Below are positions 1-64,000 of a stretch of 64,000 bases of DNA, piece by piece. The position numbers and the translations under genes were made by a program. The stretch spans positions 40,003,671 through 40,067,670 of the forward strand of contig NC_056002.1 of the NCBI RefSeq assembly GCF_018446385.1, read 5' to 3'. Origin of the DNA: Zingiber officinale (Eukaryota; Streptophyta; Magnoliopsida; Zingiberales; Zingiberaceae). Positions within the stretch are counted from its first letter, which is position 1. Every line of letters begins with the position of its first letter. The notes beneath the pieces are model-generated. The model worked only from the letters and a program-made list of their open reading frames with translations, did not search any database and was not told where the DNA came from.

Positions 1-2764
1 GGGAGAATGGAAGAATGGAATAGAAATACTCGGAAATGGAAGAGAAACAGAGGTTGCCAGTACACGGGGCGAGTTGCTCACGAGCAGGCGTGCGGGGACG
101 CTCGCCTCTCTCACTCGTGAGTCGACATGCGGGGATGCCCACTGCTCGTGATGAGCTCGAGCGGCCATGCTAGGCCAGTTGTGCAGAGCTATCGGCCGCT
201 CGTGTGGTTGAGGACAGGGACATGACAAGAGACATGATGGGAAGTAAAGGTATTCCATTCGATTTTAGGTGGGTAAAAACTTGTTAACAAATTAATCGGT
301 AGATGGATTCGTAAATCCATCCGTCTATTATTTCATAATAAGTAAATGATGAAAAGGATAAATAATTCATCGTTACGAAGCACAAAAGATTTTCCTTTTT
401 TAATCCGTCCTTCCAATTAAACTGAGTATTCGAGTTTGATTTCAAACAACATAATGTTGATGCACTCAACATGACCTTCTATATGCTGCCAGGTTCATGC
501 GCATTGCACCATTGGATCTTATAGACTGTAGAAAGTATCATGCACTTGTTTCTTAGTTTAGATGATTACTGCACAACATTCTCCATAGGGAAGAGTTTGT
601 TTCTTAGTGCATCTATGCCCACCATTGCATAGTGCTCATTCCACCCATAAGGGATCTAATTAAGTCTCATTCAAAGCAAATTAGGTCTTAATCTTACCCT
701 AAATCTACTCAATGAGATCTGAAACTAAGTTGGTATGACCTTGGAACTATCTCTGAGTGTCAGTATGACTGAACTCAACACTGGAGCAGTATTGTTCCAT
801 GCATATTGAAATTACTACTGTAATTGATATTTTTAGACTTTGATGCCAAAAATATAAATGGAAATTATTAAAATTATCATTATTGTTGAATTTAAACCCT
901 AAACCCTTGTGTTATTGGGGATATATAGCATCTTTTGAGCGAGCAAAAGGCTTTGTAAGAAACCTAGTGTTTTCTGATTATCTGGTGAACTGTTTTCTCA
1001 TTATCAATAGTAAAATCAGTATTCGCTATGTACCCTCCAGAGAAGGTGATCCACCCCCCAGTTGTACTATGAACGATAAACATTCTGTATCACTGGATTA
1101 TAAGCCCCGTTTCTATGCCATGGCTTGGGATTCAAGGCAGATGTTTGTGACACAGCATCTCTAATACATATGAATTCTATCGTGCTTATTAGTACATATC
1201 AAATTTGTATGTATGAACTTAAATTTTAGAAAGTTCATTTGCAGAAACAACTAATGCTTTCTCTCTGCACTTTTGACCAGCCTTTGTCGCGAAATTCATG
1301 AGCATATACAAGTCATTCCTGATTGCAACATTCGGGTGAACAAACTCGAGCAGGCAAAACCCTTTGTGCTTCCCGGCCAGAAGCATTTTAAGGTAGTACC
1401 CAAGCCCTAATCCCTTGAAGTTTCTTGCAAAATGTAATAGACAGCTTATTATTATTATTTTGTTAAAATGCAATCCATGTTTCAGGTCTAGTTCATGCGT
1501 TCCAGTCATATCCATCTCAAAGAGATCCTTTGCTCTGCCAAGAACTTGACGTGTGGGAACTATAACTCTAGTCGATGTTTTCTAGGGACTTTTTGAGTTT
1601 TGTAAAATATTATGTTGTTTTAACTCATACTGTGTCTTTTTTAAGAAATCTTTAGAGCGTTTTGTCTATCGACACTCGTTTAATGCATAATGTGCTTTTT
1701 TTCCTTTGTGTGCTCACTTTGCATTTGGCTGATTGTGAAATCGCAAACTAGAAAAAGACACAAGGAACTCTTCTTGCATTCGGTGAGTGAAGATGAAGCT
1801 CCCCGGAAGTCCTTAGCCAACTCAGAGCTCATTGCCGATGCGAAGGTTGATTTCGTCTGAACTTCTTGCTCCGGGTGCTTGGAACTTGTCACTCAATCAA
1901 AGTGGGATCCGATAGTGTTTGATTTCGTCTGAATTTATGCTCTAGAAGTATCGCCGATCTGATGATAAGAGGGTGGCAATGGTGATTATGGTTTCATGTT
2001 AAGATTGAGTTACTAAACCATTGTTAAAATGACGAGTCATCGAGCTATTGCTATGAGAAGTCGAGCTTACCTTCAAGCTATCACAAATCTTAAGATGAAA
2101 CCATCTGATAGGCATTATAGTTTAGTTTTATCTGTGCGGGGAGGAAGTTAAGAAAATTGTCAACATATTAAAGTATTAAACCTAAAAAACATACATTTGA
2201 ATTTTTTTATTATATATATTAAATTTTATAGTCGTCTTATTTGAACGTTTTATTATAATTGTTTTTAATAAATATTTGAGTCTATTTATATATTTGAATT
2301 TTTTTCATTGAAGTATATAAAAATATATATTTTATATTTTCCTTTGACGCTAGGAAAAGAACGTTTTAAAAGAGAAATTTTGACTTCTTCCAACCGTTAT
2401 TACAGTCAAAGCCTCAACGTTTGCCTTTTGTTTATGTCAAACCCTAACCGCGTCGGCTGCCGTGGCTGTGGTGGCACGGCTTCCTCGCATGGAATCGTCG
2501 CACAGCGGCCGGCCATCTCAACACGACAAGAACCTGCATTTCCTCTCGTCTATACAAGTCTTATCCCGCGCCCCCGACCTTTTCGCCGATCTATTCGTGT
2601 AAATACAACTTTTTCCCCCTAAAATCTGGGCGTCGCTTTCTAATCAACTGATTTGATTGGAGTTCTTGGTCAATCTTAAAGTAACCATCCCAAATTCGAA
2701 AATTTCTGCCAAGTTAAAGTTCGATTTTTTTACGATTTCATTGTCACTTTCCCTCATCTCTACA
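1..2764. other. Intergenic/upstream region, mostly unassigned
   Basis: This is the left edge of the window. Bases 60-240 are GC-rich with repeated ACGAGCA/GCTCG-like words, which look like repeat debris. Bases 250-1200 are AT-rich and I recognise no gene there. Bases 1200-1900 contain two exon-like stretches, described separately. Bases 2110-2340 are very AT-rich, and about 2350-2764 is the likely promoter and 5' leader of the COQ10 gene. Open frames in this stretch are short and show no family I recognise. Confidence 0.5.
1281..1859 (+). other. Possible exons of an unidentified gene
   Basis: Two plus-strand stretches look like exons. Bases 1281-1392 lie between a good acceptor (TTTTGACCAG) and a donor (AAG|GTAGTA); the frame is open and uses varied, protein-like residues (for example IPDCNIRVNKLEQAKPF). 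Bases 1752-1859 follow an acceptor-like AACTAG, are open and rich in charged residues, and end at TGA at 1857-1859. In the obvious splice of the first exon to the AG at 1484-1485 the frame meets TAG at once. So either the joining is different, the gene ends there, or it is a decayed fragment. I do not recognise the product and cannot show that the two stretches belong together. Confidence 0.25.
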
Positions 2765-5541
2765 ATGCCGCCGACCCTAGTTTTTACGGAGGCGGTTGCC
2801 AGCTTCCTATCATGTAAAGCTCGATCTTTACAACACGGAGCTGGGATTTTCCGATCGGCGGGACGACCTAGCGGCCCGGATAGCAGGTTGGGGCGATTCG
2901 ATCAGGCGCGATGTCTGGCTACCTTGGCTCGTTCCGGAAACCCTTGCGTCGGTAGTTCCGCCGACGGCCTCCACGTTCTGCCGATTGGTACTTCCCGTGG
3001 TTTCGCTCAAACTCGACAGTTTCTCGGATTTTTTTTCGGAGAAGATTGTCCTGCTCTTTCAAAGGTCTACAAGGAGCGACGGACCATTGGGTATGAACAG
3101 CTGTTTTCACCTTTTAAATCTGAGTTTTTGTTATCGATCTGCTTGGATTCAATCGAACACCTTCTCTTTCGTGGTTATGATAACTACTATTTCCTCTTCT
3201 ATCGCTCTGTAGCTGATCCTTCTCATATGCTTTCCATGGCTAAATCTGAGTTTTGCATCTAGATCTTTGCCTCTGCATCATTGGAGTTTTATGTCGTCAA
3301 CAATGTTAAATTTTTACATACATGATCTGTTTTGATGCCTAATTATGAACAATCTAAACAGGTACTCTCCTGAACAGTTGTTTAATGTGGTTTCAGCAGT
3401 CGATATGTATGAGGAGTTCTTGCCATGGTGCCAGCGGTCTAGGATTGTCAAGCGGAATAGCGATCGATCATTTGATGCGGAGCTTCAGATTGGTTTTAAG
3501 TCCTTTCTTGAAAGTTATCTTTCTCATGTGGAAATTGACAAGCCAAAACGTATCAAGGTTTGATTCTTTGCTTTCTCTATCTTGTTAACAGACACTTGCT
3601 TTATTTTCAGCAGATAGAATTGTTATGCAGAAGCTTTGGCTTCTCTTAAATTTTAGTGTAGATATTTCTTGTTAAAATTTGAAGAAAACTAATAACATCT
3701 TATGAAACTAAATCTACTCTGTAAGTAGTCATCATACTACTAGTAAGAAAACTAATAACATCTTATGAAACTAAATCTACTCTGTAAGTAGTCATCATAC
3801 TACTAGTAATTTTAATGCCCTCTCAAGTTGGAGATTAGACATTATTGCTGTCTGGTCTATAGTCCAAAAAAATGAAGAATAAGCTCCATCAATGTGGACA
3901 AAATAGACAGCAATAGAAGCACTAAAAAGCACTTCAGATAACATGAAACCAGTAGATTTCTCTATTTGTGTATGTGATGATAGGGCAATAACTGAGCCAT
4001 CTTAGACAACATGAGATCGATCAATTTCTCCACCAGAGTAGGCCAATTGTGTAGTTGTCACTAGAGTAGATTAAGTGGAACGAAATTCGGCAAGGAACCA
4101 ATAATGTCTGGAGAAATTTCTGCACCAAACAATTTTAGATTTAATTGTAGAACTGCTCAAGTTTCAACAGCATTTCATGAAAATAAAAAACAAGAACCTG
4201 TGTCTCTCTTTGTTCTTTTCTATTTGATAACAGCAATATTTAATTGGTAGTATAAGTTTTCTGTAATAATGTTAGATTATTTTGTATGTAAGGTTATGAA
4301 AGGTATTAACTAATTATTCATAAGGTAATAACATTTATAAGGGTTATCATCTTATTAGGTAATATATAGTATGTTTTAATTATTAGTTAATATTAACTTT
4401 ATTACTGATACATAAACAATTATTAACAAATTTGATAATATAGGAAACAAAGTGTTTAATGAATAATATTTATAGTTAATAAAACTCTAAATAGTGACAT
4501 CCTAATTAATTATGAATAATAAAGCAGTAATTTTATATTTGTAGATTATAAAATATATAATTATTAACTGACAATGTAGTTGATTCTATCATAATTTCTC
4601 AATTAGCATTTAATTATAAATAATATTAAAAATAATACTATGATTAATTACATTAGTTATTATAAGCGTTGTTTAATTATTAATAATATCAATCTTTGAT
4701 TTCTTTTATTATTATCTATATGATGAATACAATAGTATTTTATCCGTATGTTATATGTCATAGTTTTTCTTGATCTTTTGTCATTGATTGTTTGGTGGAA
4801 GGTGGATTAAACTTTTATTGGTCGTCTCTTCTTATTTTTTGTTCCTAGTAAAGGCTAATCATTCTAAATTGCTGCGATTTACATTCTTGTAGACCACTGC
4901 TTCAAAAAATGGACTTTTTGAACACTTAATTAACATTTGGGAATTCACTCCTGGTTCAGTTCCTGGAAGTTGTGAACTTTACTTCTTGGTGGATTTCAAG
5001 TTTCATTCGCCACTATATCGACAGGTAAACTTAAATTAGTTTTTGTTTTTAAAAAAGTTCTTCCATTTGATGATATCGGCAAGTTAATTTCTTCACCGCC
5101 TTTAATTCTGTCAGCTAGTTGTAATTCATAAAAGCTTTTGACATTCCTGATGAAAGTGATTGAGATGAATCCATTTGGTTTTTGACTTTTCACTTTAAAG
5201 ACCGAGTAAATTCTTTCCCTTGTTGTTATCTGAAACAAAATCATGTATTCATGTGGGAAAACAATCTTTGATGTAGTTCAGCAATTCAATTTCGACAGTG
5301 TAGGACAGATAAAATAATGTTGTGTATCGTCACAAAAGTTAACTATCTATAACTTGATTTTATTATACTACTGATTAGTTCACAAACCCACCTTACTGAC
5401 ATGATAATTATGTGGCAGGTTGTATCAATGTTCTTTCAGGAAGTGGCCCCTCGTTTACTTTCATCTTTTGAAGATCGCTGCGGCAGAATCTATGGTCCTC
5501 CTGTCCCAGTTCTTGAAACCTCTTACAGACAAAACATATAA
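2765..5541 (+). CDS. COQ10: Coenzyme Q-binding protein COQ10 (START-like), mitochondrial
   Basis: Exons 2765-3090, 3362-3557, 4893-5024 and 5419-5541 join in frame to 258 aa ending at TAA 5539-5541, and every intron is GT-AG. The family binds coenzyme Q in a START/polyketide-cyclase fold on the matrix side of the inner mitochondrial membrane and is needed for efficient respiration. Residues 1 to about 90 are Arg/Ser-rich and poorly conserved, as expected of a targeting presequence. The START-like domain runs from about 95 to 250 with the family blocks YSPEQLF, VPWCQRS-like (here LPWCQRS), FDAELQIGF, INIWEF, PGSVPGSCELYFLVDFKF and YRQVVSMFF. The ATG at 2765 is preferred because upstream in-frame codons start only at a non-ATG, and MPP- starts are common in plant homologues. 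Intron 2 is 1.3 kb, very AT-rich, and carries a 63-bp tandem duplication. The assignment is secure; only the N-terminus is uncertain. Confidence 0.93.
3682..3809. repeat. 63-bp tandem duplication in COQ10 intron 2
   Basis: Two adjacent copies of a 63-bp unit begin at 3682 and 3745 (AAGAAAACTAATAACATC...) and look identical by eye. They lie wholly inside intron 2, so the protein is not affected. The identity suggests a recent slippage or repair duplication. Confidence 0.9.
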
Positions 5542-7685
5542 AATTTGAGTAATCTCTCAAGCAGAAGTCGATAGTTGATTCCAACATCTTGACTAGCAAA
5601 CTTCCTCGGAGACAAACTGATATTAGAGTTTAGTGTTCCAACTGTGCAACTTTTTTGATGAGGTTAACTTGTAGAAGCACCTTTCACCCCATTTTTTTTC
5701 ATTTGTTCATTTCCTGCTCGGGCTCCCTCTGGAAAATTCTCCAAAGATTGTTTGGAGAGTTACCAAAAGCTTGAATTATCATGTAGACAGTTTAATTAGA
5801 GCTATACAAACATCAAAAATACTTGTTGCGAGCATTACGAGAGCATGTGTAAATAGAACAATTGTATCCTACCATAGGAGTTCTCTACCATCATATTGTT
5901 AATGTCCTTTACTTCTCTTCGGTTGGAGTAGCTCACCGGCGATGCCTCCTGTGTTCATCTTGCAAACATTTATTTTAGGGTCTCCAAAGGTTTCTTAAAG
6001 TTGACCGAGAAAGAGGCAGAGCTTTCCAAGGAAGTGGAGCCATTGAGCATGTATTCATTGCGCCGACAGGGTAGGTGATCTTCCAACAGAGCTGCACAAA
6101 GCCATTGCTGTAGCTGCTGATGTCCAGTACACAAAAAGGATTACACAAATCAATGGTGATTTTGATAGATGAAAGTGAGGAGAAACCACAAATCCAATTA
6201 GCTTGCACCGATCCGAATGTCGAAATCTAGAACTTGAATTTTGGTTAAATCAGTAGCATGCTTATGATGAAGACCGAAGACGGCGCAAGTTGACGAAGAG
6301 GGCTATTTTGTAATTTGAATTTTTCCCTTATTTTCTTTTCCTCATGTAAACAAGATTTTTCTCCTCTTTTCACATCCTTCCCCTTTTGTCTTCGTCCTTT
6401 TACCTTCTCTCCCTCCTACATTCTATCTTGTGAAGACCATTTCCGCCCCCACGGTCTGGATCAGCTGGTTTAATGCCTACAGTTTGCCAATGAAGTCGTG
6501 GGGTCAAAGGTTGTTAGTTGCACTCGGGGATAAAACCCTGGTCTGCTGCGTCAAAAATTCCTTTGACCCCCAGTCACCTATCCTGCCCAGCATTAACCGT
6601 GATTTACTCCCTCTGGAATCTTGTGGGGCCGGGGCAAGGGACCGCTAGGGTGGCGGTTCCACCTTTTTTTTTTTTTTTGCCAAGATACTCTCCAGGATCA
6701 TCCGAGATAGTAAGTGGTGACATATTTACCACATGAGATCTCGAGATCGAACCACAGGACTGTCGGGGCGTCAATCCTCGGACCTTGTGCAACTCATCCT
6801 ACCACCACTTGACCTCTCGGCTATCGTGATTTACTTTTCTTGTGATGACCTTGGGTCGGATGCGACGGGGACATTGGGGGCGAACGATTTCGCCTTTTGC
6901 CACATTGTGAAGACCATTTCCTTACGAATAGATACCTTTATCTCGACCCCATGAGTTATGTCGCGGAGATCATATCCTACGTTCTATTAAATTATGTCAT
7001 GGATACCGCTAAATTGTATTTTAGATGCTACCAAATTTCAACTTCGTGTAGGATTGAATGGTTGACTAGCGACTAAATAGACGACTATAAACATCTTTTA
7101 CTAATTCAAACACTCAAATGAAAAATGTTAATTCAAAGTGTACACAAACAATTAGAAGCAAATATAAATGGAGTGAAAATGTGACATTAAAATGAAAGAA
7201 GTGCTAATATGATGATCCAAGGAGGTCCAGAGATGAAACTCATATTTAATCATATTCAATCAGAATTATCTATTATAACATGCAATTACAACAGCCAATT
7301 CTTTATCGATTATGGTATAAAAAGAAAAGAAAAAAAATATGAAACCACTAAAACCAACCAATTCCTTGTGCTTGCACTAGGAAAAAGGTGACAATATAAT
7401 ATCAAGTTTGAATTGCAATACCACTGAGAAATTATTTGTTTGACAACTCTTTTGTTTCCTTCCTGTCCTCTGTTTATTCGAGTAACAACAATCAACTTTT
7501 TTTTTTCTTTAGGTTAAAAGTAACTAACAACTTTAAAGAAACAAAACCATGCATGGAACTTTTCACAACCACTGGACTTAGGCATCAAAAGAACACACCA
7601 AAACTCCTTGAGCAGTGTAGAATGGTGACATTCTGAAGCTGCTTGCTGTTTGCTAAGATTTAAGCTAAATGCACAAGGAAAGCAC
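5542..7685. other. Intergenic region between COQ10 and the Raf-like kinase
   Basis: The first few hundred bases are the COQ10 3' UTR and flank. A repeat unit bracketed by a 17-bp direct repeat lies at 6428-6921 and is described separately. From 7000 to 7685 the sequence is AT-rich and includes the 3' UTR of the minus-strand kinase. No further coding sequence is visible. Confidence 0.6.
6428..6921 (-). mobile_element. SINE-like/composite retroposon with 17-bp flanking direct repeats
   Basis: The 17-mer TTGTGAAGACCATTTCC occurs exactly at 6428-6444 and 6905-6921 and brackets 460 bp. Inside, read on the minus strand, is a segment with a tRNA-type B-box-like GGTTCGATCTC (around 6740-6755) and an upstream A-box-like stretch, followed by about 15 A's (plus-strand T run near 6665-6679). 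That is the order expected of a tRNA-derived SINE. More sequence (6445-6660) lies beyond the A-run, so the unit may be a dimer or a SINE joined to other sequence. The long exact direct repeat suggests a target-site duplication made by a LINE-type mechanism, but the A-run is not next to it. Confidence 0.5.
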
Positions 7686-10194
7686 CTATGGACCACGTTT
7701 AGGAATGAAGCAGTAGCAACTATTTAGTTGGTCATCAGGGATCATCCCACCACCTTTGCTGGTGTCCAGAGCCTCTAAAAGCCGCACAATCTCATCCATG
7801 TCAGGCCTTCTATCTGCATTGGCATCCCAACACCTGCGCATGATGCTAGCCATTGCGCTTGGACAACACCGAGGTACATTTGGTCGTAGGTTCTGCAATG
7901 CAATATTGAAGAATATCAAAGCATTTATTCAATAACTAAGTTTTCACTTCAGTTTCAGAAGTCCAAGTGTGATAGATATACTGATAAGAAATTAGAGATT
8001 TATGAAGAACTGAAATGTTGGATTAGCATACATGCCGAACAACAGCAGAGGAGACTTCAGCAAAGCTTAGATCAGGATATGGCATGTCACAGCAGTAGAT
8101 CTCCCATAAACAAATGCCAAAGCTGTATACATCACACTTATGGTTGTAAGGCTTACCGTTGAGAACCTGCATAAGTAAAATAGGGTTTATTAAACTGATA
8201 AAATACCCAAGTTTCTTCCCATAAGTTGGAAAAAGTGAGTTTGTTCCCCTCTCCAAAATTTGACAATGGATCGCTTCTCCTTTAATTCTGGTCTTTTATT
8301 TTTATAGGTTGAAACTATTTTTTTCTTTTGCCTTTCTTCTATTTGATTCCTAGTTATGATTGCATTTTCATTAAGTCACCTTCTTGAATTCAAATAACTA
8401 AATTGACTTTATTTTTTCAAGTTTATTCATTATTCAAATATAATAAGTTCAGAAATGGTCATTCATCAAATCCATAATATCTAATTTTCTAATTTCTTAT
8501 CTTCCCAAGTAAATAATGTTTCGATACTTTCTTCCCTCAGTTTGTATCTTTTCTCAATATCTATCTTTCTAAGTAAACAGACTGCGAAAGTATTCAACTT
8601 TCCTGTGTTAGCAAAAAGGGAAAGAAAGAAATCCACGGAACATATTACCTCTGGAGCCATATACCCAAGGGTACCCGTTTCGCCAGTCATATCTTTTGGA
8701 TTCTGAGCCTCAACACGAGCAACCCCAAAATCAGCAATTTTGAGATTCCTGTGGGCATCCAGCAGCATGTTCTCGGTTTTGACATCCCGATGCACAATTT
8801 TCTGCGAGTGTAAATAGCTTAATCTGCAAAAAAGATGTTATCTTCCTTAGCATGATGGTTAAACACAAATGGACAACTTCTATGGAAAAAAGATCAATTT
8901 TGACAACCCTCTGGATAGATCTAATGCAAGCTGAACCACAATCTTGAAGGGGAGTTTTTTTCGCCTATTCTTGATTAAATATTGCTTCAGTGTTCCTCCT
9001 GGGAGATACTCAACAACAACACAACAGGCTCGAGTTGGATGTGAAAAATCACTGACACTTGTGGAATTCTTTGTAGGAATTTTAAGATCAGTTGTTCCCA
9101 TTGATGCCCCAACAAACTGCAAGAAAGATCTTGCTCATAAACAAATTTTTTTAAGCATGAAACAAGAACATTTCATTTAATACCAAAACTTCATACACAA
9201 AGCATGTTTCCTTCAAGATAACTTGGAACTTTGATAGTACAGTCAAAAGAGACTAAAAATAAGCATGCAAAGGCCCGAGACTATGAAGATATGAAAACTG
9301 GTACCTTTGTAACATTTGGATGGCCAAGTTTATGCCAAACTGTAACTTCCTGCTGAAATGATGCCCTAAGAGCAGCAGTTTCAGCCTCTGCAGCCATACC
9401 ATCTTCACCCCAGTCCAACACTTTCACTATGAATACGATAATTATTGTTATGATCTAAGCAACCATTGTTATGGATAAAAGGAGTATATACTTGGCAAGG
9501 GATATTAGGAATATAACCAATTTGAGGTCGAAATGAAATAGCTTTCTTATTTCACATGAGTTTTGTGGTTTCTGCTGCCAATAATTGCACGCACTTTAGT
9601 TCCTAACAAGCTCTAGCATAATTTTTTTTTTCCTAACTAAATATCAACACTGTTTAAATTAGAAAATCAAGTTTACATTTGCCATACTGCGATATAAAGG
9701 CAAAGGATCTTAAATGGTAGGTGATTCTAGTTATACAAAGCAGCTGATCAGGATCAAGAAGGAAGTAGCACTATCAAAATTGCCAGCATGCATAACCATG
9801 GGCTTACACTATTCAAACCAAGCAACAGAAGTTTAGACACCCAAATTTTTGTCAGCAAAGGTCAAAGAACAATACCTGCAACGTCCTGGCCATCATAAGT
9901 TCCTCGATACACAGTTCCATATGTTCCTTGAGCGATGACATAGCGTATTTCCAGCTTCGACAGATCAATCTCCCATCCCTCCTTAGGTCTTTTGGAATCA
10001 TCTTTTCCTTTGCTCCATGCCTTGTTGATTTGTTTCTCCAATTGGATATCCAAACTCTTCAAATCAATCTTGTCAGCTCTGAAGAACATATCATTGCTCC
10101 CAAAGCTGTCAAACCCCTTCAGTTTCGATCGCTTTCCTGCATCATCATTGACTTCCAGGGAGCCCTCCTCTTTCTCTCCACTCACGGAACTCAT
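7686..10194 (-). CDS. Raf-like MAPKKK-type dual-specificity protein kinase
   Basis: Minus-strand exons 10194-9876, 9426-9305, 9116-8908, 8823-8649, 8166-8032 and 7892-7686 join in frame to 388 aa, all with GT-AG introns. A short N-terminus (about 80 aa, with FFRADKIDLKSLD typical of plant Raf-like C-group kinases such as ATMRK1) precedes one kinase domain. The domain shows glycine loop GTYGTV (90-95), catalytic Lys108 (VKVL), HRDVKTEN with Asp230, DFG at 248-250, GTLGYMAPE (267-275) and a DVYSFGICLWE block. The enzyme should phosphorylate Ser/Thr/Tyr in cytosolic signalling. Most of the catalytic signatures expected of an active kinase are visible. ATG 10194 is the first ATG in this frame; the codons just upstream read TTGCGG. 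A 5' leader with its own intron probably lies at 10195-10790. Assignment to the Raf-like family is firm; the exact subgroup and pathway are inference. Confidence 0.93.
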
Positions 10195-10790
10195 GCCCAA
10201 CGTCCGCAAGGTTGAAACCCTTCGCTATATCCGATCTGTTTTCTGTAATACCCTTTAAAGGCACGACATCAATAAGCAAACCGACGAGGAATCAAAAAGA
10301 TACATAACCCTAAAAAATCCCAAGTTTATCAAAGAAAAAGCCAAAGAAGTCAAAAGAAGAAGAAAAAAAACGATCTTTACAATCCGATTACGGTGAGAAA
10401 CCCTCAACAGGCGACCCGCACGATCGCGAGGAACAAGCAAAAGGCCAGCCAATGAATAAAACCACGGCAGGCAATCCAAAGAGGCAATAAACGCTAAAAA
10501 TAAGAGACGAGGAAGCAAAAAGGACTGGGGTAGGCGCCGCCGAATTCGTTGACCGATCCAGAGTCTCACCTCCTCGGACGCGTCCGATTGTGTTGCTTGC
10601 CTGCGTCCAACACCGACCCCAAATCCAAAGGCATCCATTCCATTCAGGCCTACTTTCTTTACTTCAGAAGAAAGAGAGATTGGCATCACCAGCGGCGTCA
10701 CCGCAACGCGCGACAGAGAGAGATTGGCGACAGTGCTACGCCTTCCGCCCACAACAGAATACAGGCAACGACAGAGTAGACCGGTCGCGC
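10195..10790 (-). promoter_or_regulatory. Probable 5' leader of the Raf-like kinase gene with an intron and a uORF
   Basis: Upstream of the kinase ATG there is an acceptor-like TTACAG/AACAG near 10240 and a strong donor GAG|GTGAGA at 10570/10569. This implies a leader exon about 10571-10780, GC-rich as plant leaders often are. A minus-strand ATG in it (MDAFGFGVGV...) reads across the predicted splice and stops before or at the kinase start in either acceptor choice, so it would be an upstream ORF. Leader and intron are inferred from splice signals only. Confidence 0.45.
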
Positions 10791-11253
10791 ATGGCCGAAT
10801 TACTTACTGAATTAACCCCCCTAATCTTTCCTCCCTGGCAAAATTTTACTTTGCCCCCTAATTTATTTACATTTTCGAGTTGCTCTTATGAAGCTGCAAA
10901 ACAATTACAATATTTTATCCCTTAGTTTATCAAATAAATACAAAATATCCCTTAATTTTAGTATCATTTCTTCTCTAAAGGTTTGCTCAATTGAAATCTC
11001 CACGATGCCTTTTTCGATTTGAGGTTATCAGAAACGAAGGTTGAAGAACGATTTAACGAGCATAACCACAGTCCACAGTGCCCGTCATCTCTAGAGCCAT
11101 TTGACATGTGTTTGGTCGACCTTGTTGCGATGGAGGAGGCCTTTTGCATAGTTTATTCTTACTGAATTCTCACTTTGTTTGTTTCATCGACACATCTTCT
11201 ATCGATCAATATAACTCATCAGTCTGTTCTCAAGATCAGTTAAGTTGTTGCAA
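10791..11253. other. Intergenic, nothing recognised
   Basis: This stretch includes the promoter side of the Raf-like kinase gene and AT-rich sequence up to the first LTR boundary. It ends with TGCAA at 11249-11253, one half of the target-site duplication of the outer solo LTR. Confidence 0.5.
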
Positions 11254-12020
11254 TGTAAGATATCGTAACAAAATTATAATAGTATAATAATAAGATTTAA
11301 TTGACGAATAATTTTAACAAAATTTTTTAAAAATTTTCTCGAAATTTTTCAGAACTCATATGATGTATTTTAAGAGGATGAACTGATTAGGCTTGGAGGA
11401 AGCCTATTCAGAATACCCAATTAAATGAGAGTTGATTGAATCAATTAATCTAAGCTTATAATTATTAAACCCTAAGTATATATGTTATAAATCTAGGTCA
11501 CAACCCATTCTTATCATTCTTGCCGATTTTCCTTTCCCCTCCAGATCCACTGCTTACCTCTCCTCATCGTCACCTCCTCTTCTTCTTCCCTGATCCATTA
11601 TCGCCAATCGATCATTAACGCCACCCTCTGCTCCTCACGGCGACGACATCTCCTCAGGTCGACTACTACATTAGCTGCTACAACATCGTCAACCGTCAAC
11701 AAGCTTAATCGCGGTAGGAAGCCAACACCGGCTGACCCTCTCGTCCACTACTTTTCATCGTTCGCGTGGATCTATCGTCGCCCTTCTCTGCTCCGGCGTG
11801 GCACCACAGTAGCTACCACTGGGTTTCATTTCGATTTATCGCTTGCCGTGGTTTCGGGCGAGAAGGGAGTTGCCAAGATTAAGGTAGGGTAAGGCATCTT
11901 TTGGATTTAGGTTTGTAGAGTTCTAGACATAGATTTCTATATGGATGTGGTGCTAACTAAGGTGATTGTTTCTGGCAGTAAAGGCATTGTAGCTCCGGTC
12001 ACCAAATTCCAGCACAAGAA

Positions 12021-13882
12021 TGTTAGTTAGAGCCCTAGAGCCAATCATTTGATGATTGTATGGACTCATGTATATCATATTCTTTTATATTAATAAAGGC
12101 ATTTGTTTGGTTATTATACTTATTTATATTAGTGCCAAATAGACTAAGTATAATAGCGTCCTTGAGTAGAAGGTTCGTACCTATATCAATCGATTAGTTG
12201 AATCGATAGTGAGATGATATAGGGAACACTACTCTAAATCATTCCTAGTCGAGTATTAGCATTCAGGGACAATGTTAATACAATAAGACTAGCATGTAGG
12301 TCAGCTCGATGACTTGATCTCACAAGTCATGGATATAGAGATATCAAGTTGACACATGGGTATGCATTAGAGAATGTATACTGAATGACCCGCCATGAGA
12401 AAGTATCATGGATCGTTATATGAGTATCATATACTTTCTCATGTGGCTATTAGTATGACTATTAGTCCTTAGACCTGAAGTCACCATGGATCCCTACATA
12501 AGGAGTTATGTACTTTGGTTTCGTCAAACGTCATCCGTAACTGGGTGGACTATAAAGGCGATTACTGGGTATATAACTAATTATGTAGAGGGATGTGAGT
12601 GATGTAGATGGGATCTATCCCTCCCATATGACGGGAGCGACATCGGTATTCTTGATAGAGTGAGATCACTAAGTGCATGGCCATGCCCAAATGAGTCAAC
12701 ATTAGATGTTGAGCTCATTTGATCGAGTGAGTCTACTTGGAGTTCAAGATTTAGATTGATTAGAGGATGACACGGTCTATGCCTCACATTGATCAATCTA
12801 GATGTCTAGGATAGAAGGACACTTGTCATTATTTTGTGAGTAGTCACAATTGGTAGTCACAAGGTGATGTCGGATCTCGACATTCTTGTAACTTGGGTAG
12901 TAATGATGTGTTGCTAGATACCGCTCATTACTTATGCTCCTAAATGGGTTTAGGGCATTGCCAACGTTACAAGAACTTATAGGGTCACACACTTAGGACA
13001 ATTAGGTGGAGATTAGGTTCATATGATGAACCAAGAGGATTAGATTCATTTGATGAATCAAATTGGATTAAGAGTAATCCTAATTGGGCTAACTTGAGTT
13101 CAACTCAAGTTGATTCATGTGTTCAATGAGTCTAATTTTGATTTTGACTCATTGGATCAATTTAATTTAATGAATTAGATTCATTAATTTAAGTTGACTC
13201 GAATCAAATGGTTGGATTAGATCCACCATGGTAGAGATTGAGTCAAGTTTGACTTGACTTGAGAAGGAAGACCAAAGGTCAATTTTGACTTGACCTTTTT
13301 GCCACCTCATTGGTGAGTTGGCATTAGGTGGACCAATAATGATGTTCCACATCATCATGGGTGCCACCTCATGAAAGTTACAAAGTCATTCTCTTTAATA
13401 GTTTCATATTAATTGCAATTAATGCAATTAATTTGGGTGTTTTTTGAGAGTGGCCGGCCACTTTTGTGTGGGTGTGTGAATTCATTTTCCCATTCAAGTG
13501 GTGTAACTCCTTCTTCTTCCTTGTGTTCTTCCTCTCAAGCTCTCCCTCTCCCTCTTCTCCTCCCTTGGCCGAACCACATAGGTGCTAGTACACCTTGGTT
13601 TTTGGTCACCTCCATCTAGTGTGTCCGTGTGGATACTTCTAGAGGACCGACACTTGACGGTCTTGAGATCCGACATCATTTGGACGAGCGGGACTCGCGT
13701 GGGGCGCGCATCAAAGGTATAATCTTAACTTTAGTGTAGATCTAAAGTTTTATAAACTCGTACAAGAAAAGGTTTTTCGAAAAAGTTTTTGTTTACGAAT
13801 CTTTGCACGGATCTACGGCTTTGGGTTACTCGGGGTTTCCGCGACGCGGAAAAGCGGTTTTCGCGGCCCGAAGAACCCAACA
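12021..13882 (+). mobile_element. Solo LTR, 1862 bp, nested in the outer LTR
   Basis: It starts TGTTAGTTAGAG and ends GAACCCAACA, with the exact duplication AAGAA on both sides (12016-12020 and 13883-13887). There is no PBS, polypurine tract or internal sequence, so it is the product of LTR-LTR recombination. It contains one GGCCGGCC octamer near 13452. Open frames inside it are short and do not resemble gag or pol. Orientation is inferred from the CCAACA end, typical of an LTR 3' end before a tRNA-Met PBS. The family cannot be named from the LTR alone. Confidence 0.85.
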
Positions 13883-14433
13883 AAGAAACCTCTGGATATC
13901 AATTCCGGCCATCACTCTCCCTAGCTGTTCGTCAACAGGAGAAACCTTGTAGTAGGGTAAGTTGTTGAAAAATCTGATTCTCATTTAGCTTAATCGGAGT
14001 TGATGTTAGTATGGTTAAGGATAGTTAATCATGTAGTTTCGAAACGATTGAGGTTATCTGTTGGATTTGAACCAAGGTTTAGATTAGATCTGATTTGTTA
14101 ATTAACCAAGGTTAATGAATTACGGTTTCTTGGTTTAATAGGAATTTCAATTTAGTTATTGGATATACACGAGAGTGGATTAATTATATGCATGTTGTTA
14201 TAGGACCCTGATTTACAATAAGCCGCTTGACGTAGGATTACTTTAGCACGCGCTATATTTGAGGCGGGTACCTCCGACTTACCTTCTTTTGATATTGTCA
14301 TTATGATATGTATAGTATGTTATAGCTAGTAGTAATTGTTATGTTTATATCTGCTTTGGTATGTCACTACTTGATACATGAGGTATGTCTTTATTTTATC
14401 TGATATGCATTTAGGCCTATATCATCTTGATTC

Positions 14434-16823
14434 TGTTAGAGTGTATACTAAAAGCTTAGCTTTTGGTATAAACATTTATAAGAATCACATTGGTCAAATT
14501 GTCTACATTTAGTTGTAGTTGTTCAATTAATTTATACTGTAGATAACATAGTATGTGGTGTCACATGCAGAAGATGATGTTATCAGTACCTTATAAATTA
14601 TAAACAGTAGCTCACGACCAAAATAGAAAGGAACAAACCATTAGAAGGTCGTAGTGTAATTAGGTATTAGTTTATCTTGACTGTATAATTACACTAGTAC
14701 ACTTAGAGTGTATTGAGTAGGACCATTTGAGGTCGTTTCTTTTATACTGACTTTATAAAGAAACAAAGACCTCGGTTATTATGGAAGTGTGCACTCTTAA
14801 TCCTAATATAATAACAAGCACATATATTTGATATTTATTTCTTTAATTTATCAGTGGGTGAGATTTAGTTCGATGAATCAATAAGCCCGATGAGTTGGGA
14901 AATGATATCACTTATAGTGTGTGTTGTTGATTATAGAAGGAAACTGTGTCCTAGAGATACTAGGTTAATAATGTCCCCAAGAGGAGCTCATAAGGATTGT
15001 CATGTTAAACCCTGCAGGTGGACTTAGTCTGACATGACGATAAGGTTGAGTGGTACTACTTTTGGACTTAGATATTAATTAAATGAGTTGTCAGTAACTT
15101 ACTTAATTAGTGGACATTCGATATCTTAAACACAGGGAGACTAACACACTCATAATAAGAAGAAGCCCAAAAATGTAATTTGGGATTGGTGCAGTAGTTC
15201 AATAATAGTTCTCTAGTGGAATGAATTATTATTGATAAAATTAAGTTGTGTGTTCGGGGCGAACACGGGATGCTTAATTTTATCGGGAGACCAAAACCAA
15301 TTCCTCCTCTCGGTCCCTATCGTAGCCTCTTATATATAGACTACTATACCCACCTATACCCACCAATAGGGGGCCGGCCAGGCTAGCTTGGGAACCAAGC
15401 TAGGGCCGGCCTAGGTATAAGATTGGGTGGCCGGCCCTAGCTTGAACCCAAGTTAGTGGGGGCCGGCCAAATTAAATTAAAAAGGGATTTTAATTTTAAT
15501 TTTTATTATGTGAGAGATATAATTTATTAAAGAGAATTAAAATTAAAATATCTCTCTTGTAAAAGATCTACAAAATATTAAAGAAAGAGATTAGATCTCT
15601 TTCCTTATTTGTAAATTGGTGAGATATTTTATTTTCTCTTTAAAAATTATTCACATGTTGTAAAATTAAAATTATAGAAATTTACTTTTATCAACCATGA
15701 AGAGATTTTGAAGAGAAATTTTATTTTTTAAAATTTCCGGAAACAAATTAGGAAGTTTTAATTGTTGATTGAAACTTATCCAATTTGTTCTTCATTGATG
15801 TGGCCGGCCATAAGATTTCAATTGGGGAAATTTTATTTTATTTTTCTCAATTAAATCATGTTAAGGAAATTGAGGAAATTTTATTGTAATTAAATTTCCT
15901 AATTTGTCTAGGCCAAGGAATATAAAAGAAGGGGTGAGGGTGCCTTCATGGGGACAACCTCTATTATTTCTCTCCCTCTTTTGTTCCTTGGTGTGGCCGG
16001 CCATCCTCTCCCTCTCTTCCTCTTGTGGTGGCCGAACCTCTCTCTCTCCCTTGGAGCTCTTGTGGTGGCCGGATACTACTTGGAGAAGAAGAAGAAGAAG
16101 GAGAGAAAGCTAGCATCTCTTGGAGCTTGGTTAGTGTTTTGATTTTCTTTCTTGGTGAAGCTTCTTCTTTTGTGGCCGAACCTAGCTAGGAGGAGAAGAA
16201 GGTGGTTGGTGGTTTCTTATCTCGGAAGATCGTTGCCCACACAACGTCCGAGGTTAGAAGAGGAATACGGTAGAAGATCAAGAGGTTTTTCTACAAGGTA
16301 TAACTAGTAATTTTTCTTTCCGCATCATACTAGTTATTTATGGAAATAATACTAAATACAAGAGGCTTACGTTCTAGTATTTCGAATATGTTTTTCGAAG
16401 TTGTGTTCTTTTGTTTTATTTTTTTCCTTGTGATTTGATTGTTCTTTTCGGTTAACCTAAAGTTATTTTAGGAAATTAAATATTAGCTTTCTATAAAAGG
16501 TTTTGTCTAGTCGGTGGTGGTTGCTCCCATATCCAAGAAGGTCATGTGCCTCGCCACGTCAGTACTGGGAACCAATTATGGAAATTAATATTTAATGGAA
16601 TTAATAACTTAAGGCGATTTGGGTCGAACGTGTTAAGTTCCGCATGAGACCCAAGTCAAAACCTAAAAGAACGAATAAATTAAGTTTTGGATCAAACGTG
16701 TTAAGTTCCGCAGGCTATCCAAAATTTAATTTAAAAGAACACATGGTAGCTAGGAAAAGGTTCAGACCTTTGTACAAAATTTTGTACAGTGGAACCTCTA
16801 GGTTTTCCGAGTAGCAACCAACA
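14434..16823 (+). repeat. 5' LTR of the Copia element (2390 bp)
   Basis: TGTTAGAGTG...AACCAACA. It holds a cluster of GGCCGGCC octamers near 15371-15470 and others at about 15801 and 15994. Two TATA-like sites are visible (TATATATAGA at 15331 and TATAAAAGAA at 15921), either of which could drive the element transcript. A 12-bp segment near 16777 (AAATTTTGTACA region) is absent from the 3' LTR. The short open frames at 15904-16142 recur at the same place in the other LTR and are not evidence of a gene. Confidence 0.93.
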
Positions 16824-16845
16824 ATTGGTATCAGAGCTAGGGTTT
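16824..16845 (+). other. Primer-binding site, tRNA-Met type
   Basis: TTGGTATCAGAGCTAGGG lies one base after the LTR end. TGGTATCAGAGC is complementary to the 3' end of plant initiator tRNA-Met, the usual primer for Copia elements. Confidence 0.93.
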
Positions 16846-19800
16846 TGCCTCTGTGTATTTGGTATTAGTTTAATTATGCACATGTCATACATAATTTAGG
16901 CAGGATAATAGTAGGATGTGCTAACTTTGTGGATGCAGGATCCAACTATTATGGCTTATAGTTTTATGTGTGTGATTGGATCCTTGGACATGTCAAGGGC
17001 ATTTATATGTGTGTGCATGATTGTATTAAAATACAGCAGGAGCTGTATTTAGTTTTATTAGGATTTTATTTTTGATCTAGATACATGTACATTCCTTTTA
17101 TGGAATATAGGATCGATGGATGTAAATTTTATTTTATGTTCGATCTAGTTTACATGTACATTCCTTCGAGGAATATAGGATCAAAATGTAAAATTCTATT
17201 TATGTCGCGGATCGAATCTTGCAAAGCGTGGAACCTTCTAAGGACCAGAGGCGTAGCGGAACTAGGAGCAAGATGGATGCGACAGCTAGACCCGGTGGCA
17301 GTGGCCAAATATGGCAACAGCTTGGGATGACAACACACGGAGGACAACAAGAGATAAAAGCCATAATAGTTGAAAATTAGATTTTCTATTTATTGCTTTT
17401 ATATTGTGCTGTGTGTGCATGTTAGTTTACATATTTAGTAGGTTAGCATAGTTAAAATTCCTCATTTATAAATAACTAAGTGGGAGAGGATTTTTTAAGT
17501 AAATCCCATGGTCTCCATTACTGGTTTGTAAGTGATGCAAACAAGCTTGCGCGTTGGCTCTGAGTGCCTTCCTCCATAATGGATGAACTTCTTTGTGGAT
17601 CACTAGAACAGACTTCCATTTTTGGATGACTATAGGAAGTTAATTAAGAGCGTGTGATCTTCCCCAACGGAAGGGGCATAATCTTATTAATGGACTTAGT
17701 GTCAAGTAATGGTATACACTTAGATACATTTAATAGTATCCTCCCCAACGGAGTCACTACTATCACTTGTGTGACCAAAGGGAAACCAACTATTGATTTG
17801 TCATAAAACTAGATTGGCAATATAATAAAATTAATAAACCCCTCTTACAAATGTTTGAATTTATATACGTCTACACTAACGTGACATACAAGATTCATGG
17901 TGTTTGAGGTAATTTTATTTGTCAAAAAGTTATATTGACAAGATAGTCAATGGGTAAAACCCTCCTCTTACAAATGATGAATTTGTATACGTCCACACTA
18001 ACGTGGCATGCAAAATTCACGGTGTTTGAGGTGTTGGTGAATTTAAATAATATTGTTTGAGGAATCAATGTTATTTTAAAATTCAAAGAGTTTTGACCAA
18101 ATATTTGATTAAAGACAGATCAACTATTAATTTTATTCATCAAGTTGACGAGATAATAAAATTAATGGATAAAATCTCCTCTTTGATTTTGTATGCGTCT
18201 ACACTATCGTGGCATATAAAATTCATGGGGATTTTAAGGAATTGATCTTGACCAAATATTTTTGTGATTCTTAGGATTTAAAATGTTTGTCAATTCCCTA
18301 GTTGTTATACTATAGAAAAGACTTAGTAGTCTCAATTGTAATGATTGGAAATAGGACTTGGACATTAAGGTAGACTGTCTTCTAAGAACTAAGAACAATT
18401 TAGGTATATTTAATTCATTAGTTGAAACATGTCTAGTGGTGTTATCTACCAGAACCTGGAGTGTAGATACAAGATGCCATTAATCATGTCTGCAATTCAT
18501 TGCAGGGTTCCAGGAAACCCGACAACTAAATGAAAGGTAAATCACCGTCCACATGGGCACTACTGTAAAAGTGGTAGCTGTTGCAGTGGGAGATGTTTAT
18601 CCTTTGATAAGAATAAAATATGGATTTTAAGTAATTGTCTTTACGTACCAAGTTTAGAAAGAACCTGATTTCAGTTTCTAAACTATTATAGATATTATGT
18701 CTATTTTGATAACAAAGTTGTTATCAAGAAAAATAAGAAAGTTATCTATTCTGGTATGATGGTTGACAATTTATAATCCAATAACTCCCACGATGCAACA
18801 AATGGAAATTAGTAACACATCTTCTAATTTTAAGAGAAAGCAACCTTCGGAAATGAACCAATTATATCTTTGGCATCTAAAGCTAGGTTATACATGAGTA
18901 GGATTCATTGGTGGCTGATGAACTTTTGGGTTCATTGGTAGTGGAAATCTTTCCAACCTGCGAGTCTTACTTGGAAGGAAAATAACCAAGAAGCTTTTAA
19001 GTCCAAGGGGTATGGAGTCAAAGATATGTTGAAATCGGTTCATTCTGATTTGTGTGATCCTATGATTATCCAGACAAGAGGTAGTATTGAATATTTTGTC
19101 TATTTTATAGACAACTATTCAAGATACAGATAAATTTACTTAATGTACCGCAAGACTAAGTACTTTGATTAGTTCAAAGAGTACAAGGTTGATGCGGAGA
19201 AATGTTAAAGTAAAAAGTCACTATGGAAGATCGTAGTGGCAAGTACCTCTTGAGAGATTTTAGGAGTCACTTATCAGAAGTTGGATTTCAATCCCAACTA
19301 ACTGCATCTGGTATACCCCAACAGAATGGTGTAGTAGAAAGAAGGTAAAGGACTCTTATGGAATAATTAGATAGATGATGAGTTATTCATAAAATTACCA
19401 AATTTGTTTTAAGGATAAACTCTGAAAACGAAAGTGAACATAGTACCTTCCAAGTTAGAACTCTCTACTCATATAGAATTGATGAATAGGTGAAAACCTA
19501 TTTTGAAGCATATTCGGATTCGGGTAATCCAGCACATATGTTAAAGAGAGACAATGATAAGTTGGATAGGAGTTCACTTGTTTGTAAGTTATCCTAGATA
19601 AACAAAAGTAGGATTATAGTCTTAAAAATCAGAAGGTCATTGTTAGCATCAATGACTGATTTTTAGAAAAGGACTATATAATGAACCACGTGCTCATAAG
19701 TAAATTTGTTCTTAAGGAAATAATAAAGGACATGTCTAACCTAGTACCAACTGTACAAGATGAGATACCACAAGAAAAATGTAACATGTATCACAAATGA

Positions 19801-21420
19801 TACACAATTGCAGAAAGTGTCTTGTCGTAGTGGGAGGGTTGTTAGGCAACCTAAATAGATTCATGTTTTGGGAGAGTTTTTGGATTCGATCCCTAGAGGA
19901 CATGAACCTGATCTCCGGTCATATGATGAAGTACTCCAAGATAAAGATGCAGCATCTTGACAAAGAGTAATGAATAACAGAATTAGAATATATGTATTCT
20001 AATAAAATCTGGAAGCTTGTAGAATCACCAAATGGTGTAAAAGCTGTTAGGTGTAAAAAGGTCTATAATAGGAAAAGAGGGATGGAGAAGGTAGTAACTT
20101 CAAAGCAAGGCTTGATGAAAAGGAAACTTTTCACTGGTAGCCATGCTTAAGTCTATCCGATTCTTTTATCTATTTGGCAAGTGGATGACAAGACAGCGTT
20201 CCTTAATGGAAGTCTTGAAGAAAGCATCCATATAAAGCAACCGAAGGGTTCATTGCAAAGGGCTAAGAGCATCTTGTGTGCAAGCTCAATCGGTCCATGG
20301 ATGGAAAGCTTCAAGGTCTTGGAACATCCGGTTTATCAAAGTAATCCAGATCTATGGATTTAGTAACCGGATAAGTCTTGTGTATACAAAAGGTGTGATG
20401 GAAGCGTGGTGGTATTTCTTGTACTATACGTAGATAACATTTTTGGTAGTTGGAAACAATATCAAAATGTTGTCAGAAGTAAGGGTATGGTTGTCTAAAC
20501 AATTCGATATAAAGGACTTGGGAGAATGTATATATTCTTGAGATCAAAGTAATAAGGGATCGCAAGGAAAGAATATTTTACTTATCCCAAGCTTCATACA
20601 TCGAAAAAATCCTTGCTCTTTTTAAAGCATGCAAAACTCCAAGAAAGGTTTCTTACCTTTTCAGCATGGAGTAACTTTATCTAAAGATATGTCTCTGTAG
20701 ACATCAAAGGAGATAAAGGAAATAAAGGTAGTTCTTTATGCTTCGGCTGTCAGAAGCCTAATGTATGCTATGCACGAGATCATAAATCTGTTTTGCCAAG
20801 GGCATAGTTAGCAGATATCAAAACAAGGATAGTGGACTGCAGTAAAGCATATATTGAAGTACCTTAGAGGCACTAGAGATTATATGCTAGCTTACAAGGC
20901 AGTTAATTTGGTCCTTGTGAGTTACATGGATTTTGACTTCCAATCGGATAGAGACAATAATAAGTCAACCTCGGGGTTTTGTGTTTACTTTAGGAGGTAA
21001 AATCATAACTATGGAAGAGTGATAAGCATAGGTATTTTTCTAGACTCCACCATAGAAGCTTAGTATATGCAAGCCTCTGAGGTAGCCATAAAAGCTGAAT
21101 GACTCAATAACCTCAAGATAGACTTAGATATGATTTCTGATTTGTCCAAAGATTATTACAATTTATTGTAATAATGTTGGTGCAGTAGCAAACTCGAAGA
21201 AACCATAAGTCTATAAGGCAAGTAAACACAATAGAGCGCAAGTACCACCCAATATGAGAAATCGTATAAACGAGGAGAAATTGTTGCCGCCTAGATTGCA
21301 TCAGGTGATGACCTATAGATCCTTTCACTAAGGTCCTTAAGGCAAGAGCTTTTGATGGGCATGTTGAAGGGTTGGGAATCAGATGTATGGCAGCAGATAT
21401 GGCAGCTTAGTCTTTTAGTA
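16846..21420 (+). pseudogene. Decayed Copia gag-pol
   Basis: No long open frame survives. Recognisable pieces in order are: a GAG-pre-integrase-like LWHLKLGY segment near 18870; integrase pieces VHSDLCDP (about 19036), FIDNYSRY (about 19105) and the family mark GIPQQNGVVERR near 19308-19345; reverse transcriptase pieces DDKTAFLNGSLEESIHIKQP (20183) and LYVDN (about 20422), a variant of the YVDD catalytic box; and RNase H pieces SGFCVYFR (about 20970) with nearby stops. Gag itself is not recognisable at 16900-18400. Stops such as VEYFVYF...YR*IY and repeated frame changes make it non-coding. Confidence 0.85.
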
Positions 21421-21421
21421 T

Positions 21422-21432
21422 AAGTGGGAGAT
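21422..21432 (+). other. Polypurine tract of the Copia element
   Basis: AAGTGGGAGAT lies directly before the 3' LTR TG at 21433. This is the usual plus-strand primer position and sequence type for plant Copia elements. Confidence 0.85.
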
Positions 21433-23810
21433 TGTTAGAGTGTATACTAAAAGCCTAGCTTTTGGTATAAACATTTATAAGAATCACATTGGTCAAATTG
21501 TCTACATTTAGTTGTAGTTGTTCAATTAATTTATATTGTAGATAACATAGTATGTGGTGTCACATGCAGAAGATGATGTTATCAGTACCTTATAAATTAT
21601 AAACAGTAGCTCACGACCAAAATAGAAAGGAACAAACCATTAGAAGGTCGTAGTGTAATTAGGTATCAGTTTATCTTGACTGTATAATTACACTAGTACA
21701 CTTAGAGTGTATTGAGTAGGACCATTTGAGGTCGTTTCTTTTATACTGACTTTATAAAGAAACAAAGACCTCGGTTATTATAGAAGTGTGCACTCTTAAT
21801 CCTAATATAATAATAAGCACATATATTTGATATTTATTTCTTTAATTTATCAGTGGGTGAGATTTAGTTCGATAAATCAATAAGCTCGATAAGTTGGGAA
21901 ATGATATCACTTATAGTGTGTGTTGTTGATTATAGAAGGAAACTGTGTCCTAGAGATACTAGGTTGATAATGTCCCCAAGAGGAGCTCATAAGGATTGTC
22001 ATGTTAAACCCTGCAGGTGGACTTAGTCCGATATGACGATAAGGTTGAGTGGTACTACTCTTGGACTTAGATATTAATTAAATGAGTTGTCAGTAACTCA
22101 CTTAATTAGTGGACATTCGATATCTTAAACACAGGGAGACTAACACACTCATAATAAGAAGGAGCCCAAAAATGTAATTTGGGATTGGTGCGGTAGTTCA
22201 ATAATAGTTCTCTAGTGGAATGAATTATTATTGATAAAATTAAGTTGTGTGTTCGGGGCGAACACGAGATGCTTAATTTTATCGGGAGACCAAAACCAAT
22301 TCCTCCTCTCGGTCCCTATCGTAGCCTCTTATATATAGACTACTATACCCACCTATACCCACCAATAGGGGGCCGGCCAAGCTAGCTTGGGAACCAAGCT
22401 AGGGCCGGCCTAGGTATAAGATTGGGTGGCCGGCCCTAGCTTGAACCCAAGCTAGTGGGGGCCGGCCAAATTAAATTAAAAAGGGATTTTAATTTTAATT
22501 TTTATTATGTGGGAGATATAATTTATTAAAGAGAATTAAAATTAAAATATCTCTCTTGTAAAAGATCTACAAAAGATTAAAGAAAGAGATTAGATCTCTT
22601 TCCTTATTTGTAGATTGGTGAGATATTTTATTTTCTCTTTAAAAATTATTCATATGTTGTAAAATTAAAATTATAGAAATTTCCTTTTATCAACCATGAA
22701 GAGATTTTGAAGAGAAATTTTATTTTTTAAAATTTCCGGAAACAAATTAGGAAGTTTTAATTGTTGATTGAAACTTGTCCAATTTGTTCTTCATTGATGT
22801 GGCCGGCCATAAGATTCCAATTGGGGAAATTTTATTTTATTTTTCTCAATTAAATCATGTCAAGGAAATTGAGGAAATATTATTGTAATTAAATTTCCTA
22901 ATTTGCCTAGGCCAAGGAATATAAAAGAAGGGGTGAGGGTGCCTTCATGGGGACAACCTCTATTATTTCTCTCCCTCTTTTGTTCCTTGGTGTGGCCGGC
23001 CATCCTCTCCCTCTCTTCCTCTTGTGGTGGCCGAACCTCTCTCTCTCCCTTGGAGCTCTTGTGGTGGCCGGATACTACTTGGAGAAGAAGAAGAAGAAGG
23101 AGAGAAAGCTAGCATCTCTTGGAGCTTGGTTAGTGTTTTGATTTTCTTCCTTGGTGAAGCTTCTTCTTTTGTGGCCGAACCTAGCTAGGAGGAGAAGAAG
23201 GTGGTTGGTGGTTTCTCATCTCGGAAGATCGTTGCCCACACAACGTCCGAGGTTAGAAGAGGAATACGGTAGAAGATCAAGAGGTTTTTCTACAAGGTAT
23301 AACTAGTAATTTTTCTTTCCGCATCATACTAGTTATTTATGGAAATAATACTAAATACAAGAGGCTTACGTTCTAGTATTTCGAATATGTTTTTCGAAGT
23401 TGTGATCTTTTGTTTTATTTTTTTCCTTGTGATTTGATTGTTCTTTTCGGTTAACCTAAAGTTATTTTAGGAAATTAAATATTAGCTTTCTATAAAAGGT
23501 TTTGTCTAGTCGGTGGTGGTTGCTCCCATATCCAAGAAGGCCATGTACCTCGCCACGTCAGTACTGGGAACCAATTATGGAAATTAATATTTAATGGAAT
23601 TAATAACTTGAGGCGATTTGGGTCGAACGTGTTAAGTTCCGCATGAGACCCAAGTCAAAACCTAAAAGAACGAATAGATTAAGTTTTGGATCAAACGTGT
23701 TAAGTTTCGCAGGCGATCCAAAATTTAATTTAAAAGAACACATGGTAGCTAGGAAAAGGTTCAGACCTTTGTACAGTGGAACCTCTAGGTTTTCCGAGTA
23801 GCAACCAACA
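21433..23810 (+). repeat. 3' LTR of the Copia element (2378 bp)
   Basis: It is collinear with 14434-16823 and followed by the duplication GATTC. It differs by about 1.6% substitutions (hand count) and lacks the 12 bp present near the end of the 5' LTR. Confidence 0.93.
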
Positions 23811-25191
23811 GATTCTTGCCTGTGTACTTATGTTCATAGAAGTAGTGACATACAATGCATTACTGGGTTCAGGACTAGCTACTAGTTATACTTGGCATAT
23901 GTACCTAGACATTATGATACATAGTTTATTGTTATGGATTCATTGTTCTTTTTGGTACATATTAGATGGAGGCGCATGTTGTCAGGTGTCACATGCTTTA
24001 GTGGCATGCACCATCTTGCATGATTGCATGTTGAGTGATTGTCGACTCCTTTGTAGTTGAGCACATCGTCAGTTACATGATCTGCACACACAACCACTCA
24101 TGGGTTAGTGGTACATCAGGCAAGGTGTATGTAGTTGCTCTGTCAGGGCTCCGCTCGGCCGCTCATGGGTAGTGGTGATGCAGCGTGGTAGCGGACAGGG
24201 ATCCCTCCTCTTGACTATGACACAAGGAGATAAGAGCTTCGGCTCCTCCATTTAGTTGGGGTAGGAGGATAGATGTACTCCGACAGCATCCTGTCCATTC
24301 GGTCACTCAAGAGTAGTAATGGCAGAGTGCACAATTGTCATAGCCCTACCCAATCGACCTCATCATCACGATGATGGTGGCAGACTGGCGTCAGGGGTGA
24401 CCATGTCATTTGCACCATATGCATGGATTGCATTTATTTGTGTGTGATTGTTGCATTTTGGTGGTTACATATGATTGACATGTATACATGAGACACTATG
24501 TATTTGGTCTGACGATCCGACATCTGTTTGTATGGTTCTCACCCTTATGTTAATAGGAGATCCTGGTGAGTACAGTTTTCTCCATTGTTCAGTTTTGCAT
24601 TACCGTTTATTGTTCAGGAGACTATAAATGCATGACTATTACTGATAGTTATATTTTACTATGCATGTCTGTTCGATACCCGCTGAGTTCATTAAACTCA
24701 CTCCGTTGATTTATGCCTATTTCAGGTTGAAGCCGTCAGGAGGTTCCAACGGCTAGTCCCCTCTCTATGTCGCGACGATTTCTATGTCTAGTCTTTTGGT
24801 TTCCTTGCTATGTGTCCTACCAACTGGTGATGTGTAGTTTTTACACCCGTAGATTTTTATATCGAGTTTTGGGTATGCTACCCTCGTTTTCCGCTGTGAA
24901 GATTTTCTAGGTAAGTTAGTTTTTTTCCTCATTGTAGTGGAGTAGATATTATATATATCTACGATGTTTTAATACCGTTTCACTTCTTTTCATATTCTGT
25001 TGTCAGTCGGAGGCTGTCTTTATTAAACTACATGGAATGTTTTATTTACTTTATGATATATGTTCGATCGTATTGGTTAAGGATTGTGAGGCCCCAAGGA
25101 CTATATATTTCTGAATTCATATTGTTATCAGTACAAGAAAAATAGTGTCGAATTTTTACTGACTGAAACCCTCTAGAGGTGTGACATGCAA

Positions 25192-26959
25192 GAGATGCAT
25201 TCGGGTGAAAAGAGACCTCTCACCACACCTGATTCAATGCAAAATTGACATGAACAAATGGACACTACTACTACACGCGACCACGACTTATTTGGGCCAC
25301 ATTTGGATTTTCAAGCTTCGATAAAGTGGCGCGCCCTTCACCCTGACTTCACACCAACTTTAGGGTTTATCATCATCCATGCTCAGAAGGGATGACTAAG
25401 ACATGCCTTTTTGCATGATTGAAGGTTTTTGAGGGTTTAATATAATTAGGGCTCAATCCGACTACGTGATTGTTGGTAATTAATGATGAAAACCTGTTGA
25501 GTTCTTGATGTTAACATGATCTTGCATTTTAGGTCATCTATCATCTTTTAAATCACTTTCACAAACACAAGACACACACATTCACCAAGTTCTTCGCGTT
25601 GATAAATATATCAATTTCTTTCTTTCATAATAGCCTAGTTTTGGGCATAAATGATTCACCAATCATCTTTCGCAATTGCTACGGAGGAAACAATCCTCCA
25701 CCTCACTTGCCACATGATTGCTAATGAACCACATGTTCTAGCACATACGATTTCAATCTGAGTAGCTAGTATGAACGGTGCTTCGAATGAACCCTAAATC
25801 CTAAACTTTAAAAGTTTTATTATTTTTAAAAAATAGATTATCGTCTCAATTTGTATTTGAGTTATGTCGTGTCACTTTTAGATTTTATCTTAGTTAATCA
25901 TATTTTGAACCAAGTCGAGTTATGTTACCGTGTTAGGTCTAATTAACATGACCACTTCTACTCATAGATGAAATTTCAACAATAATTTCATCTATGAGCA
26001 AGCACAAAAAAATGGCTCCCACGACACTCAAAAGCTTACATCAATAATTGATGTGGGGGAATGTGGAAGAACAATATTGCGAACGAAAAGGTTAAACTTT
26101 AGGAAATTTTGATCAAACAACCCTTGTAAGTGTTGAAGAACCGAGTGCATAAGACGATGAACGCTTCGATTTGCTTTGAAATAATTTATTTTTCTTTTAA
26201 TTAACATTTGAAATATAATTTTTTTATGTGTGTCGGCGCTCAACAAAGTTTGAATAGAAGGACACCAAATCTTTTGAAGGTGTGGTCCGGTGTGGTCCTT
26301 TTCAATTATAACTTTATTTTGTTTTGTCATCTAATGTTTATGTTATTTGATTAAATTGTTGGATTAAAATGAAAACCTAGCAAGAGCTCATTTATATTCC
26401 TTTAATAATAATAATAATAATATAAAATAAATAAAATCGAGCATAATTTATAAGTACATTTATTTATTAATTTATATAAAAGTTAATTATTAATTTTTTT
26501 TTATTTTTTCATTAACAATACATTAAATTATTCATAATAATAGACATTTCAGATATTATATCTCCATTAATACCGGTTCTTTTTTTAGATTTGACTAGTT
26601 ATTATTATATGAAATAAATTGAAGGATATTTTATTATTTGTGCATTAAATATATATACAAAAAATTAATGTTAAATAATGCTAATGACATATTTGAAGTG
26701 GGAGCTTAATCTCTAATTAAGTTGGTACTAGATCATGCTGTTTGTCCTAATTAAGATAAATAATAATAATAATAATAAATATTAAACATGAGTGGGGTCC
26801 AACACTTTGCATGAAGGGACGTAGCATATGCATGCCAGTAATACGTACCTAATCATTGACACTGATTACTTTCCCTCGGCCAACAACAATCTGACATAGA
26901 TCCTTTAACCAACTACTAGATGGCTCCATGGATGCAGCGCAGTACTCCAAGGGCAAACT

Positions 26960-26997
<38 letters not shown>

Positions 26998-27250
26998 GAC
27001 AGATTTATTAGAATGGATTCATTCATGCGGATTTTATTGAAATATATTCTTCAAGATCATAATTTATTTATTTATATTTTATCATAGGCTTTGATGCGGC
27101 GATGGAGAAAATATATCTGGCACACGATCAATTGTCAGAGTGGATGTTAAAGTTAAGATGGTCAATGACTAGATATCAAAAGGTCGAACGGAGGATAATT
27201 ACAATGATCGATCGGAAGGATACGAGTCTGAGTTGACCCCTACTCAGACT
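25192..27250. other. Intergenic, AT-rich, no gene seen
   Basis: Sequence after the outer LTR. It contains short AAT/TAA runs (26403-26425, 26758-26778) and a TA microsatellite. No open frame resembles a known protein. Confidence 0.5.
26963..26994. repeat. (TA)16 microsatellite
   Basis: Sixteen uninterrupted TA units. Confidence 0.95.
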
Positions 27251-27314
27251 CGAGATGATACACGAGACAGTCGACGCTCAATACAGAGTGACAGGACGTC
27301 GTACGGGACCTGGC

Positions 27315-27445
27315 CAAGGGCGCAGCGGAGTTCCGACTGATTGGCTACCCCGCTCAGCCAAACAACGGGACTTGATCATGGATGGAGCGGAGTCCCGGCC
27401 GAGCGGTTATCCCACTCGGACAAGCAGTGGGACCACTGTAGTATC
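27315..27445. repeat. Imperfect GC-rich duplication, about 62-bp spacing
   Basis: Two related segments begin around GCGGAGTTCC (27325) and GCGGAGTCCC (27387), and both run into GGTTATCCC/GGCTACCCC-type and CGGGAC/TGGGAC blocks. This is likely part of an old LTR. Confidence 0.55.
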
Positions 27446-27587
27446 TCTCGACATCCTTTTGGAAGATAGTGTCACTGACACGAAGTATGATCGACAAGCT
27501 GATCGTACGGTCGAAGCTTCCACTGTCGCATTTGGGATATGCATGCCCCCATTTGGAGGGTGAATGCTCCATTTTATAGTTAAAATA

Positions 27588-28370
27588 ATTTCAAAATCTA
27601 TTTTAAAAAATACCTCCATTTTGCGCTTCCAAATCATGAACTCCCCTTCAAATTTTGGCGGGTGAATGCTCGATCCGGCCATCATCTTTCTTGTTTTAGC
27701 TGGCGATTAGTCCTTCTAGAGTAGTCTGACTCTGATATCACTTGTAAGTCTAGGTAGGCCGGCTAGAGGGGGTAAATATCCCTGAAAAGAAGTTAAAACC
27801 AATCTCTTACTTTTGCACTTAGCAAGGAAATAATATTAATTAAACACAAAAAAAACATAAACAAATAAGTAAAAGGACAAAAGATTTACTTAGTTACAAT
27901 TAGATGGTTGTTAATCCAAGACAGTTGAAAGCTCTACTAAAAAGACTTCTTCGTGTGGGTGAAGTAGCCTCTTACAGACTTTGAAAGCATAGAAATAGCT
28001 AGGAAAAGTAATACAATGATTGATATTTAATTCTTATCTCAAAGAGGCTATTTATAGCCTCTTGGGAAAAGTTACCATTGAACTAACGTGGCTAGGAGGT
28101 GACTTCAAAGGGATCTAGGACACCTCTAAGTGGATAAAATTTTATTTACACAATAACGGTTAGTCAATGACTCTACTTCATTGGAGACACCTTCAATATG
28201 ATTGGAGGCACCTCAACACTGTTCATCCAAGGCATCCTCGCTCTATCGGAGGTGCCTCCAGTTTAGCAGCTGGTAGAAGCGATTATGCTCATCTAAGGTG
28301 CCTCCGCAGAGCTGAGGCGCCTTGGGTCTTGATGACTCTAAAAGACAACTTTAGAGTGTAGGACTGTAAA
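27588..28370 (-). mobile_element. Truncated Copia (TR-GAG relative): LTR, PBS and start of gag
   Basis: On the minus strand the LTR end is at 27743 (plus TGTAAGTCTAGG). It is followed by an AGTGATATCAGAG PBS variant, then a leader and the start of gag at 27685 (MMAGSSIHPPKFEGEF, WKRKMEVFFK). This is the same protein start as in the element at 36333-40539 (MAGPSIYPPKFEGEF). Gag breaks off near 27588, where similarity ends. The upper LTR limit, about 28370, is approximate and based on where the sequence changes character. Confidence 0.65.
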
Positions 28371-28572
28371 TACGATAGAGGGGGTGAGTAGCATTTTACA
28401 CTTTTTTAGAAATCAAGAGTACGCAGTAGAAAAGAACAGAGACAAAAAGTAAACTCTAACACAAATGGTTTTACTTGGTTCAAAGCCTATGATAACTCCT
28501 ACTCTAAGGTCCGCACTCGTCAAGTACTTTCGTCGGGCAATCCACTAATAGTTCAAAAAGATACAATAATGA
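28371..28572. repeat. LTR remnant
   Basis: The sequence around GGTTTTACTTGGTTCAAAGCC and ACTCCTACTCTAAGGTCCGC has the style of LTR-derived repeats, but no boundary or partner is visible in the window. Confidence 0.3.
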
Positions 28573-29037
28573 TGTAACGACCCGGCCCCTCGGCCCCTTG
28601 GGCGGCCCAATTGGCGGCCAATTTGTCGGCCCAACTAGAGGCCCATTTGGTGGCCCCTTGGACGACCCAACTGGCGGCCCAAATTGACGACCCTTTATGT
28701 CGTCGACCGATGACCCTCGGTCGTGTCGTTACTCACTAGATCTTCCCACCCCTGGCCAGTGGATTTTTGCCTTCCCCAGGATTCGAATTCTAGACCTCCA
28801 GGCTAAGTACTAGAGTTTATAAATCCTGGTAGCCAAGTGAGCGACCTGGAGGTCTAGAGTTTGAATCCTGGGGAAGGTAAAAATCCATTGGCCAGGGGTG
28901 GGAAGATCTAGTGAGTAACGACACGGCTGAGGGTTGTCGGTCGACGACATAAGGGGTCACCAATTTGGGCCGCCCAAGAGGCCGCCAAGGGGCTGCCAAA
29001 TAGGCCGCCAATTGAGCCGAGGAGTTGGGTCGTTACA
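28573..29037. mobile_element. Fold-back (inverted repeat) element, about 465 bp
   Basis: The left arm starts TGTAACGACCCGG at 28573. The right end, reverse-complemented, starts TGTAACGACCCAACTCC at 29037. The arms match imperfectly over about 220 bp (shared GTCGTCGACCGA, ACTCACTAGATCTTCCCACC, TTCCCCAGGATTC and GACCTCCAGG) and leave a short loop around 28800-28840. It is inserted in or beside the internal region of the LTR element at 29137. I cannot see a convincing target-site duplication. It could be a fold-back transposon or two short LTR-like ends in opposite orientation. Confidence 0.75.
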
Positions 29038-29116
29038 ATAAAAGGAAATAAATTGGTATCAGATAAATCTCGAAAATTCGTAACACGAAAAACAAACAAA
29101 CAAGTATCGCCAACTT

Positions 29117-29129
29117 GGCTTTGATACCA
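29117..29129 (-). other. Primer-binding site (minus strand) of the 29137-34545 LTR element
   Basis: On the minus strand TGGTATCAAAGCC begins 7 nt after the LTR end at 29137. It is a one-mismatch version of the tRNA-Met PBS. It sets the orientation of this LTR family: its 5' to 3' direction is minus here and therefore plus for the outer LTR at 11254. Confidence 0.75.
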
Positions 29130-29136
29130 AATAAAT

Positions 29137-32100
29137 TATCACGCCCCGGGAGAGTCCCTGCCAGAAGAAATTTCGGCAACATCTCCTCTGTACGGGTGAC
29201 AATCTGAAACTTTATACATTGCCCTTAGGGCCACATATACCTCGGCCAACACGACCGGTACAATAACAATAATAAAAATGCAACAACCAAGCATCCACGC
29301 AGTTTAATAGTAAACAAACTAAAGCAGTGATAAGAAAACTCAAAAACAACTCTACTCAACTACACCCATAAAGCTCAAAACACGATGAAACAAAATCCAC
29401 TCACCTCTTCTGCCGTCTAAGCAAGCATGCCGTAAAACAAATCCAAATAAACTCATCGACAACATCTATAAAGTAAACTAATACAAGTCCAGATAGTGCA
29501 ATAAGAAAATAAGAACCAACAGTCCGAAAACAACACATCCTCGCGACCTGCAGGGGACTAGCGACTGGAACCCTCCGGACAGCCTCAACCTGAAATGTAA
29601 TAATAACCACGGGGTGAGTCAACTCTTCAGCGGGTAACAACTGATATGCATAATAAAGAAAATAACAACTAGCACTAATCATGCGTACAACCTCCTGATA
29701 TAAGAATGATAAATGTAACTGAAATAAATAGGAGAAAACTGTACTAACCAGGACCTGGGTATAAGTATAACAAAGTCGTCAGACTGAGAGGTATCAAAAT
29801 CCTGCATGCATGTCAAACATATGCATCCAACCAATATGCAGCAAATAAATACAGTAAACACAAACAATAAATGCATCAATGCGTATGATACCAATGACAT
29901 GTCCTGGTCACCCCTGACGCCAGTCAGCCATCTCACACACGATGGTGAGACCGAGTGGGTAGGGCTGTGACAACCGTGCACTCTGCCATCACTGCTCCTG
30001 ATGAGTGACCGAGTGGACGGGATGTTGTCGGAGTACACCTATCCTCCTACCTTAAATCATAAGTGGGGGAGCTCAATGCTCTCATCTCCCTAAGCAAGTC
30101 CAGAGGAGGGATCCCTGCCGGCTACCATGCTGCGTCCACTACCCATGAGCGGACCAACAGAGCCAAATAGAGCAAACTATCTGCCGGCTACCACGCTGCG
30201 TCTCTGAACCAGCGGAGCCTAACAGAGCAGAACTGTCTGCCGTCTACCACGCTGAGTCACCAGACCAGCGGAGCCTTACAGCAGAACTGCCACACACCTG
30301 CCTGACATACCACTAACCCATGAGTTGTGGTGTGTGCAGATCTATGTAATTGGCGATGTGCTCAATAATAATAGAGCCGACTATCACACAGCATGCAATC
30401 ATGCGAGATGGTGTATGACACTAAGCATAGAAAATATCCAGAACCTATCCATATATATAATGTGTACCATAAAAAAAATTGACCAAATCAATTGTCACGC
30501 CCCGGAGGAGTCCCTGTCCGAAGAAATTTCGGCAGCATCTCCCCTGTACGGAGGACAATCTGAAACTTTCTACATATCCATATACCTCAGCCACATGCGG
30601 CTGGAATAATAACAGTAAATAAAACACAACCACACAAACATCCACGCAGTTATATATAATCAAACAAAGCAGTAATACTCTGACTCGAAAACCACTCTAC
30701 TCAACTACACTTGTAAAACACAAATCCGACAAACTTACCTCTTCTGCCGTCCAGGCAGGCATGTAGTAGAACAAATCTAAACCATTCGAAAATCCATCGA
30801 TCATAAGAGTCCATACAATATCCCAATCCTCAAACAGAATAAGTCTAACACAGTCTAAATAACAAACCAAAAGATAAAAAAAAAGAGCTTGTGGTCTGCA
30901 GGGGACTAACAATTGGAACTCTCTCTTGACAGCATCAACCTGAAAAATAACAACAATGGAGGCGGGGTGAGTCCAACACTCAGCAGGTACAACTGATATA
31001 CAAAGTAAGGAAATAACACCTAGCACTAATCATGCGTACAGTCTCCTGATGTAATAAAGGTAAATGCAAACTGAAGTAACAGGAGAATACTGTACTAACC
31101 AGGACCTGGGTATAAAGACAAGCAGTCCGCGAGATATGAAAATCCTATATGCATGTCAAACATAGGTATCCAAACAATATGCAGCATATAAATGCAGCAA
31201 ACACAAACACAAGCAATAAATGCATCATGCATATGATGCCAATGATGCGTCCTGGTCACCCCTGATGCCAGTCGATCATCTCACACCATAGTGAGGCCGA
31301 GTGGGTAGGGCTGTGACAACCGTGCACTCTGTTGTCACTACTCCTGATGAGTGACCGAGTGGACGGGATGCTGTCGGAGTACACCTATCCTCCTACCTCA
31401 AATCATAAATGGGGGAGCGCAATGCTCTCAACTCCCGGTACACGATAACTGGGAGGAATCCCTGTCGGATAACACGTTGTGTCATACTACCCATGAGCGG
31501 ACCAACGGTGCCTAACAGAGTCCCTGCTGCAACACACTCTGCCTGGATCGCCCACTAACCCATGAGTGGTGGTGTGTGCAGATCCATGTAACTGGCGATG
31601 TGCTCACAATAATGGAGCGAACTATCGCACAGCATGCAATCATGCAAATGGTGCATGACACTAACCACAACATATCCTGACCTAATCCATATATATATAA
31701 GTGCATCATAGGTCAACGAATCAAATCAAATCAAAGGTACACAAGGTATAAAACCTAGGTCCTGAACATGGTGAAACATGGTATATCACTACCCCTACAA
31801 GCATGTATAAACAGGTAATGTATACATGAGATGCAAACCAATCAATCAATCAAGCATGTATCAAGTTTTGGGTAGTGATTAACCGAAACAGAATGAGAAA
31901 CATAATTAATGAAATTTGTTAAATTCACTACTATGTATATCAAATGACATAAGTCAAAAGTACCCGCCTCCAAATAGAACAATCCAAACCGGTAGTCGAG
32001 ATACTCGTCTCGCGTCAAGGTCCTGTGATAAATCCTACAATTTAGCTAAGTATAAACAAATAGCTAAATAAATTCCTAATCCATCGACCATCTAGGGTTA

Positions 32101-34545
32101 GTTTCATTAACCCTAATTACACCATCAATCAAAATCAATCAACATATTTGATTGTATTCATTAAGCCTTACCTCTGGATCAAACAAAAAGGAAGATCACA
32201 GCGGTTAGCTCTCTCTCCAGCAATGTCTGCAAAGGAAGTCACCATATAAGGTCTACACAGGATTTAATATAATTAACTCTATGCTTACATAACAAAAGTA
32301 ATACCAATAGCTCAAACCATCGAAATCATCAAATTCATCTTCCCAAACTCACCTCAACAGATTCCTAATTCTTCAGCCGAGACCTCCACATCATAGACTC
32401 AAATCAAATCTTACCCAAAGATGAAATGGTTAATGGTGGCTACCTTGGGTAGAGCTAGGCACAGCCCGGGAAGTCTTCGGCAGATCTAGGGCACGACACA
32501 GTGGTGGCAGCCGGCCCTAGGGCTCGGCTGGATCGGCGTCGGTGAAGGGAAGAAGGTGTCGCCTAGGGCACGCGGCTGGAGGCCAGGACACCGGTGGAAG
32601 TCGGCTGTAGGGCGGAAGAAGGCCGGCGGCAGCACTAGGTCGGTGGCGGCGAAGCACTCTCGGCAGCGGCACAACCCAATTAGGGCACGACGTCGCTGTG
32701 GTGGCGGCAGAGGAGAGGAGAAGAAATGTCGGCACGACTTTGGTGCACTCGGGGAAGAAGGAAATGAAGAGGAGTAGCGGCGCCGGAGGAAATAAACCGA
32801 AGACGCTCGTGCGGTTAGGGCAGGGGGAAGGAGTCGTGCGGGAGAGAAAGAAAACAGTGAGAAGAATTCGGCGAAAACAAAAGAAAAAGAAAAGGAAAAG
32901 AATATAAATAAATTCAACTTTTCCTCGTTAAAACGGGGTAGCCCAAACAGGCTTCTCCGGCCCCCGTTTTTGTCCCCGTTAACTCGTCCATACGAGCTCC
33001 GAAAAATTTCTAAAAATTTCGAAAAATTCCCCGTATTAATATTCGCCTATTTTCGGTATTTTACATCAATGGTCAAGGTACACAGGTCAGATAAGGTATC
33101 AACAACCTAGCTCCTGAACATAATAAAAAATATGGTTGTGTCACTACCCCTATAAGAATGTATAATCAGGTAGGTACTAACATGAAGTGCATAACAAATA
33201 AACAAAACAAGCATTTAACAGATCGGGTAGTGACCAACCGAAGCAGATAAGAAATATAATCATTGCTATTTGTTAAAAACACTACTATACATATCAAATG
33301 ACATAAAGTCAAAGTACCCGCCTCCAATAGAAAGGATCATATCCGGTCCAAATTCGACGTCGAGATACTCGTCTCGTGTCAAAGTCCTGTAGTATATGAT
33401 ATTCAGATTTAGCTAATTACATATAAATAAATTAGCTAAATCAAATCCTCGAGAAGCTAACAAAAATCCATATCTAATTATAACCCTAATTGGATCATTT
33501 AACTCCTCAATCGATTCTAACTAATCCATTCGAATTAGGACTTGCAATAAGCATAATCAATCATAGCATCTTACCCGATTTAGCTATAATTCAACACATA
33601 TATCAAATCCTTATGCTTACCTCAAATCACAGCCTTGTTCTAGAACAAGAAACTATTGGAATTTACTGAAATCAGTGACTGCTGGATCCAAGAACAACTC
33701 ACAGCTACAGTTGTTAATCCACAACCAAGGAAGTTTGCTGGAACAATGGAAGCTGCTTGTTGGAATGTTACCGGAACCAAAAATCAGAAACCTCACAGTC
33801 GTGTTGATTGATCCACAACAGTTCTATGCTTCCTCTAATCAAGAATAGTATATCATCACAAAGGAAAACAATTCATCAAGATCCTTGAATCTACAGAATT
33901 CCCAACCAAAACTGAACCTCACCGTGGATTGATCAAGGGCAGAGGGCACTAGGGCAGCGGCTCGGCACTGGGTCGAACTTGGTGGTCGATGCTCGGACTC
34001 GTCTCGTCGTTGCAACACAACTCGAGTAGGGAGAAGGCGGCGGTGTGCAATGGGGGTGCGACTTAGAAGGGAAAGAAGAAGAAGATCGGGCTTGGAGAAG
34101 AGGAGGAGGAGGCCGGTATCAACGCGACGCTAGGGCACAGGGGAGACCGGCAGCACTGCGGTGGTCGGTGGCGCTGAAAAAGGGGCAGAGGGAAAGGTTC
34201 GGGTGGAGAGGCTGGCAGAGACGGGAAGCAGAGGAGAGAAAGAGTCGGGCACGACTTAAAATCGCGAGAAGAAGGGAACCGCCACCGGTTAGGGCACGAC
34301 GTCGGTGAAAATGGCTCGGCACGCGCGCGGGGAAATGAAGGGAATAAAAAGAAAATAAAGAAAAAGAAAAGTAATTAAGAAAATAAATATTTCCTCGCTT
34401 AAATAGGGTGGCCAAAACAGGCTTTCTTGGGACCCAAATTTTATCCCCGTAACTGAAGTCATACGGTCTCCGAAAAATTCTCAAAAAATTTCTAAAAATT
34501 CCGAAAATTTTCTTATGGTTATTCGCCCTTTTTCGATATTTTACA
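29137..34545 (-). mobile_element. 5' LTR (minus orientation) of a Ty3/gypsy-like element, split by a nested LTR
   Basis: The plus-strand sequence begins TATCACGCCCCGGG (a mutated TGTCACG) and ends TTCGATATTTTACA at 34545. Bases 30493-33070 are a later insertion of the same family. Without it the LTR is about 2.83 kb. A PBS follows on the minus strand, so this was the 5' LTR of an element whose internal region has largely gone (only about 29040-29136 remains before the fold-back). No clear duplication is seen at 34546, as expected if the partner LTR is missing. GC-rich open frames at 34045-34484 are LTR sequence and not genes. Confidence 0.8.
30493..33065 (-). mobile_element. Solo LTR nested in a relative of its own family (2573 bp)
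   Basis: It begins TGTCACGCCCCGGAGG and ends TCGGTATTTTACA, with exact duplication TCAAT (30488-30492 and 33066-33070). The host LTR sequence continues on both sides: ATGTGTACCATAAAAAAAATT before and GGTCAAGGTACACAGGTC after, matching 31720-31750 inside the insert. Its GC-rich zone (32460-32880) gives several overlapping open frames on both strands, which I regard as LTR composition and not genes. Confidence 0.88.
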
Positions 34546-35613
34546 AATGAAGTATAAGAACTATATTTGAAAGATTACTGACAACAAAGAAAACTAAGTA
34601 AAGCTTGATGTCTGGTTGTCATCAGGGCATTACAATGTCGTCGGGGCCTTTTTGAAGCAGCGCATAGGAAGAAAAGTCGTAGCATATGTTATTTTAAAGT
34701 TGCTGGTTGAAGGCCATTATATAAGCCTATTTACTTGGAACCCCTCCGGGAGCTTAAACTTTGCTGACGTGGTGATCTCTCATTGAAACTTCATCTACAA
34801 AGTTTTATCCACCTCAGGGCGCCGGGACCCCCTCCGGGCGCCTAGACTATTGATGTGAACTCTGTCAGTTGACGCCCTCCAACTCAGATTCGGGATAACT
34901 TTTATGGTCTGGACGCTTAGACCGTCCTGGTGCATGCGGCCCCGGGTGCAACTGGTCTCGACGCCCGGACTCTCTTTTTTAGCCACCTTTTTCCTGAAAA
35001 AAGAGTTAGTCATGGGAAACAAAAATATATTTATCCTGCAAAACAAAGTTAGCACAATACGACAATATAGTAGTAGTAATTAGATTCTATCTTCTCGAGA
35101 CCAAGATCTAGTTAAGATCTCAACTTAGGTTTACCAAATGAATTTAAGTTGGACCAATGTCTATAGTTCCCTCAACCGGGAACGCGTCCTCACTAGATCT
35201 CTCCTCTAGTTGTTTACCTCCACTTACTAACTATAGTCGCTTGACTTGCCTTTGAACCACCAGGTCTTCCCACCAGTTGTCAAGTTTACAGACCCAACTG
35301 GACTTCGGCTGGTTGTCAGGTATCGTGGACCCAATCGGACTTTCCAATAGATATCGGGTCCCACGGACCTATTGGACTTCGTACCAGGTATCAGGTCCTG
35401 CAGACCTAGCTGAATTTCAACCTGGTGTTATGTCCTCTAGACTCGTCAATTCCTACACACTTGGTAAAGGAGTTTGACACACATCTCATTTAACTTTAAC
35501 CTATTTATCGTACATCAAAATCAAATTATTAGTGCAACCTACACCAACATAGAGTTGACTTTTTTTTTGACTTTCTTCACATGGGTGATATTTCATCCGT
35601 CCGGAGTTAAGCT
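34546..35613. other. LTR remnants, no gene
   Basis: GGCGCC/GGGCGCC-rich segments at 34795-34960 and sequence at 35090-35530 resemble the U3 zones of the Copia/TR-GAG LTRs elsewhere in the window. No termini or duplications can be defined. Confidence 0.4.
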
Positions 35614-36212
35614 TAGGGCTGTAAATGAACTGAACGTTCGTGAATAAGCTTGGTGTTCAGTTTGGTAAGAGTTTATTTATATTCGTTTAATATTCATAAG
35701 CTTAATTAAATGAACAAGCTCGAACAACTCGTTTAACTAAATAAACAAGCTCGAACAACTCGTTTAACTAAATAAACAAACTTGAACACATGTGTTCAAC
35801 TCGTTAACGTTCGTGAGCATTGCTCATGAACATGTTCGTGATCAATGTTCTTGAACAATGTTTGTGAACCATTATCATTAATAAAACTATTATCAACTTG
35901 TTAAGAAACTTTCAAAATGAACCACATATTTATATTATCAATCTCAATAACTAATCAAACAAGCTTAAAATGTAAAAATTTCAAACAATCAAATAAACTT
36001 AAATTGAGAGATCGATAACATTTAAATGAACCAAACTCAAGCCAAGTTCAAACCAAGTTCAAACTCATAAAAAAGAAACCAAGCCATGTTTGAACAATAA
36101 TCATTTTAACGGCTTGATTCATTTTAGGCTCGGCTTGGCTTGGCTTGGTAACTTTATCAATCAATCTTGAACACCACAAAGCTTGGCTCGGCTTGGCTTG
36201 TTTACAACCCTA
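35614..36212. mobile_element. hAT-like non-autonomous element (about 600 bp)
   Basis: The terminal inverted repeats AGGGCTGTAAA (35615) and TTTACAACCCT (ending 36211) differ at one position. The interior is built of GTTCGTGAAC, GAACAAGCTCGAAC and GGCTTGGCTTGG words, including an exact 31-bp-period duplication at about 35713-35773. The short AGGG-type ends resemble hAT ends. The flanking 8-mers AGTTAAGC and AGTTGACC agree at only 6 of 8 positions, so the duplication is uncertain. No transposase is encoded. Confidence 0.6.
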
Positions 36213-36332
36213 GTTGACCTCACTTGAACTCAATTTTGATCTTCTCCTCAAGCAGACTTCCTCCTGGCTTCTCTCCCCTCAAACGCTCCGTGCACATCTT
36301 TTTCATCCACTGGTATACTCTTCCATAGTTAT

Positions 36333-37338
36333 TGTTGGAACCCCAAGGTTGTTTTGGTGTGATCAACAAGTTAAGTTAGGTCCCGTGTGTTTTTAACCTT
36401 ATGTCTAAGTGTGTAGGAACTTAGGAGCACAAGTAGTCGAGCGGAAGACGTAACTAGCGAGAAGGACGACACGCGGTGTGTCCGAGGGATGAGGCGCTAT
36501 GGAAGAGTACACCGGTGGACGAGAAGGAAGTGTGCGGTGGTTCCGAGGGATGAGAAGCCGGAGCGGAAGACTGCTCGAGGAGCAAGAGACACAGCTAGCG
36601 AGAAGGTCGACACAGGGTGCGACCGAGGGACGAAGATTGCGGATGAGTGTGCTAGCAGACGAGAAGGAAGCACGCGGTGATTCCGAGAGATGAGAAGTTG
36701 GAGCGGAAACCTGCTCGAGAAGACTGAAAGTTGGGTTCGGGTGAGCCCTATTCCGGATGGCAGAGACCATCCATGCGAGCGAAAGACTCGGTCTGAGGCG
36801 AACGGAGCCGGATCAGAAGACCCCGCTTGAAAAAAGTCAACGGGATTGACTTTCCCAATCGGGGCGCCCGGAACCCTTTCGGGCGCCCGAAACAGTCCGG
36901 GGTGCCCGGAACCCTTTCAGGCACCCGAAGTTGAGTTTTTGACCAGATTGCATCAATCGCGATCTGAACGTTGGGGGATAAAGTTTTATCCCTTCCAGGG
37001 CGCTCGGAACCCCTTCGGGGCGCCCCGACCAAGGCTATAAATACATCCTTAGTTTAGAACCTTTTTCAACAACTTAAGCAATTCATTTCCAACACTTGTG
37101 TGCTTCTTTTAGAGTTTAACTTCTTTCTCTTTGCGCTCTCATTGCTATAAGAGGCTTCTCCGCCTGAAGGAGATATTTTAGTGCGACATCTTCCTTGGAT
37201 TAACAACCTCCCCAGTTGTAACCAAGTAAACTCTGTGTGCCTCGTCTTTTCAGTTTTAATTTATTGTTTTCTTAATTTATGCATGTTTTGTTTACATGCT
37301 ATTCAACCCCCCTTCTAGTCGGTCACTGTGATCCAACA
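36333..37338 (+). repeat. 5' LTR of the gag-only element
   Basis: TGTTGGAACCCC...GATCCAACA. It contains a TATA-like TATAAATA at 37036 and repeated GGGCGCCCGGAACCC-like GC-rich words at 36860-37025 upstream of it, probably the U3 promoter zone. Confidence 0.9.
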
Positions 37339-37353
37339 AGTGGTATCAGAGCC
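37339..37353 (+). other. Primer-binding site of the gag-only element
   Basis: AGTGGTATCAGAGCC directly follows the LTR. TGGTATCAGAGC is the tRNA-Met complement. Confidence 0.92.
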
Positions 37354-37397
37354 AAGGCGCTTCAGGAGGACTAATCGCCGAACGAAGCAACGATATA

Positions 37398-38652
37398 ATG
37401 GCCGGACCAAGCATCTACCCGCCGAAGTTCGAAGGGGAATTCGCTAGTTGGAAAAAGCGAATGCAGGTATTCTTTAAAACTAACTTTGATTTAATGTTAA
37501 TTATGGAGTTCGGTTTTACAGCATCGGAAGGTAAGGAGAAATACCATTGGACGAAAAAGGAGCAGGCCGACTACGTGACAAACGGCAAAGCTGAGTACCA
37601 TCTACTAACCGTTCTTCCGCCATAAGAAGTCAACTGGATCGGCAACTACGACTCCACGAAGGAACTTTGGGAGAAGTTCCTTGAATTGCACGAAGGAACG
37701 TCCGAAGCAAAGCTCGCGAAACGGGATTTACTCTGCAACCAGTTCACCAGCCTGCGACTTGGGGAAGACGAGACAGTTGCACATCTGCACTCAAGGATAA
37801 AGGAAATCATCACCGGACTTTCGAATCGGTAAGTAACCGAGATTCGCTGATGCCTTTTATATTTCAAAAGACTTAGAAAAAATTTCATTAGAAGAATTCT
37901 TTTCTACATTTGAAGTGCACGAATCAAGATGTGCAGGTACAAAGGAGCCCAAGAACAACATCGCCCTCAAAGCATCGAGAGACGAACCTGAGTCGAAGTC
38001 TTCTCTCGACGACGAGGAAATGGTAATGATGGTAAGACAGTTTAATAATCTTTGTAAATCTAGGAAATCTAACCATCCGTAGGGGAAAAAGAAAAGGACC
38101 ATCCGCTGCTACCACTGTGACAAAGAAGGGCATGTTAAGGACAACTGCCCCAAGCTAAAGAACAAGGACAAGGATAAAGGTAAGAAGTCTGTCCAAAAGC
38201 ACAAGACCCTAAAGGCGACGTGGGACGATACGTCGTCCGAATTGGAAGTCGAGGCGTTCTTTGGGTTTCCATTAATGGCGAGTCATCAAGACGACGACTG
38301 CGATTCAAGCTCTTCCGAAATGAGCATCGAGAACATCGATGAAGGGGGAGCTACGTTGGAAGATAGCAGCAGTTCAAGGGGAGACACGGACAACGAGATC
38401 GACAAGGTAAGTCAGGTACGATCTCTTTCTCCTGATAAATTGTTTAAGTTCGTTAAACTGTTAACAAAAGATTGCCACAAGTTAGAAAAAGAAATTAAGA
38501 ATTTCAAAATAATATTAGCTAAATCTTGCCCAATAGGAGAATTCGACAGAATTAAGTTAGAAAATGGAAAATTAAAAGAAGAAAATGATAACTTGAAAAA
38601 CTATGCATGCTCATCTAAAACCAATGTTAAAAAATATAACAATTTAAATTGA
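37398..38652 (+). pseudogene. Retrotransposon gag with CCHC zinc knuckle, broken
   Basis: It starts MAGPSIYPPKFEGEF, followed by WKKRMQVFF and a UBN2-like gag segment (NYDSTKELWEKFLELHEG, LAKRDLLCNQF, LHSRIKEI) typical of Copia gag. A zinc knuckle C-Y-H-C-x4-H-x4-C lies at about 38106-38150, and an acidic/coiled tail runs to the stop at 38650. It is broken by a stop at 37623-37625, a stop with frame change near 37828-37832 and a TAG near 38082. The product would normally form the virus-like particle and package RNA; here it cannot be translated whole. I have not reconstructed it. Confidence 0.85.
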
Positions 38653-39519
38653 TATTTCAGATATTATAAGGGACAAATTAGGAACATTTCAAAAAGATAT
38701 GTCCCTAAGAAATTTTTAGTCAATCCAGTAGGCTGGAACTTATATTGGGTTCCAAAGTTTTGTCTGACTTGAACTTGAACTAAGTAGATTTAGAGTTTTC
38801 AACGAGAAAATTAAACAGTGAGTTTCTTTATGAGGCTTTGTCTAAAGAAGTGGTTGTTGCTCCAATAACCAAGAAGGCCTAGTGCCTCGCCACAACTTGG
38901 AAGCCAAAATATTAAAATAAAATATTTAATTAACTTTTTGATAAAAACATTAAGGTGAAAACTTAATAATGCTTTAAAAAGTCTTTTAAACATTTTTTTA
39001 CTTAGAAATTATTTTTTTTTTTGCGTAAAACTTTTACTTAAAAGTTAAAAGTTGTTCTGAAATTAGGAATTTCTGCTTAAAGTTTTTATTTTAAAAAAAA
39101 TTCCAAAATATTTTTGTAAAATTTCCTAAGTCTTGATTTTTTTAAAAAAATTCTCTTACTTAAAGCTTTACTTAGAAATTTTTTATACTTAAAGTTTTTC
39201 CATAGAAAATTTTTTTACCTAAAGTTTTATTTAGAAATTGTTTAACTTAGAATATTTTTTGCTGAAAATTATTACAAATTCTCTAACTTAGAATTTTTGT
39301 TAAGAAAGTTAGAAATTTTTTTAACCCTCAGATTTTTTTCGGAATCCCATTTTTTTATGTGATCAAAGGAGGAGAAGGAAAAGTATAAGTCTACGGGGAG
39401 GTAGACCAAAATCTAAATTTTCTATCTTTTTGAACTTAATTACAAAATTAGTTAATTTATTTTTATGTCTATTTTTACCTTAGCTTAACTTGGGTTGCTC
39501 ACATCAAAAAGGGGGAGAT
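38653..39519 (+). other. Non-coding tail of the gag-only element
   Basis: This is T- and A-rich sequence with many short repeats of the type CTTAAAGTTTT/CTTAGAAATTTT (38930-39330), ending in the purine tract. No domain of pol is visible. The same kind of tail recurs at 61900-62930. Confidence 0.75.
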
Positions 39520-40539
39520 TGTTGGAACCCCAATGTTGTTTTGGTGTGATCAACAAGTTAAGTTAGGTCCTGTGTGTTTTTAACCTTATGTCTAAGTGTG
39601 TAGGAGCTTAGGAGCACAGGTAGTCGAGCGGAAAACGTAACTAGCGAGAAGGACGACACGCGGTGTGTCCGATGGACGAGGCGCTACGGAAGAGTACACC
39701 GGTGGACGAGAAGGAAGTGTGCGATGGTTCCGAGGGATGAGAAGCCAGAGCGGAAGACTGCTCGAGGAGCAAGAGACGCAGCTAGCGAGAAGGTCGGCAC
39801 GGGGTGCGACCGAGGAACGAAGACTGCGGATGAGTACGCTGGCAGACGAGAAGGAAGCACGCGGCGATTCCGAGGGAACAGAAGTTAGAGCGGAAGCCTG
39901 CTCGAGAAGACTGAAAGTTGGGTTCGGGTGAGCCCTATTCCGGATGGCAGGGATCACCCAAGCGAGTGGAAAACTCGGTCTGAGGCGAACGGAGCCGGAG
40001 CAAAAGACCCGAGCTGAAAAAGTCAACAGGGTTGACTTTCCCAGCGAGGGCGCCTGGAACTGTCCGGGGCGCCCGGAACCCTTCCAACCGCCAGGAGTTG
40101 ACTTTTTGATCAGATCACGTCAATCGCGATCTGAACATTGGGGGATAAAATTTTATCCCCCCACGGCGCCCGGAACCCCTTCGGGGCGCCCGACCAAGGC
40201 TATAAATATAGCCTTGGTCCAAAAGCTTTTTCAACAACTCAAGCAATTCATTTCCAACACTTGTGTGCTTCTTTTAGAGTTTAACTTCTTCCTTTTTGCG
40301 CTCTCATTGTTGTAAGAGGTTTCTCCGCCTGAAGGAGATATTCTAGTGCGATATCTTCCTTGGATTAACAATCTCCCCGATTGTAACCAAGTAAATCTCT
40401 ATGTGCCTCGTCGTTTCAGTTTTAATTTATTGCTTTCTTAATTTATGCAAGTGTTCTGTTGAAAGATCGAGAAAGGTTTTTCTGTTTTGTTTATAGGTTA
40501 TTCTCAACCCCCCTTTTAGCCGGCCACCGCGATCCAACA
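39520..40539 (+). repeat. 3' LTR of the gag-only element
   Basis: It is collinear with 36333-37338, has a TATA-like TATAAATATA at 40201, and is followed by the duplication GTTAT. Confidence 0.9.
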
Positions 40540-40714
40540 GTTATTTGTCCCTTGGATGCATCGAGCCCGTTGACTCATTTTTCGTGGTATCCTTCTCGCT
40601 AGCCGCATTTTCTGATTGACTTCTTGTGTTTTTAAGTTCCTGCACACTTAGACACAATGCATCAAAAGACATAGGAGCTAACTTAACTCGGTTGATTACA
40701 TTAAAATCAATCTG

Positions 40715-41165
40715 GGGTACTTACAGCTATGAGTCTGTAATTGCTACAACGCTAAGTCTGCATTATAGCAGCTACAGAACCGTAGATGCTACAACGTGGT
40801 CATGATTTCTTTAATCACCTTGTAACAGCTACGAGTCCATAGCTGCTACAACGTTAAGTCTGTGTTGTACTAACTATAAAACTGTAGCTACTACGATGTG
40901 ATTATAATTTGTTTAATCACGTTGTAACAGCTACGAGTCCGTAGCTACTACAATGCTAAGTCTATGTTGTAATAATTACGGACTCGTAGCTGTTACAACA
41001 TGATTAAACAAATAACGATCATGTATATGATTCTGTAGTTGTTATAATACATATTTAACTTTTGTAATAATTACGAACTCGTAGCTACTACAACATGATT
41101 AAACAAATAACGATCTTGTATATGATTCCGTAGTTGTTATAATACAGATTTAACTTTCATCACTG
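40715..41165. repeat. Block of two direct and two inverted ~100-bp repeats
   Basis: Units containing TTGTAACAGCTACGAGTCC repeat at a spacing of about 102 bp (TTTAATCAC marks at 40811 and 40913). They are followed by two copies of the reverse-complement type (ACTCGTAGCTGTTACAACA, TGATTAAACA marks at 41001 and 41096, spacing 95 bp). Each unit is itself partly palindromic (TACGGACTCGTA). It is MITE-like, but no termini can be fixed. Confidence 0.75.
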
Positions 41166-41330
41166 CTAGAGTAGAAAAAAAATAATTAAAAAAAATTGCT
41201 ACAGTAAAAATCATGCAATGGGAGTCACGCAACATATCAAATCTCTTTCTCTCTCTCTGCTATATATATAGGGGCTTTCGGAAGTGATCTGAACGTCTCA
41301 CCCTCTCAGTTGTGGACGACACTGCTGATC

Positions 41331-41351
41331 ATATATATATATATATATATA
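41331..41351. repeat. (AT)n microsatellite
   Basis: Ten AT units. A shorter CT run lies just upstream (41247-41257). Confidence 0.9.
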
Positions 41352-42092
41352 AACTCTTAATAATATCAAAATAATAGTAAATTGTCCTAAAATGCCTAAT
41401 AACAAACTCAACTTCCTCCGTAGTCCTTTCGTAAAAAAAAAAAATATTATTTCCATTCTCTACATGCAATTTTTTTTTTTTTTACTTCAACTCCCTAATG
41501 CACACTAATTTACCTAATTATTTTCAATTTTTTTAGGTAAAAAAAGTCGAAAATAAAGTATAGAAATTGAGTTTGCTAGCCGGGAGTTTTAATAATCTCA
41601 GTAAAAATTAAAATAACACCACTAGAAGAGCCTTTCGTATTTAAAAGTATCATGTCCTATTTTTTTATTATCAAAATGCCTTTATTTTAATCCTATTATA
41701 GTTAAAAACTAAGATAAAATAATTTTAAATCTTAAAACAGTTTTAATTAAAATTAATTTGGAATAATTTTATCAAAATTGTCTCATATTATAATAATTTT
41801 GAACAAAATTAAAATAGATTGTCCCTTTGATATTTTAAAAATATGAAATACTTTTTTTTGAATAATAATAAACACAAGAGATATTTTAAAATTTTTGTCT
41901 AAATAAGTTTATTATTATTTTTATTATAAAAGTCTAAAACATCATCGAGAGGAATTCGTTATGAGGTTTAATCTTATCGCTTTTGTTACGATTAAAATAT
42001 ACAAATAAAAATAAAAGAGAGAAAAAGCAAAAAGGACCCTATTGTTTAATTTATTTTAACCACGTTGCCGCCAGAACCCTTCTGCTGTTTTA

Positions 42093-43170
42093 ATGGGCGA
42101 CAGCGACGGATTTCAGGAAGCATCTGCGAAGGTCAGCTCGCTTTCCCTCCTCTTCTCTCCAAATCGCTCACTTGGATTGCCCACGGGCAAGAACCCTATA
42201 AATGCGGCTTCTTGGGTGAGTTCGATCCTGTCCTACTCTCTTTCCCCGACGTGCATCGGTACTCCTTTCAACCCAATCCTTTTTTTTTTTTGGGTTTAGT
42301 TTCCCCTTTTGAGCTGCTAAAATCTGTCCGGGATTCTATAGTGTTTCAGAAATTTCTGGTTTTTTACTAAAAAGAACCCTTTTTGTGTGTGCATCTGAAG
42401 CTTGTAGCTTCATCTCCGGTAGCATTGTGTTCATTTAGATGGTTCTGTGCTTTTCTTCTGGCAATATGTTTTGGGCTGCTAAGATGTGTCTGGATTCACT
42501 AAAATTGCCGATGTTTCCTGGTTTTCAGCCTAAAAGTTTTACCTTTTAGAAGCAATTGTGAGTTCGGACCTGAATCTGAGGCCGCATTGTGTTCATAGCA
42601 ATGGATTTTTTTAAGCAATAACCAGTATTTGTTCTTCTTCCTATCAAAATGCATCCAAATGTTCAATTCTAGTTTTAAAAAATGCAACTAGATTTTAAGA
42701 AGAAATTGTTTAAAATTTTCGTCGAATTACTGAAATGGAGGCACATTTAACAGGGCAAGAGAAAGAACGGTGAAAATAAGTGGTATGAACACACTATGCA
42801 CGCGATTAAGGATGGAAAGCCTCAATTTATGGACTTTCTAGATAAATGTATAGGTTAATTCTTTTTGAACATCTTAAACTTTTGGAATATACTGGCAATT
42901 GATCAGATGTAACATGGTGCCAGAGCAGGAGATCTATGCACAAATCCTCCAGTTAAATATAACATTTAATAATATCTTTTATTTCACATGACATTATGTT
43001 TATCATTGTTCTATATCTTTTAAATTCCTGCATTTGTGTTCCTTTGGGTAGATAACTTGTATGTTTAATTTAATGAAACGTCACTGGAGACAGATCTATG
43101 AATATTCAACTTCATTTCAGAGAGGGATTTTAACTTCAAGTTCAATTCAGCAAGCACTGATCATAAAAGC
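42093..43170 (+). other. 5' exons of the NEK gene: leader or in-frame N-terminal extension
   Basis: ATG 42093 opens a frame that reads, with GT-AG splicing, through 42093-42131, 42754-42853 and 43121-43170 and enters the kinase frame with no stop. It would add 63 residues (MGDSDGFQEASAK..., ending ...STDHKS) before MDQYEIL. Either this is the true N-terminus or the exons are leader and the open frame is chance. The phases match at both junctions, which favours coding. Related plant kinases as I know them start near MDQYE or with short tails. Confidence 0.5.
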
Positions 43171-46100
43171 ATGGATCAGTATGAGATCTTAGAGCAGATT
43201 GGTAAGGGAACGTTCGGGTCAGCCTTTCTAGTGAGACATAAAATTGAGAAGAAGAAGTAAGCAAAGAAGCAAATCATATGCTTCTGTTTTCTCTCCGATT
43301 TGTTTTTATTTGAACCATGCTAAAACTCCCTTCTGCAATGTTATTGAAGGTATGTTTTGAAAAAAATTCGTCTTGCAAAACAGACTGACAGGTGCCGCAA
43401 GTCTGCCTATCAAGAGGTGTGGTGAATAGTTCACTCAAATGCTCTATTTTCTACTCGATTGATCTACCAATCAATTTCCATAATGCTTCATCTGTCACAC
43501 TATTGCTACATTAGTATTTGTTTTCTCTTTCTAGCTAATTTGGTTTCCAAATTACTACTTCAGATGGAGCTGATTTCCAAGGTCAACAATCCATTCATTG
43601 TAGAACACAAAGAATCCTGGGTTGAGAAGGTCAGAAAAGTTTTCTGTATGTGATATCAGTTTATACAATTTTTTTAGATAAATGATATCAGTTAATACTA
43701 GTTGATATGCACTAGGTTTCTTGCAGAAATATTAAAAATATCCAATCCATGTTCATTTTAGATGGAGCTTTCAGGTTGTATCCTTTCATTTCAAAATATC
43801 GTGTAATTACAATCAACTGACTATTACCATCGACTATGTATATGTTTCTTTTTAAGTGTTACAATGATGAATCGTGGAATGGTACAATAATTAAGACATA
43901 TAGCAGTTCTCATTCAGTCATCATCCATACATCTTTGTGGCACAATATACTCCTATGATTTCAATCCTAGATATTAGTTGACAGTAGAATAATATATATG
44001 TGCTTGTATGCTTAAAAGTGATAGCATTTCCAACATTTTGATCCTTTGTTTCCATGAGATTGATGATCATATTCTTGTAAATTTTGCAGGGTTGCTATGT
44101 GTGTATCGTGGTCAGTTACTGTCAAGGGGGAGATATGTATGTTGTGCATTCGCCATGGTACAAATTTAATTTTTATTTTTCAAAATCAATCTTCTTCTAC
44201 TTATTGCAGGGCTGAAGCTATAAAAAAGGCCAATGGAGCTCTTTTCTCAGAGGAGGTTGTTTGTTTGCTTTGAAAACTATTTATTAGTTTAGTAGAATGT
44301 CTTGTATCTTGGATCCTGAATTTATTTTATTTATATTCAAACAGAAGCTTTGTAAATGGCTTGTTCAGCTATTAATGGCTCTCAATTACTTGCATACAAA
44401 ACATATTCTGCATCGTGATGTTAAGGTGAGAAGAAGTCCTTTGATCATAGAAACAACCTCTTAGAGACCTATTATTAATGTCTCAGGCCATTGATTGTTC
44501 TCACTTTCTCACTTCTCAGTGTTCAAATATATTTCTTACAAAAGAGAAAAACATTCGCCTCGGTAAGTCATATGTTCATACTAAAACAACTTATTAATTT
44601 TGACGACATCTTTAGTAAATATTTCAAATTCTGATACCTTGCAGGTGACTTTGGTCTTGCTAAAGTTTTGACCTCAGATGATCTAGCCTGCTCTGTGAGT
44701 TTAGGATCCAGCTGATATTTTTGTTTCTTTGTGATCAATCTTTTTTCGCTTTCTCTGAAAACAATTGGCGGTTGATGCAGCTTGTTGGGACTCCAAGTTA
44801 CATGTGCCCTGAGCTTCTTTCTGATATACCTTATGGTTCTAAGTCTGATATCTGGTCTCTCGGTAAAATCATTTTTCATTGTGCAAGATATCGTTCTACT
44901 TTAAAATCTAAATGGCAATCAGCTATTCACATTTCGTAAACATTTAAATGACTTGCGGCATCTTTGTTGCTCAGGTTGTTGTATCTATGAGATGACTGCC
45001 TTGAAGCCAGCATTCAAGGCCTTGGTGAGTTCTATTAAAATTTATGCTTAGCTAACAATTCCGCAGATAGCTGTGTTTCATGTTTATAACTGGAAAAATT
45101 TGCTATCGAACTTTATTTTCAACATTTTTACACTATAATTTTAAAAAAATGGTATGTGTTTGGTCTTTTGCAGGATATGCAAGCTCTAATAAACAAAATT
45201 AACAAATCCATATTGACTCCTCTACCGACTACTTATTCTGGTGCATTGTAAGCTTTCTTCCTTGTTTCTTGAATATTTGAATAATCTCTCAAGTCTGGTC
45301 ACTAGAATTCTTCTACATAGATATATGAAAAGCGTTTTGTTTTAATAAACAAATTATTGATTATTATTCGCAGTCGCGGGCTCGTAAAAAGTATGTTGAG
45401 GAAGAACCCAGAGCATAGACCGAGTGTATGTATTCAAACAATCTTATTTACAACTTAAAATTTTTTGCTATCCTGGCTCTATTCTAATTTTTCGTGTTGG
45501 CAGGCTGCTGAACTGCTCAAACACCCTCACCTGCAGCCATATGCTGTTGGAGTCAATCGAAATTCCATTCCTACGCGGAATACTTTTCCTATCCTGCAAG
45601 AGATAAACAATCATTCGAACAAAATTGTGCTTCCAGATGCCAAAGATGACTCCCCATGTAAGGGCATGGAGGCAAGGAAATCATTCGGCTACGAGAAAAG
45701 GAATCCTAATACGTCCGCGACCACCCAACAATACTCTGATAGTTATACCATGTCCAATAAAAGCTTTCCAAATTATCGAATAACACAACCTCAAACTGGA
45801 GAAATAGGTGTGGGTAAAGCTACCTGTGAGAATCACTCTGCTATTGCAAAGACCTGCAGATATGCTCACTTCTCAACTACTCAAAGGAAAATTGTGGAGT
45901 CATTAAAATCGCCGCATACTGAACGGGATGGCGAACTGGTATGCTACATTACTATTCAAATGTTCATTGTCATCAAATAAATCTAAGCTGCTTTGCAAGT
46001 TAGACGCAGACTTGAGATAACAGTTCACTTGCACAAATATTACTGAATGACTTTCTTAATGTAAGCAAATTTCAAACCGCACATCTTGGCCGCTAAGAAC

Positions 46101-46872
46101 TCAGAATTCTTTTCACTTCTTTGGTGTGGTTTAAATAAATGACTATAATAACACTCAGGTTGGCCTTTCAATTCAATTTGAGAATGTATCCTCCAAGTTT
46201 GTTGGTTAATCTGTTTCTTTTCCTAATTGCGGTCAGTCATAGTTTTTGACAATTGTAAAGCAATAATCGAAATGATTACATGACATTGCTGTGATCCCTT
46301 TGCAGCTTTTGTCGACAATGCGAGCAGAGAGCGATGGAAGAGTATCTTCCTTTCCAAAGTTTGAGAACCCCTGTGAAAGAAAAGTCACCATTATCGACCA
46401 TGTGGAATCCCCTAATATTTCGGTAAATTCCCCTCGAATAGACAGAATAGCTGAATTTCCAATAGCCATACCTGAAACCCCACATTTTGCAATCCAAAAG
46501 CACACTTCAGTTAGAGGATCTTCATCTGTCATTCCACATCATGGAGACTGTTCTATCACCAAGGATAAATGCACCATCCATATCATTAAAGCTAAAGTGG
46601 AAAATAGGAGTGATTCTTCAGATAGAAATCCGACAGATTCAATTTCAAGTCCAGTGCCATCTGAATCAAGGCAACAGAGGTTCGACACTTCTTCGTATCA
46701 ACAACGGGCAGAGGCTTTGGAGGGAGTGCTTGAGTTTAGTGCACAATTGCTGGAACAGGAGAGATTTGAAGAGTTGGGAGTTCTGTTGAAACCATTTGGC
46801 CCTGAGAAGGTGTCCCCAAGAGAGACAGCTATATGGCTAACAAAGAGTTTCAAAGAAACAACTGTTTATTGA
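43171..46872 (+). CDS. NEK5: NIMA-related serine/threonine kinase, plant NEK5/NEK6 type
   Basis: Exons 43171-43256, 43350-43416, 43564-43629, 44090-44136, 44210-44255, 44345-44425, 44520-44562, 44645-44694, 44781-44862, 44975-45024, 45174-45247, 45374-45425, 45504-45938 and 46306-46872 join in frame to 581 aa. The kinase domain covers 4 to about 258, with glycine loop GKGTFG (11-16), Lys33, HRDVKCSN (Asp129), DFG (147-149), GTPSYMCPE (165-173) and SDIWSLGCCIYEM. The plant NEK phrase [23 protein letters not shown] closes it. A Ser/Thr-rich linker follows. The C-terminal block ([11 protein letters not shown]...[21 protein letters not shown]) matches the tail I know from Arabidopsis NEK5. Plant NEKs act on microtubules and directional cell growth. 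All catalytic residues are present. The symbol is by similarity; NEK6 is the alternative. Upstream in-frame exons could add 63 residues. Confidence 0.92.
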
Positions 46873-47495
46873 TTGTCTTGATTCTGCTCTAGGTTGTTTA
46901 CCCTTCTAAAAATCAAAGTGTGTTCTGTTTCCTTAGCATAAGTATGTTTGCTCGGTTTCCTAGAACTTTCGAAAAACAACAAAAAATGTTACATACACTA
47001 GGTGAGTAGTGTGTCAACATATCATGAGATTAGCTTCCATATGTATGTTGCTGTTTCCTCGTAGGTTTGCTCAATATGTATAGCTTCTCATCTGTATTCT
47101 TAAGTAACTCTTCTTAATTTATCGATATGTACAGTTCACTGTATGGCATAATCAATGCATAGCTTTAAGTGTGAACTAATATGTATCGTTTGTTGCTGCC
47201 TCGCAGAGTATTCTAATCTTGGAGTTACCGTTCATGCTCGACAATATCAATCATATGAGGTAAGATATGATCACCAAAACCTATTCAGAATCCAAAATTG
47301 TGATGATGATCACATTCATTTCTAACTATATCAGTTGATAATAGCATGCTCTATATCATTAAGTTAATTTAGAAAACGATGAACTCAACAAGATACTAAC
47401 AATTAAATCATAAGCATGACATTTTACTAGTTGGACCAAAAAAGAAAACAAAGAAACATTTTTTGTTTTGTTTTGTTCTTGGAACAAAGAACAAA
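46873..47495. other. Convergent 3' intergenic region
   Basis: AT-rich sequence between the stop codons of NEK (plus) and calmodulin (minus), holding both 3' UTRs. No other feature is seen. Confidence 0.7.
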
Positions 47496-48192
47496 TCAAA
47501 CAGTCATCATCATTCTCACAAATTCTTCATAATTGACTTGTCCATCTCCATCCAAGTCTGCCTCCTTGATCATCTTCTCCACCTCCTCATCAGTCAACTT
47601 CTCCCCCAGGTTGATCATCACATTCCTCAACTGCACCACACCACCAGATGCAAGTCAAACATATCATTTTTCTGATCATGTTCTTCTCAAAAACTAAAAT
47701 TTCACACTGAAGCAAACTCACCTCAGTGGCCGAGATGAACCCATTCTGATCCTTGTCGAACACCTTGAAGGCCTCCTTCAGCTCTTCCTCCACATTGGTC
47801 TCCTGCAACAAACCAAAAAAGCTTCAACTTTTTCTCCTGCTGCACAGCAAAAACCATGCAAGAGGACATTCTACCTTCACTTTTCGGGACATCAGGTTGA
47901 GGAACTCCCCAAACTCAATGCTCCCGTTTCCGTCCGCATCAACTTCCTGAACCATCTCCTGCAGCTCCTCCTCGCTCGGGTTCTGCCCCAGTGACTTGAT
48001 CACGGTGCCGAGCTCCTCCGGCGTTATGCAGCCTGAGCAGAGTCTGCCCTCGCTTCACATAAGAAAGCACAAAGGGCGAAACTTGAAAGAAGAAGAAGAA
48101 GAAGAAAGGAGAAGCAGACCATCTCCGTCCTTGTCGAAGAGGCAGAAAGCCTCGTGGAACTCGGTGACTTGCTCCTCCGAGAGAAGATCCAT
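47496..48192 (-). CDS. Calmodulin / calmodulin-like protein, 148 aa
   Basis: Minus exons 48192-48120, 48032-47875, 47802-47722 and 47630-47496 give exactly 148 aa with four EF-hands. The loops are at 20-31 (DKDGDGCITPEE), 56-67 ([12 protein letters not shown]), 93-104 ([12 protein letters not shown]) and 129-140 ([12 protein letters not shown]), each with the acidic residues at positions 1, 3 or 5, and 12. Cys26 in loop 1 is a plant calmodulin mark, and Lys115 in GEKLTDEE is the usual methylated lysine. The start MDLLSEEQ (not MADQLT) and four exons fit the divergent CML8/CML11-like group and not the classical two-exon CAM genes. It should bind four Ca2+ and relay calcium signals. It is convergent with the NEK gene, with stops about 620 bp apart. 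Confidence 0.93.
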
Positions 48193-50480
48193 CAATGCAG
48201 CAGCGAAGGGATGAGTAGAGTCGTGGGCACATCGGGCGGCGCTTTATAGGCGGAGGCCTGGAGCAAGAGAGGCAGAGGGAGGTGGAAGCGATGCAATGCT
48301 GGTTCGATCGATCGATTTGTTGGTTTGCTGTGAGTTGGGGACAAGTTCGCCATTGTTTAGGGATTTTCCTCGTTCACGTCCAACTGGGAACAGCTGGAGG
48401 TTGGAGACAGAGAGGACAAGCAGAGCAGGGAAGGGGACCAAGAAGAGCCCTACCCAATCTACATCACCCTGTTATTTATTATTTTTTATATATTGAAAAA
48501 AAAATAAAAGATCATTTTTGGGTAAAATCACAAAGGTATTTATTCATTTTTGGGAAAAAAATTATACCCTATTTTATTTTCATCCAAAAAATAATAATTT
48601 TGATGTTTAGAGCATCTCCAATGCAAACTTTATCAAAGGTTCATAAAATTTAAAAATCTCATTAAAAAAGTTTTTATGATTGTATAGGTGAGATTTGAGG
48701 TTTGTAATTCAAGAGCATGTTTGAGTTTTTAAACCTGTTTTTTCTCTTGAAGGTAGAGCCAATAATTAATATACATGATTGATTTTTTTTAAATAATTTA
48801 AAAATAAATTATTTGATGAGCTAATTATAATGTTTCAGTTTATAAATAATTAGTAATAATTAAAATTATATTTTATTTCTTTTAAAAATAAATATATTTG
48901 AGATAAGTTAAAAAAAATATACAAATGACTATAATTAAATTAAATTTATAAAATATTAAATAAAATGATAAATTATATTAAATTATAGATTATAAATTAA
49001 TTTATTTATTAATTGTTAATTATAAATAAATTAAATTAAAGATTATAATTAATTTAAATATCAAATGAAAATTATATAAAGATTTTAAATGAAAAAAATT
49101 ATATGCAAGTTTTTTTTAAAATTATGGAGAGAATAGTAGATTTGTATTGAAATTGATGTAATATGCATGGAGCCATGCAACTACATGTGGAGAGAATTAA
49201 AAAAAAATTCACTCAAAGTTTTAACGATTGGGAATGCTTCAATGAGTTTTTATAATATTGATGTGACATGTTAGAATTCTAAAAAAAACTCATTCAAAAT
49301 TTTAACGATTGGAGTTGCCCTTAGACTAAAGAACGCACTTTAAGATTAGTTAATAAACGTATATAACTTTTAAATTTCTCAAATGATGTATTGATTTCAC
49401 ATTTTTTTTCCTCCTACTAATTACTACGGTGTTACATACAAAGAATAATATCATTATGGTGTTACCTTTCCAAAACAAAAAACATTAATGCGGTCTTAAA
49501 GAATTAGTACTAATTTTAGGATTGAAAATGCAGCACTATAGTATAAGGCTGAACAGTACGATAAAGGATGAGTGAATATCACTCGTTTAAAAATATTCTT
49601 TTCTTTTGAAACACATATGTGCAGCCACAAAGAAATTAGTCGTCAGGGATGTAGCTACATGTGCCAAAGGAGTGCGACCGCCCCCAACCATAATTTTTTT
49701 TAAAAAATCATATATTGAAAAAAATTTAACCTTTTCAACTTTTTTCACAAAAGTCTAATTAAAAATTTATTTTGATTTTTTCTCTCTCCCATGTTTTTAT
49801 TCTTTATTTTTCTTCTCTCATATTTTCTTTTTTACTTCCTCCTCTAATCCCCTTCTTTTTTCAGTGTTGCCATCGTTTGCTGTCAGTACCATCATCATCA
49901 CTTCGTTGATGCTATATAACAAACACTTTTTGATAAAAATGAAAATTTTCTTGTTCGATGTATTTAGATTAGGGATTTAAGTATTAAAAAAATATATAGT
50001 GTTAATTTTTTATATATTCTTACTTTTATTTGTTAGTTATTTGTTTGCTATCTATTCTGTTTGTTATTTATTTTTAAATTATTAGAAAAAGATAATCATG
50101 ATTATGTTTTTAAAACATTATACTAATGATAAATTAATTAAAATAGTAATATTAAAGTATTTTAAAAAGATGCTAGATGAATCTATTTTAAAGAGGGCAT
50201 CTCCTCCTCCATCTTCTTTTCCTCTGCCTCCTCTGTCACTTCTTGATGTCGCCTCGAATGAGTATTGATCCTTGATTAATAAAAAATATCCTCGAGTATA
50301 ATATAAATGACGGATCGTTATTTCAAATAGAATCAAGGGCTAAAATCGAAAAGTTTAAATTTAAGTTCATTTTCAACTATTTAAATTCGAAATTTAGACT
50401 TTTGAATAATGAAAATTCATCTACATTAATTTTTAAAAATCATCCCTGTTGATCAAAAATCCAAGCTACGCCACTATCAG
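48193..50480. other. Calmodulin promoter side and AT-rich intergenic DNA
   Basis: Bases 48193-48470 are GC-rich and hold the calmodulin 5' leader and promoter. From 48480 to about 50480 the DNA is extremely AT-rich. Two near-copies of the AAA(T/A)TTCA(C/T)TCAAA(G/A)TTTTAACGATTGG type occur at about 49205 and 49285. At 49640-50475 the ends GGGATGTAGCTAC and AAGCTACGCCACTAT resemble the ends of a degraded repeat. No gene is seen. Confidence 0.5.
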
Positions 50481-50999
50481 TCAATTATTTGGTTTGTAGT
50501 CTAGTGATTACTAGTCCAAGGCCCACGATCCTTTAGATCGTTTTGACTGAGCAATCCACTAAAGTTCTCCTCTCCGAAAACTTTTGGAGGAGGAAAACTC
50601 TTACAAAAGATAAAGAGAGTAATAACGCACTACTATCTCTTTAATTTGAATACCAATAAATAAAAGGATTACCAACAACGACTTAATAAAATTGAGTATA
50701 GGTCGTCGGAGAGCTTTGGTGCAACAACACTTGCACGGATAGAGTAGAGTAGTAGAGAGAGATTGATTAGAGAATTGAATTGAATTAACATGACAACCTC
50801 GGATCTCGAGGTGTTTTTTCTAAATCTTTCATCCGATTGACCGGACCTATTGTTGGACAATCAATCTGCCGGAGATATTTGAGACTTTATCGAATTTAAA
50901 TTACACAAAATTAAATTCAACTTATCTGTCAAGATGACTTGAGCTGATAATCTCAGACTGCCAACAGAGGATGGTTTCTACCAAATGCTGAACTTAGAC

Positions 51000-51680
51000 T
51001 GTACAGTAGCCGAGCGAGCTGAGCACTCGATCGGGCTGAGCAACCAAACAAGCTCAAAGTAGTCAGATAGGGGAGTGGGCAGTTAGGCCGACCGGATAGA
51101 GTAGCCGAGCGAGTGACTGGTCGGGGCGTGCATACTGTCTAGCGAACCGAGTAAGAGGTTGAGTGGAATTTCACCGAGTGGAGCAGCTGAATGGGCTATG
51201 ATGCCAGGTGAGTGAGCAATCAGACAGGTGAGTCGCAGATCAAGTGACCAAATTGTCGAGCGAGTAAACAAGCGGCCGAGCAAACTGATCGAGCGAGCTG
51301 AGGCTGGACGGGCGTGCGATTGAACAAACGTAGAGGTCGAGTGAATTTCGATGAGCGAAGGATTCAGCTGAGCAGACGACGAAGCTGAGCAGAATTTCGT
51401 CAAGCGAAGGATTCGACCGAGAGGACAAAAGGGTCGGGCGGGCAAATAGTAGATTGACCGACTGGGTAGACAGGTCAAGCGTGCAGTTAGCCTTACAGTA
51501 GAAGGCAGGGCTGCCTAAAGGTAGAGAGGCTGAGCGATCCAAGCGAGCGGCTGGGTGAGTAAACTGAGCTAGCTACAACCAGACGAGCATGCAACCGAGC
51601 GGGCGATGAGGCTCGGCGGGCGATGAGACCGAGCAAGCAACAAGGCCTAGCGGGCGCTGCGACCGGGAGAGCGATGTGAG
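51000..51680. repeat. Low-order repeats of GAGCGAGC / CCGAGCG words
   Basis: The words CGAGCGAG, GAGCGGGCG, GAGCAAAC and CCGAGCG recur irregularly every 20-40 bp. This gives long chance open frames rich in Ser/Arg/Leu on the minus strand. It resembles the promoter-side repeats of some plant LTRs and is much GC-richer than its surroundings. Confidence 0.6.
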
Positions 51681-53219
51681 CGGCCAGACATCTGAACCGA
51701 GGCTTGTGATACACAGTTTCTTTGAAATAGATTCGCCCCACCTCCGGCTATACTTCGAGGCATTCTCGGGTCTTCTGTTTCCCAGGATACAATGGTGAAC
51801 TGTGATTCCCACCAAGCACTGATGGTCACAACAAGCTGAGAGGTACCTGACTGCTATCACAAGCACTCCACCGAGCAAGAGATGCAAGATAGAAGAAAAG
51901 GGAAACATAAGTAGAGAGCTTCAACTTTTTGAGTGTGTAAGTCTATAATTAACCTTTTACTTGTGGTTGCAACGTCCTTATATAAGAGCTCAAGATCAAA
52001 GGGGATCGTTAATGATCGTTTAATGATCATTATTCACTAGCTGTGAAAAGTCAAAGTTTCACTCGGCTACATGAATCTTTAATTTAATACATTCATTACA
52101 CCCTTAATAAGCAGCAAAAAGGTTATGTGGAAAAATGTTGGTTGTTCTACTTGGGTAAATTTTTGCCCCGACTGGTTTGGCATATATCGCGTGAAGGTCG
52201 TGCTCGCACACGAGTCAATTTAGTTCAGTGCAATCTGGGCCCTAGATTTGCACCCCCCCTACACACCCACATGTGAGAGAGAGAATCTTACCATGCATTT
52301 ATTCACATTATCAATGCATGTGAATCAATATAAATAAACTAATATGTCTTGAAACTCTCAATGTATGACTAAAGTCCCATCACAATAGAGCTTTATGTCT
52401 CTTCCACCTCTTCTCCATTCACATATATCCAACATCTTTTTTAGTTGACCAATCTCTAGAATCTGACCGGCTTCGCATCGAAGTTCACAATCTGCCCGGA
52501 TCATATTTTTAGCGAAATAAACCTTTATCAGCCGACTGAACATCTAAATTTTCTTTTGGTACTTGATCTGTTCTTTTCTGACTCACACTTACCATATGTA
52601 TTCGGTGGACCAAATATATGTTTGGTTGACTGAACCTTGTTATTTCCTTTGTAAATAGATTTGATCTTATCTGATCCTCGGTTACCAAATATGATCGGTT
52701 GATCAACACCATGTTCAATTGATTGAACACTTATTTTACTTGTTTACTAGTTTTCGATCTATTCTGTGCTTATTTGTTTGGATCGGTCGACCGAACCCTT
52801 CGGTTAACTCAAACTTTATTTTTATATAAAACAAAGTTAACACAACAAAGTAATAATAAAAGATCTAGCAAAATAGAGCTAAAAATATATAATTATGCAT
52901 GAATGATTTTAACAGTTAGAATTGTCTGATATCAAATTAGAAACCTCTGTTGGTTTCTTCTGTCGGATCAATGCCTAAGATTGTCCAGACTAGGACACGT
53001 CCTCACTATATTCTGGAATGGAAGACCTCTTTAAGACTTACCTTACTTGCCAAACATCCGATTTGACTACTTGTTTGGACTTCTTCATCTATTTAGTATT
53101 CGATCGACCTAATTTACTAAGACTTTCCTGTAACATTGAATTATCAGAATAAATACAAATACTAAAGGTAAAATAGTGTTAGCAATATTCAAAATATGCT
53201 AGTCCGATTGACCGCATTT

Positions 53220-53560
53220 TGGCCACACTAGGAGTTCATTCTTCCAAGACTTTTCATTACTAAAGGTTCACTCCCTTAGAATTTTCTATTTGCTTAGAGT
53301 TTACTCCTTCAAGACTTCTTACTACCAAAGGTTTATTCCCTTGAGATTTTTCACTTGTTTTAAGTTCATTCCTCCAAGACTTCTCACTACCAAAGGCTTA
53401 TTCCCTTGAGATTTTTCACTTACTTGGAGTTCACTCCTCCAAGACTTTTCACCAACTAAGTTCCACTTCATTAGGATTTTCCACTTACTTGGAGTTCTCT
53501 TTTACAAGACTTTTCATTATCTAAGGTTTAATCCCTTAGGATTTTCCTCTTGCGAAGTAT
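53220..53560. repeat. 65-bp tandem repeat, about five copies
   Basis: The word CAAGAC recurs at 53245, 53310, 53375, 53440 and 53505, exactly 65 bp apart. The unit carries TTGGAGTTCACTCCTCCAAG and CCAAAGGTTTATTCCCTTGAG segments. Copies are diverged in sequence but keep register. Confidence 0.92.
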
Positions 53561-54158
53561 TCGTTCACTCTTGATTTGCTTAGATTTTTTTTCTTTGCTA
53601 GATATTCGGTCAACCTTCACTTGCGGCTTTAACTTTGTCGAGCATCTGATCAACTTTGACTTTCTTAGACCTTCTCTTTGCTAGTCATCTGATCAACCCT
53701 AACCTAACTAAATTTCTCTCTTGATTAAGTCAATTTTGACTAAACTCCATTAAATATCTTATCAAATAAATATCAAAACTCTAAACGTGATTACACCAAC
53801 GTATAATATAATTTTTTAAAATCTAATATCAGTGGTATTATTCTTTGAATATAACATGAAAGTAGTTAGCGGAGGGGTAAAATAAAAAATAAGTATTATC
53901 TTTGAGAAATAAAATTAAATACATCTTTTAAAAATTTCACAATTTAAGTGCGCCTTTGGTTAATTACCTTAGTAATTTTGATCAGAAGTGTTATATCAAA
54001 ATTGGCACAATAGTGCCCTATAGAGGCGATGCAATAATAAAATACTAGCAGAAATAATAAGAAAATTTGAATTTAAATCTTAAATGGGATGAATATGATG
54101 AAGAAAATCGACTTCCGAATTTACTCGAGAGGTGAACGACCGAATTAGTCGAATGGAA

Positions 54159-54161
<3 letters not shown>

Positions 54162-54192
<31 letters not shown>
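54162..54192. repeat. (AT)15 microsatellite
   Basis: Uninterrupted AT units. Confidence 0.95.
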
Positions 54193-54197
<5 letters not shown>

Positions 54198-54817
54198 GAA
54201 GTGTTTTTTTTATAAGTTGAAAAAAAGATACTTCAATATAATATTCTATGTATTACAATTTCAATTAGGTTGGAATAATTTTACTCTAGGTTATCAATTT
54301 TGATCAAAAAGGTTATACAATATTAGAATAACTATATTTCATAGAGTATGCTTTTAATATATTTTTTTAAATATGAAATACATTGTTTTTAGATAATAAA
54401 AAATAAAAATGTTCTTTTAATTTTTGCCAAACATTTTTTCAGGAATTGAATTGACAACGCAGGTACATTTGGTAAATTTCCAAATAACGCGACCTACTTT
54501 GAAAATAATCAAAGGACCCATTGATTTAAGCTGTGACCTTCATGTTCTATCCCTCTCGCTAACCGTCGTTTTTTTTTCTCTCGCATTTGCATGTAATTTT
54601 CCTTTCTATTTTTTTCCTATTAATTTTTTTCTCACTCCTTTGCCGGCGTGCATGCAATAATCGCCGTGTTACTTATTTTTAAAATCTAACCCCAACAACT
54701 TAATTACACTAGTTGATTTCTAAATACTAGAATCATGCACGGTGGTGGATCAGATTCAACATAGTTCTAATTTCTAGAAGATTAGGTTCAAACGTTCTAG
54801 TTGAAAGTTAATATTAT

Positions 54818-55340
54818 TGGACTCATTACAATTCTAAAAATCTACATGATTAAAAATAGGTGTAATTTAAGTTATCTAGATTGATCAGTAAATTTTAATC
54901 GAAATACACTAATGAATCTAAGCTATTTAAATTTCTACAAACTTACACTCATCCGGTATGAGTGAGTGAGAGGAATATAGATATATTATCAAACTTTGGT
55001 TCTTATCAAGAAAAATGATGGGCATGGTGTGGGGAGACTAGGATCACATTGAGCCTAATCTCCTATAAACCAAGATTAAGTTGGACCTGATTTGCTCTCA
55101 GATCAAACCCAAAATGATCCTGATCTACCCACACCGAGTTCCTAGTTTTTTCTTAACTATAAGTAAGGTTTGATATGATATTTACCTTCCTCTCACTCAA
55201 CCCTACCGGATGAGTGTAAGTTTATAAAAATTCAAATAGCTTAGGTCAATTTCAATCAAAATTCACTCATCGATCTAGAGATACCAAATTGTATACATTC
55301 AAATCCTGTTAATTTTTTAGATCGTAAAAAGTCCAAACTA
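54818..55340. mobile_element. Fold-back MITE-like element, about 520 bp
   Basis: The left arm from ATTGGACTCATTAC (about 54818) through CACTCATCCGGTATGAGTGAG to GAGACTAGGATCA is matched in reverse complement by the right arm, from GGTAGATCAGGATCA-type sequence through CTCACTCAACCCTACCGGATGAGTG to GTAAAAAGTCCAAA (about 55340). The centre lies near 55079. The matches are interrupted by small differences, so the element is old. No coding capacity, and termini are approximate. Confidence 0.75.
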
Positions 55341-57188
55341 TTTTTCATTACTTATTTCGGGACCTAATTTCCTAGAGACCAAGACTATATTGACTCTTAT
55401 CTAATAGGTTATCAGGACTAAGTTGGTTCTCATCTCTCCACAATCCCGGGACTAGTTTTTTGAAATGGACATGTGAACAAAAGTGAGAAAAAAAATCAAT
55501 TTAATTAAAGAGAAGAGAGGAAAGTTAAAGGGAAGAAGTGAGAGAAAAAAAACTAAAGAATCGACTTCGATAGGAGGGATAGAAGGAGAGGTCATTCAAT
55601 TTTTTTTTTTTTTTTTCAAATCTACGTTCTTTAATCCATCCTCGCATTTTTGTTATCCATTTGATGATGTTGAAAAAAAAATATAATAAATAAGACATTT
55701 TGGATATTTTGGTAGTGCGCAGTACGAGACTGTCGGCGAGCGAAGCAGAGACCACACGTGACGCGCGGTTTCCTCGAACGCTCACGCGTCTTCCTCACTT
55801 GCAACAACGCACGTGCCGAGGTGTCCATGCAGCAGACACATCATATGATATGGAATCCGAAATTTCTAAATCTAATTATTTTTTTAATTAGTTAAAATTT
55901 AAATATTCATAAAATTTGTAACTTCATCCGCGACTTGGTCCGATCCGCCTCCTACTGGACCGATTCTGATCTGCGATGGGCCAAATCTAGCTGAGCTAGT
56001 TAAACTAATCAAATTCAATAACTAGGCCTAATTAGATAAATTATAAAAAATATTTTATCTTAATACAACAACTTTTTAATTTACACAGAGAAATTATGTA
56101 CCTAACAAGACATTTTATATTTATTGAGAATTAATTCTAAAATTTATTGGAGTAAATGCTCATGCAAGGCTAATTACGTCAACCCGTAAAGATAATTACT
56201 AAACCTAACTAGTCATTAATTGAAGTGGATGAGCAAAGTAAGTGAATTAGGTCAAGTAAATTGAATATACTAGACAAAGGGAAACCTACTGAACATAACA
56301 TAATAGGTTAGTTTAATAGGAAAAGTCGAATATGCATCTCAGTAGACTTATGTAATAATTTCGATAAAAACTGTTACATGAATTAAAAAATTATAATTTT
56401 TTGAATAAAAATAAAATGATATAAATTATGTGATAAAATTTTAAAACCTATTACATAAGTTATACATTTAAAAAATATAAAGAAAAAAATATAAAACAAT
56501 AAAAGATACTTTTTACAAAAATCTCAAACTATTATTTTAAAAATAGAAAATAAAGTGATAATAATTTTGATATAATAACTTGGTTCAAAATTAACAATAT
56601 AATAATTTTGATCAAAACTATTGGCTCTAGAAGTTTTATAAGATATACAGATGCCCACAAGGCGTAGCACAGACGGTAGGCGTATGACATCTTTGATATC
56701 TGTGTACCTGCATGTACCTCCCTCCATATCCGTGAGACCGATACTAGGAGGACCGTTAATATAACGGATCTACATTTATAAGATATTTTCATATCCTTGT
56801 GAGTTGATCAGAGCTAGAATCATATGTACACATATGTATGTTTTTTCAAACATGTAGAAAACTTCCATCCGAAACAATCGAAAATCCCTCCAAAATGGCA
56901 TTCATTTACTTTTGAAGAATCTAGTTAGCAATACATCCAATAAACCATTTGCAGTTGAAGTTCATTATAGAGACCATATCGTTTGCTTATACGAAGAAAA
57001 TTGTCTAAGTAGATTGGATAATCATATTACACATGAAACAACAACAAAGCTAATGGGAGAAATCAGGGCATTGTTGAATTAACATGGACTGGTAACTCTT
57101 TCTCCGCACGAAATGCTATGCTAATCTTTGAAAAGTGAGAATATCTCGATACCTAGAGACAACAACTAGTTTGGATTCGAAGCACGAC

Positions 57189-59261
57189 TTACACAGATAG
57201 TAGCTGCTTTAGGTGAAGCAAATGTTCTTCATTGCTTATGTTGAGCGAGAGACGTAGATTTGTTACAAGTGTCTCCTGCTCCCAGCTTAAAGGACCGGAC
57301 GCATGTAAAGCTCGCAGAGTGGATCGATATGCACGTAGCTCTAACATATGGACGCTGGCAGCTAACTTGTCTTTAAAGATTGTTTCATGCTCTCTCTCGC
57401 CTTCATTTGGGCTAGAAGGCATGACATTAGTAGATTTTCCAGAAGCATTCCTAGAATGCCTTCCTGCACCCCCGAAACAACTTTCTTCGGTTTCGTTACT
57501 ACTACAGCTAGCAACAGAGCATTCATCGGTCTCTTCAGCAACTCCCATAGGTATTCTAAATAAAGGTGTGGCATGCTCGTCCAGGAAGATCTTATCAGCT
57601 TGTAACCCAGTCTTCACAGTTCTTCTAGTTTTACCGGACTTGAGCATGCAATTTTCAAGATTTGAAACTTTAGAGAAAGTAACAACATCAATTTTTCTAG
57701 GCGAAGTTCGTCTGCCTTCCATGCTCACCTTCCTTTTCTTGCCAGTACCTATTATCTCAGGATCACAAGCCGCGATGCAGTGGAGTCTGAGGTCCCTCTC
57801 TAAAGTTGTCGGAGGCATGGGGCAAAGCTGCCTTTTGTCAAATTTATGCCCGTTGTAAGCTTCTGGGTGTTTTGTGTTGAACTTCTGTATAATGCAAGCT
57901 TCTTGGTGAATTCCATCTTCAACTTTTTCTGTGTGCTTGGAGTTAGAAGGCATCAAACCGCAATGAAAATGCTTCCCATTTTCGACCTGGAAATGACTTT
58001 CTATTAATCAACAGAATCGAATTAAATTTGACAAGCAATGGATATTTGATGTTGTACAAGAAGTAAAGAAGGAAACAGGTCTTTTGAACATCAAATTCAA
58101 TTGTGATTTCTCTTTCGCTATCTCTCTCAACACACAGTGCTCTTTGCTATCATAAGCTATTTTTTTCTAAGAAATTGATAATCTACACTAGCATACAAAC
58201 ATTAGAACACAACTACGGAACCAATGAAAGAAAGGCTATTTGTTCGAAAAGGCTATTCATGCAAAACAATGATAAAATCGAACACGATGCAATTAAACCA
58301 ATGTGTAACAAACAGATTGAGCTTAGTTAACTCATCAGTTATGCTCGGAGCCAATTCTGAATTTAAATTGGCATCGATCAAAGCTTGAATTTAGCACAAA
58401 TATATGTTATTTGTTTCTCAAAGTAATGTAGATTGTATTTGCCATGAAGATGAATGAAGTTGAAATTCAACAATTACCGATCACAGCTCGATCATTATTC
58501 CTTTCAGTTAGACAACATAAATAATCCTTCGATCAATCAGGATCTGATATGAGGTTACATAAACTCCCACCTAAAGATTTAGGAAAATCGAGTCTTGCTA
58601 GTGACAGTTATTGCTAATGCACACTGTGATAATACATATGCATACGATATGTCAAGTAAAAGAGATTAGTATGCCCTTTCTCATCTAGATGAAAAAAAAT
58701 GCAACCAGTAAGCCATACAGAAAGAACACACAAATAATGAAATACAAGTGTGATTGATTGTCAATCTATTCAAATGGTATCTGAATGAAAAATTGCATAA
58801 TCTACTTGGAGGATGACCAATATTATGTCATATAGGTATAACCAAAATTCTACCTTATTGACCCAATGGTTGGTCTGCCAAGCTTGCGGAACCCTTACAT
58901 CATATAGCAGAAATCTTTTAAGCTGGATAGAGCCAAAGATTTTGGCGACGACATATCCTTTCTTGAGGATCTTAGCAATCTTCGCTACCTTCCAAGAATG
59001 TGTATCAAGCACCTCAACAATGTCACCAACAGTCCAATCTTGCTTGTGAGGAACAAGAGGTGGGGAGGGCCTAACATCTTTATCATCCACTGTCTCCGCA
59101 ATGGGCTTTCCTTGAGGTTTTACGAATAATTTATAACTCACAGAATATTTATTAACAAGAACCGATGATATTATTGCTGGAAACCAAGAGACATTCAGTT
59201 CCTCGTTTCTCCTTAAGACCTCCACCTCGTCTCCTGGTTTGAACTCCATGGCCTTGCTCAT
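57189..59261 (-). CDS. Agenet (Tudor-like) and ENT domain protein
   Basis: Minus exons 59261-58854 and 57986-57189 join in frame to 401 aa (GTAGAA donor, TTTCCAG acceptor). Residues 5-70 (FKPGDEVEVL...SWFPAIISS) and 73-128 (WTVGDIVEVLD...WKVAKIAKIL, RVPQAW) are a tandem Agenet pair, a plant Tudor-like fold that reads modified chromatin. The middle (137-330) is basic and Ser-rich with GKKRKV, a likely nuclear signal. Residues 340-401 (LELRAYRSTLRALHASGPLSWEQETLVTNLR...) are an ENT domain, the EMSY N-terminal helical dimerisation module. A nuclear chromatin-binding role is inferred. The order Agenet then ENT is opposite to EMSY-like proteins. ATG 59261 comes nine bases after an acceptor-like GTTTAG, so a leader intron is likely. 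Confidence 0.88.
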
Positions 59262-59847
59262 AATTTCATCCTAAACCTGCTTGATTCATAAAATTGATCA
59301 ACACACATAACAAAAACGAGATGAAAAGGCAAAATAACAACATTTTGATCTCAACATATTATAGTTAAATCATTTAGCCAGATTAAGTGAACCCAAAGAA
59401 TTTTTCAGCAAATGATAACATGATGGTCTATAGCTTGAAATCCTAGTTTTCCTACTTAAGATGCCCAATAATGAAGATTTACCTACAGACAGACAGTTGA
59501 TGATGCATGAAACTAATGCAAAAGCACAAAAATTAACCTTGAAACGGAAGTTCCAAAGATCCAAATCTAAGCAATAGAGGAGTGTGAACATATAACTAAA
59601 ATCAAGTAGAAGAAAAGTCCAAACATTGGCCAAGATATAAGCTAGAATCAAACGAAGAACACTGAATTTCTCTAAATCAAAGAAGGAAGCACAGAAGCGG
59701 CACAAAAATGTACAAAATCATCATCCCCGACAAACGCAAACCATCAAAAAAAACAAACTTTAAGAGACCCCAAACTAATAATAGTTCAAGTTTATCCGTT
59801 TATCGAAGAAATCACATTAGAACAGCAATTTTTCTGCCAGAACATAC

Positions 59848-60060
59848 CGACTTCGCATTGGGATTGGGGGCGAGGAAGCGCGGCTGGGTTTGAAGCAGAA
59901 GAGAGCAAAAAAAAAAAAAAAAACAGTAATCTTTTGCGAGAGGGAAGGGACTGGAGAAGAATATCGAGGAGTCCGATCGAAGAAGGATCTGCGGCGGTTA
60001 GGATGGCTCGATTTGGGCGTAGAAGGACCGCTGTGCATGAAAACGGCGTGATTGTTTGGT
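59848..60060 (-). promoter_or_regulatory. Probable 5' leader exon of the Agenet-ENT gene
   Basis: A minus-strand donor GTATGTT begins at 59847, and an acceptor GTTTAG lies just before the ATG, so a leader exon at about 59848-60050 is likely. It is GC-rich and contains a 16-18 A run on the plus strand (T on the minus strand) at 59907-59924. Inferred from splice signals only. Confidence 0.45.
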
Positions 60061-61627
60061 TCAAAGATGAATGTTTTCTAGAGAATAAAGAAAGGAAGAG
60101 TTTATCATATTTCCTTTTCTTTTTAAAATTAAATAAAATAGTATTTCAATAATAATGATAAAATGATATTATTGGAAAATAGGAAATTTATTAAACATTA
60201 ACAATATATTTCGATGTATTTCCATGCCTCATTCTTCAATTCTAAGTTTGCTCCTAATGCTCTTTGCCATGGTATTTCATAACATTATAACATTCTTATA
60301 TGGATTCGAAAGTATAATACAAAGAGATTCTCTTTCCCATCTTATCTTATCTAAAAGTATTGGAGATGACATGGTGGATAGAGGGATATCAGGGTAGCTT
60401 GGTGTTGATAGTGTAAAGACTCTGAGTTAGAAGAAGATGATACAAAGTGATCCTGGAGTTGGGGATTGCAGACCTACGCACATCATAGATACAACCAACG
60501 GGAACGTTAGAGCAAGAATCAGGGAGGGGTCCCTGGCCTAGGCGCTTCGACGCTCATGTCAGAACAATAATCGAGTGAAATGGAGAAGAAGATGAACAGT
60601 AGAATCACAGTGTAAATGCACGCGTGTAATGTAAAAGTTACTTGACTAACGGAGAGGACCATTTTTTATATTGACCCTCAGAACTTCTGTAATAATGAGA
60701 CATTAGAGAATCTCTGATGTCAGAATATATCGAGTAACAGAAAATGTACGACCATCCTTTGAGGAAGGTTGTGTTACATGTATATGAACTATCTTTCGTA
60801 ACCTCTGTATTATTAATGCGACTGAGAATGTCTACCGTCAAAATGTGTCAAGTAACGTTAGGTAATAGAAGTTGTACGACTACCCTCAGAGGAAGGTTCC
60901 ATTGCATGTATATGTCCTGGTAGCAGAATATTCCCTGATTAGTAGCTATTATTTTCTGACAGGTTGTTATGATTCTCTGACAATGCTGTCTCGTGGAGGC
61001 ATTGTGACCGACCTTGTAGCCGACCAATTGTATGCTGGGAGACTTGCACATGAGAAGTAGGGAGCTAGGCTCTGTAGGTCCGATTGATGATTGGGCCGAC
61101 CGGATACATACTACGAGCCTTGGCGTTGAGTGAGGAGCTAAGCCTTGTTAATCTGATCGACTCTTAGCAAACCGGTTATATGCTGATAATTATATTGTAG
61201 AAGCGGGGAGCTGAGTCTCGTATGCCTGAGCGGTGTTGGAGCCGACCGAATTTATTCTGTGTATCTTGGCGCTGGGGGTGTATAGCGCTAAGTCTCTTAA
61301 GTCCGATCGACTTTAGAGCTGACCAAATATATGCTGAGAGACTTGCCCCTAAAGAACGAGGAGCTAAGTTTTGGAAGGTCTGACTGACACTTTGGGTTGA
61401 GTAGTCATATGCTAAAAGACTTGCCCTTGAAGAACGAGGAGCCAAGTTCTAGAACGTTCGACCGACACTTTGGGCCGATCGAACATATAATGAAAGTTGA
61501 GAGCCTTACTTCTGAGTGAAGAGCTGAACCTAATAGATCCGACCAGCACTGGGGCTGGGCAGATATAAGTTGGGAGCCTTGCTTCTAAGTGGGGAGTTGA
61601 GCCCCATAGATCTGATCGACACTGGGG
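60061..61627. other. Intergenic, repeat-derived
   Basis: AT-rich to about 60360, then LTR-like sequence. It includes a near-duplicate pair ATGTACGACCATCC.TTGAGGAAGGTT (about 60744) and TTGTACGACTACCCTCAGAGGAAGG (about 60871), and the 79-bp repeats that follow. No gene is seen. Confidence 0.45.
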
Positions 61628-61640
61628 TCAGGTACGATCT
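61010..61640. repeat. Degenerate tandem repeat, about 79-bp period
   Basis: The marks GGGAGCTAGGCT, GAGGAGCTAAGCC, GGGAGCTGAGTC, GAGGAGCTAAGTT, GAGGAGCCAAGTT, GAAGAGCTGAACC and GGGAGTTGAGCC recur, each followed by a CCGAC(C/T)GA-type and CATATGCTGAGAGACTTG-type segment. The clearest pair (AGAACGAGGAGC at 61353 and 61431) is about 78-79 bp apart. There are about seven diverged copies. Confidence 0.75.
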
Positions 61641-63831
61641 CTACCTCCTGACCAGTTATTTAAGTTTATAAAAATATTATCAAAAAATTCTTACAAATTA
61701 TAAATTGATAATAAAAAATTATTAGAAGAAAATAATGAATTAAAAGGAACTTTAGCAACATCTTGTCGATTAAAAGATTTTGACAGACTAAAAGTTAAAA
61801 ATGAAAAATTAAAAGTAGAAAAGAGAATCTAAGGAATTCTGCATATTCAAATATTGCTATTTCAAATTTTAAAAATTATCAAAGACTAAATTGATATTTT
61901 AGATATCACAAGGGCCAAATAAGAAAAATTATCATCAAAATATATTCCTAGAAAAGTTTTGATTAATCCAGTTGGAAGGAACATATTTTTGGTTCCAAAA
62001 TTATGCTTAAATTAATTTTTTATGCATGTCGTATTTTTAATTTTTTTTTGAATTTATTTACTTAGAATTATCTAAATATATTGTTTCGTATAATTTCTTC
62101 TTTAATTTTTATGAGAAAGAGAATTTCATCACTTACCTAAAAAAATTCAAAAATTTTCAACCGTTAAATTATTTTTATGTATTTTTTTAGCAAATATTAT
62201 ATTTTTAAATTTAAATTAATCTATAGAGTAATTTTTACAATTTTTTTTTCTATAAAAAGTTATCATGTTCTCTGTTAAAAAAATATTTTTAAAACTGTTT
62301 GACTGTTATTGAATTTTATATAAATTATTTATCCAAATGCTATCTTTTAATATTAAAATTTTTTGAAAAGCTATTTTTTGAAAATTTATTTTTTCTGCAA
62401 AGATACTTGCTATAACACATTTTCAAAATTTTCTAACAATTTTTTTTTATCTTAAAAAAACTATTTTTAATATTTCTTTTATGAAAATATGTCTTTATGT
62501 CAAAAAGAATTTATTACTGTTTATACTAATTTCAATTTTTAATGAAAATTTTACAATATTTGTCTAACATTTATAAAAATTTTTAGAATTTTTCATAATT
62601 AAAAATATTTTTTATTTCTATGGCTTATAACTTGTGAAAATCCAGATTTTTTAAATTTAAACTTCATAATTTTTTGGATGGTACATTGGTTATTAATTGG
62701 TATCCCTTAGACCTTGTTTTAAATTTATTTCAAGTCAACTTCATACCCTACCTATATTTTTAATGTGATCAGAGGAGGAGAATTAGAGATTAAGTCTAGG
62801 TGGAGAGTACATTTATTTTGCATTACATTGGTTAACATTGGCTATTAATTACAAATTTTGTACTTGCTATTTTACTGTTATTTGTGTTTTATTTACCCTC
62901 ATTTAACTTGGATTGCTCACATCAAAAAAGAATAAATTGTAAGTATCCCATGATAGTTTTGATGTGATCAACTAAATCAAGTTAAGTTATGTTGTGGTTT
63001 GATCCTTGTATCTAAATATACAGGAACTTAGGAGCACAAGAAGTTGAGCGAAAGACATAGCTAGCGAGAAAGACGACACGAGAGAGAGTTGATGGGCTCG
63101 GTGCATCTGAGAGATGAGGTACTATGAAAAAGTACGCTAGCGGACGAGAAGGGAGCACGCGGCGTTTCCGAGGGATGAGAAGCTGAAGCGGAAGATTGCT
63201 CGAGGAGATGGCCGGAAAATGGGTTCGGGTGAGCCCTATTCCGGATGGTCGAAATCACCCAAGTAAACAGAACCAGAGCGAACAGAGCCAGAACGAGAGG
63301 AAGACCGGACCCCCGAGGGCAGCCAGGGCGTCCTCGGCTCGCGCCCTGGACGCAGTCTGGGTCAGCCTATTCCAAGCGCTCAGATCAGAAAAATCTTATC
63401 CTTGAGGAGCCGTTGCAACATGGATAAAGTTTTATCCACATCCAGCCACCTGGAGCCATTCCAAGCGCCCCGAGCAGCTCGACTAGCAGGCAATAAATAG
63501 AGTTTTTATCTTAGTAGTTGAGACAACATACTTTGTACTCAAAGTTCTATTCTATTTTTACTTTCTAAGTGTTATTCTCGTGTACGAGGTTTCTCCGCCT
63601 TCAACGTTTTGTTTGAGAAGGAGATTATCTTACTGAGCTTGATTTCCTTAGAGTAGCAATCCCTTGATTGCCAACCAAGTAAATGATCTGTCTCGTACTC
63701 ATTCTTGTTATATTTTTTTATTCCTTTTAATTAAGTGTGTAATTGTAAAGCCCGATTGTTTGAGAAAGGTGTTTGCTTATTTTTATTTGTGAAGGGCAAT
63801 TCACCCCCCTCTTGTCGACCTTCAAGGGGCA
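61628..63831 (+). mobile_element. 5'-truncated relative of the gag-only element, with 3' LTR
   Basis: From GTCAGGTACGATCTC at 61628 it follows 38409-39519 of the gag-only element: end of gag, T-rich tail, and TTGGATTGCTCACATCAAAAAAG before the LTR. It then enters an LTR at 62938 that parallels 39520-40539 (TTTTGATGTGATCAAC, GAACTTAGGAGCACAAG, AGCTAGCGAGAA, CTCCGCCT). The front of gag, the PBS and the 5' LTR are missing; the tandem-repeat block abuts the break. It is much more diverged than the 36-40 kb copy. Confidence 0.75.
62938..63831 (+). repeat. 3' LTR of the truncated gag-only relative
   Basis: It begins TGTAAGTATCCC at 62938 and runs to about 63831 (CAAGGGGCA). GGTTTCTCCGCCTTCAACG at about 63590 matches the equivalent GAGG(C/T)TTCTCCGCCTGAAGG of the other LTRs. 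The exact 3' limit is uncertain. Confidence 0.65.
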
Positions 63832-63949
63832 ATAGAATGTACTCAGTTGGGAGTCGGTTAAACCACCTCTGCGCTGAGCCAGATAAAGTGATAAGAAACA
63901 CTCAACATTTTACTTCATCTGTGTACTGATGGAGGATGACTGCATTGTG

Positions 63950-64000
63950 TTCGTGCAGCGGGCCGACAAGAGGGAGGGGTGAATTGCCTGAAAAATAAGA
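63950..64000 (-). mobile_element. End of an inverted LTR entering at the window edge
   Basis: GGGCCGACAAGAGGGAGGGGTGAATTGCC is close to the reverse complement of 63795-63823 (GGCAATTCACCCCCCTCTTGTCGACC), so a second LTR of the same family lies in the opposite orientation. About 120 bp of unassigned sequence separates the two. Confidence 0.65.

Follow-up and report, generated by a model that had tools for sequence, protein, structure and literature searches.

Results

Structure of the element

We analysed a window of 64,000 nt from Zingiber officinale (assembly GCF_018446385.1, contig NC_056002.1, positions 40,003,671 to 40,067,670 of the forward strand); all coordinates are positions within this window. 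It contains a retrotransposon of Ty1/Copia structure (Table 1), with TG...CA LTR ends (TGTTAG...CCAACA), a 5-bp duplication (GATTC) on both sides, a primer binding site (PBS), and a polypurine tract (PPT). The PBS presumably fits the initiator methionine tRNA, and the leader RNA element is a candidate packaging or dimerisation signal. The domain order in the dead pol was read from the alignment; we take the domains to be any remaining gag end, protease, integrase, reverse transcriptase (RT), and RNase H. The hairpin around the PPT, compared in the six elements with a recognisable PPT, was dropped as a possible novelty because one paper describes such a hairpin for Sire and HIV.

Table 1. Features of the Copia copy, in window coordinates
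Feature	Position	Strand	Basis or remark
Target-site duplication GATTC, left	14429..14433	.	Sequence
5' LTR, 2390 nt	14434..16823	+	Sequence
LTR middle segment, autonomous-family type	15334..16233	+	K values and trees; 3' LTR counterpart from about 22333
PBS TGGTATCAGAGC, intact	16826..16837	+	Identical in 13 of the 14 sisters in which it was located, and in both autonomous 5' parts
Untranslated leader	16838..17790	+	K of 0.02-0.06 to the autonomous family
Leader RNA element, AAGTGGGAGA plus hairpin	17478..17516	+	Present too in L008, L011, and two autonomous 5' parts
Diverged repeats of ~120 nt	17793..18238	+	Units start near 17793 and 17914; a third, partial, near 18184
Probable gag start remnant	18249..18366	+	Alignment
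Dead pol	18367..21407	+	Against L051 (1015 codons), 22 stops and 36 frameshifts
Inverted repeat around the PPT	21412..21453	+	Arms 21412-21422 and 21443-21453
PPT AAGTGGGAGAT, intact	21422..21432	+	Identical in 18 of the 19 sisters in which it was located, and in 7 of the 8 autonomous 3' parts
3' LTR, 2378 nt	21433..23810	+	Sequence
Target-site duplication GATTC, right	23811..23815	.	Sequence

Decay of pol and gag

Our first reference proteins (L008, L011, L012, and L001) came from an RT-motif scan of prokaryote genome contigs, in which 13 of 20 records scored as Copia-like; these 13 are probably eukaryotic DNA within prokaryote assemblies. No relatives in viral contigs were confirmed by protein, by the Copia RT motif, or by the PPT-LTR junction.

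Frame-aware alignment of the window pol with the intact Copia proteins L008, L011, L051, and L052 gave 21 to 22 stops and 34 to 36 frameshifts over 991 to 1016 codons. Over the 536 codons aligned with the partial L012, there were 10 stops and 19 frameshifts; with the distant, partial L001, there were 15 and 21 over 718 codons. Neither stops nor frameshifts appeared in four of four intact-versus-intact controls, and five autonomous loci of the same genome had 0 to 1 stops and 0 to 3 frameshifts. The age of the LTRs predicts about 0.7 stops, against the roughly 22 observed. A preliminary description of this DNA had noted several stops and frame changes in integrase, RT, and RNase H and had judged the decay far greater than an LTR divergence of 1.6% would give; in the comparison with intact Copia relatives that it proposed, both statements hold: per roughly 1,000 codons, pol carries about 22 stops and about 35 frameshifts. 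Mismatches with the autonomous L051 at the three codon positions were 0.171, 0.153, and 0.253, versus 0.012, 0.012, and 0.052 between L052 and L051. Second positions and stop density put the decay of pol at roughly 0.15 to 0.25 substitutions per site. Judged by sequence comparison, pol broke long before the window copy inserted.

A Pfam search of 30 separate reading-frame pieces yielded three RVT_2 matches in order (E of 4e-4 to 5e-3, below the curated cutoff) and a weak integrase piece (rve_3; E of 0.16); the other matches among these pieces were chance-like. The whole pol is collinear with intact frames found by the Copia RT motif, and integrase precedes RT, as in Copia-type pol.

Gag lacks most of its length, a net loss of about 680 nt relative to L057, and appears to be reduced to a short start fragment. 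The copy has no usable gag or pol frame and belongs with the nonautonomous elements with degenerate coding sequences. When gag was searched for across the leader region, the best match of L011 fell on the start remnant (equally good matches in 1 of 100 shuffles); the best match of L008 gag lay elsewhere and was nonsignificant (16 of 100 shuffles). A match of L001 gag at 17925 to 18054 (0 of 100 shuffles) was set aside because it lies in the repeat zone and does not fit the start remnant. The loss of most of gag and the good preservation of the leader preceding it go beyond what the preliminary description had reported.

Sister copies share the lesions

The same genome holds 39 other scored hits with 95 to 97% RT identity. 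We examined the 20 best-ranked of these as sisters, the most RT-similar copies and a nonrandom sample of the family; the first-look candidates (5208 for sisters and 181302 for relatives) are not copy counts. With stop sites taken from the L011 alignment (the L051 alignment gives slightly different ones), 20 of 22 sites are a stop in 75% or more of those among the 20 that are readable there; in all, 362 of 408 copy-by-site cells are stops. The remaining two sites are nearly private to the window copy, one being a stop in 1 of 19 sisters and the other in 2 of 17. Thirteen of the 20 sisters had both ends of the internal region, as needed for the comparison of stops and codon positions, and these carry 17 to 24 stops and 31 to 39 frameshifts each. 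Intact sisters and private lesions, the outcome that the preliminary description had named as speaking against its reading, were thus not what its suggested search for common stops turned up. Lesions arising at or after the window insertion, through error-prone copying or assembly errors, are the least credible explanation of all, since the two nearly private stops and a private cluster of length differences would fit it but 20 of the 22 stop sites recur in most readable sisters elsewhere in the genome.

The target duplications of four complete sisters (ATGAG, ACCTC, GGTTC, and TCGAG) differ among themselves and from that of the window copy, while a fifth sister runs past the end of its stretch. 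In all five, the LTR pairs are young (K2P of 0.012 to 0.021). Different target duplications and young LTRs indicate that a lineage already dead kept amplifying: on the sequences compared, its recent insertions occupy different places and carry these lesions in common. The copy was already defective when it moved, as the preliminary description had proposed, given lesions common to young sisters at different target duplications. The high RT identity of the hits could also arise if the sisters had spread as DNA, via segmental duplication instead of retrotransposition, but this is very improbable in view of the differing target duplications (the comparison runs up to the duplications) and the 1.2 to 2.1% divergence between the LTRs within each of the five sisters.

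Age of the insertion

The two LTRs of the window copy differ by 37 substitutions over 2378 aligned sites (1.56%; K2P of 0.0158), of which 32 are transitions and 5 are transversions, and by a single gap of 12 nt. An earlier hand count of about 37, mostly transitions, in 2.38 kb (about 1.6%) was exact, and the intact duplication and recent insertion claimed with it are borne out, the latter also by internal substitutions private to the window copy. These number 41 over 4479 sites (0.92%; counted with 14 of the 20 sisters), versus an LTR-derived expectation of 0.79% (binomial P = 0.35).

An old insertion with LTRs homogenised by gene conversion, the alternative given in the preliminary description, would likewise produce young LTRs around an old pol. 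It is disfavoured, to the point of being highly unlikely, because the private internal substitutions are as few as the LTR ones and the LTR differences are spread evenly (KS P = 0.42), without patches. The PBS, PPT, and duplication are also intact, although the chance of all 33 nt remaining unchanged at a divergence of 0.15 is about 0.005, and the lesions are common to sisters. LTR conversion, private lesions, and duplication at the DNA level were all rejected as explanations.

Within pol, differences and length changes private to the window copy are concentrated in a small stretch, 20080 to 20310; this concentration is not predicted by the LTR clock and is probably a mosaic patch. Relative to substitutions, frameshifts would seem commoner than the single LTR gap suggests.

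LTRs and leader are closer to the autonomous family than pol is

The L012 protein had 73 scored matches in the same genome at 77 to 79%, with some reading frames of up to 1330 amino acids without a stop. Two autonomous LTR pairs were compared, with differences at 10 of 1454 sites in one and at 32 of 1154 in the other; their ages thus overlap that of the window copy. The genome holds an intact partner with related LTRs, and this autonomous family is the likely candidate helper.

Compared with the autonomous family, the window copy is close in its LTRs and leader (K of 0.02 to 0.11) and far in pol (0.18 to 0.27). Its LTR middle has K of 0.09 to 0.11 to two autonomous elements versus 0.34 to 0.36 to ten dead sisters of the other type. 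Sisters were used where the needed ends were present: 10 of 20 for the LTR middle, and 14 of 20 for the leader and LTRs, 11 of which extend into the 5' LTR. The comparison by segments was made without L032 and L037, both of which are truncated in pol, and without L045, which lacks a PPT; the upstream-truncated L029, L031, and L038 were retained and inflate the dead-copy divergence values in 18420 to 19700.

The trees are discordant. The pol tree divides the copies into 18 dead and 8 autonomous ones, on a branch of 0.198 with a support of 1.000. In the LTR-middle tree, 15 dead copies lie on one side of a branch of 0.48 (support, 1.000), and the window copy, L035, and L036 lie on the other side with the autonomous copies, so that the window LTR middle lies among autonomous ones, unlike that of 15 of 17 sisters. 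The window copy groups with autonomous L049 and L054 (0.776), L035 joins this group (0.860), and L036 joins L053 (0.834). L036 has the window LTR type only in 15334 to 15933, with a break of its own inside the LTR middle; at 15934 to 16083 it is 0.33 to 0.44 from the window copy, from the autonomous copies, and from the other dead ones.

Discussion

We regard the window element as a young copy of a nonautonomous Copia lineage that used proteins supplied in trans and exchanged LTRs with its helper, a reading to which we give a probability of about 93%. Judged by sequence, the cis-acting signals survive in this copy, namely the LTR ends, the PBS, the leader element, and the PPT. Gag, RT, and integrase would be supplied in trans by the autonomous family, whose proteins would package, copy, and integrate the dead-lineage RNA. 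Template switching between co-packaged RNAs would exchange LTR and leader sequence, and some dead copies, that of the window included, would thereby gain the helper LTR type. The preliminary reading of a defective copy mobilised by another element is supported overall; for the step in trans, we infer from sequence that the copy was most likely made by the proteins of intact same-genome relatives.

Trans use across families is possible, and the link of the proteins to the dead-lineage RNA is itself drawn from sequence, so a Copia family other than the one named here might have supplied them. We consider this improbable, as the agreement with the named family extends over the LTR ends, the leader element, the PPT region, and the LTR middle, and the insertion ages overlap. 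Somewhat less improbable, though still unlikely, is that the likeness of LTRs and leader between dead and autonomous copies reflects selective conservation rather than exchange. The leader element, PBS, and PPT do look constrained. Against conservation as the cause stand the leader divergence between dead and autonomous copies (0.03 to 0.06), which barely exceeds that of the single autonomous pair compared (0.02 to 0.05), and the LTR middle, which is free to differ (0.30 to 0.39 between other dead copies and the autonomous type), yet in the window copy, L035, and part of L036 is of the autonomous type. Constraint could still account for part of the low leader and LTR divergence.

Within the reading of mobilisation in trans with LTR exchange, it is possible, though less likely than not, that the dead internal cassette was given a helper LTR more than once, a suggestion raised by the groupings of the window copy with L049 and L054, of L035 with these, and of L036 with L053 (all with moderate support), and by the separate break in L036. 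Such promoter capture, in which sequence would be exchanged at points within the leader and near the PPT, might let a lineage that has no working gene keep up with its helper.

Two events in the history of the element can be timed by separate clocks: the loss of its proteins, at about 0.15 to 0.25 substitutions per site, and its last jump, at 0.008 per copy. Young LTRs thus do not imply an active element. The likely helper is located in the same genome as the dead copy, and LTR type can track the helper instead of the internal region. The pairing also allows one to ask which cis signals the helper requires.

Systems of a dead lineage and its helper have been described before, in wheat among others, and the window copy adds another member. 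SNARE and SARE, from a 2010 paper, reportedly form a further related system. The closest precedent is the nonautonomous RLC_Angela of wheat. It too is a full-size Copia whose degenerate coding sequence is riddled with stops and frameshifts and which has multiplied alongside intact partners, and its LTR tree is unlike its internal tree, with LTR transfer between subpopulations proposed. Unlike this element of another genome, the window copy largely lacks gag, and one dead internal lineage carries at least two LTR types. In barley, BARE2 is likewise a Copia unable to make Gag, and it is packaged into particles of its intact relative BARE1 (PMC3735527). BARE2 lost its gag start through an 8-bp deletion and keeps an open pol, whereas the pol of the window lineage is dead besides; packaging has been demonstrated for BARE2 (PMC3735527), while the window lineage is known from its sequence. 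In the Onsen bursts, old members re-enter transposition via recombination between family members, as proposed here; that recombination was seen in new copies in Arabidopsis progeny (PMC5668417), whereas here it is inferred from old sequence.

Results

Recent insertion of a copy with a long-dead pol. The Copia LTRs end in TG...CA, and GATTC flanks both sides; the primer binding site (PBS) starts 2 bases past the 5' LTR, and AAGTGGGAGAT lies immediately 5' of the 3' LTR. By alignment, the LTRs differ at 37 of 2378 sites (32 transitions; K2P, 0.0158), exactly the number reached approximately by hand in the preliminary description, and also by a single 12-nt gap. The differences are spread uniformly (KS P = 0.42; variance-to-mean ratio, 0.50), and the last insertion dates to 0.008 per copy.

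Features of the window
Feature	Position	Details
Tandem duplication	3682-3809	65 nt, perfect, 2-nt overlap
Copia copy	14434-23810	9377 bp
5' LTR	14434-16823	
Leader element	17478-17516	AAGTGGGAGA plus hairpin; counterparts in L008 leader and in L011 at about 733
Leader repeats	17793-18238	Diverged, ~120 nt; copies ~75-89% alike over best-matched 55 nt
Probable gag-start remnant	18268-18366	Aligns to L011 residues 5-39
Cluster of private differences and length changes	20080-20310	Inside pol
Polypurine tract (PPT)-flanking arms	21412-21453	
3' LTR	21433-23810	
Second Copia-like element	36331-40460	Small, older; repeats resembling LTRs (89% alike), a PBS at 37341, a PPT-like AAGGGGGAGA at 39509, and a zinc knuckle in one frame
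Probably a host gene	57189-59270 (minus)	ENT- and Agenet-domain pieces

Intact references were initially plant-like Copia sequences in bacterial records (open pieces of 1344, 1328, and 602 amino acids [aa] in L008, L011, and L012, respectively) and later came from the ginger genome itself. Copia-like pol occurred in 13 of the 20 bacterial and archaeal genome records fetched (L001, L003 to L008, L011, L012, L015 to L017, and L019), where it is probably eukaryotic contamination. Against references covering pol, the window's copy carries 21 to 22 stops and 34 to 36 frameshifts per ~1,000 codons. Intact-versus-intact controls had none of either (4/4), and five autonomous loci of the same genome had 0 to 1 stops and 0 to 3 frameshifts. 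The longest plus-strand stop-to-stop piece of the internal region (84 aa) is located in the leader. With the LTR substitution spectrum, the stop-making share of substitutions in such frames is ~0.03, and LTR age therefore predicts 0.72 stops; pol decay does exceed what LTR divergence would give, as had been proposed. Mismatch with the autonomous copy L051 is almost flat across codon positions 1, 2, and 3 (0.171, 0.153, and 0.253, versus 0.012, 0.012, and 0.052 for autonomous L052). At residues conserved in three intact proteins, second-position distance is 0.15, compared with 0.026 for control L012. Stop density (22 stops) places pol death at ~0.25, and the two events are more than 10-fold apart in age.

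Sequence comparison suggests that gag was probably reduced to a remnant of its start. The L011 alignment was equalled by 4 of 500 shuffles and the L008 alignment by 8 of 500; that with L001 was unsupported (354/500), and the best L001 gag match over the whole leader region falls in the repeat zone, away from the remnant. Positions 18249 to 18277 match (90%, DNA) the autonomous 5' part L057 where its open gag-pol piece starts (4238; first ATG codon, 4271). The next match lies 83 nt farther on in the window versus 761 nt in L057.

Sister copies share the lesions. We searched the genome (3.09 Gb, 211 contigs) with a 601-nt stretch of the dead RT. The matches listed included 40 scored ones, namely, the window itself (100%) and 39 others at 95 to 97%, of which the best 20 were analyzed. 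As the preliminary description had suggested checking, same-genome sisters do carry the same stops: for 20 of the 22 sites, a stop is present in no fewer than 75% of the sisters readable there. The 13 sisters with both internal-region ends have 17 to 24 stops and 31 to 39 frameshifts each. Among five complete sisters, four have their own perfect target duplications (ATGAG, ACCTC, GGTTC, and TCGAG), and the fifth is consistent over the three readable letters; their within-copy LTR K2P is 0.0123 to 0.0210. Judged by these sequences, the sisters are recent, separate insertions of one dead lineage. Lesions shared by separately inserted young sisters bear out the view that the copy was already defective when mobilized.

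LTR gene conversion, offered earlier as the alternative, would leave young LTRs around an older insertion. We counted as private those substitutions at which the window differs and at least 90% of readable sisters among 14 agree (pol, 28/3172; leader, 13/1307). The internal private rate (0.92%) matches the LTR clock (0.79%; P = 0.35), and conversion is rejected because converting LTRs could not make the internal region young. The remaining two stop sites, with stops in only 1 of 19 and 2 of 17 readable sisters, agree with the 0.72 expected (probability of two or more, 0.16). Compared with 17 sisters, the private cluster inside pol amounts to 9 to 13 substitutions plus, in most comparisons, 12 gap columns, and resembles a small mosaic patch.

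Autonomous relatives and an LTR/leader mosaic. A same-genome search with the L012 protein gave 73 scored places among the matches listed (77 to 79% identity), some with reading frames of up to 1330 aa without a stop. We compared eight 3' parts (L049 to L056) and two 5' parts (L057 and L058). K2P between the window and these autonomous copies is 0.18 to 0.27 in pol, 0.02 to 0.06 in the leader as far as 17790 (0.12 across the adjoining repeat zone), and 0.02 to 0.11 in the LTR. Divergence shifts at the leader/pol boundary, the place of the missing gag, and a second time ~50 nt upstream of the LTR. In the middle of the 5' LTR (15334 to 16233), ten sisters are 0.30 to 0.39 from both the window and the autonomous copies, with internal regions merely 0.023 to 0.036 from the window's. 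At 22333 to 22900 of the 3' LTR, 15 of 17 dead copies are 0.36 to 0.43 from the window; the dead copies L035 and L036 carry its type, and L036 differs from all others at 15934 to 16233.

The pol tree sets all 18 dead copies apart from the 8 autonomous ones (support, 1.000), whereas in the tree built from LTR nt 1 to 900, the window adjoins the autonomous clade (0.970). In the LTR-middle tree, the window groups with L049 and L054 (0.776; L049-L054 pair, 0.962), L035 is added to this group (0.860), and L036 pairs with L053 (0.834). A branch of 0.48 (support, 1.000) divides the window, L035, L036, and autonomous copies from the other 15 dead copies. LTR pairs of two autonomous copies differ by 0.7% and 2.8%; dead and autonomous insertion ages therefore overlap.

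Conserved cis elements. Where they could be located, the PBS matches exactly in 13 of 14 sisters and the PPT in 18 of 19. The leader element is almost invariant across dead and autonomous copies, several having single-base variants. Between the window's leader and those of two distant families, it is the clearest likeness (E = 3e-4 and 3e-5); its stem varies in sequence yet keeps pairing, with fold z-scores merely about -1. The PPT-flanking arms of the window, L005, L008, L011, L012, and L015 are complementary in all six elements despite different sequences. Each element's own arms pair best (6/6), and among all 720 arm swaps, no other one attained the observed sum. On their own, the L008 and L011 arms score weakly (40 and 30 of 1,000 shuffles equally good). 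The minimum-energy fold contains the stem in only two of six elements and lacks it in the window; the L012 stretch ended inside an arm. Sire and HIV are reported to have a hairpin at the PPT.

Discussion

A multiplying dead lineage would need proteins supplied from elsewhere, and their likely source is the autonomous family with which it has LTR type, leader, and PPT region in common. The mosaic is most simply explained by an exchange of LTRs, through template switching, between dead and autonomous copies; constraint on cis sequences also contributes to the likeness.

The arrangement is of an already known kind, of which this lineage is a fresh example. Wheat RLC_Angela is reported to have the same arrangement (PMC9744471). 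Barley BARE2 (PMC3735527) and Onsen recombination (PMC5668417) each cover part of it, and nonautonomous Copia elements are reported to be mobilized in Arabidopsis ddm1 plants (PMC8704663).
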